Part shown: one piece after another, positions 1 to 35,722 of the stretch
How the letters are laid out: each line of letters starts with the position of its first letter
Position numbering within the stretch: the stretch's first letter is position 1
Source: a candidate division KSB1 bacterium
GTDB taxonomy: Bacteria; Zhuqueibacterota; JdFR-76; DREG01
Length of the DNA: 35,722 bases
Direction of reading: 5' to 3'
Assembly: GCA_022566355.1 (NCBI GenBank)
Contig: JADFJB010000038.1
Coordinates: forward strand, 1-35,722
Notes under the pieces: generated by a model
What the model was told of the DNA's origin: nothing
Databases searched by the model: none
The model's input: the letters and a program-made list of their open reading frames with translations, nothing else
Made by a program: the position numbers and the translations under genes

Positions 1-274
1 TCAAATAAATTACAAAACTCAAATACCAAATACCAAAACCTTCGAACAAAAATTTGTGATTTGGAACTTAAATATTGGAATCCCTGAACGAGTCAGGGAC
101 AAGCTTATTTGTTATTTGAGATTTGGTTCATGTCAGTTTTTAAGACTTCATTTTCACTTTACGGTAAAAGTCCTTTGTGTATTCTTCCCTTCTCCTTTTC
201 TCCCATTCTCCGATTCTGTTTTTCGCGTTTGCCGTCTCACGCGCCTGTCTTGAACGAAGACCATGGATCCTACA
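1..274. other. gene-free left edge with AT-rich repeat debris and a hairpin
   Basis: No convincing gene is present; two short overlapping open frames have no ribosome-binding site and no recognisable product. The first 130 bases read like the AT-rich repeat debris seen elsewhere in the window (CAAATACCAAATACC, then TTGTTATTTGAGATTTGG). A perfect 7-bp stem, TCCCTGA-ACGAG-TCAGGGA, lies at 81-99. The acetolactate synthase gene ends at 275 and would be transcribed into this region, so the hairpin could act as a weak terminator, but no T-tract follows it on the minus strand. Confidence 0.4.
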
Positions 275-1915
275 TCAAATTTCCCTACTTCTCTCCTTAA
301 TCTCACGATTTAAAATTCGATCATTGTCAGAATAATCGACCTGGCAATCGATCACATGGACACCGGCAGTATTATGGCACTCCTCCATCATTGGCAATAG
401 ATCGGCAGCGCTTTCCACTCGATAACCCAGTGCGCCATAACTTTCGGCATATTTAACAAAATCCGGGTTGCCATAATCTAGGCCAAAGTTCTCGAATTTC
501 ATGGCGGCCTGCTTCCACTTAATCATTCCATAAGCATCATCGCGAAGAATTAGCACGACTAATTGCATCTTCAAGCGTACGGCAGTTTCCAGTTCCTGGG
601 AATTCATCATAAAACCGCCATCGCCGCAAATAGCCATCACCCTGCGATCCGGATAAACGATTCGGGCTGCCATCGCGGAAGGCAATCCTGCGCCCATGGT
701 TGCCAGGGCATTGTCCAACAAAACGGTATTCGGTTGATTCGCCTTGTAATTTCTCGCAAACCAGATTTTATACACACCGTTATCCAGGGTGATAATGCCA
801 TTTGCCGGCATCACTTTTCGAACATCAGCCACCAACCTCTGGGGATACATTGGAAAACGAGTATCATCTGCTCCTTCCAGCAAATGGGCTTCGATATGTT
901 CCTTCACTTTGAAAAAATAAGAGAAGTCCCAGGAATCTTGTCTTTGTAATCGCTCATTTAATTGCCAAACACTGTTAGCAATATCACCGATTACTTCTAC
1001 TTGCGGGAAATATACTGGATCGACAACAGCAGAGGAGAAGTTGATATGAATGACATTGAAGCCGCCCTGCTTCATGAAGAACGGCGGTTTTTCCACGACA
1101 TCGTGACCGACATTTACAAGCAGGTCCGCATTTTCTATGGCCCTGTGCAGAAAGTCGAAATCAGAAAGAGCAGCATTACCAAGGAATAATGGATCGTGCT
1201 CATCAACCACCCCTTTTCCCATTTGTGTGGTGAAAAAAGGAATGCCGGTCTTTTGGATGAAAAGGGTTAACATCTTGCACGTTGTCTTGCGATTTGCCCC
1301 CGCTCCGATCAAAATCAGAGGATGTTTGGCTTGCTTGATCATTTCTACTGCGCGATTTATCGATTTAACTTCTGCAGTCGGTCGCCGTACCAAACTTTTT
1401 GGAATAATATCTACATTTGTGCTTTCTGAAGCAATATCTTCCGGTAATTCCAAATGAGCAGCACCCGGCCGCTCTTCTTCTGCCAATCGAAACGCTTCAC
1501 GGACGCGGGATGGAATACTGTTACCGCTAACAATCTGCTGGGTATATTTCGTTAGCGGCCGCATCATATCGATTATGTCTACAATTTGGAAATGCCCTTG
1601 CTTACTGGATTTGATGGGTTTTTGTCCGGTGATCATCAACATGGGCATAGCGCCTAATTGCGCGTAAGCCGCTGCGGTTACCAGGTTTGTCGCGCCTGGC
1701 CCTAAAGTTGATAGACAAACACCGGCTTTGCCGGTAAGTCGACCATAAGTCGCGGCCATAAATCCTGCAGCTTGCTCATGGCGAGTTAGAATGAGTTTAA
1801 TTGTTGAATCCCGCAATGAATTGAGCAAATCCAGGTTTTCCTCACCTGGTATGCCAAACACGTATTCAACACCCTCTTCTTCCAATGCTTTTACAAATAA
1901 ATCTGATGCTTTCAT
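275..1915 (-). CDS. alsS: acetolactate synthase (AlsS-like, ThDP-dependent)
   Basis: A 546-residue ThDP enzyme predicted to condense two pyruvates to 2-acetolactate and CO2 in the cytoplasm. The three-domain order is visible: N-terminal PYR domain with the catalytic Glu in RHEQ (E47), a central domain at about 190-330, and a C-terminal PP domain with GDGG at 431-434. The metal-ligand region reads RDDAYGM (458-464), with Asp (D459) where many family members have Asn; AlsS proteins also carry Asp there. The C-terminal stretch VKYAESYGALGYRVES and the VDYSDN motif resemble catabolic AlsS more than biosynthetic IlvB. No small regulatory subunit gene (ilvN/ilvH) and no acetolactate decarboxylase is adjacent. 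GGAG lies 6 bases before the ATG. The gene directly follows a 39-codon ORF whose TGA touches this ATG. An oxalyl-CoA-like or other ThDP decarboxylase is less likely. Confidence 0.88.
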   Translation of the reverse strand: MKASDLFVKALEEEGVEYVFGIPGEENLDLLNSLRDSTIKLILTRHEQAAGFMAATYGRLTGKAGVCLSTLGPGATNLVTAAAYAQLGAMPMLMITGQKPIKSSKQGHFQIVDIIDMMRPLTKYTQQIVSGNSIPSRVREAFRLAEEERPGAAHLELPEDIASESTNVDIIPKSLVRRPTAEVKSINRAVEMIKQAKHPLILIGAGANRKTTCKMLTLFIQKTGIPFFTTQMGKGVVDEHDPLFLGNAALSDFDFLHRAIENADLLVNVGHDVVEKPPFFMKQGGFNVIHINFSSAVVDPVYFPQVEVIGDIANSVWQLNERLQRQDSWDFSYFFKVKEHIEAHLLEGADDTRFPMYPQRLVADVRKVMPANGIITLDNGVYKIWFARNYKANQPNTVLLDNALATMGAGLPSAMAARIVYPDRRVMAICGDGGFMMNSQELETAVRLKMQLVVLILRDDAYGMIKWKQAAMKFENFGLDYGNPDFVKYAESYGALGYRVESAADLLPMMEECHNTAGVHVIDCQVDYSDNDRILNREIKERSREI

Positions 1916-2035
1916 TCAGAACTCCATATTAATTTGATCATCAGGTTTCCAATAATTTGATTTCATCCAGGGGGCGATTGATAGATCAGTGCGGATATTG
2001 ACCAAATTGGTTTTGGCAAGATTCATTATTTTCAT
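1916..2035 (-). CDS. possible small ORF, 39 aa, abutting acetolactate synthase
   Basis: This reading frame begins ATGAAAATAATGAATCTTGC and ends in TGA immediately before the ATG of the acetolactate synthase gene. It has a good ribosome-binding sequence, AAGGA five bases ahead of the start. The product begins MKIMNLAKTNLVNIRTDLS, contains two Trp residues (W23, W29) and ends INMEF; I recognise no domain and see no membrane segment. The zero-gap junction would allow translational coupling, so it could be a leader peptide or a small subunit. It could also be chance or a decayed gene end. There is no run of Leu, Val or Ile codons as in classical ilv attenuator leaders, which argues against that model. 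Confidence 0.38.
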   Translation of the reverse strand: MKIMNLAKTNLVNIRTDLSIAPWMKSNYWKPDDQINMEF

Positions 2036-2123
2036 TCAAATCCTTATTGAACATTATTATTTCCTAGAGAGATCGTCACGTCGCTTCACTCCTCACGTTG
2101 ACACTTTATCTCTTCTTTTAATT

Positions 2124-2193
2124 TTGGTTGCTATGTTTTAACCATTGGAATTTATAAATTAGAATTTGTTTAGTATTTAGAAATTCGAAATTC
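2124..2193. repeat. AT-rich dispersed repeat, half copy
   Basis: The stretch reads TTGGTTGC, then ACCATTGGAATTTATAAATT, then AGAATTTGTTTAG and ends in AAATTCGAAATTC. It matches, with scattered changes, the right half of the units at 15167-15326 and 15417-15577 and part of 29274-29438. It lies in the 174-base gap between the small ORF and the HtrA-like gene. Confidence 0.6.
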
Positions 2194-2209
2194 TTTTCCA
2201 ACAAGATCC

Positions 2210-3235
2210 TTAATTATCCAATTCACCCGGGATTACAGTAACTGCTTGCTTTTTGCCTCGCCGTAAAATATCAAGAGTTGATTTTTTTTCGATGGTTTTT
2301 TCATCCAGCAATAAATGAAGATCATCGATTTTAGCAACAGGCAAATCGTTAAATCCAATAATCACATCGCCGGAACGAATTTCTGAATTATATGCCGGTC
2401 CATCTGCTTCCACATTTTGGACCAGTATACCGGAATTTGTCGATAATTTATTGTAATTAGTGACTCGAAGGGGAAGATTGATCGTCTGACCGGCTATACC
2501 AAGATGGCCTCTTTTCACATAGCCGACAGTAATCAGTTTACTGACAACATATTTTGCCGTACTGGCCGCCACCGCAAAACAAATTCCTTGAGCCGGTAAA
2601 ATGATTGCGGTATTGATACCGACCACCATTCCATGAGTATCCACTAACGGGCCACCCGAATTACCGGGATTTAGAGCTGCGTCGGTTTGGATGACATTAT
2701 CAATTAGCCTGCCATTACTCGATCGTAAAGACCGTCCTAAAGCGCTTACCACCCCAGCAGTTACGGTGTATTCAAATCCAAATGGATTGCCAATTGCGAT
2801 CACTAATTGTCCAACCTGCAATCGATCCGAGTCGCCTAATTTGATATGCTTTAATTCGTAAGCATAGATACGGATCAATGCTAAATCGGTGGACGGATCG
2901 GTTCCGATTAGTTCCGCATCAAAGCTTCTACCATCCGGAAGATCCACTTCGATCTTAGCCGCTTCCATAACAACATGGCTGTTGGTGACAATAAATCCTT
3001 CCGGCGAAATAATAAAACCTGAGCCGGAGCCTGATTGTTGTTGACCAGGAGGGAATGTTCGTCTTTTTCTTTTGTTTTCTTTCCGAACTTTTATATGAAC
3101 TACCGATGGACTCACTTTTTTAGACGCCGCAACGACTGCTTTGGAATAGGCATCTAATAAGTTAGTATCATCTAATTCCTCATTTAGATTGGAACGATTA
3201 TCGACAATATCGTCAAATCCAATTTGCTTTAACAT
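2210..3235 (-). CDS. HtrA/DegP-like trypsin-fold serine protease with PDZ domain, no signal peptide
   Basis: A 341-residue S1C-family serine protease. The triad is visible: H87 in TNSHVV, D117 in STDLALI, S193 in GNSGGPL. One PDZ domain follows at about 245-335, with GDVIIGFND at 289-297. HtrA proteins degrade or refold damaged proteins, normally in the periplasm. This one lacks an N-terminal hydrophobic segment: residues 1-45 are polar and acidic, followed by a basic patch (KRKRR at 55-59). It may therefore act in the cytoplasm or have an unusual export route. Two-domain length fits DegS-like proteins, but the DegS membrane anchor is missing. The start ATG has only a modest AAAGGG about 10 bases upstream; no longer in-frame start that adds a signal peptide is apparent. 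The gene is flanked by gaps and looks monocistronic. Confidence 0.88.
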   Translation of the reverse strand: MLKQIGFDDIVDNRSNLNEELDDTNLLDAYSKAVVAASKKVSPSVVHIKVRKENKRKRRTFPPGQQQSGSGSGFIISPEGFIVTNSHVVMEAAKIEVDLPDGRSFDAELIGTDPSTDLALIRIYAYELKHIKLGDSDRLQVGQLVIAIGNPFGFEYTVTAGVVSALGRSLRSSNGRLIDNVIQTDAALNPGNSGGPLVDTHGMVVGINTAIILPAQGICFAVAASTAKYVVSKLITVGYVKRGHLGIAGQTINLPLRVTNYNKLSTNSGILVQNVEADGPAYNSEIRSGDVIIGFNDLPVAKIDDLHLLLDEKTIEKKSTLDILRRGKKQAVTVIPGELDN

Positions 3236-3922
3236 ATGACCAACCCTTTACTTTATTGTTACTTCTGAGAATAATCTTATTATAGCTCTTTAAAAAGATT
3301 TAGTTTCAATTATGAGTTCATCCTAAAAAGGAGGGACACCGATTCCATCGCTCTCATATGTATTTGTTTTTATGTATCAATTTTTTTTAGAAAAGAGATT
3401 GAATCGGTTTTTAGAATAGACTCAATTATGTAACAGTGGGTAAGGATAACTAATTTCAAAAATAAAATCAAACTTTGATGAAAACAGGATTTTGAAAGGT
3501 TTGAGCTTTCGAGAATTTCCTGAACAGAATCCCTTAAAGTTGTATAGCAGTACTCGTATAAAATTTAACAATATTAATGAACGAAGTGATGTCATTCAGA
3601 ATGAATCTATGTCACTATTCAGCCTCTAAAACTCAAAATCTCTAAGTTCATATTATAAATCTTTTAATGCCCTTTTTGTAATTGTTCGACTATTGGCATT
3701 TAATCCCAACAAAAGATGTAAAGTGATTATAGGTCAGTTAAACATAGACCAATAAATGATAAAAAATCTCATCAGTAGCTATAAGCAAACCAACAGCTAA
3801 AAGCCAACGGCTGAATAGTTACGAATCTATTTAAAAACAGCTTCTTCCTGAATAACGCATAAATCTCGTAAAAAAACGTACAAAATTGAACTCGAATGTT
3901 TAAATCCAAAAATATTTAACTT
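3236..3922. other. 687-base gene-free gap with repeat fragments
   Basis: No gene is supported. An AAGGAGGGACACC sequence near 3327 looks like a strong ribosome-binding site on the plus strand, but the frame after it closes within about 10 codons. Around 3578-3620 there are fragments (GAACGAAGTGA, GTCATTCAGAATGA) resembling the palindrome family at 12821 and 13289. At about 3776-3824 there is a degenerate AGCTAAAAGCCAACGGCTG-type repeat. The rest is AT-rich and holds the upstream region of the HtrA-like gene. Confidence 0.5.
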
Positions 3923-6793
3923 TTACCATTCCTTTTCAAGCTGATGCCATTCATGGCCTGGGGCAGGAGCGACCGGTACATCCTCTTCATCTTCTTGTGG
4001 TCTTTCCGGCCAGCCAACATGTAAGTCATTCCAATTTAGAATAGTATTGAATACGAAAGCATGGCTTCCGTGGGTCTCCCAACGCCAGAATGGATGATTG
4101 GCAAACAAAATCACATGACCTTTTCCAACCGGTACATCCACGATCGCCGGTTTTCCCGCAATCTCACTTTCACCGCGCAGCATGCCACTCATTAATATAT
4201 TTTTCTTGGCAAAATTTAAGACAGGCTGCGGAACTTCACTATACCAGGCTTCATCCTTATACCAATCCGGCAAACGATAACTGCTTAGATCTTTTCTGAT
4301 TTGAAAAACAGGCGATTGACTAAAATAAACAGCAACCGTATCAGGATAGCCATACATGATGGGACTTTTGAATTTGGTTGCGGTCGCCCTGAGCACAGTT
4401 CCTCGCGCAAGTAAATTTTTGGTTCTCTGGATACTGATCCGCCTGGTAATGCCCACATCAATGGGGAAGGACGATGTTGACGCTTCAGTAATGAAAACGC
4501 CGCCGTTATTGATAAATTCGCGAAGATTACTCACACCCTGGTCGCCCATGCCTTTACGGATATCGTCTGTTTCATCGATGATGCCAATATGTTTGTATTC
4601 CGGACTATTTTTCCACGGCAGCGGCTCTCCTACCATCGAATTCCCACTAACCAATACATTGGTTGAAGCTCTCGTATGCGGCATGATAATCACATTAAAC
4701 TGGCTGAGATCCATTGCTCCCAAATCTTGCTCGGAAAGATAAGTGTAGGGAATTCCAATTTTTTCGAAAGCCAAACGCCACCAGCCGGCACTCTGCGGGG
4801 TAGAAACCCAGGTATGCACTAGTGCAATTTTTGCTACTTCCAACTCATGGGTTTTAACATCCGGCATTTTCGATACGCCGCGAACCACTAACCCGAGATT
4901 TTTGGCGGCTTCCTCAATTTGATCTGTTACATCCGCAGGATTATTTTCAGTTTTGATGATAATCGTACCGGAATTAAAATCATGTTTACCGGCTTTAAAA
5001 GGCTCTTCAGCAGCAAACATTTGAATATCTTTTAAGCTCAAACGAAAAACTGTTACATTATCATCCGTGGTATTGTTAACTAAAAAAATCTTCCGGCCTT
5101 TGTTCTCTACTTTACCTTTTACCTCGATGGGCTCATTCAGCATTGTCATTTTATTTGAAAGTATAATTTCGTCATCGACCCGGTGAGCTTCGACATGCCA
5201 GAGGTAAGGAAGTGTCCAGCCGGTATCGTCGTAGGGGGGTTTTGCATCTTTTGGGAAATTTTGCTTTCCGAGCAAGACCAATGCTAAGGTTCGATAAGGT
5301 TGATCCAGTCGAACTATATAGGATCCTTTTTCTGCAGTTTTTGGTTTTGCTTTCTCTTTGTTTTTTTGATCTTTATCGGTATTTTCTTTTTTCTTTTTCT
5401 TTTTCTTTTTTGCTTTCCATTCAAGTTTTTCATCGGCAACATGAATTTCTAATCCTTGTTGCCTTAACAAATTTACAAACTTTGCGGTGGCTAGAGGCCT
5501 ACGTTGTGATTTTGGGATCACAAATGCATAAGGCGCTTCTTCTTTACCACGATTAACAGAATTTTTTGATTTCGTATAAAAGTTTTCCAGAAACCGTTGC
5601 TTGTTTTTAGCGACATAATTCAAAGCTACCAACACACCGCTTTGCATGTAATTTGTATTGTTTCGCAACGACCACATAGCTTTTTCTAAAGGCGGATTGG
5701 GTCTGTACCATTTTTTTGATGTCCTTCTGGATTGGAGTTTTCGTTCTTTGGTTTCCGGTATGGAATTACCAAAGGTTTCATAAAAGCGACCCGTGGCATT
5801 ACGGATATTCGAAATCCACATGAGGTAATTTGCCGCCCAGCCAGTATAAAATCCATGGGTCCATACACCGGGCATACCTCGCCGAGTTAATTCAGTAACT
5901 TCTTCATGAGACAAGTTGTGCCATTCAGCAATGGTAATGGGATCTATATATTCGTTATAAGGGCCGGTTCCGGTTGAAACATAAAGGTACGGCACAGACT
6001 CATGGAGATCGTGAAAGATTTGCGGTTTCCAGTGCAGGTAAAATTTCAGGATATTTCTTGTAAGCGCCAATCCCAGGCCAAATCCATCGCGATTATTGTC
6101 ATGAGCAACATAATGTCCCCAATACATCAACCCGGGGCCTACATCGTTATGGGCTTTGCGATAATTATAAATATCCACCATTCTATCTCGACCGTCTGGC
6201 TCTGCCACAGGAACAAACATCACGATCACATTTTCACGGATTGCATTGATCATCGGTGAGTCTTCTACGGCTAATCGATAGGCTAGCTCCATCAACATTT
6301 CCGGTGAGCCAGTTTCGGGAGAATGTAACCCGCCGGTAAAAAAATAGATGGGTTTCGCATTCGTGACGATCATCTTTGCTTGATCATCGGTAATTATGCG
6401 CGGATCGGCGAGTTGGTTTAAATAAGTTCGATAGGTCTCTAAATCAGCGATGGTCGATGCATCACCGATTATGACGTTGATCATATCGCGGTTTTCTTCT
6501 GTTTTGCCAATATTTTCAACAACTACCCGGTCTGATGCATTGGCAACTGCACGCAGGTATCCATAAATTTCATCGGTGTAGTGCAAAATACCCGGCGCCC
6601 CAATGATGCTGCCAAAATGTTGCAATGGTGAAGGCACAACATCTGATTGCGGCAGATGGTCAACCATTTCGTTTAAGAATTTCGCATCCGTTGTGAACTC
6701 CTTAATTTTAGCGGCATATTCCTCATCATTCTGGGCGAAGACAAAAGCAGGGAACAACAGGAATAGTATAAAACAAAATGTTATTCGACGCAT
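3923..6793 (-). CDS. exported M14-family zinc carboxypeptidase with C-terminal glutamine-amidotransferase-like region
   Basis: A secreted M14 (carboxypeptidase A-like) metallopeptidase of 956 residues. I place the start at the ATG reading MRRITFCF: GGAGG lies five bases before it, and this GGAGG falls inside the frame if a start 15 bases upstream is used. A signal peptide ends at about FVFAQ. Zinc ligands are HSPE (H157, E160) and a His in FHDLHE (H261 or H264); the catalytic Glu fits YETFG (E339). The middle carries a lysine-rich linker (about 460-488, eight consecutive Lys) and a region of unknown fold. The C-terminal region, about 650-930, has NVIIMPHT, GGVFITEAS and GHVILFANHPFWRW, as in ThuA/GATase-like domains attached to large M14 proteins. 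It is probably periplasmic and cleaves peptides. It is a lone gene between two long gaps. Confidence 0.87.
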   Translation of the reverse strand: MRRITFCFILFLLFPAFVFAQNDEEYAAKIKEFTTDAKFLNEMVDHLPQSDVVPSPLQHFGSIIGAPGILHYTDEIYGYLRAVANASDRVVVENIGKTEENRDMINVIIGDASTIADLETYRTYLNQLADPRIITDDQAKMIVTNAKPIYFFTGGLHSPETGSPEMLMELAYRLAVEDSPMINAIRENVIVMFVPVAEPDGRDRMVDIYNYRKAHNDVGPGLMYWGHYVAHDNNRDGFGLGLALTRNILKFYLHWKPQIFHDLHESVPYLYVSTGTGPYNEYIDPITIAEWHNLSHEEVTELTRRGMPGVWTHGFYTGWAANYLMWISNIRNATGRFYETFGNSIPETKERKLQSRRTSKKWYRPNPPLEKAMWSLRNNTNYMQSGVLVALNYVAKNKQRFLENFYTKSKNSVNRGKEEAPYAFVIPKSQRRPLATAKFVNLLRQQGLEIHVADEKLEWKAKKKKKKKKENTDKDQKNKEKAKPKTAEKGSYIVRLDQPYRTLALVLLGKQNFPKDAKPPYDDTGWTLPYLWHVEAHRVDDEIILSNKMTMLNEPIEVKGKVENKGRKIFLVNNTTDDNVTVFRLSLKDIQMFAAEEPFKAGKHDFNSGTIIIKTENNPADVTDQIEEAAKNLGLVVRGVSKMPDVKTHELEVAKIALVHTWVSTPQSAGWWRLAFEKIGIPYTYLSEQDLGAMDLSQFNVIIMPHTRASTNVLVSGNSMVGEPLPWKNSPEYKHIGIIDETDDIRKGMGDQGVSNLREFINNGGVFITEASTSSFPIDVGITRRISIQRTKNLLARGTVLRATATKFKSPIMYGYPDTVAVYFSQSPVFQIRKDLSSYRLPDWYKDEAWYSEVPQPVLNFAKKNILMSGMLRGESEIAGKPAIVDVPVGKGHVILFANHPFWRWETHGSHAFVFNTILNWNDLHVGWPERPQEDEEDVPVAPAPGHEWHQLEKEW

Positions 6794-7145
6794 CACAACC
6801 TCCATCATTAAATTAATTGAATTTCATTCGTTCCTTTGGGACTGTCCTAAAGTTTATGTTCAAAGTACCCAATGATAAATCGTTCGATTATTATCTCATT
6901 CTTCAACAAAATTTATTTGAGTACGAATTTCAGAAGGAATATATAAATAATTTTACTTAAATAAAACAGTAAACAGTAATAAACCAATATAATTATTCCT
7001 TTAGCAAACAATTCATGTGAAGGTAATTAACTTGAATAACTCAACACTAACAATACCAAACTCACTCACTTAGTGGTCTGTTTCATAAATTCGGTGACGT
7101 ATGTTTAAACGGAGCTATAGGGCTGTAGTAATTTGTTTATCTCAA

Positions 7146-7224
7146 TTACCCCTCCTAACCTCCCCTTATCAAGGGGAGGAATTTCCCCTCCTTGTCCTTG
7201 TAAAGGAGGGGGTAGGGGAGGTTT
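7146..7224. repeat. CCCCTCC/GGAGGGG double-hairpin element
   Basis: Two adjacent perfect hairpins are visible: CCTCCCCTT-ATC-AAGGGGAGG at 7159-7179, and CCCCTCCTT paired with AAGGAGGGG at 7185-7193/7203-7211. Outer arms (ACCCCTCC and TAGGGGAGG) can also pair, giving a cruciform-like foldback. Elements of this kind occur between genes in many bacterial genomes. A decayed relative is at 18188-18245. Confidence 0.8.
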
Positions 7225-7367
7225 AATAATATTGATAAGTACAATTTTAATATGTTACAGTAATTATGTTTTTGTATACTTAGATTAAAAACAAAGAGTT
7301 ATGATATTGTTTTATTTAAATCTTTTCGGCAAAAACTCTCAGCCATCCCAAAAAGAAAATGAATTAA

Positions 7368-7487
7368 TGGAACCAATCTACATTCATAGAGTCGGAAGGG
7401 AATAATTATATTGTCGAGATATCTAATGGCAGTAATACATTGTTTGATTTTGATGACCAACCCAATGAAACTGATCCAATTAATTAA
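7368..7487 (+). pseudogene. possible gene-end relic (39 open codons), unrecognised
   Basis: A short open stretch directly after an in-frame stop, with no start codon or ribosome-binding site. It ends in a protein-like sequence, FDFDDQPNETDPIN, then TAA. The stop codon lies inside the TTAACCTG palindrome that starts at 7484. It could be the decayed 3' end of a lost gene or chance; the product is not identifiable. Confidence 0.15.
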
Positions 7488-7517
7488 CCTGGATAATTCA
7501 TAAATAGGTCAGGTTAA
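7484..7517. repeat. TTAACCTG inverted-repeat element, compact copy
   Basis: The left arm TTAACCTGGATAATTCAT is followed at once by a converging arm AATAGGTCAGGTTAA, so the two ends of an inverted-repeat element meet with almost no interior. The same two ends, in the same relation, bound the 178-base stretch at 25140-25317. Confidence 0.65.
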
Positions 7518-7640
7518 TTATGAATTTGAATTGAGGATATTAGATATATCATTATCAAAAATTCAATAACCTGATATTTTTATTTGAAGATTATTTTTCG
7601 ATTATTTATTCTAACTTGAATTGACGAAAGATGGTCCAAT

Positions 7641-9113
7641 TCAATCCTTTCCTAACAAAACAGCTATTTTTGCAAAAACAACTAAAGGAAAAAGGATTAT
7701 CTTACCCAATACAAAAAGTATTCGTGGATAAACTTTCGGCTTTTGGATATTTATTTTTAAATCAATTCCTATATCTTCTCCTAGTTTTTTAGCTGCACTT
7801 AATCCTGAAATAACTGCGCCTTCCATGGACGTCATATCTATATGATTGCGACAATAAGCTCCAGCAAGGTATAAATTCTTTAGTTCGGTTGAAGCATATG
7901 GGCGATAGTGCCAAGAACCCACATCATTGGTTACAAGGGGTTCATTCACATGTGACTGATAAAATGTTTTTTCAATATCAGCATTTTCAAATGGTATGAA
8001 CAATCTAAGCTCTTCTATGATTTCGGAAGTAGCCTTTCTGTCTGAAAGTGTTTTCAACTTACCTATTTCTGATGCAATTATGTTCAGTACTGTATTGTTG
8101 AGATTGTCCCAAATTTGTGAAACATCAATAAAAGTGATGCTATACTTGGAGTTAATTAGGTTTACATGATACTTGGGTATCCCATTAATTTTCCCCTTGA
8201 AATAGATATTTAATGCTGCCATTGGTTCGTTGCCTAAATTATTAATTTTAGCTAGTTGAGGCGCAGAAGTAAATACATCATCATCAATTAAGTTCGATAT
8301 CTTTTCCGGTGGGATTGCAAGAATAAGCTTATCGACCTCAATTCTGTCTAATTTTTTGCTTTTCAAATTTCTAATACTAACGCTCTTTATTCGAGACCCA
8401 TCAACATCAATTTTTTCTAAATCACTCGACAATACAATTTTACATCCTAGTTCTTTAAGTTTTTGAGAAAACGGTTGTATAAAAAACCTTTCCATATCTC
8501 CTTTTAATATTTTATGCATAGGTATACTATGTTTTACCCAAAAGCCCAACATAATTTTAGTTGTCATAGCAGATACTCTATAACTTGGGACCGAGATGAA
8601 CTTTAGAAGCAAATCCTGATATTGAAGAGATATTCTTTCTGTACGGTAAAATCGCGAACGTATAAAACCATTAACACTCAGTTGATCTAGAAATGCTCTT
8701 CGTCTGTACGGTTGAGACAAAAGATCTGCAACTGAATAATAGTATAAAAACATTTCAGCCTTAGGAAGGGCTCCCGACATGATATTTTTTAATGCAAACT
8801 TGAAAGAAGTAAAATTTTGAATCTTTACTAAATTAGGAAATTCGCCTTTTTTTCTAATTTGATGGAAGCTATTTACATCAATAAAATTATCTTGAATTTC
8901 AAGTTCATTAATTATCTTAAATATGTTTACATACCATGTGGGGAATATATGAAAGCCATGATCTTCATAATTTTCGTCTTTTTTTTCAGCACCAGCTTTT
9001 CCACCAAGACGATAATTTGATTCAAATAATGATACTTTGAAACCTTGCATTAAAAGAGCTAGAGCGGCTGCCATTCCGCCAAGACCACCGCCTATTATTA
9101 TTACTTCTTTCAT
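7641..9113 (-). CDS. FAD-dependent phytoene/zeta-carotene desaturase-like oxidoreductase
   Basis: A 490-residue flavoprotein of the phytoene desaturase / amine-oxidase superfamily. The N-terminus has the FAD dinucleotide fold, GGGLGG at 8-13, the ribose-binding E31 and the RLGGK motif at 35-39. The C-terminus has LYLAGAYCRN and SMEGAVISG, which resembles the FAD-binding end of plant/cyanobacterial-type desaturases (CrtP/CrtQ) and related hydroxysqualene dehydroxylases. A hydrophobic tail at about 465-487 may bind the membrane, as expected for an enzyme acting on lipophilic substrates. The substrate cannot be fixed: no phytoene synthase, squalene or hopanoid gene is in the window. The gene is visibly more AT-rich than its neighbours, has only a weak ribosome-binding site, and sits alone between repeat-rich gaps, which suggests transfer. 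Confidence 0.8.
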   Translation of the reverse strand: MKEVIIIGGGLGGMAAALALLMQGFKVSLFESNYRLGGKAGAEKKDENYEDHGFHIFPTWYVNIFKIINELEIQDNFIDVNSFHQIRKKGEFPNLVKIQNFTSFKFALKNIMSGALPKAEMFLYYYSVADLLSQPYRRRAFLDQLSVNGFIRSRFYRTERISLQYQDLLLKFISVPSYRVSAMTTKIMLGFWVKHSIPMHKILKGDMERFFIQPFSQKLKELGCKIVLSSDLEKIDVDGSRIKSVSIRNLKSKKLDRIEVDKLILAIPPEKISNLIDDDVFTSAPQLAKINNLGNEPMAALNIYFKGKINGIPKYHVNLINSKYSITFIDVSQIWDNLNNTVLNIIASEIGKLKTLSDRKATSEIIEELRLFIPFENADIEKTFYQSHVNEPLVTNDVGSWHYRPYASTELKNLYLAGAYCRNHIDMTSMEGAVISGLSAAKKLGEDIGIDLKINIQKPKVYPRILFVLGKIILFPLVVFAKIAVLLGKD

Positions 9114-9467
9114 TTTAAACTCAATGAATTCAAACTACTTCTAATATAATTTTGACGTTAAAAATTCAAAATAACTAAATTTAAGTGATACTATGAAATC
9201 AAATAATCCCTCATGATTGATAGATGAATGTAAAAGTGAAATAATTAAATTATGACTATCCAATCACATACTATTCATTTAGATCCTAATATAATATTTG
9301 AGTTTTGAATGTCAAGGTTTTTGAAAAATATTAATTATTATAATTATCATATAACATAACAATCCCGTTAAGGATGCTTGTTCATCTACCCCACTAATTT
9401 ATTGCCGGGAGCCAAACCAATAAACGTAAAAGTCCCGTTAGGGACGAATGAGCGATTCCAATCGCCA
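9114..9467. other. 354-base gap, AT-rich upstream region of the desaturase plus a repeat
   Basis: No gene is seen. Bases 9114-9355 are very AT-rich and would hold the promoter of the desaturase-like gene. The right third is the CCCGTTAGGGA element described separately. Confidence 0.5.
9358..9450. repeat. CCCGTTAGGGA-type interspersed element
   Basis: Two small hairpins bracket a conserved-looking core: ATCCCGTTAAGGAT near 9362-9375 (one mismatch in the stem) and the perfect GTCCC-GTTA-GGGAC at 9432-9445. The core contains TTCATCTACC, CACTAATTTATTG and CCAATAAACGT. The arrangement resembles a widespread non-coding bacterial repeat type. It lies just past the stop codon of the DUF5916 gene and could serve as its terminator. 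Confidence 0.65.
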
Positions 9468-11774
9468 TCATCTAAACACATCGATCATCTGAGAATACTT
9501 TATGATAAACGCACGGTTTTGAACACTAAAATCAGAATTATCGTAATCACTGACTTCATTATATACAAGGAATAATCCGGTATTTGCTGTTTGTATCCAG
9601 GTGAATCTCAGATTCATTGAGAATTGTTCTGAGCGGCTGTTATATTGAAGCAGGCTCTGCAAGAATAATTTGGGAGTAAATGAGTAAGATATTCTACCCC
9701 GGATTAAATCGGTATTAAATTCCCCTCCGGGTAAATCAAAATTATTATGGCTCCAACTGATTTCCGTGTTGAAAGTCTCACCAACACGCCAGCGAAGAGT
9801 ACTACTACTCGTGAATCGGGTTCCACCAAAAATTCCTCCTGCCGTGATTCGGGTGCTTAAACTTAAAGGCGCCCCACGATTGGTAAATGCAATAATCTGG
9901 GCCTCTTTATGGTGATATGAACCAACGGGAACGAAAACATTATCGCTAATCTCAAATTCTTCTGAAACTCCCTCAGTTGTGAAATTAAGACCCGAGTGGA
10001 CTTCATAGCCATTCTTCCATTCCCAGTGATTATCAAAATGCAGATGACCGGTTTGCTGAAATCCGGAAAATCCCCAGAATCCTCGATAGGATATATGCGG
10101 CCGGACTTCATGCAGACCCATAAAATTCTTAGGACGATAAGTATGAAAAATTAAAAAATCGGGTTTACGAAATCCAGACCTTTGCAGGAATCCAACTTCA
10201 GGATTAAATTGGTCAGCTACCTCGGTATAATTTGCGATTAAGAACCATGCCTCTGATCGATATTGGGCTCCAAATTTAAATGCATACTCATCTCCCGACA
10301 CTCCAGACGTCCAGGTTTTTGCAGCGAATCCGGATAGTTGCGTATAACGTCCAATTCCAAGCCGGCCGTCTACAGCAAGAGTTCGGTTATGATCATCATC
10401 AGGAGCTAGACTTCCGGTTCCAACACGATTCACAAAGATGCCTCCAATTGAAGTGCGGTTGGGAAACTCCCTGCTAATTCTTGCCACACCAAAGTTGTTG
10501 GCTTGAATGGAATCTCCAACGCTTTCAGTTTGCATGTTAAGGAAGCCCAATTTTGTTGATCCTACTTTCCCCGACAAGCGTGCACCTCCGGCAATGGGTA
10601 CTGCTATCCCGCCTTCTCCAATTCCAATTCGTCTGCTAAAAAACAAGTCAACCTCACCCGGGCTGCCAACCGCAAACGTTCCGGCATTCTCAAGAAAAAA
10701 AGCCCTTTTCTCCGGAAAAAACAGGTTAAATCTATCGAGATTAATTTGCTGCTCATCAACCTCCACCTGGGCAAAGTCGGTATTGTAAGTCATATCTAAA
10801 GTTAGTCCCGGAGTTAAGCTATATTTCGCATCCACACCAAACTCATTGGCGGAATGTGCATCTGTGTTAATCGTATAGTCTTTATTGACTTGACCCAGTA
10901 AATAAGGCGTTACTTTAAGATTGGTCCTGCTGGGGATTTTAAGCCCCTCAAGAACTCCCGCCTCAGTTAGTTTATATAAATTATATTGCCGTGGCAGCCG
11001 AGTCCAAAAGGCTTGCTCTTTCCTTCGACGAATATTGCGTTGAAAATTAAGTCCCCAGATCTGTTCTTCTTTTTTCGGATATCTCAAAGTTCGAAAAGGA
11101 ATAGCGAATTCGGCGCTCCAGCCAATATCGGAAATTTTAGCGCTAACTTCCCATGATCCATCCCAATTGATATTAAATCCGCCAATTGCACCGCGGCTTT
11201 GCCGGCCGCCGCCAAAACGTCCTCCTCCTTCATTAGTAACCTGGGCATCATATTCAATACCGGCAGGATTGGTGCCAAAAACAAATCCATTCTGATGATC
11301 ATGGAATGTATCGAAAATAAGCTGAAAGCTGTCGGTTTCTTGTAGCGAAGCATCTCTACGGCTATCTGAAACGATGATTCTCTGCGGATCATCATCATAA
11401 CAAACCACGCCAACGTATAGCACATCATTTGTGTAGATGATGCGAACTTCTGTCTTCTGAGTAGCTGGCTTGCCTTCATCTGGTGTAGTCTGCCAAAATT
11501 GGTTGATGGGTTCAGCTTGTTGCCAAATAGCTTCACTGAGAACTTCACCATCAATTAGAGGGGCTGAATTTGTCTTAACCGCTTTTGCAATTTTGTCATC
11601 CCGAACTCCGGACTTGCTATCGTCATTTGCAGTAACATGGGAAATAATAATAAGAAATTGAAGGGAATTTGAAACGAATAAAAATAGAAACCATTTCAAC
11701 ATTGATTTTGAATGATTTCTTATCCATTGTGTGAGAATTCCATCTCTAAATCGGGGAAGCAGAAAACTGCGCAA
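9468..11774 (-). CDS. DUF5916 family protein with CBM9-like N-terminal domain (predicted outer-membrane protein)
   Basis: A 768-residue exported protein. AAGGAG lies eight bases before a TTG start, which I prefer; the next candidate ATG (M25) has no such site. A hydrophobic export segment runs from about 26 to 48. The CBM9-like beta-sandwich follows (about 65-270), with APLIDGEVLSEAIWQQA as its signature. The DUF5916 region fills the rest, including FFPEKRAFFLENAG and many alternating aromatic strands that suggest an outer-membrane beta-barrel. The family's biochemical role is unknown. It lies 24 bases after the M55 aminopeptidase gene, so the two are probably co-transcribed. A paralogue is at 20446-22608. 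Confidence 0.85.
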   Translation of the reverse strand: MRSFLLPRFRDGILTQWIRNHSKSMLKWFLFLFVSNSLQFLIIISHVTANDDSKSGVRDDKIAKAVKTNSAPLIDGEVLSEAIWQQAEPINQFWQTTPDEGKPATQKTEVRIIYTNDVLYVGVVCYDDDPQRIIVSDSRRDASLQETDSFQLIFDTFHDHQNGFVFGTNPAGIEYDAQVTNEGGGRFGGGRQSRGAIGGFNINWDGSWEVSAKISDIGWSAEFAIPFRTLRYPKKEEQIWGLNFQRNIRRRKEQAFWTRLPRQYNLYKLTEAGVLEGLKIPSRTNLKVTPYLLGQVNKDYTINTDAHSANEFGVDAKYSLTPGLTLDMTYNTDFAQVEVDEQQINLDRFNLFFPEKRAFFLENAGTFAVGSPGEVDLFFSRRIGIGEGGIAVPIAGGARLSGKVGSTKLGFLNMQTESVGDSIQANNFGVARISREFPNRTSIGGIFVNRVGTGSLAPDDDHNRTLAVDGRLGIGRYTQLSGFAAKTWTSGVSGDEYAFKFGAQYRSEAWFLIANYTEVADQFNPEVGFLQRSGFRKPDFLIFHTYRPKNFMGLHEVRPHISYRGFWGFSGFQQTGHLHFDNHWEWKNGYEVHSGLNFTTEGVSEEFEISDNVFVPVGSYHHKEAQIIAFTNRGAPLSLSTRITAGGIFGGTRFTSSSTLRWRVGETFNTEISWSHNNFDLPGGEFNTDLIRGRISYSFTPKLFLQSLLQYNSRSEQFSMNLRFTWIQTANTGLFLVYNEVSDYDNSDFSVQNRAFIIKYSQMIDVFR

Positions 11775-11798
11775 ATTTTGTCTCCTTTTTTAGGTCAT

Positions 11799-12722
11799 TC
11801 AGGGTTGAAGATTGGAATCATAACTAGTAATGAAAACTAAAAAGTTGGATACTTCAAGTATATTTTTACCAACGAAGCGAATTGTGTGTGAATCGATGCG
11901 CTCAACCAAACTTAAATAACCAAGGATCTCAACCGGTCGATAATGCTTAAATCCAACCTCCAATGTGATTGGTTTTTTGAGCACATAGGGTTTGAAATCA
12001 CCCAGGCGAGAAAGCGCTGTTTTAACTTTCTCATAGATAAGCTTATAAGCTGCTGCCGGTGTAAGTGTATTTGCCGAATGAAAACCTAAACTCTTTTTCA
12101 CTTCGGCCGCTTCTATATCACCAATAATCGAACGCGTTTCTTTTATGACCGCATCATCGCCAGAAATCATCACGACAGGAACACCAAAATGACCGGCGAT
12201 TGCCGCATTAATGCCAGCTTCCGGCATATCGATGCCATTCAATGCCACGCGAGTCAATCTGGCGCTTGACATGGTATGGGCGCGAACGCCTTCCATATTG
12301 GTGGTGGAAGAATGATATCCGATAAAAATTGCCGCGTCAAATGTCTCGTCTATACCAGCCATCATGGATAATTTCCGCGACCAGGATCGGATGATCCGTA
12401 TATCTTCCGGAAACTTATCGATGAGCAGATTTTCCCCATTGCCATGGGAATCGCTTACCAGAATCTCGGTCGCACCAGACTCCTTTGCAGCCTTGATGGC
12501 CGCCAGGGTTTCATTTGTCATAAACTCACGGAAGCGGGAATACTCGAATCCGCTTGGTCCAAGCTGATCTCCGGTAACACTGCCGACCGTACCTTCCATA
12601 TCAACGGAAATATAGACTTTTAATTTTTTATTTTGTGAAAGTCCTGGTCCTGTAAAAATTAGGATTACAAAAAAAGTTATTAGCCATTTTATATTATTTG
12701 ACAATCTAAACAGATTATTCAT
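11799..12722 (-). CDS. exported M55-family D-aminopeptidase (DppA-like)
   Basis: A 307-residue zinc peptidase related to Bacillus DppA, which removes D-amino acids from short peptides. A signal peptide covers about 1-30 (ending GPGLSQ), so this version is exported, unlike cytoplasmic DppA. Family zinc-site residues are visible: D41 and E43 in SVDMEG, H93 in SDSHG, H137 in GYHSS and E168 in NGIDMPEAG. AAGGAG lies about eight bases before the ATG. It heads a probable operon with the DUF5916 gene (24-base gap). In the periplasm it could act on peptidoglycan-derived or D-residue-containing peptides; this is inference. Confidence 0.88.
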   Translation of the reverse strand: MNNLFRLSNNIKWLITFFVILIFTGPGLSQNKKLKVYISVDMEGTVGSVTGDQLGPSGFEYSRFREFMTNETLAAIKAAKESGATEILVSDSHGNGENLLIDKFPEDIRIIRSWSRKLSMMAGIDETFDAAIFIGYHSSTTNMEGVRAHTMSSARLTRVALNGIDMPEAGINAAIAGHFGVPVVMISGDDAVIKETRSIIGDIEAAEVKKSLGFHSANTLTPAAAYKLIYEKVKTALSRLGDFKPYVLKKPITLEVGFKHYRPVEILGYLSLVERIDSHTIRFVGKNILEVSNFLVFITSYDSNLQP

Positions 12723-12820
12723 TCCTATTCTCCTTCTGTTAACTTTTCATTCAAATCATTGTTTTAATCTAAAAATATCCTTCCGAACTGCAAGTTGACG
12801 GAGAAAAACTCACCAATAAT

Positions 12821-12935
12821 GTCATTCTGAGCAAAGCGAAGAATCTCTTTGTGTTATAATTCCTGAGATTACCAATTTTGTGCAACTTCAATCATCAAGG
12901 GATTCTTCACTCCGCTAAAGCGGATTCAGAATGAC
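12821..12935. repeat. GTCATTCTGA palindromic element, copy 1
   Basis: The left arm (12821-12847) begins GTCATTCTGAGCAAAGCGAA and the right arm (12901-12935) ends CGGATTCAGAATGAC, its inverse; the arms share GTCATTCTGA at the tips and GAAGAATC inside. The interior is about 53 bases. The right tip is two bases from the stop codon of the GIY-YIG gene. Confidence 0.85.
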
Positions 12936-12937
12936 AG

Positions 12938-13228
12938 CTATTTTTTATACCCATCTTTACTTAAGTCTCTCCAATATGGATTTGTTTTTTCGATGAGTTC
13001 AATTTGCTTATTTCTTAACCAACCTTTTAGTTGCTTCTCACGAACAATGGCTTGGTTTATATCATAACATGTTTCATGGTAGACTAGTTTCGATAGATTA
13101 TATCTAGACGTAAAACCCCTTATCAGTTTTTCTTTATGTTCATAAACTCTACGGTTCAAATTATTTGTAACTCCAATATAAAGAGTACCTGATTTGTTTG
13201 TCATGATGTAAACATAATATTGATGCAT
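12938..13228 (-). CDS. small GIY-YIG domain nuclease
   Basis: A 96-residue stand-alone GIY-YIG protein of the UvrC N-terminal / YhbQ (UPF0213) type. Motifs in order: YYVYIM at 4-9, LYIGVT at 17-21 followed by R26/R27 (catalytic Arg), the conserved Y29-E30-H31 segment, E64 in REKQLKGW as the metal-binding Glu, and N83. All key residues look intact, so the enzyme may be active on DNA. Cellular roles of these small proteins are poorly known. The gene is boxed by two palindromes of the same family: its TAG stop is two bases from copy 1 and its start is 60 bases from copy 2. AGGACT immediately before the ATG is a weak ribosome-binding site. No partner gene is adjacent. Confidence 0.9.
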   Translation of the reverse strand: MHQYYVYIMTNKSGTLYIGVTNNLNRRVYEHKEKLIRGFTSRYNLSKLVYHETCYDINQAIVREKQLKGWLRNKQIELIEKTNPYWRDLSKDGYKK

Positions 13229-13288
13229 AGTCCTGCAATTTAGTAGCTTCCATCAATAGTAGAATAATAACTAAAAATTCTAACAAAT

Positions 13289-13373
13289 GTCATTCTGAAC
13301 GAAGTGAAGAATCTCCAGTGTGAATCTCGCATGAAATTATTACCAAGAGATTCTTCGCTTCACTCAGAATGAC
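13289..13373. repeat. GTCATTCTGA palindromic element, copy 2
   Basis: Two 27-base arms, 13289-13315 (starting GTCATTCTGAACGAAGTGAA) and 13347-13373 (ending CTTCACTCAGAATGAC), are near-perfect inverse copies around a 31-base interior. It lies between the start of the GIY-YIG gene and the stop codon of the amidohydrolase (12 bases away), where it could also act as a bidirectional terminator. Confidence 0.88.
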
Positions 13374-13384
13374 AAAATTTCAAA

Positions 13385-15109
13385 TTACTTATCTTTCTCG
13401 TACATCACCTTTCCACCAACGATTGTGTAAATTACTTCTGTAGACGGAATCTCATCCTCCGGAATCGTCATGATATCTTTGGACAAAACAGTTATATCTG
13501 CCAGTTTCCCGATAGTTAATGAGCCTTTTATCTCCTCTTCGAAAGCAGCATAGGCGCAATTGATCGTATAGCTTTTCAAAGCTTCCAAACGGCTCATGCG
13601 CTGATCAGGATAAAAAACAGAACCATCTTTTGATTTGCGGGAAACCGTGGCATAATAACTGGCAATCGGATCGACATCCTCAACCGGGGCATCTGTTCCA
13701 TTTGTAACAACTGCGCCCGCAGCCATTAACTTTTGCCAGACATATGCGCCTTCTTCTGCTCTTTTATCACCCAGACGCTTGGGTACCCATGGAGCATCTG
13801 AAGTACAATGGATACCTTGCATCGAAGCAATCACTCCCAATTCACCGAATCGTGCAATGTCGGAAGGATATAAATGCTGGGCATGTTCGATTCGCCAGCG
13901 TAAATCTGACTTGTTCGGATTATTTTTATATGTATCTTCAAAAATATTGAGTACCTCCTGGTTGCCCCGGTCTCCGATAGCATGAACACACAATTGAAAA
14001 TCATTTAAAGCCGCTAACCGTGCTGTTTCTTTCAGTGATTCCAGGGATGTGGTGTTCAATCCGGAGGATGTGGGTAAATCCGTATATGGCTCCAGCAGCC
14101 AGGCGCCGTGGGAACCGAGCGCTCCATCTATTGCCTTCTTAATAGCCCGAACCGTTAACATATTGTTGCCTTCACCAATGATTTTATAGTTGGCAAGATT
14201 TTCTTCTAATCGCTCATTGCTGCCGCTTACCATCACCCAAAGCCTCAACTTCAACTCGCCATCGGCAATCACTCTCTTGAATAGATCGATGGTGCCGAAT
14301 CCAGAGCCTGCATCTTGAAAACTCGTAATTCCTTTTGATAGACAATCCTCTTGCGCCAGTTTGATTGCCTTACGCTTGTTGGCTTCTATCTCTTCTTCTG
14401 AACGCTCCTCTGCTGCTTGATTTCGAGCTCGTGATATCAATCCTTGGGCTGTTTCCCGCAACACCCCAGTCGGGTTGCCATCGGCATCTCTCAGAATTTC
14501 CCCGCCATCGGGATCCGCTGTGTCTTTGGTGATACCAGCAAGTTCCATGGCTTTAGCATTCACAATCGAACTATGTCCGCTGGCATGCCCCAAACGAACC
14601 GGGTTATCGGGAGCCACTTCACTGAGCCTGTGATGAGTTGGATTGCCGTCTACACTTGGAACAGGAGTACGATCCCATTTTTCCTGGTGCCAACCCCTGC
14701 CGGTAATCCATGCACCCGGCTCAGCATTTTTCGCCGCTTCTGCAACCATCGCTACAATCTCTTCCCAGTTTTTCACGTTCATCAATTCCAGGTTCATTTT
14801 TGCATACCCGATGCCCATAAAATGGCCATGCCCTTCGATAAAGCCAGGGATGGCCAGTTTTCCATCCAGATCGATTACTTTGGTCTTCAGACCAATCATT
14901 ATCCGAATGTCCTCGTCGCTGCCAATTGCAACAATCTTGTCGCCTTTTATTGCCAGAGCCTGAGCTTCAGGATTGTTGTCATCGACAGTTACGATTTTTC
15001 CATTTCGCAACACCAGGTCTGCTTCATTCGTTCCGCTACAGGATAATTGAAGACCTGCAAACAACACAATAAGAACAAAACTTAAGGCATCAAACTTGAA
15101 TTTTATCAT
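13385..15109 (-). CDS. exported YtcJ-like amidohydrolase
   Basis: A 574-residue metal-dependent amidohydrolase (amidohydrolase_3 / YtcJ / N-substituted formamide deformylase-like). The N-terminus is a hydrophobic signal with a Cys at 24 (GLQLSC), possibly a lipoprotein though the lipobox is imperfect (Gln at -3). Metal-binding features are GFIEGHGH (H94, H96), HAIGDRG, RIEHAQH and NGTDAPVE in the expected order. Such enzymes hydrolyse C-N bonds in amides or related compounds; the substrate is not predictable from sequence. GGGAGG sits six bases ahead of the ATG. A 483-base repeat-bearing gap separates it from the upstream S9 peptidase gene, so co-transcription is doubtful. Confidence 0.87.
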   Translation of the reverse strand: MIKFKFDALSFVLIVLFAGLQLSCSGTNEADLVLRNGKIVTVDDNNPEAQALAIKGDKIVAIGSDEDIRIMIGLKTKVIDLDGKLAIPGFIEGHGHFMGIGYAKMNLELMNVKNWEEIVAMVAEAAKNAEPGAWITGRGWHQEKWDRTPVPSVDGNPTHHRLSEVAPDNPVRLGHASGHSSIVNAKAMELAGITKDTADPDGGEILRDADGNPTGVLRETAQGLISRARNQAAEERSEEEIEANKRKAIKLAQEDCLSKGITSFQDAGSGFGTIDLFKRVIADGELKLRLWVMVSGSNERLEENLANYKIIGEGNNMLTVRAIKKAIDGALGSHGAWLLEPYTDLPTSSGLNTTSLESLKETARLAALNDFQLCVHAIGDRGNQEVLNIFEDTYKNNPNKSDLRWRIEHAQHLYPSDIARFGELGVIASMQGIHCTSDAPWVPKRLGDKRAEEGAYVWQKLMAAGAVVTNGTDAPVEDVDPIASYYATVSRKSKDGSVFYPDQRMSRLEALKSYTINCAYAAFEEEIKGSLTIGKLADITVLSKDIMTIPEDEIPSTEVIYTIVGGKVMYEKDK

Positions 15110-15166
15110 GTTAATCCTCCCAATTATTTTGGTTATTTATATTGTTATTATTGTTATTTACAATCG

Positions 15167-15326
15167 TATCTAAATTATAATGTTTCAAATATCATACAAC
15201 TTAAGTTTGGTTAGTGTGTTTAATCCATTCGAAATTGAGATTAGAATTTGTTTAGGAATTCGAATTTAGAATTTCGTGCTTCAGAAATTAGATCGATACA
15301 AATCATCGAAGTGGTTTCCGCAACGC
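15167..15326. repeat. 160-base AT-rich repeat unit, copy 1 of a spaced direct duplication
   Basis: It runs from TATCTAAATTATAATGTTTC through CTTAAGTTTGG and AATTTAGAATTTCGTGCTTC to GTGGTTTCCGCAACGC. Copy 2 lies exactly 250 bases further on, with only scattered substitutions and one indel. Confidence 0.9.
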
Positions 15327-15416
15327 CAAATTTGCATGATTGAAGACTACTTCGATTATCTCAATCATAATTTTTACCGATTAAATCAGAAATCCGAATT
15401 ACGAATTTCTAAACAA

Positions 15417-15577
15417 TATCTAAATTATAATGTTTCAAATATCAAACAACTTAAGCTTGGCTAATGTGTTTATACCATTGGAATTTAGAGATTAGAATTT
15501 GTTTAAGAATTCGAATTTAGAATTTCGTGCTTCAGGAATTAGATCGATACAAATTATCGAAGTGGTTTCCGCAACGC
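15417..15577. repeat. 160-base AT-rich repeat unit, copy 2
   Basis: Same order of blocks as copy 1, with an unrelated 90-base spacer between the two. The final block GTGGTTTCCGCAACG recurs inverted at 34571-34586, and the ATTGGAATTT/TTTGTTTA block recurs at 2124-2193 and 29274-29438. The left and right halves are weakly inverse to one another, so the ancestral element may have been a foldback. Confidence 0.9.
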
Positions 15578-15592
15578 ATACCTTGAATCATT

Positions 15593-18043
15593 TTATTTCA
15601 AATTCTCTTCAAACAACTTAAAAATCCGCTTATACTCATCAGTCCAGCTGGAGGGTGCTCGGAATCCATGACTTTCAACAGGATAAACCGCGGTTTCCCA
15701 GTTGTCTTTACCCAGCTCTATTAAGCGCTGGACCAAACGAACGACATCCTGAAAATGCACATTGGTATCGACCATTCCGACACAAATCAGCAGCGCGCCT
15801 TTTAAGCCTTCAGCATGATAAATGGGTGAACTGCGAACATAAGCCAGGCTATCCAGAACTGGCGTATTTAATATATTAGAGGTATAAGAATGATTATAAT
15901 GCGCCCAGTCGGAAACCGGTCTTAACGCTGCTCCGGCAGCAAAGACATCTGGTGTTGTAAACAAAGCCATAAAGGTGATAAAGCCGCCATACGATCCACC
16001 GTAAATACCGATCCGTTTAGGATCCACATCGTATTGATCGACTAAAAATTTCGCACCATCAACCTGGTCGGTTAAATCTTTTCCTCCCATAAATTGATAG
16101 ATCGCAGTTCGCCAGTCTCGACCATAACCGGCGCTGCCGCGGTAGTCGATATCCAATACGGTATAGCCATTATCCACCAATAAATTATGGAACATATATT
16201 CACGAAAATAACTGCTCCACCATTTGTGAACATTCTGCAAATAGCCGGCGCCATGAACAAAAATTACGGCCGGTCCATTTTCCTCCGGATTTTCAGGACG
16301 ATAAAGATGGGCGCTCACTTCGATGCCGTCTCTTGCGGTAAGCTTTACCAGTTCAGGATCCCGCCAGGGGTAAGCAGTGAATTCCTCCCGTAGCGAGCTC
16401 GTTATTTTCTTCGCTTTCGCACCGGTTTTGTTGTCCATCACGAACAACTCCCAGGGCTTATTACTATAGGAAAAACGAATCAGAACCTGCTTTTCGTCAG
16501 GAGACAACCGGGTTTGATTGCTGCCGGTCATATTGGTCAGTTTTACCGCACTACCGCCATTGATGGGCATTTTGTATAAATGTCGTTCACCTGGATGGAC
16601 CTCGCTGGAAGTAAAATACCAATTCTTTTTGTTCTTTGAAATTTGCGGATTAAAGACTTCATATTCTCCTTTTGTTAACTGAACTTTCTCTCCGCTGGCT
16701 ACATCCACCGAATATAAATGCGAATAACCTGTTTCCTCTGATTGGAACCAAAAACGACGATTATCCGGCGTCCAACCCAGAGATCCGGCGCCAAAACTCC
16801 TACCAATACCCGGTCCGGCAATCCAGGCGTCATCATGCTGGCGATCCAGTAGTTTTAAATTTCCATTGGAAATATCCAATGACATGATCCAGCGATCTTT
16901 ATTGTCTTGAGCTCGTAAAAGTACGACTGCATGATTGCCGTTATCAGACCAATACGGTCCATGAAAGATTACGCCCCTGGGTTTTTTCTTCTCATTCTCA
17001 TCTTTTTCCTCTTTATCACCTTTTTCATCTTTATCAGCTTGTTCATCTTTATCAGCTTGTTCTTCTTTTTCATAGTCCTTGCGATATTTCGGTTCATCAT
17101 AAATGCCCGGAACTTCTTTGGTAGATACATAATAAACCGTATCTCCCTCGACGTCGTAAATTCCCAGTTCATAGGATGCTGGCGGGCTACCCACCTTCAC
17201 CCGGGAATTGATATCCTCGGTAAAACCTGAATCAGTGACATAATTCGGCACGATTGCTCGTTTGGCATCCTTGGGTTGTTTCACCAGACGAAAGGTTACA
17301 AAATTCTCATCAGGACTAAGTTGAATATTCTGAACATTTTTGCTTTCGATATAAATCTCCTTGGGACGATCCGGCTCCAGTAATTTGCGGCTTTCTTTAG
17401 ATAATTCCGAACGTTCCCTACGTTCATTCAAAACTTTCATTAATGCCTTTTGTTGATCAACTAACCATTTTCCCTGGTCGTTTTTGGGTTTATCCTTGGA
17501 TTTCTTCTTCCCTTTTTTGAAATCTGTGATTTGATTTGTTTCGCCACTTTCCTGATTCCATATATATAAGTTGTTTTGCTTTTGGTAGATAATAAACCTT
17601 TCGTCCAGTGTGAATTTTGGATTGGTTTCCCTCTCTAAAGTATTTGTAATTTGTTGAATTTTTCCGCTGCGAACCTGCAGGAGAAAGATATCCCCGTCTT
17701 TTGTATACAACTTTTGAGTTTTCCTTTTATTATAAGTGCCAAACCGGGAAGGCATAGCCTTGCGTTCGGCCAGAGAAACCTTCTTCGGTGTGCCGCCTTT
17801 GTTTGAAACTTTATAGAGTGAGTCGCTCATTGCATTTTCGGGATTCCACATAAAGTAGATCCATTTACCATCTTCAGACCAATATTCTCTACTGGGAGCT
17901 GTGCCTATCCATTTTGGATCCTGCATGATCTTTTCGACAGTTAATGTGGGCTTTGTTTGGGCTAGAACATGATTATTTGAAATAATAATTAACCAAAAAA
18001 ATGTGATAGATAGTAAAACAAACAAACCTTTTTTGTAGCGCAT
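15593..18043 (-). CDS. exported S9 family peptidase (dipeptidyl aminopeptidase / prolyl oligopeptidase type)
   Basis: An 816-residue serine peptidase, DPP-IV/acylaminoacyl-peptidase-like. A signal peptide covers about 1-29 (VLAQ), so it is secreted to the periplasm. A beta-propeller fills most of residues 35-570, and an alpha/beta-hydrolase domain the C-terminus. The triad fits S684 in GGSYGG, D759 in GMVDTN and H792 in ESHGF. Two charged low-complexity inserts interrupt the propeller: KKGKKKSKDKPK near 177-188 and an E/K/D-rich stretch at about 323-355 containing an 18-base tandem duplication (17024-17041 and 17042-17059, each encoding a QADKDE-type hexapeptide). It would release dipeptides or cleave short peptides. 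The divergent gene at 18396 shares its upstream region. Confidence 0.92.
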   Translation of the reverse strand: MRYKKGLFVLLSITFFWLIIISNNHVLAQTKPTLTVEKIMQDPKWIGTAPSREYWSEDGKWIYFMWNPENAMSDSLYKVSNKGGTPKKVSLAERKAMPSRFGTYNKRKTQKLYTKDGDIFLLQVRSGKIQQITNTLERETNPKFTLDERFIIYQKQNNLYIWNQESGETNQITDFKKGKKKSKDKPKNDQGKWLVDQQKALMKVLNERRERSELSKESRKLLEPDRPKEIYIESKNVQNIQLSPDENFVTFRLVKQPKDAKRAIVPNYVTDSGFTEDINSRVKVGSPPASYELGIYDVEGDTVYYVSTKEVPGIYDEPKYRKDYEKEEQADKDEQADKDEKGDKEEKDENEKKKPRGVIFHGPYWSDNGNHAVVLLRAQDNKDRWIMSLDISNGNLKLLDRQHDDAWIAGPGIGRSFGAGSLGWTPDNRRFWFQSEETGYSHLYSVDVASGEKVQLTKGEYEVFNPQISKNKKNWYFTSSEVHPGERHLYKMPINGGSAVKLTNMTGSNQTRLSPDEKQVLIRFSYSNKPWELFVMDNKTGAKAKKITSSLREEFTAYPWRDPELVKLTARDGIEVSAHLYRPENPEENGPAVIFVHGAGYLQNVHKWWSSYFREYMFHNLLVDNGYTVLDIDYRGSAGYGRDWRTAIYQFMGGKDLTDQVDGAKFLVDQYDVDPKRIGIYGGSYGGFITFMALFTTPDVFAAGAALRPVSDWAHYNHSYTSNILNTPVLDSLAYVRSSPIYHAEGLKGALLICVGMVDTNVHFQDVVRLVQRLIELGKDNWETAVYPVESHGFRAPSSWTDEYKRIFKLFEENLK

Positions 18044-18395
18044 CCGTGAATTCCTTTCAAATATTTTGTAAAAAAATAACTAATGGAATTGTACCGGATT
18101 GAATATCAAAAATCAAGGTGAAACTGATCTTTCGCAGAGTTAAAAATATTATCTGTAGTTATTTCATTTACGGAAAGACACACGCTTAAATCCCCCTTCG
18201 TCAGGCACAGGACGCACCTCAAAAGGAGATTCAGGGGTGGGATTTTTTATTTCAAAATCAATCCATTCCTCCTCCTCACAACATAAGTTTCAATATCTCC
18301 AAACTGCCTAACTTTGTGTATTGATCGAACAAAAATAATAGTTATATTCTATTGTCTTCCAAAATAAATACTGAAAAAATTAAATGGAGCAAACA
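18044..18395. promoter_or_regulatory. 352-base divergent intergenic region with a decayed foldback
   Basis: It separates the start codons of the minus-strand S9 peptidase and the plus-strand alpha/beta-hydrolase, so both promoters should be here. A degenerate inverted pair, AAATCCCCCTT at 18188 and AGGGGTGGGATTT ending at 18245, resembles a decayed C/G-rich foldback related to 7146-7224. I see no clear operator or riboswitch. Confidence 0.45.
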
Positions 18396-20123
18396 ATGAA
18401 ATCACTTAAATTACTTATTTTGTTAATGTTAAGTATACCATGTATTACCCAGGCCGATGAACAGAAGGGTCTGAAATTCAGTATCTCCTTTTCCACGGAA
18501 ATCAGCAACCAGGCGCTTGACGGCCGTATTTTGCTGATGATGTCAAAAAACGACGACAATGAGCCAAGATTTCAGATCAATGATGGCGCTAATACCCAGC
18601 TCATTTTTGGAATCAATGTGGATGATTTAAAACCGGGTGAACAGGCATTGATTGATGCAAGTGTATTTGGTTATCCACTTCAAAGTATCTCCAAAATTCC
18701 AGCCGGAGAATATTTTGTGCAAGCGATACTTCATAAATATGAGACCTTTCACCTAGCCGACGGTCACGTGGTAAAACTGCCAATGGAACGAGGTGAAGGA
18801 CAGCATTGGAACCGAGCGCCGGGAAATATTTATAGTACTCCGGAAAAAATAAAAATTGATCCAAGTAAAAACGAAACAATTCAGATTAATATGGATCAAA
18901 AGATCCCGCCTATTCCGGCACCCAAAGATACAAAATACATCAAACATATTAAAATGAAGAGTAAGCTGTTAACAGCATTCTGGGGCCGGCCTATGTATCT
19001 TGGAGCTGTATTGTTGATTCCGGAAGGTTTTGATGACCATCCCGAAGCTAAGTATCCACTGGTGATAAATCACGGCCATTTTCCATATTCTTTTAGCGGA
19101 TTTCGCGAGGAAACCCCCGATCCGAATCTAGAATCTACATACAGCGCTCGTTTTAATCTTGATGGCTATAATAAAATCGTCCAGGATTATTCGCATCGAT
19201 TCTATAAGGACTGGACAGGACCTGATTTTCCCAGGGTAATTTTGGTAAAAATCCAACATGCCAATCCTTATTATGATGATTCCTACGCGGTGAATTCCGC
19301 CAACCTTGGTCCATACGGTGATGCGATAACATATGAGCTGATTCCACACATTGAAAAAGAATTTCGTGGAATTGGTGAAGGTTGGTCGAGGTTTTTGTAC
19401 GGCGGTTCCACGGGCGGTTGGGAAGCGCTTGCGGTTCAAGTCTTTTATCCGGATGAATACAATGGCTGCTGGGCTGCGTGTCCGGATCCCATTGATTTTC
19501 GTGCATATACAATCGTGAATATCTATGATGACAAGAACGCCTATTATGTTGACAGTCCTTTCAAGCGTACACCCAGGCCAGGTCGACGAAATTATTTGGG
19601 GAAAATTAGCGCTACCCTGGAAGAAATGAATCATCGCGAGTTAGTTTTAGGTACAAACAGTCGATCCGGAGATCAATGGGATATCTGGCAGGCGGTGTAT
19701 AGTCCTATGGGTGAGGATGGTTATCCCAAGCCAATCTGGGATAAAATGACCGGTGAAATCGATCCTTCTGTAGCCGAGTATTGGCGAGAAAATTATGATA
19801 TCGGTCATATTCTCCAGCGGGATTGGAGAAGAATTGGTGCAAAACTAACAGGGAAAATCCATATTTACTGCGGTGATATGGATAATTACTATCTGAACAA
19901 TGCAGTATACCTCGTGGAAGAAATCCTCAAAAACAGTAAAGATCCTTTTTACGATGGAGTCGTTGATTATGGCGACCGGGCAGAACATTGCTGGAATGGC
20001 GACCATGATAACCCGAATGCTATTTCCCGGTTGCGTTATCATCAAATGTTCATACCCAAGATCGTGGAACGGATTGAAAAATCAGCGCCTCCAGGCGCAG
20101 ATTTAACCAGTTGGAGATATTGA
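18396..20123 (+). CDS. exported alpha/beta-hydrolase-fold esterase-like protein
   Basis: A 575-residue secreted hydrolase. I choose the ATG reading MKSLKLLILL: GGAG lies six bases ahead, and this site falls inside the frame if the ATG 12 bases upstream is used. A signal peptide ends near ITQADE. The first 170 residues form a beta-rich domain of unknown type; the C-terminal part is an alpha/beta-hydrolase with the nucleophile elbow GGSTGG (S338) and a late His in RAEHCWNGDH as the likely catalytic base. The layout is reminiscent of esterase D / enterochelin-esterase relatives, but no substrate can be named. It diverges from the S9 peptidase and is followed after 322 bases by a DUF5916 gene on the same strand. 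Confidence 0.72.
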   Translation: MKSLKLLILLMLSIPCITQADEQKGLKFSISFSTEISNQALDGRILLMMSKNDDNEPRFQINDGANTQLIFGINVDDLKPGEQALIDASVFGYPLQSISKIPAGEYFVQAILHKYETFHLADGHVVKLPMERGEGQHWNRAPGNIYSTPEKIKIDPSKNETIQINMDQKIPPIPAPKDTKYIKHIKMKSKLLTAFWGRPMYLGAVLLIPEGFDDHPEAKYPLVINHGHFPYSFSGFREETPDPNLESTYSARFNLDGYNKIVQDYSHRFYKDWTGPDFPRVILVKIQHANPYYDDSYAVNSANLGPYGDAITYELIPHIEKEFRGIGEGWSRFLYGGSTGGWEALAVQVFYPDEYNGCWAACPDPIDFRAYTIVNIYDDKNAYYVDSPFKRTPRPGRRNYLGKISATLEEMNHRELVLGTNSRSGDQWDIWQAVYSPMGEDGYPKPIWDKMTGEIDPSVAEYWRENYDIGHILQRDWRRIGAKLTGKIHIYCGDMDNYYLNNAVYLVEEILKNSKDPFYDGVVDYGDRAEHCWNGDHDNPNAISRLRYHQMFIPKIVERIEKSAPPGADLTSWRY

Positions 20124-20445
20124 TCTCTTTGACTTCGTACATTTTAGTTCCCAACTTATATATTTTGGAATTTATTTTTATGAAAAAAATCACATCCTAT
20201 TTCAAACTCTCACGTATAAATTTCAAGTCGGTATCAAAAGAATTGTTGGCAATTTCCACTTATGAGAAAATTGAAAATAACTTATACAAACCAACTTTCT
20301 TTGGAGAATTTCATCCGTTTTGTTAGTTTGTCTATTGATTTTTAGCTATATCAGATTGCAATTTTATGGAAAGTGGATTTTTGAAGTTCGCGGCCTTTTA
20401 CAGAGAATTTATCACTACGTAAATACGTAATATTTGGAGGTTAAA
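20124..20445. other. 322-base gap between the esterase-like and DUF5916 genes
   Basis: No gene is supported. An ATG at 20180 opens 48 codons with no ribosome-binding site and an unremarkable sequence. Near the right end the pair TACGTA-AA-TACGTA occupies 20416-20429, just ahead of the GGAGG of the DUF5916 gene. Confidence 0.4.
20416..20429. promoter_or_regulatory. TACGTA-AA-TACGTA, possible operator
   Basis: Two palindromic hexamers lie two bases apart, 16 bases before the TTG start. The position and symmetry would suit a repressor site, but a single short palindrome in AT-rich DNA can arise by chance. Confidence 0.2.
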
Positions 20446-22608
20446 TTGAAGAAAATTACTACAACTACAGTTTGCTTATTCATCTTTATTTTACTCATCG
20501 GTTCTGTTACCAAAGCTTCTGATCCCCTGAAACCCCTGAGGACCGATCATCCTCCAACCATTGATGGAATTCTAAATGATCTTGTATGGCAAAACGCCCC
20601 TTCAATTACAGGCTTTAAGACTTTTACTCCTGATTTTGGCCACGATATGGCTGAGAAAACCATCGCATATATGGCCTATGATCAGGAAAATATGTATTTT
20701 GCTTTTCGGTGTTATGACAGCCAACCCGATAAAATTAAGTCTTCAGTAACACGACGTGATAACATTCGTGCTGATGATTGGATTTGTATCAATTTAGATT
20801 CTTTTAACGATCAACAAGGGTTATATGGTTTTTACATTAATCCTTTCGGTATCCAGGAAGATACTCGGTTCGCGGGTGGCACAGAAGACAAAGGTATCGA
20901 CCTGGTTTGGTATAGTAAAGGCCAAATCGATGCCGAAGGCTACACCATTGAAGTGCAAATACCCTTTAAAAGCATTCGATTTGCCAATAAAGAAATCGTC
21001 GAGATGGGAGTCATTTTCGAGCGTAAAATAAGCCGAAGATCCGAACAAGGCACATACCCTCCCCTTAGCCCTGACATAGGACTTTTGGGCTTTCTCACCC
21101 AAATGCAGCCGATGATTTATCAAGACATCAAACATTATACGTTATTCGAGGTTCTTCCGGCGGTAACCTACGGTCAAAGAAGTGAAATTGACCAGGGTAG
21201 TTTATCCTCCCTGGGATCTAATGAAGATTTCAGTTTAACGGGAAAACTTGGACTTACATCCGATTTAATTTTAGATGGCACCTACAATCCCGACTTTAGT
21301 CAAGTTGAAGCCGATGCCGGTCAGGTAGACTTTAACCAACGATTTGCCCTGTTTTTTTCTGAAAAGAGACCCTTCTTTTTGGAAGGTCGTGAAAATTTCA
21401 ATTTTTCCGGCAGTAGTCATGGAGATCCTCTAATTTCCGTAGTGCATACTCGAACGATTGTAAATCCGATTACCGGTATTAAATTGTCCGGAAAAACCGG
21501 AAAAAAGAATACCATTGCTTCCATCTATGCTTTGGATGAATTACCTGGTGATGATCCGGATGGCGATTATGCACATTTTGCAATCATGCGCTACAAAAGG
21601 ACATTAAGCAGTGACAGTTATATTGGCGGCGTATATACAGGAAGAGAGGTAGAGAATGGCCATAACCGGGTATTTGGCGCTGATGGATCGCAAAGGATCA
21701 ACCAGTCAAGTGTATTAGGGTACCATTTACTATTTTCCAATCATAAGGATTCCGAATCTCTAAATAATGAGGATGGACACGCGCTCGGTGTTAATTATGT
21801 TTATCAAACCAGGAAGTTAAGGCTTGGTTTTGGTTATCATGATATTGGAGATCGTTTTCAGACTGAAACCGGTTTTATCACGCGCACAGGTATAGCCAAA
21901 TTCAGGGCTTCGTTTAGACCCAGATTCTACCCGGAAACCAAATTAATTCGTAGAGTCGACCCGAGTATATTTAGCTCCCAAACTAAAGATAAGTTAAGTG
22001 ATTTATGGGAAACCTATAACTCGGCTTCTTTAAGCTTTGTATTGCATGGCAATGGAAGGGTTTCAACTAGTTATGTCCACTCAACAGAAATATTTTTAGG
22101 AAAGAAATTTGATACCAATCGATGGAGTGTTTCAGGGAGCAGGCAGTTTAATAAGCAATTAACAATGAGTTTGTCATACAGCAATGGCAAAGCGATCCGC
22201 TATATAGAAGATCCTTTTCAAGCAAAAAGGAGTAATGCCAGCGCCAGTATAATATTCCAGCCTTCCGATAAAATCAATGCAAATGTAAGATTAACCTATA
22301 CAGACTTGTTCCAGGATTCCAATTTAGAAAAAATCTTTGATATTACGATTCTGAGAAACAGGCTTACTTACCAGATGAATCAATACCTTTTCTTTCGAGG
22401 AATTGTCGAATATAATTCATTCCGGAAAACATTGTTGACGGATTTCCTGGCTTCCTTTACTTACATCCCAGGAACTGTTATGCATTTCGGCTATGGATCA
22501 TTTTACGAGAAACTTAAATTTGAGCGAGGAGAATATTTGGAAAGCAACCGTTATCTTGAAACCACGCGAGGGTTTTTTGCCAAGGCATCCTATTTGTGGC
22601 GGTTGTAA
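20446..22608 (+). CDS. DUF5916 family protein with CBM9-like N-terminal domain, second copy
   Basis: A 720-residue paralogue of the protein at 9468-11774. GGAGG lies five bases before a TTG codon that starts MKKITTTT; the TTG 12 bases upstream overlaps this site and is rejected. A signal peptide ends at about SVTKAS. The CBM9-like domain has PPTIDGILNDLVWQNAPS near 36-53, and the DUF5916 region has LFFSEKRPFFLEGRENF. The chain ends in aromatic-rich strands (SYLWRL), as in outer-membrane barrels. Function is unknown. A strong hairpin follows the gene. It may be transcribed with the esterase-like gene upstream or from its own promoter in the 322-base gap. Confidence 0.85.
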   Translation: MKKITTTTVCLFIFILLIGSVTKASDPLKPLRTDHPPTIDGILNDLVWQNAPSITGFKTFTPDFGHDMAEKTIAYMAYDQENMYFAFRCYDSQPDKIKSSVTRRDNIRADDWICINLDSFNDQQGLYGFYINPFGIQEDTRFAGGTEDKGIDLVWYSKGQIDAEGYTIEVQIPFKSIRFANKEIVEMGVIFERKISRRSEQGTYPPLSPDIGLLGFLTQMQPMIYQDIKHYTLFEVLPAVTYGQRSEIDQGSLSSLGSNEDFSLTGKLGLTSDLILDGTYNPDFSQVEADAGQVDFNQRFALFFSEKRPFFLEGRENFNFSGSSHGDPLISVVHTRTIVNPITGIKLSGKTGKKNTIASIYALDELPGDDPDGDYAHFAIMRYKRTLSSDSYIGGVYTGREVENGHNRVFGADGSQRINQSSVLGYHLLFSNHKDSESLNNEDGHALGVNYVYQTRKLRLGFGYHDIGDRFQTETGFITRTGIAKFRASFRPRFYPETKLIRRVDPSIFSSQTKDKLSDLWETYNSASLSFVLHGNGRVSTSYVHSTEIFLGKKFDTNRWSVSGSRQFNKQLTMSLSYSNGKAIRYIEDPFQAKRSNASASIIFQPSDKINANVRLTYTDLFQDSNLEKIFDITILRNRLTYQMNQYLFFRGIVEYNSFRKTLLTDFLASFTYIPGTVMHFGYGSFYEKLKFERGEYLESNRYLETTRGFFAKASYLWRL

Positions 22609-22649
22609 ATCAAAGAACTGGGTTTAATTAGCCATTCCCCAAAATGTCA

Positions 22650-22672
22650 CCCCCGAACGCTTTTTTCGGGGG
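22650..22672. terminator. hairpin downstream of the DUF5916 gene
   Basis: A perfect 8-bp stem, CCCCCGAA paired with TTCGGGGG around a 7-base loop (CGCTTTT), lies 41 bases after the stop codon. No T-tract follows, so it is an imperfect intrinsic terminator and may instead be another repeat. Confidence 0.5.
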
Positions 22673-22697
22673 CCTAATTCACTGATGAAAGGCTTTG

Positions 22698-22742
22698 AAA
22701 CCTGCAAGGTTTACTCACTCTTTACAAGACCTGGCAGGTTTT
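22698..22742. repeat. AAACCTGCAAGGTTT / AGACCTGGCAGGTTT palindrome pair
   Basis: AAACCT-GCA-AGGTTT at 22698-22712 is a perfect small palindrome. AGACCTGGCAGGTTT at 22728-22742 is a related imperfect one. The first recurs exactly at 22814-22828, beside the transposase pseudogene, and relatives bound 25363-25430. Confidence 0.8.
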
Positions 22743-22813
22743 TTGGCTAAGGAAACATAAATTCGTTCAAACGACAGGAATTCATCATGACTTAGCAAAA
22801 ACTTGTGGATTTG

Positions 22814-22828
22814 AAACCTGCAAGGTTT
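22814..22828. repeat. AAACCTGCAAGGTTT palindrome abutting the RAYT relic
   Basis: Exact copy of the palindrome at 22698-22712. Its last two bases overlap the TAA that would end the broken transposase frame (22827-22829). Confidence 0.8.
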
Positions 22829-23080
22829 ATTCGCATTCTTTTAGATATTGTTGAATATCTTTAAAGTCATTCAACATTTCATGTGATATTGAATAAATAA
22901 ACCTTTCCCTCCAAACCATTGCAAAACTTCATCTGTTTTCAAAAAGTATAATAATAGAATTTGCGCAGAAAATAAGTATAATTCCCCCTCTTTAAAAAAT
23001 ATTTTCTCTCGATTATTCCCACGGTTATTAACATGGTAAAATTTACCTTCTTCAAATGGTCTATTAAGTTTAAAGCTCAT
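22827..23080 (-). pseudogene. REP-associated tyrosine transposase (RAYT) relic
   Basis: The first residues, MSFKLNRPFEEGKFYHVNNR, followed by GNNREKIFF, match the conserved N-terminus of RAYT (Y1_Tnp-family) transposases. An extra G in the AGAGGGGGAA run shifts the frame: the other frame continues GNYTYFLRKFYYY, as intact relatives would. A second shift returns to YFLKTDEVLQWF, and a third near the end gives MLNDFKDIQQYLKECE then TAA. The catalytic HUH (HFHL) and Tyr region is missing, so there is an internal deletion as well. RAYTs act on short palindromic REP sequences, and this relic ends on an AAACCTGCAAGGTTT palindrome. It cannot make an active enzyme. Confidence 0.75.
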
Positions 23081-23115
23081 TTTCTTACTGTGAACTTTGA
23101 TCCTGTTAATGTATT

Positions 23116-24381
23116 TTAATCCATCTTTCGTATGACAAACGGCTGAACCCAGGCTGCTTCCATTTCGCCCTCTTTATATGGATTCTCTTTTAGTTTTGAA
23201 GAGATAACTTTAGCCCGAACATAAATTTCATCACCTGACCATGTATAACTCGGCGAAATCCCCTGCACTTCTAAAAATACTTCACCGATTTCGGCGCTAT
23301 AGTATCTGGTTACGCTGGCTGTTTCAGTTTCCAAAGTGGCTGCAAGTGACGGTATGTAACCTTTCCTTGTCCCAATAAATTGAGTCGAATAAGTTACTCC
23401 TTCTTCGGTTTGAATACTTATGTAAATCGTATTGTCACTATACTGGATATCCTGTAATACCACACCGGATGAGGAATAAAAATCGCCAGATTCCATGGCA
23501 GTAATGATTGCTTCCGGGGTGAGTTGATCGGTTTTAACCATCACCCATCCCCGGCCTGGGTTGCTATGGTTGCTATCAAGATCTCGATAATTATGGGCAT
23601 CATCGACAGCCATGCCGTATAACGGCTCGGCGCCTCGTTCAAGATTTGCCGTCAAAACGATATCCCACATTCGCTCGGTACTGGGATGAAGCTCATCTCC
23701 TTCATTATGTACTGCAGGATGGCCGTTGTACACTTCAAAAAATCGTTCACCTTCAAGGGCAATGATATCTTCCACTTTAACCGCCCAGCCAAAATTAGGA
23801 TGATTGAGATGTGGGAACATCAACTGCCCGGTACGCTCTCGCTGCTGTAATACTGCATTAATATTATTTTGCATGACTTCCAGCACACTATTGCCTCCCT
23901 GGGGAGGAATAAATTCAGCTAAATTAGTCGCATTCACATGAATTGGCTTTCTCTCAAAACGATCCGTAATTTCTTCACTCGGAATCATCAGGAATTGGCC
24001 GGGCTTCTCAAATAGGCTGTCATATTCACTCAACGTTTTTAGTCGAACCAAAACTAAACTATCCTGATCCTTTACTTCCACCCAGTCAGAACCGAACCGC
24101 ACAAGATACTCCTGATAAACCTGATAACGATTACTTTCTTTATGAACCTCAATCCATCTTTCTTCTGTTGGCAGAACATTATGATCCGATAAGGCAAGAA
24201 AATCATAGCCATTGGATTTGTACCAATCGATGATCATTTCAGGAAAATCGTCACCATCACTCCACAAAGAGTGAGTATGAAGGTTGCCTTTCCACCAGGT
24301 GGTTTTTTTAGAAGACTCACAGCTGAGGAAAAACATTAAAACTGACAAACATAAAGCAAATGAGATTTTGGATTTATTCAT
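23116..24381 (-). CDS. exported PHP-domain-like metal-dependent hydrolase
   Basis: A 421-residue protein with an N-terminal hydrophobic segment ending LMFFLSC, so probably a lipoprotein with C21 modified (the lipobox has Phe at -3). The PHP (polymerase and histidinol phosphatase) fold is suggested by GNLHTHSLWSDGD (H35, H37), LALSDHN (D66, H67), FPHLNHPNFGW and VDDAHNY, which provide the usual metal-binding His and Asp residues. The C-terminal third is beta-rich with no motif. PHP proteins are often phosphoesterases; the substrate of exported ones is unknown. AGGATGGA precedes the ATG. It lies between the RAYT relic and the oppositely oriented STAS gene, with no operon partner. Confidence 0.82.
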   Translation of the reverse strand: MNKSKISFALCLSVLMFFLSCESSKKTTWWKGNLHTHSLWSDGDDFPEMIIDWYKSNGYDFLALSDHNVLPTEERWIEVHKESNRYQVYQEYLVRFGSDWVEVKDQDSLVLVRLKTLSEYDSLFEKPGQFLMIPSEEITDRFERKPIHVNATNLAEFIPPQGGNSVLEVMQNNINAVLQQRERTGQLMFPHLNHPNFGWAVKVEDIIALEGERFFEVYNGHPAVHNEGDELHPSTERMWDIVLTANLERGAEPLYGMAVDDAHNYRDLDSNHSNPGRGWVMVKTDQLTPEAIITAMESGDFYSSSGVVLQDIQYSDNTIYISIQTEEGVTYSTQFIGTRKGYIPSLAATLETETASVTRYYSAEIGEVFLEVQGISPSYTWSGDEIYVRAKVISSKLKENPYKEGEMEAAWVQPFVIRKMD

Positions 24382-24661
24382 GAAATTCCATCCTAACCTT
24401 TAAAAATAATTTAATCATAGTCGAACATAAATTGCAGGAGTGTTAATGAATTGTCAAGTGAAATAACAATGAAGATAAATAACACTAAAGAATACCCTGT
24501 CCAAAACGGCTGATTCAATTCGGGTTTTTCAATCGTAGTAATATATGTTTCAAAATGATTTATAGGTGAATTGATCAATGAATTTTTATATTTTAATTAA
24601 TCTTAATCTTCATTTTTATTATATTAATCTAAAAAATGCGCATAAAATATTAGGTGAGATA

Positions 24662-24967
24662 ATGGATATATCCGTGAAAGAAATGGATTCGGAAGTTCAA
24701 ATTAAAATTCTCGGTTCTGTTAAGCAAAGTAATGTGGAAATCCTGAGAGAAACCTTTGATGATGTTCTTACAACAACGAAAAAAAATGTCTCGATAGATT
24801 TGGGCTTTGTCTCTGCGATGTCAAGTTTGGGGATTGGCAAATTAATTTATTTCCACAATGAATTAAAAATCCAAAATAGAAAATTGACCATTGTTGATAT
24901 TAATAAAAGCTTAAATTCACTATTCAACTCCATGAGTTTGAACCAGATATTTAATTTTCAAGGATGA
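24662..24967 (+). CDS. STAS-domain protein (anti-sigma factor antagonist-like)
   Basis: A 101-residue single-domain STAS protein, cytoplasmic. I use the ATG reading MDISVKEM, which has AGGTGAG just ahead; an extension of 28 residues to an earlier ATG would add an unlikely hydrophobic leader. The core has VSIDLGFVSAMSSLGIGKL at about 43-61, aligning with the phosphorylation loop of SpoIIAA-type antagonists (D-x-S-S-x-G), with S54 or S55 as candidate phospho-Ser. Such proteins bind anti-sigma kinases of the RsbW type or similar partners. No partner kinase or sigma factor gene is nearby. Confidence 0.8.
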   Translation: MDISVKEMDSEVQIKILGSVKQSNVEILRETFDDVLTTTKKNVSIDLGFVSAMSSLGIGKLIYFHNELKIQNRKLTIVDINKSLNSLFNSMSLNQIFNFQG

Positions 24968-25139
24968 TCGTTCAAACCAAAAGGATCTCTTTTTTAACCA
25001 TTTATTAAGTTCTTAGGCACTTACAGCGATGCATCGACAATTTATTGACAATATGTTTAAGTTCAAATTCGTAAGCCTAAATATCGAAATTTCAAATTTA
25101 TTTCTGTAGGATAGAAATTCTCAAAGGGGCAAAAAATAT

Positions 25140-25317
25140 TTAACCTGATCTATTCATAAACCTTATCACTGTCATCCAGGATGGATCTATTTAACTCTTT
25201 ATTCTATACTTGCTTTTGAGTTTTTCGATCATATCAAACAAGATCCCGTCGTGCGACGGGATGACAACTAAGAGGGATTTATGCTTAAAACTGCAATTCA
25301 TGAATTATCCAGGTTAA
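25140..25317. repeat. TTAACCTG inverted-repeat element, long copy
   Basis: The left end TTAACCTGATCTATTCAT (25140-25157) and the right end ATGAATTATCCAGGTTAA (25300-25317) are imperfect inverse copies. The same ends lie back to back at 7484-7517. Here they are separated by about 142 bases that contain a different palindromic element. Confidence 0.65.
25171..25265. repeat. GTCATCC...GGATGAC element nested in the TTAACCTG element
   Basis: The tips GTCATCC (25171) and GGGATGAC (ending 25265) are inverse. A perfect hairpin, ATCCCGTCG-TG-CGACGGGAT, sits at 25243-25262. Confidence 0.7.
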
Positions 25318-25362
25318 TAATAATTTAGCTCTCACTTTATGATCATACAGAATTCTACGTAC

Positions 25363-25430
25363 AGACCAGGCAGGTTTCAAACTCATTGTGATATCGAATT
25401 ATACTTTCTTGGATAAAACCTGCCAGGTCT
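25363..25430. repeat. AGACCAGGCAGGTTT inverted pair
   Basis: AGACCAGGCAGGTTT at 25363-25377 and AAACCTGCCAGGTCT at 25416-25430 are inverse with one mismatch, around a 38-base AT-rich interior. It is related to the palindromes at 22698-22828. Placed 48 bases past the ThiN stop codon, it may fold as a terminator. Confidence 0.75.
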
Positions 25431-25477
25431 AGATTTACAACACAGAATAAATAGTACTTATTTAGGATTTACTTTGT

Positions 25478-26101
25478 TTAGCCAGGCCAAACATTGTAGA
25501 CAAACAAAGTTCCTTTTTCAACTTTAATTTCTACAGGATTACTCACAATTTCATTACTAAGGCCATCATTCACGGCCCATTCCATAGTACCATTTTCTAA
25601 AGGATACTTTAAACCCCTTACTATGATTCCTTCCGCTTTTCGAAACGCGAAAATACTGACTTGTTGTCCAATTTCCCCGGAAAAACGATATGTATCATTT
25701 ACAAAATTTCCCGAGCCAAAATCATCAACGGTTGTTATGCTTAATCGATCGCTAAACTTTTCAAGAATATTCAAGTTGCAAATTTGATGATCTAATCGAT
25801 CACCAATTAATCCAATGACTGTGATTGTAGTTACTTGTTTACCTAAGGCAAATTGAAGCGTCTTCTCCAGGTCTGTCGCAAATTGACTGGGTTTATGAAT
25901 AAATCGTTCCTTCGGCAGCCGCTCCCTGGTTTGCATGGTTACAGAATCGAGATCGCCAATAACATAATCGGGGTCGATACCTGCTTCTAGCGCACGATTC
26001 CCCCCACCATCTGCGCAGAGAATTAAATCTGCCTGTTCCAAAAAATATTGGTATTTACTTTTCGGTGGGAGAAGAGCGTTTAATATGATTAAAGCAAACA
26101 T
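25478..26101 (-). CDS. thiN: thiamine pyrophosphokinase
   Basis: A 207-residue cytoplasmic enzyme that transfers pyrophosphate from ATP to thiamine, giving thiamine diphosphate in one salvage step. Family motifs are in order: CADGGGNRAL at 29-38, VIGDLDSV at 47-54, ATDLEKTL at 75-82 and GLIGDRLDHQICN at 97-109. The length is normal for bacterial ThiN. The ATG follows a stop codon closely in frame and has a weak ribosome-binding site, so translation may depend on the gene upstream. It is the third gene of a tight unit: alkaline phosphatase ends 35 bases before it, and the AGCS symporter precedes that. Confidence 0.93.
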   Translation of the reverse strand: MFALIILNALLPPKSKYQYFLEQADLILCADGGGNRALEAGIDPDYVIGDLDSVTMQTRERLPKERFIHKPSQFATDLEKTLQFALGKQVTTITVIGLIGDRLDHQICNLNILEKFSDRLSITTVDDFGSGNFVNDTYRFSGEIGQQVSIFAFRKAEGIIVRGLKYPLENGTMEWAVNDGLSNEIVSNPVEIKVEKGTLFVYNVWPG

Positions 26102-26136
26102 ACAGCATCACTGAAAACAGGTGGTAATCATGACCA

Positions 26137-27363
26137 TTAATGATCATTTGCTGCATTTATGATGCGTGGAAAAGGAGTAATATTAAATAAATCTGCAATG
26201 GTTAGTCCAACAAAAGTGTTGTCATGAAGTCCCATAAATCGCTCTGCATTTGGGCCAAATGCAAAGATGGGTATATTTATACCGGTGTGTCCACGAGTGG
26301 TCCAATCCACTCTTAATTTTGAACCATCTATAAGTCCACCATTAATAGATAGACCGCCTGTTTCGTGATCAGCCGTAATAATGACAAGGGTATTGCTATC
26401 AGCAAGGGCAAAGTCCATTGTAACTTTGATAGCCTCATCGAAAAGCAACATTTGCCGGAGTGTATATAATGGTTCATTACTGTGACCGCCCCAATCGATC
26501 TGGCTGCCTTCAACCATAAGAAAAAATCCATCCTCATCTTTACTGAGAATTTCAATGGCTTTCTGGGTCATTTCGGCAATTGAGGGTTCCGGAGCATTCG
26601 TGCTCATTGGTCCAATTTGAAAAAGTCCCAGTAAATGGTCGGAAGTGGCAAGCAACAGTTCTTCCCGAGTGTCGATGAAAGAATAGCCCATATTTTTTGC
26701 TTTCTCGATCAGATTGGGATGACGATCCAAAGAGTCTGCTGGATTAGGAATGAAATTACCTTTACCGCCGCCTAAGATTACGTTTACTTTTGTATCTACC
26801 ATATGCTTGGCTATTTCTCTTTCTTCATACCGTGAAGGCACATGCGCTGCAAAACATGCAGGTGTTGCATGCGTTATTGTTGAGGTCGCAATCAAACCGG
26901 TTGATTTATTCATGTCTCGTGCGCCTTCAAGGACGGTATATAACTTTTGACTATCCGGAGTTACTGAGATCATGCCAGTATTGGTTTTTCTGCCTGTAGC
27001 ATAGGCTGTGGCGCTTGCAGCGGATTCGGTTATCAATGCGTTTGCAGCATGCGTTCGAAGAAATCCGGTCACCGGCATCCGGTCAATATGTAAGAAACCA
27101 TCGGCCCCAACAGCCCGTATTCGTGCAGCATTTATCTGTGCCAATCCCATGCCATCGCCGATCATAAGAATGATATTTTTTATATTCTTTGGAGCGACAA
27201 GAGGATAAGGGTTGTGGTCAGTTGGAGCCGTGTAAAAGCTTACATCAAGCAAAGATACATCATGATGTTCCGGTTCCGCACGCTGCTGCTGGATCAGCGG
27301 GGAACAAGAACTTCCCATAACCATGATGTTTAGTATAATAGCTAAAAAAGCTATCTTTTTCAT
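26137..27363 (-). CDS. exported alkaline phosphatase (PhoA superfamily)
   Basis: A 408-residue alkaline phosphatase hydrolysing phosphate monoesters outside the cytoplasm. I choose the ATG reading MKKIAFLAI, five bases after AGAGG; a GTG six bases upstream overlaps the ribosome-binding region. The signal ends at MGSSC (C20), possibly a lipoprotein although the -3 residue is Gly. Metal and catalytic motifs: LMIGDGMG (D70), TESAASATAYATG with S114 as the nucleophile, and ITADHETGG near the C-terminus. E. coli PhoA has Asp directly before its nucleophile; this protein has Glu (E113), a conservative change. It is the middle gene of a symporter-phosphatase-ThiN unit (gaps of 44 and 35 bases). Confidence 0.92.
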   Translation of the reverse strand: MKKIAFLAIILNIMVMGSSCSPLIQQQRAEPEHHDVSLLDVSFYTAPTDHNPYPLVAPKNIKNIILMIGDGMGLAQINAARIRAVGADGFLHIDRMPVTGFLRTHAANALITESAASATAYATGRKTNTGMISVTPDSQKLYTVLEGARDMNKSTGLIATSTITHATPACFAAHVPSRYEEREIAKHMVDTKVNVILGGGKGNFIPNPADSLDRHPNLIEKAKNMGYSFIDTREELLLATSDHLLGLFQIGPMSTNAPEPSIAEMTQKAIEILSKDEDGFFLMVEGSQIDWGGHSNEPLYTLRQMLLFDEAIKVTMDFALADSNTLVIITADHETGGLSINGGLIDGSKLRVDWTTRGHTGINIPIFAFGPNAERFMGLHDNTFVGLTIADLFNITPFPRIINAANDH

Positions 27364-27407
27364 TAACACCTCTAAATGGTATCTTACAAATTTTACATTA
27401 CGGATTT

Positions 27408-28874
27408 CTAAATTGCGGGTTTGGCCAACTTGTCTCTTGTTACTTTTGCCACAATACCGGTTAAAAACAGTAGACCGATCAAGTTTGGTGCAGCCATCAA
27501 TGCATTGCCAATATTTCCCAGGTTCCAGACAATATTCAAGTAATTAGAACTCTTGCCAGCGATTGGAATCAAGATAGCACCCACAAATAAGAATACGATA
27601 AAGGTATAGCGATAGGGCATGATTACCTTATTGCCGCCCAAATATTCAATACATTTTTCGCCATAGTATGACCAGCCGATCAAGGTTGTATATCCAAAAA
27701 CAAATGAAGCTATGGCAATAACAGCGCCGCCTAAACCCCACGGGATTGCACTGTCAAACGCTTCTTGAGTCACTAAAATACTGGTAATATTATTGGTGGC
27801 ATCCAATCCTTGCCAGGCTTGGGTTTTGATATAGGCGCCGGTTAAAACGATGGTTAGTGTGGTCATCGTGTTAACCACAATGGTATCGATAAAAACACCG
27901 GTCATGGCAATAAGACCATTCTTGGTAGGATCTTCCGAAGTGGAGGCGCCCTGGGCAATTGCCGCAGAACCCAGTCCTGCTTCATTCGACAGTAATCCCC
28001 GGCTGACGCCATTTTGAATTGCCAGGCCAACAGAAGCGCCAAGTAGTGGTTGAAGTCCAAAAGCTGATTTAAAAATAAGAACATAAGCTTCCGGTATTAG
28101 AGTGATGTTCGACAGGATGACCCATAATGCAAAAAACATGTAGAAGAAAATCATTGCTGGAACTAATTTTTCGGACACGCGCCCAATTTTCTTAATTCCA
28201 CCAATGATGACAACGCCTACCAGGATTGCGATGACAGCGCCTATAATAAAATAGTAATAATCCGGCGCATCTTGAGCAGATCCATTTACATATTTATTAA
28301 CAGTATTCGCCGCTGAAAGCGCCATTGAATTGGATTGCGCCATATTTCCGGTTCCTATCAAACAAGCTATGGTGCCACAGACAGCAAATGCCGCTCCTAA
28401 AAATTTCCCCAATTTCTTATTTTTCAAACCGTTTTTTAGGTAATACATGGGGCCACCCGCCATCGTCCCGTTGGGTGCAATTTCACGGTAACGCACACCC
28501 AAAAATCCCTCGGCATATTTTGTAGCCATACCAAATATACCGGCAATCCACATATAAACAGGAGCGCCTGGACCGCCGAGAGCAATTGCGGTAGCAACCC
28601 CGGCTATATTTCCATTCCCCACTGTAGCTGCTAGTGCTGTCATTAAAGCAGCAAAAGGAGAAATATCACCCTTGCCTTCTGTTGATCGCGATTCTTTAGC
28701 GAAAATTAGTTTTAAAGAATGCCAAAAATGTGTGAATTGCAGTCCTTTGGTACGGATGGTCAAATAGATACCCGCTCCCAATAATAAGGCGATCATACCA
28801 GGCCCCCACATAACATTATCAATTTGCGTGGTCCAACTAAGTATATTATCAAAAAACCCTGGATTTTCGTTCAT
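27408..28874 (-). CDS. sodium:alanine/glycine symporter, AGCS family
   Basis: A 488-residue inner-membrane transporter with about ten or eleven hydrophobic segments. The family signature is visible at about 80-97 (ALAATVGNGNIAGVATAI), followed by GGPGAPVYMWIAGIFGM and GGPMYYL. AGCS members carry alanine or glycine into the cell with Na+ or H+. GAAGGA lies seven bases before the ATG. It heads the three-gene unit with alkaline phosphatase and thiamine pyrophosphokinase. No TPP riboswitch is recognisable upstream. The AGCS name fixes the fold and coupling better than the substrate. Confidence 0.93.
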   Translation of the reverse strand: MNENPGFFDNILSWTTQIDNVMWGPGMIALLLGAGIYLTIRTKGLQFTHFWHSLKLIFAKESRSTEGKGDISPFAALMTALAATVGNGNIAGVATAIALGGPGAPVYMWIAGIFGMATKYAEGFLGVRYREIAPNGTMAGGPMYYLKNGLKNKKLGKFLGAAFAVCGTIACLIGTGNMAQSNSMALSAANTVNKYVNGSAQDAPDYYYFIIGAVIAILVGVVIIGGIKKIGRVSEKLVPAMIFFYMFFALWVILSNITLIPEAYVLIFKSAFGLQPLLGASVGLAIQNGVSRGLLSNEAGLGSAAIAQGASTSEDPTKNGLIAMTGVFIDTIVVNTMTTLTIVLTGAYIKTQAWQGLDATNNITSILVTQEAFDSAIPWGLGGAVIAIASFVFGYTTLIGWSYYGEKCIEYLGGNKVIMPYRYTFIVFLFVGAILIPIAGKSSNYLNIVWNLGNIGNALMAAPNLIGLLFLTGIVAKVTRDKLAKPAI

Positions 28875-29273
28875 GAGCCGTTCCTTCTTTTTATTTTTAA
28901 TCCACCAATTTTCATCATCACAAGTTGATTAAAGAACATTAATATACCCAATTAGATCAAAGAGTCAAGAAAATTAAATACTTAATTTTGCATCAGGATA
29001 ATCGAAAATTTAATTGTAAGCGGGGTGTATTAAATCGTTATTGGTTGATTTAGAATTTTGATTTAAACGGCAATGAATCTGATAAAGTTCAACTCAATCC
29101 TTAAAAATATCATAAACCAATGCATATGAAGAATATTCATCTGAGTTTTAAGGTAGAGTTGAATTTGACAATTACCTTGCTACATTAACATAACATATTA
29201 AACCTTTTATAGTGCAATTAGCTTGAATTTTGAGTCAATTTTTTTTGCGATGAAATAAAATTACTTTGGCTTA

Positions 29274-29438
29274 AAATTCGTAATCCTAAATTCTAAACAA
29301 TATCGAAAATTCGAATGTTACAAAATTAAAAACAGGGTAAAACTGATTTACTATACTCAATATGGTTCTTTGTTTTGTTGGTGTATTTGGAATTTTATCA
29401 TTGGAATTTGTTTAGGATTTCGATATTAGCATTTCGAG
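29274..29438. repeat. AT-rich dispersed repeat, near-complete copy
   Basis: It begins ATTCGTAATCCTAAATTCTA and AACAATATCGAAAATTCG and ends ATCATTGGAATTTGTTTAGG and ATTTCG. The same block order occurs in the duplicated unit at 15167-15577. Confidence 0.65.
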
Positions 29439-29562
29439 TTTATTAAGCTTGTATTTATAGTCGGTTTGAGGCGAAGCTTCGCTAGTATTTAATATAAACT
29501 ATGATCACATTCTGGACACTGGTTGCTTAATTTTGATTAAAATCAATGGGTCTTGAAACAAA

Positions 29563-29604
29563 CAGCATCCAGCATCCAGCATCCAGTATCCAGTATCCAG
29601 TATC
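29563..29604. repeat. heptamer satellite, six copies of CAGYATC
   Basis: Three perfect CAGCATC copies are followed by three perfect CAGTATC copies. The array is framed by GAAACAAACAG on the left and CTGTCTGTTTC on the right, which are inverse with one mismatch, so the array sits in the loop of a hairpin. Confidence 0.9.
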
Positions 29605-29678
29605 TGTCTGTTTCTTGAATGAAAACTAATTACCCAAAAACATAACATTAATTTCGATAATACAAAAAAGTACAAGAA

Positions 29679-30452
29679 ATGATTCCAATTCTATTCGAGA
29701 TTGGCCCTTTTCGGGTTGGCAGTTTTGGCTTAATGATGGTGATCGCCTTTTTGATTTGTGTTTATTTTATCCAGAGAGAATTCAAGAAATCCGGGTTTCA
29801 ACCTGAATGGGCGGTAAACATCGTTTTTGTCGGGGCGCTTTGTGGTATTGTTGGAGCCCGCCTGTATTTTATTCTGGAATATTTTAGCGAATTCCTCCGG
29901 GATCCACTTAGCATGCTGCTTAGCGGTAGCGGGCTTACCTGGTATGGCGGTTTCATTGCTGGCTTTATAGGCATCGTTTGGATGATCTATCGATTACCTG
30001 CCCCGACAGTGAAAATGGCGGACATCATCGCTCCAATGGTTTTGTTGGGATATGGTATAGGAAGAATCGGCTGTCTCTTGGCAGGTGATGGTGATTATGG
30101 TTTCGCAACTAATGTACCGTGGGCAATGAGTTTCCCAAATGGATTAGTGCCAACCGAAGTCGCGGTTCATCCCACACCGATTTATGATACTTTAATGTCA
30201 TTTACAGCTTTTCTAATCTTGTGGAATCTACGCAAAAAAATAACGATTCCCGGTTTCATGGTGAGTGGTTTGTTTTTTTGTTATGGTATTATTCGCTTTA
30301 TTTCCGAGTTCTTCCGAACCACACCTAAAGTTTTGTTTGGATGGATGAGTATGGCCCAAATCATAAGTGTTCTCTCGATTGTGTTTGCGATACTTTGCGC
30401 AATTTATTATAATAAAAAAGCGTCTCAAGAAAAAGTGGTAGCCGTCACATGA
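29679..30452 (+). CDS. lgt: prolipoprotein diacylglyceryl transferase
   Basis: A 257-residue inner-membrane enzyme that transfers diacylglycerol from phosphatidylglycerol to the lipobox Cys of prolipoproteins, the first step of lipoprotein maturation. About seven hydrophobic segments are visible. Family features: GARLYF (R61), the signature region GYGIGRIGCLLAGD at 124-137, and HPTPIYD (family HPTQLYE). The HGG motif of E. coli Lgt reads YGG here (Y89 in LTWYGGF), a variant that I believe occurs in other phyla. Several proteins in this window are probable clients (PHP-like protein, alkaline phosphatase, amidohydrolase). The ATG has only a weak ribosome-binding site. No lspA or lnt gene is adjacent. 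Confidence 0.93.
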   Translation: MIPILFEIGPFRVGSFGLMMVIAFLICVYFIQREFKKSGFQPEWAVNIVFVGALCGIVGARLYFILEYFSEFLRDPLSMLLSGSGLTWYGGFIAGFIGIVWMIYRLPAPTVKMADIIAPMVLLGYGIGRIGCLLAGDGDYGFATNVPWAMSFPNGLVPTEVAVHPTPIYDTLMSFTAFLILWNLRKKITIPGFMVSGLFFCYGIIRFISEFFRTTPKVLFGWMSMAQIISVLSIVFAILCAIYYNKKASQEKVVAVT

Positions 30453-30646
30453 GTTAGTCAATGACCGAATTCATACCAATTTTTGAAATGATTAATAAAA
30501 ATAGCTATTTTTACTAAAAGTGTTTGAAAATCCTAATTCCAAATCTCGAAACCTGTTTCTGACAGAGCCTGACCCTGACCGCAGGATCTGGGATTCAGGA
30601 ATTCTAAATAAAGTTCATCAATCATTAATAAAATTAAGGAGGTTTT

Positions 30647-30856
30647 ATGGCTGACAGTGTATATAAAGTTATTGAATTGGTAGGAACCAGCACTGTATCC
30701 TGGGAAGATGCAGCAAAAACTGCAGTTGAAAGAGCCAGTAAGTCCCTTGAAGATTTGAGGGTTGCGGAAGTGGTTGACCAGGATATGAAAATTGAAGACG
30801 GTAAAGTTACCGTATTCAGAACGAAAGTCAGGTTGTCTTTTCGTTTTCGCGACTAA
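30647..30856 (+). CDS. dodecin (flavin-binding storage protein)
   Basis: A 69-residue dodecin. The fold is visible as VYKVIELVGTSTVSWEDAAK, a central helix, and the closing strands KVTVFRTKVRLSFRF. Dodecins form dodecameric shells that bind flavins and may buffer free FMN or riboflavin. The Trp in VSWEDAA (W19) is in the conserved TSW/SW position near the helix start. A strong AAGGAGG lies five bases before the ATG, suggesting high expression. It is preceded by lgt on the same strand (194-base gap) and converges on the SMP-30-like gene, with only 15 bases between the stop codons. Confidence 0.93.
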   Translation: MADSVYKVIELVGTSTVSWEDAAKTAVERASKSLEDLRVAEVVDQDMKIEDGKVTVFRTKVRLSFRFRD

Positions 30857-30871
30857 TAGAGCTCTTTTCGA

Positions 30872-31942
30872 TTAATTTCCCGGTACAGCAATTCTGGCGA
30901 TTGAATCCTCTTCCAGGCTGCCTATGTACAACATTCCATCATGCTCTTGTACGCTTGTCGTAACGCGATAACAATCTGACGAAGCATCTTGTAAATTGTG
31001 AATAACATCTCCTTGCAAGTTTAGCCCTAAAACGAAACTGTGATAGACTGGAGCCGGTTGAAGGAAACCAGGGAGTCTCATGATGATTTTACGAATGAAC
31101 GGCTTTGGCATTAATGCATCAAGTTCCGGCTTTCTGGGAGAAGCAATAGCCAGCCAGAACGTTTCTTTTTCATCGGATGAAATTCCATCCGGGAAACCTG
31201 GCAGGTTATCGATGAAGAGTTCAGATTTGCCTTGATCAGGGCCGCTTAACCAATACCTGGTTATTCGATATTTACCAGTTTCATTGACCAGGACAAAACT
31301 TTGATCCGGACTTACTGCAACTCCGTTGGCAAAGTACAAACTGTCCAGGATTACTTTGGTAATTTTAGTTTTCGGGTCAAAAGAAAGTAGCCTGCCATTG
31401 GGTCGATGCTCGAGCAAATCGGCTGTGTAATTGAGCTGGCCAAATTTATACGATGCATCACTGAAGTAGATCACGCCGTCTGCTGCAACATCCACATCAT
31501 CCGTAAAACCAAATGGGAGGCCGGCTGCTTGAGTGGTGAGAACTTTAATTACCCCCTCCGGAGAAATTGACAATAAACCTTTTTGAGAATCAGCTACGAT
31601 TAAATTTCCATTTGCATCGAAATGCATTCCCAAAGGTCGGCCTTGCGTGTCGGCAAAAATTTCAGGATTGGACCCGTCATTTTGGAAACGAATGATGCGG
31701 CCATCTTCATAGCCACCATAGATTCTACCTTTATCATCGATAGCCACATCCTCCGGTCCGATACCCATGCCCACACCTATTCTCTCAACATCTTTCAGAT
31801 AATCATTTGCAGCATACTGCCCTTCCAACGCAGGCGCTTCAGGAGGCGTCCAGGCAACAGGATCGATGGACACAGGCCAAATAAGCAGATAGATTATAAC
31901 CAGCACGATCAATACGGCGAGTAACTTTATTATTTTTTTCAT
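30872..31942 (-). CDS. SMP-30 / strictosidine synthase-like beta-propeller protein, membrane-anchored
   Basis: A 356-residue six-bladed propeller of the SMP-30/gluconolactonase/strictosidine synthase superfamily. The ATG reading MKKIIKLLAV follows AAGG by six bases; an earlier TTG is less likely. A single N-terminal hydrophobic segment (about 5-24) would anchor it facing the periplasm. Propeller motifs include GPEDVAIDDKGRIYGG, GFTDDVDVAADGVIYFSDAS, FANGVAVSPD and LPGFPDGIS, close to the pattern of APMAP/strictosidine-synthase-like proteins. Members are lactonases or arylesterases, but many are uncharacterised. It lies 72 bases downstream of the RluA-type gene on the same strand, and the spacer holds short ATGATCAAT repeats. 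Confidence 0.82.
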   Translation of the reverse strand: MKKIIKLLAVLIVLVIIYLLIWPVSIDPVAWTPPEAPALEGQYAANDYLKDVERIGVGMGIGPEDVAIDDKGRIYGGYEDGRIIRFQNDGSNPEIFADTQGRPLGMHFDANGNLIVADSQKGLLSISPEGVIKVLTTQAAGLPFGFTDDVDVAADGVIYFSDASYKFGQLNYTADLLEHRPNGRLLSFDPKTKITKVILDSLYFANGVAVSPDQSFVLVNETGKYRITRYWLSGPDQGKSELFIDNLPGFPDGISSDEKETFWLAIASPRKPELDALMPKPFIRKIIMRLPGFLQPAPVYHSFVLGLNLQGDVIHNLQDASSDCYRVTTSVQEHDGMLYIGSLEEDSIARIAVPGN

Positions 31943-32014
31943 AGACAACCTTGTTTACAATGATCAATGGTCAATAAACAATGATCAATAGCAATTAAGG
32001 CAATTAACAACTTT

Positions 32015-32704
32015 TTAACCTCGGTTTATAATTATCCGACAATCATTTGCAAAATATTTTCGCCAGCTGGTTGGCGGTTTTGCCAGCCATTTCATTTTCT
32101 CTTTTCGAACCGGGTGTTCGATCTCAATTGCGTAACAATGTAATGCAAGGTTTTTGCCGTCAAAGGATCTTTGTGCACCATAGCGTAAATCACCCAAAAT
32201 CGGAAACCCAATGTGAGCCAATTGTACGCGGATCTGGTGCGGCCTGCCGGTTTTTGGCTCAACATCTAATAATGAATTTTTGTCCTGGTCTGTAATTCCG
32301 GTCCATTTAAGCTCAGCATATTTCGAGTTTTGTTTTTCTTTCTTTACAATTTTGGTGGTTTGATTCTCTTTCAATAAATAATCCCTGCACACACCTTCAC
32401 CTTTACATTTTCCTTCAACGATGGCCAGGTAGAACTTTTTTATAGAATTCTCACGAAATTGGTTTGAAAGACGACTCGCTGCTTTGGATGTCCGGGCTAA
32501 AACCATCACTCCGGAAACAGGACGATCCAAACGATGGACCAAGCCTGTGTACACCTTGCCAGGTTTGTTAAATTTGTCTTTTATATAGGATTTACAATAG
32601 GACAAAATATCTTCATCGCCGGTTATATCACTTTGTGAAAGAATTCCAGGTGGTTTATTGATCACCAGCAAATGGTTATCCAGGAATAGAATTTTTAGAT
32701 CCAT
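32015..32704 (-). CDS. RluA family pseudouridine synthase
   Basis: A 229-residue RNA pseudouridine synthase. The catalytic motif is HRLDRPVSG with D60 as the nucleophilic Asp; other family motifs are VINKPPG at 14-20, GRPHQIRVQLAHIGFPILGD and LALHCY. There is no S4 RNA-binding domain, and the chain is short, as in TruC/RluA-type enzymes rather than RluC/RluD. The target (rRNA or tRNA uridine) cannot be told from sequence. The ATG has no clear ribosome-binding site. It lies 92 bases after the histidine phosphatase gene and 72 before the SMP-30-like gene on the same strand. Confidence 0.9.
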   Translation of the reverse strand: MDLKILFLDNHLLVINKPPGILSQSDITGDEDILSYCKSYIKDKFNKPGKVYTGLVHRLDRPVSGVMVLARTSKAASRLSNQFRENSIKKFYLAIVEGKCKGEGVCRDYLLKENQTTKIVKKEKQNSKYAELKWTGITDQDKNSLLDVEPKTGRPHQIRVQLAHIGFPILGDLRYGAQRSFDGKNLALHCYAIEIEHPVRKEKMKWLAKPPTSWRKYFANDCRIIINRG

Positions 32705-32796
32705 GAGTATTTAAAACCGACTTTCTTTTAATTCACCGCTTCTAAATCGGTGTTTTAAATAGTGTTTAGAAAGTAGGTTTTTAGAGTTTAACAAAA

Positions 32797-33378
32797 TTAC
32801 TTAAATTTGATTCTTTGGAAATCGCTGCATTTTCTTTTGTTTGGTTTCCCTGGTTCGATTTTCCAGATATGATCGTATTCTTGTATCAAAAGCCAAGTGG
32901 TTTGATCAGACGTGACGATCCCGGCATCCTTATAACATGCTCCTCGTAATCCTGATTTAATTAATAAATACGGGATGATGTTCGAATGAGAGAACAGGAC
33001 GACAGATTGCTCGGCTCCGAATTCTTTGTTTAGTTTTTTCAAAAATCCATCGATTGCAGATGTATCCATGCAGGCTTTTTCTGTCAGGATTGCAATTTTT
33101 TTACTTTCCGATAAGGGAAAAGCAGTGTGCAACGTGCGTGTGGTTGTACTACTGTAAATACCATGGATTTTTTTGGATTTAAAATAATTGGATACTACCG
33201 ATGCAGTTGCAACGCCATCTGCGCTTAGCGGATGATAAGCATCAAGCTGCCGTCCAACCCATGCAGGAATCTTTTCAGCATGGCGAACCAGGTATATAGT
33301 GGGTTGTGCATTTACGTTAATGGATAATAAAACAGCAACAAAATAAATCAGTAAGGCAAAATAAATGTACCTTTTCAT
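32797..33378 (-). CDS. exported histidine phosphatase family protein
   Basis: A 193-residue member of the histidine phosphatase (phosphoglycerate-mutase-like) superfamily. A signal peptide covers about 1-24 (NVNAQ), so it is periplasmic. The catalytic His is in the RHAE motif (H33), the second His in LFSHSN (H131), and SSTTTRTLHTA supplies the phosphate-pocket Arg (R81). Substrate unknown; the exported location argues against SixA-type phosphohistidine signalling. GAGG sits five bases before the ATG. It is 14 bases after the DUF2914 gene and shares an apparent unit with MOSC, DUF2914 and this gene in order. Confidence 0.87.
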   Translation of the reverse strand: MKRYIYFALLIYFVAVLLSINVNAQPTIYLVRHAEKIPAWVGRQLDAYHPLSADGVATASVVSNYFKSKKIHGIYSSTTTRTLHTAFPLSESKKIAILTEKACMDTSAIDGFLKKLNKEFGAEQSVVLFSHSNIIPYLLIKSGLRGACYKDAGIVTSDQTTWLLIQEYDHIWKIEPGKPNKRKCSDFQRIKFK

Positions 33379-33392
33379 AAAAACCTCAATTG

Positions 33393-33851
33393 TTAATAAT
33401 CAAAAATATCAGTTTCTTTCGGTGTTTCCTCTTCATGAACCCTAAACCCGATTCCCTCCATCAGCTTCTCATTTTCATCCAACACCTCGACGCGCCACAG
33501 ACCGGGTTTTGTTCGAACGGAAGAATAAGTTCGCCAGGATTTGGAAATCCCAACTTTTGCTTTCATCGAATGATAATGCTCGTTTTTGTAAAACCACCGA
33601 AAAGTGATGATAGTCGATTTTCGTGAATTATAAACACGGACATAACAATAAGCACGTTTATCATTCGAAGTGTACATTTCAACGATATTCACCGGTTCGC
33701 GATTTCGTACACCCGTGCACAACACAATTTGTTTTATGAATAGGGTATCCGTTAAAGCTTGTTTCTTCAGATCTTGCGATATTAAAATTGTAGGAAAAAG
33801 GAGGAAAACCAAAATGACCAACAAGAAACATCTTTGGACTGTTGAGTTCAA
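33393..33851 (-). CDS. exported DUF2914 protein
   Basis: A 152-residue protein with an N-terminal signal segment (about 8-25) and one DUF2914 domain. Family features: VLCTGVRNREPV at 43-54, CYVRVYN, TFRWFYKNE, VGISKSWRTYSSV, and KPGLWRVEVLD near the end. DUF2914 has no known biochemical role; the domain is small, beta-rich and usually exported or membrane-attached. The start is a TTG with AGGA about 10 bases upstream; no ATG lies before the signal segment. It lies between MOSC (24 bases) and histidine phosphatase (14 bases). Confidence 0.83.
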   Translation of the reverse strand: MNSTVQRCFLLVILVFLLFPTILISQDLKKQALTDTLFIKQIVLCTGVRNREPVNIVEMYTSNDKRAYCYVRVYNSRKSTIITFRWFYKNEHYHSMKAKVGISKSWRTYSSVRTKPGLWRVEVLDENEKLMEGIGFRVHEEETPKETDIFDY

Positions 33852-33875
33852 CTTTTAATCTATCCTAAGTAAATT

Positions 33876-34337
33876 TTAAACCAAGATTTGTATTTCATCA
33901 TTCTCGCGAATCATTCCTGATTCAAGAATCCGGGCTCGCAAACCACCCCTGTGAATCAAACTATCCTTCACATTCAGTTTAACCAGACCTTGCAAATAGC
34001 CACAGGGTTCGCAAAGTTTAATCCCTTCACAAACCGCTTCACCAACACGAAATTTCTTGCCGACCAAATGGTTCAGCGCAATGCCTTGTGTCACGATATT
34101 TCTTCTTGCCTCTTTCGCATCAAGCGTAACCTGGTAATCCCTTTCGATGGCTTCAACCGCTTCCGATTCGATAAAGGTAATTTGCCGATCCGGCTTATCT
34201 TTTTTGGAAAATGTACCTTGCTTTAAATAATAGCGGTCGCCTTCGAGCCCCTGATCTGCGTGTGCTTTTACTTCCTGAATAGATTGAATTTCAGCTCCGT
34301 CCTTCTCTGCAATATTTATTGAGACCACTTTTCCCAT
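33876..34337 (-). CDS. MOSC domain protein
   Basis: A 153-residue stand-alone MOSC domain. Visible features are GLEGDRYY at 30-37, ITFIESEAVE at 53-62, RRNIVTQGIALNHLVGKKF at 78-96, and the Cys residues C103, C109 and C112 (LCEPC). MOSC domains occur at the C-terminus of molybdenum cofactor sulfurases and in YiiM/YuaD-like proteins, where the conserved Cys is thought to carry sulfur. A role in moving sulfur to a cofactor or metal centre is therefore plausible. No Moco biosynthesis gene is in the window. GGAG lies 10 bases before the ATG. It is the first gene of a MOSC-DUF2914-histidine phosphatase unit. Confidence 0.9.
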   Translation of the reverse strand: MGKVVSINIAEKDGAEIQSIQEVKAHADQGLEGDRYYLKQGTFSKKDKPDRQITFIESEAVEAIERDYQVTLDAKEARRNIVTQGIALNHLVGKKFRVGEAVCEGIKLCEPCGYLQGLVKLNVKDSLIHRGGLRARILESGMIRENDEIQILV

Positions 34338-34570
34338 ATTCTACTTACTCCAATTTTTTGTTATCAAAATTTGATTTTCAACGCTCGATATTAAATATGG
34401 TAAATAAATTTGTTTCAATCAAGTCCGTATTTAGTCTATTTTGATATGACTTTTTGATTTTGTATTTAGATGTTTATATTGAAAAATCAAATCAATTTAT
34501 ATTTCAAAAAATATTATAAAACAGGTTGTGACTGAGTTTAGCAAAGCGGTCTTAATCATACTAAATATTA

Positions 34571-34586
34571 CGTTGCGGAAACCACT
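34571..34586. repeat. inverted 16-base fragment of the 15167-15577 repeat
   Basis: CGTTGCGGAAACCACT is the exact inverse of AGTGGTTTCCGCAACG, the right end of both repeat copies near 15.3 and 15.6 kb. It lies 25 bases before the start of the homocysteine S-methyltransferase gene. Confidence 0.7.
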
Positions 34587-34610
34587 TGAAAATGTAAACC
34601 GTCTGTTCTG

Positions 34611-35555
34611 ATGCAATTCGAAAGATTTCTAGAAAACGCTAATTTCATACTCACTGAAGGCTCCATCTACGAGCGACTAAGAAGGAATCCATTGGTGGAA
34701 TTCGATCCTGATTTAGCACACGCCGCTCTTATTTATAATGACAAAGGATCTGAAATATTAGCACAATTCCATCGAGAGTATATTGAAATCGGTCAAAAGT
34801 ACCAACTTCCTATGGTTGTTTTAACCAATACCTGGCGAGCGAATAAAGAACGCATCAACCGCTCAAAATTTAGGGATTTCAAAATAAACCAGGACAATGT
34901 TAATTTTATTTTTGAACTTTGCAGACCTTATCGAAATAGCCACAATCCGATCTTTATAGGCGGTGTCATCGGCCCACGTGGGGATGCTTATAAACCGGAT
35001 CTATCGATGAATATTGATACAGCTGAATCTTTCCATTCAGATCAATTACTAGCTCTGTTGGAAACGCAAATAGACTTTTTGATGGCAGCAACTCTTCCGG
35101 CTTTATCTGAGGCGCTTGGCATAGCGAGAGCAATGGCAGTCGCAAAAATTCCCTACTTTTTGAGTTTTGTCATTCGCAAAAATGGCAGGTTACTGGATGG
35201 AACTCCACTAGATCAGGCCATAGAAAAAATTGATACAAATACACCTGTTTCCCCGACTGGATATTTTGTGAATTGTGTTCATCCCAAAGTTTTATTGTCC
35301 GCGTTTGATGCGGTCGGAATTCAGAAAGGTAATTTGGCCGAGCGAATTGTGGGTTTCCAGGCAAATACTTCTCCCAAAAGTCCCGAAGATCTGGACGGTA
35401 TAGAGGAACTAGAATCCGAGGACCCTGAAATATTTGGTAGTTTAATGTTGGAAGTCTATGAAAAATATCGAATGCCTATTTTGGGCGGATGTTGTGGGAC
35501 AGATGCTCGCCACATGGAATCCCTGGCAAAAAAGCTTAAAGGGATTTCGGATTAA
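34611..35555 (+). CDS. homocysteine S-methyltransferase family protein
   Basis: A 314-residue zinc-dependent methyltransferase of the MmuM/BHMT type, which transfers a methyl group from a donor such as S-methylmethionine or betaine to a thiol such as homocysteine. Zinc ligands are C222 in NCVHP and C294-C295 in GGCCGT. The N-terminal ILTEGSIYERL and the barrel motifs VLTNTWRAN and GGVIGPRGDAY fit the family. Donor and acceptor cannot be fixed from sequence. The length is typical of a single-domain enzyme. An in-frame stop lies 24 bases upstream, and there is no ribosome-binding site, so the message may be leaderless or the start a little downstream. The heptamer satellite begins next to its TAA. 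Confidence 0.87.
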   Translation: MQFERFLENANFILTEGSIYERLRRNPLVEFDPDLAHAALIYNDKGSEILAQFHREYIEIGQKYQLPMVVLTNTWRANKERINRSKFRDFKINQDNVNFIFELCRPYRNSHNPIFIGGVIGPRGDAYKPDLSMNIDTAESFHSDQLLALLETQIDFLMAATLPALSEALGIARAMAVAKIPYFLSFVIRKNGRLLDGTPLDQAIEKIDTNTPVSPTGYFVNCVHPKVLLSAFDAVGIQKGNLAERIVGFQANTSPKSPEDLDGIEELESEDPEIFGSLMLEVYEKYRMPILGGCCGTDARHMESLAKKLKGISD

Positions 35556-35722
35556 GGTAAAAGGTATGAGGTATGAGGTATGAGGTATAAGGTATGAGGT
35601 ATAAGGTTATAAGGTATGAGGTATTGAGGTATGAGGTATGAAGGTATGAGGTATGGTATGAGGTATAAGGTATGAGGTATGAGGTATGAGGTATGGTATG
35701 AGGTATGAGGTATGAGGTATGA
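35556..35722. repeat. heptamer satellite, GGTATGA-type, running off the window
   Basis: Bases from just after the methyltransferase stop codon to the window end are a run of GGTATGA heptamers with some variants (GGTATAA, GGTATTGA, and phase slips such as GGTATGGTATGA). About twenty copies are visible. Every reading frame of the plus strand meets TGA every 21 bases, so it is non-coding. The array is cut by the window edge. Confidence 0.93.

Follow-up and report, generated by a model that had tools for sequence, protein, structure and literature searches.

A decayed RAYT gene and its adjoining REP units in a candidate division KSB1 genome, compared with the hairpins of related RAYT loci

Results

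A broken RAYT gene on the minus strand

The stretch of DNA analysed here (the window; 35,722 nucleotides, contig JADFJB010000038.1 of assembly GCA_022566355.1) comes from a candidate division KSB1 bacterium and carries a decayed gene for a REP-associated tyrosine transposase (RAYT), which runs from 23080 to 22827 on the minus strand, together with units of an inverted-repeat family. The relevant features are listed below; held-out E-values come from an nhmmer model built from eight unit copies, all outside the window.

22827 to 23080, minus strand: RAYT pseudogene (the relic proper), with the N-terminal ~40 codons fused to the C-terminal ~35, three frame changes, HUH and Tyr absent and a TAA stop at 22829-22827
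22945 to 22948, minus strand: approximate junction of an internal deletion, placed by HSP ends, with the counterparts of C3-RAYT residues 41-164 missing and the exact bases not resolvable
22725 to 22837, minus strand: REPIN unit at the 3′ end of the relic (nhmmer held-out E = 4e-13; covariance model E = 6.6e-6)
22687 to 22717, minus strand: half unit consisting of the left half, which contains the exact 15-mer (22698-22712; nhmmer held-out E = 1e-3)
25355 to 25433, plus strand: another complete REPIN unit of this family, lying between genes (nhmmer held-out E = 6e-15; covariance model E = 3.2e-14, the latter model being trained partly on this copy)

A preliminary description of the window had recognised the N-terminus as that of a RAYT, and homology searches uphold this: of the 118 RAYT proteins taken from relatives and from named genomes (four re-fetched duplicates included), 116 matched positions 22700-23150 in tblastn searches at E up to 1, with a best E-value of 4.9e-10, against 0.007 for the best match elsewhere in the window. 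The C-terminal piece was found independently by 35 of 114 queries when the last 50 residues of each RAYT protein were searched with an E-value limit of 10 (best match 7.8e-7; elsewhere 0.008). Alignment to RAYT proteins located three frame switches, in agreement with the ‘at least three’ reported earlier: the relic reads in frame −1 from 23080 to 22988 (MSFKLNRPFEEGKFYHVNNRGNNREKIFFKE), in frame −2 from 22998 to 22948 (NYTYFLRKFYYY), in frame −1 again from 22945 to 22877 (LKTDEVLQWFGGKGLFIQYHMK) and then in the third frame (LNDFKDIQQYLKECE) to its stop. The internal deletion coincides with the second switch. Residues 41-164 of the C3 RAYT from the same genome (L075), a segment of ~124 residues with the HUH and Tyr motifs, have no counterpart in the relic, and the catalytic centre has thus been lost, as had been supposed. 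Since HUH and the catalytic tyrosine are deleted, being absent from the relic in the tblastn alignments, the relic is a pseudogene and not a working RAYT.

Profile scans of the isolated 69-residue piece gave no match in NCBIfam and a single insignificant, unrelated match in Pfam (E = 0.18), so that the identification rests on homologues; the earlier worry that the N-terminal match might prove unspecific in such a scan met with an empty result rather than an unspecific one. In the RAYT tree, the relic groups with the C3 RAYT and with the RAYT of genome G056 (SH-aLRT 98), the rows clustering with it being L075 and L049, although every row gets placed somewhere in a tree and the relic occupies only 40% of the columns. 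Its closest identity is 57%, to the C3 RAYT, over 77 columns. By itself this is an unremarkable pseudogene, of value through the comparison.

Repeat units in the window

The 15-mer AAACCTGCAAGGTTT occurs exactly at 22698-22712 and 22814-22828 and has no further exact copies in the whole genome; with up to three mismatches, the window holds 13 matches against 1.63 expected. As previously described, the second of these positions overlaps the terminal TAA and the first is a recurrence of the same letters; the palindrome at the relic begins within the stop codon. The description of the 15-mer as an exact, recurring palindrome needs qualifying, because 6-bp arms are separated by a 3-nt core, so that it is not a strict palindrome, and because it forms only half of a larger inverted-REP unit, whose ends are the palindromes. 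At the relic, the left half of this unit is AAACCTTGCAGGTTT (22828-22814) and the right half AAACCTGCCAGGTCT (22741-22727), with a loop ~31 nt longer. The left edge of the unit, TGCRAATA, coincides with the last codons and stop of the relic; on the 5′ side of the relic, no REP was found. The variant noticed earlier at 25363-25430 does belong to the same family but is one full unit, since the held-out model finds it at 25355-25433 on the plus strand.

Several other features of the window were recorded in passing. By eye, CCCCCGAACGCTTTTTTCGGGGG at 22650-22672 is a terminator-like hairpin, lying between an ORF end at 22608 and the half unit. At 31194-31208, inside the ORF 30872-31948, AAACCTGGCAGGTTA is probably a chance match (unit model E = 0.19, not significant). 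A 96-residue GIY-YIG protein is encoded at 12938-13228 (Pfam E = 4.9e-15), flanked at 12820-12936 and 13288-13374 by inverted repeats of the type TGTCATTCTGAACGAAGTGAAGAATCTC, which differ from the REPs at the relic. A very abundant dispersed repeat, TTCATGAATTATCCAGGTTAA, is present at 25297-25317 (plus strand) and 7484-7504 (minus strand), and its genome matches with up to three mismatches number 70 forward and 74 reverse (control 0); several copies, for example on C177 and C124, form inverted pairs ~150 bp apart, like the ends of small inverted-repeat elements, and by eye a partner within the window lies at 25140-25160.

The GGC/TGC family in this and related genomes

Genome-wide, AGACCTGNCAGGTTT occurs 11 times, every time as AGACCTGGCAGGTTT (reversed control 0), and the flanks define a unit of ~80 bp with TGCRAATAGACCTGGCAGGTTTCAAACTC as its left half and TTTCTTAGAAAAAACCTGCCAGGTCT as its right. 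A covariance model trained on nine copies placed this inverted-REP (REPIN) family at 11 distinct sites; it returned 14 matches, three of which repeat the same places on the opposite strand. The same model found long-loop units at two places in G002, from the same family of organisms. Nine of ten tested units overlap no ORF of at least 100 aa, and the family has the make-up of REPINs: two inverted REP halves that form one long hairpin, dispersed and mostly extragenic.

The exact core of the relic repeat occurs in compact dyads 14 times in G056 and three times in G033, of the same genus (reversed control 0), and G056 carries it inside its RAYT too. No compact dyad with this core was found in the 4.62 Mb of the present genome (G000), nor in G001, G002 or G013. 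GGC/GCC dyads also flank the RAYTs of G016, G022 and G015, all outside the relic clade, so the core alone does not name a lineage.

Four RAYT-lineage genes, four repeats

Four genes of the RAYT lineage were found in this genome (the relic, C3, C29 and C135), each with a different repeat. The C3 RAYT has copies of AAACCTCTCAGGTTTTGGAAACCTGAGAGGTTT, with a CTC/GAG core, upstream, inside and downstream of the gene; the C29 RAYT has a GCGAT-type repeat in the same three positions; and C135 has AAACCCCGGGGTCTTGAAGACCCCGGGGTTT downstream, a hairpin of the CCCCGGGG type. As the other three genes have other repeats, this leaves the relic as the sole partner known for the GGC/TGC family in this genome.

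The C3 RAYT is the only gene of the relic clade in this genome to retain both the HUH and Tyr motifs. A model search found its near-uniform 33-bp repeat family strongly at 16 places and more weakly at two, of which one is a GGC dyad, and the copies sit in unrelated flanks. Ten of 11 scored loci overlap no long ORF (two of 13 loci were not located and were left out, and L291 was scored at a neighbouring copy on C83). Mean column identity is 96% among nine distinct C3-type sequences against 74% among nine units of the relic-linked family, a contrast that is partly one of ascertainment because the C3 alignment came from exact-pattern hits. The repeats of the C3 RAYT and of the relic both have RACCT-NNN-AGGTY halves. 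To judge by sequence, the C3 RAYT with its repeats is apparently the live counterpart of the relic.

Two further relatives show damage of their own. In the C29 RAYT (L078; G000:C29, ~1524-2094), a 9-residue alignment gap removes the first HUH histidine; the GCGAT-type hairpin inside the gene is in frame, and the repeat has eight places in the genome (up to one mismatch), five of them within the C29 locus. The G056 RAYT (L093; G056:C187, ~1857-2270) is truncated after ~128 residues, its C-terminal part gone, and another open frame begins directly behind the truncation; its in-gene REP has the exact core of the relic.

The NCBIfam profile NF047646 (REP_Tyr_transpos) was matched by all 12 aligned relatives at E = 1e-3 or better, and the C3 RAYT scored 56 bits, below the cut-off of 80; Pfam Y1_Tnp matched four of the 12 and did not report the C3 RAYT. 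The motif ACCT-N(3-4)-AGGT was absent from the examined flanks of the four Pfam Y1_Tnp matches in this genome, of which C135, with a hairpin of its own, is one. The candidates C72, C12 and C34 were set aside as other Y1 proteins, with flanks free of that motif.

Hairpins beside RAYT genes across 114 loci

From a sample of 126 loci, eight without a recognised RAYT ORF were removed, leaving 118, and removal of four re-fetched duplicates left 114. Hairpins were defined as perfect inverted repeats with arms of at least 13 bp and a loop of up to 5 nt, and were taken as near when within 200 bp of the gene. Such a hairpin accompanies the gene at 82 of the 114 loci (upstream at 59, downstream at 60, both at 37). 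Hairpin density is 44.6 times higher near the genes (131 in 45,135 bp) than farther away (25 in 384,283 bp), and many of the 25 distal hairpins are further copies of the same repeat. Of the 60 loci with a 3′ hairpin, 41 have its start no more than 15 nt from the stop codon. At 16 loci a hairpin lies inside the gene and in frame, and 17 of 20 in-gene hairpins fall at residues 62-87; in the relic the corresponding segment is deleted.

The narrower ACCT-type motif occurs within 200 bp at 22 of the 78 loci from named genomes and at 15 of the 40 from relatives (counts that include the four duplicates). In most relatives, then, the architecture is written in different letters, or no repeat was seen. 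Dyads of this type were detected in 31 of 99 genomes, with a reversed control of 0 throughout. Repeat type, scored as ACCT-type or other in the 83 of 114 rows where it was known, required 14 changes on the RAYT tree against 21-31 in 200 shuffles, a signal on which we do not lean because support is weak for 44 of the 111 inner branches.

Among the 114 compared proteins, 113 have an HUH-type motif (NHFH, NHYH, THFH, NHLH and NHEH counted), with NHFH in 90 and NHYH in 16; FE or FQ occurs in 98, S[SN]Y in 98 and the Tyr motif YIHNNP in 34, many others having YIHxNP.

The usual account of RAYT recognition invokes a GT[AG]G foot next to the hairpin. This canonical REP foot was absent here, appearing with three of 151 hairpins on one strand and one on the other (reversed control 1). 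An arm that contains a self-palindrome, with a half-length of at least 4, was found in 123 of the 151 hairpins against ~16% of shuffled arms, related loci in this count not being independent. A single strand of the 33-nt repeat forms one hairpin of 15 bp (−15 and −16.4 kcal/mol in two examples) and half of it folds alone (−3.1 kcal/mol); the relic unit is less distinctive (z = −2.9).

Discussion

A probable dead REPtron

We consider it likely that the locus is a dead REPtron, that is, a RAYT gene (from the HUH/Y1 family of single-strand transposases) followed at its 3′ end by its cognate REP unit, and that the units are a decaying orphan family. The reading draws on direct observations: the homology, the HUH/Tyr deletion, the frame breaks, membership of an 11-place family, the position of the unit, the gene-specific repeats and the divergence. 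By analogy with the mechanism proposed for TnpA-REP/REPIN systems, the relic enzyme would once have bound the hairpin that the units form as single strands, and its tyrosine would have nicked beside that hairpin; nicking would have let the units be moved or copied and so dispersed round the genome, where the death of the enzyme would have left them stranded and decaying.

That the palindrome is a cognate REP and the locus a fossil had been suggested before. Hairpins do accompany the lineage (82/114), often next to the stop codon (41/60), and the core recurs in G056, but the core of the intact C3 RAYT differs. Intact relatives had been expected to carry the same repeat, a different one being named as grounds for rejection; the C3 RAYT has CTC/GAG, which is literally that outcome, and the G056 RAYT that shares the relic core is itself truncated. 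We read this as a sign of gene-specific cognate REPs and not as a refutation, because the architecture is shared while the core differs from gene to gene. The intact relative with another core nevertheless counts against a dead REPtron, as do the absence from the genome of a compact dyad with the exact core, the GGC/GCC dyads beside RAYTs of other clades and the want of a 5′ REP at the relic.

Alternatively, the unit might have inserted next to a RAYT that was dead by then, through chance or a preference for the target, the GGC/GCC family having been spread by a RAYT since lost or unassembled. The genome is a draft (213 contigs, 98.5% complete), so another partner RAYT could be missing; long-loop GGC/GCC units also occur in G002, whose two RAYTs have other hairpins, and RAYTs of other clades are flanked by GGC/GCC dyads. 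Against such a landing, the unit occupies the exact place of the 3′ REP in intact relatives, its edge coincides with the last codons of the relic and the relic core is that of its clade mate in G056, which together make this account unlikely.

Mobilisation of both families in trans by the intact C3 RAYT, with the relic irrelevant to the GGC family, would suit the standing of C3 as the sole gene of the clade here with HUH and Tyr, and the RACCT-NNN-AGGTY halves common to both repeats. It is rendered very improbable by the CTC/GAG copies beside and inside C3, the core-specific flanking repeats of related genomes and the tracking of the RAYT tree by REP type beyond chance (14 versus 21-31 changes in 200 shuffles). 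That the palindromes are merely terminators of transcription or hairpins at mRNA ends, unconnected with a transposase, would be in keeping with their mostly intergenic position and, at the relic, their closeness to gene ends; this idea can practically be discounted given hairpins upstream of RAYT start codons (59/114), in frame within RAYT genes (16/114; 17/20 at residues 62-87) and 45 times denser near those genes.

Comparison with known systems

REPINs consist of two inverted REPs that form a long hairpin, dispersed and linked to a RAYT. The relic-linked units resemble the REPIN of Bertels and Rainey (2011) as an inverted REP pair with a long hairpin, dispersed and RAYT-linked; they differ from it in occupying only 11 places, in lacking GTAG and in that each half is self-palindromic.

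Quentin et al. (2018; PMC6006769), who classified TnpA-REP/RAYT proteins, assign the insertion of REPs in frame exclusively to subclass 2.4, and structures lacking a GT[AG]G consensus to subclass 2.6 and class 3. Like subclass 2.4 (Bertels group 4), the present genes have REPs in frame between HUH and Tyr (at 16 of 114 loci) as well as flanking REPs, and occur in Bacteroidetes and other phyla; the double-foot REPs of that subclass resemble an inverted REP dimer. Unlike it, they show no GT[AG]G foot and have F[EQ] instead of WQ, and in most the tail carries an S[SN]Y motif that the table in PMC6006769 does not give for 2.4. With subclass 2.6 (Bertels group 5), as characterised in the same paper, they share a Bacteroidetes-rich distribution, flanking atypical structures without GT[AG]G and with copies elsewhere in the genome, a YIH[QN]NP-like Tyr motif and an SS tail; unlike subclass 2.6, whose structures are called weaker there, they have stems of 13-16 bp or longer, in-frame REPs of the kind ascribed to 2.4 and an HUH motif that is mostly NHFH. 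On the motifs tabulated in PMC6006769, the present set thus mixes patterns and features of 2.4 and 2.6.

The TIRYT/TIRtron system (Di Nocera et al., 2013; PMC3733652) likewise comprises genes resembling RAYTs, with inverted repeats on their flanks that lack GTAG; some of its TIRs are self-complementary or, in the words of a figure legend, ‘double palindromic’, and some belong to dispersed families. Unlike in that account, the common motif GGGGWSAS was not seen here. According to PMC6006769, most TIRYT examples were later placed in subclass 2.1, for which no REPs were found. The system described here is of a known kind, with an unusually symmetrical repeat.

A possible fourfold-symmetric repeat

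As a tentative generalisation that may well prove too broad, we propose that a wide RAYT lineage (Bacteroidota, Chloroflexota, KSB1 and others) uses a fourfold-symmetric REP, a hairpin of ~33 nt with self-palindromic arms and no GT[AG]G foot, whose strands and halves would be near-identical in shape and whose short gene-specific core would set specificity, one genome holding four such enzyme-repeat pairs, apparently from live to fossil. The searched passages of PMC6006769, PMC3733652 and PMC12306157 contain no statement of a fourfold-symmetry rule, and we do not claim it as unpublished.

Conclusions

Related RAYT enzymes are tied to footless repeats with self-palindromic arms and, because each gene has its own core, the specificity of enzyme for core is directly testable. 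A single genome with an intact, an HUH-damaged and a fossil RAYT, and a distinct set of repeats for each, would make it possible to measure what becomes of a repeat family once its enzyme is lost; if the proposal is true, its decay would be readable within a single chromosome, since one genome holds four pairs at different stages.
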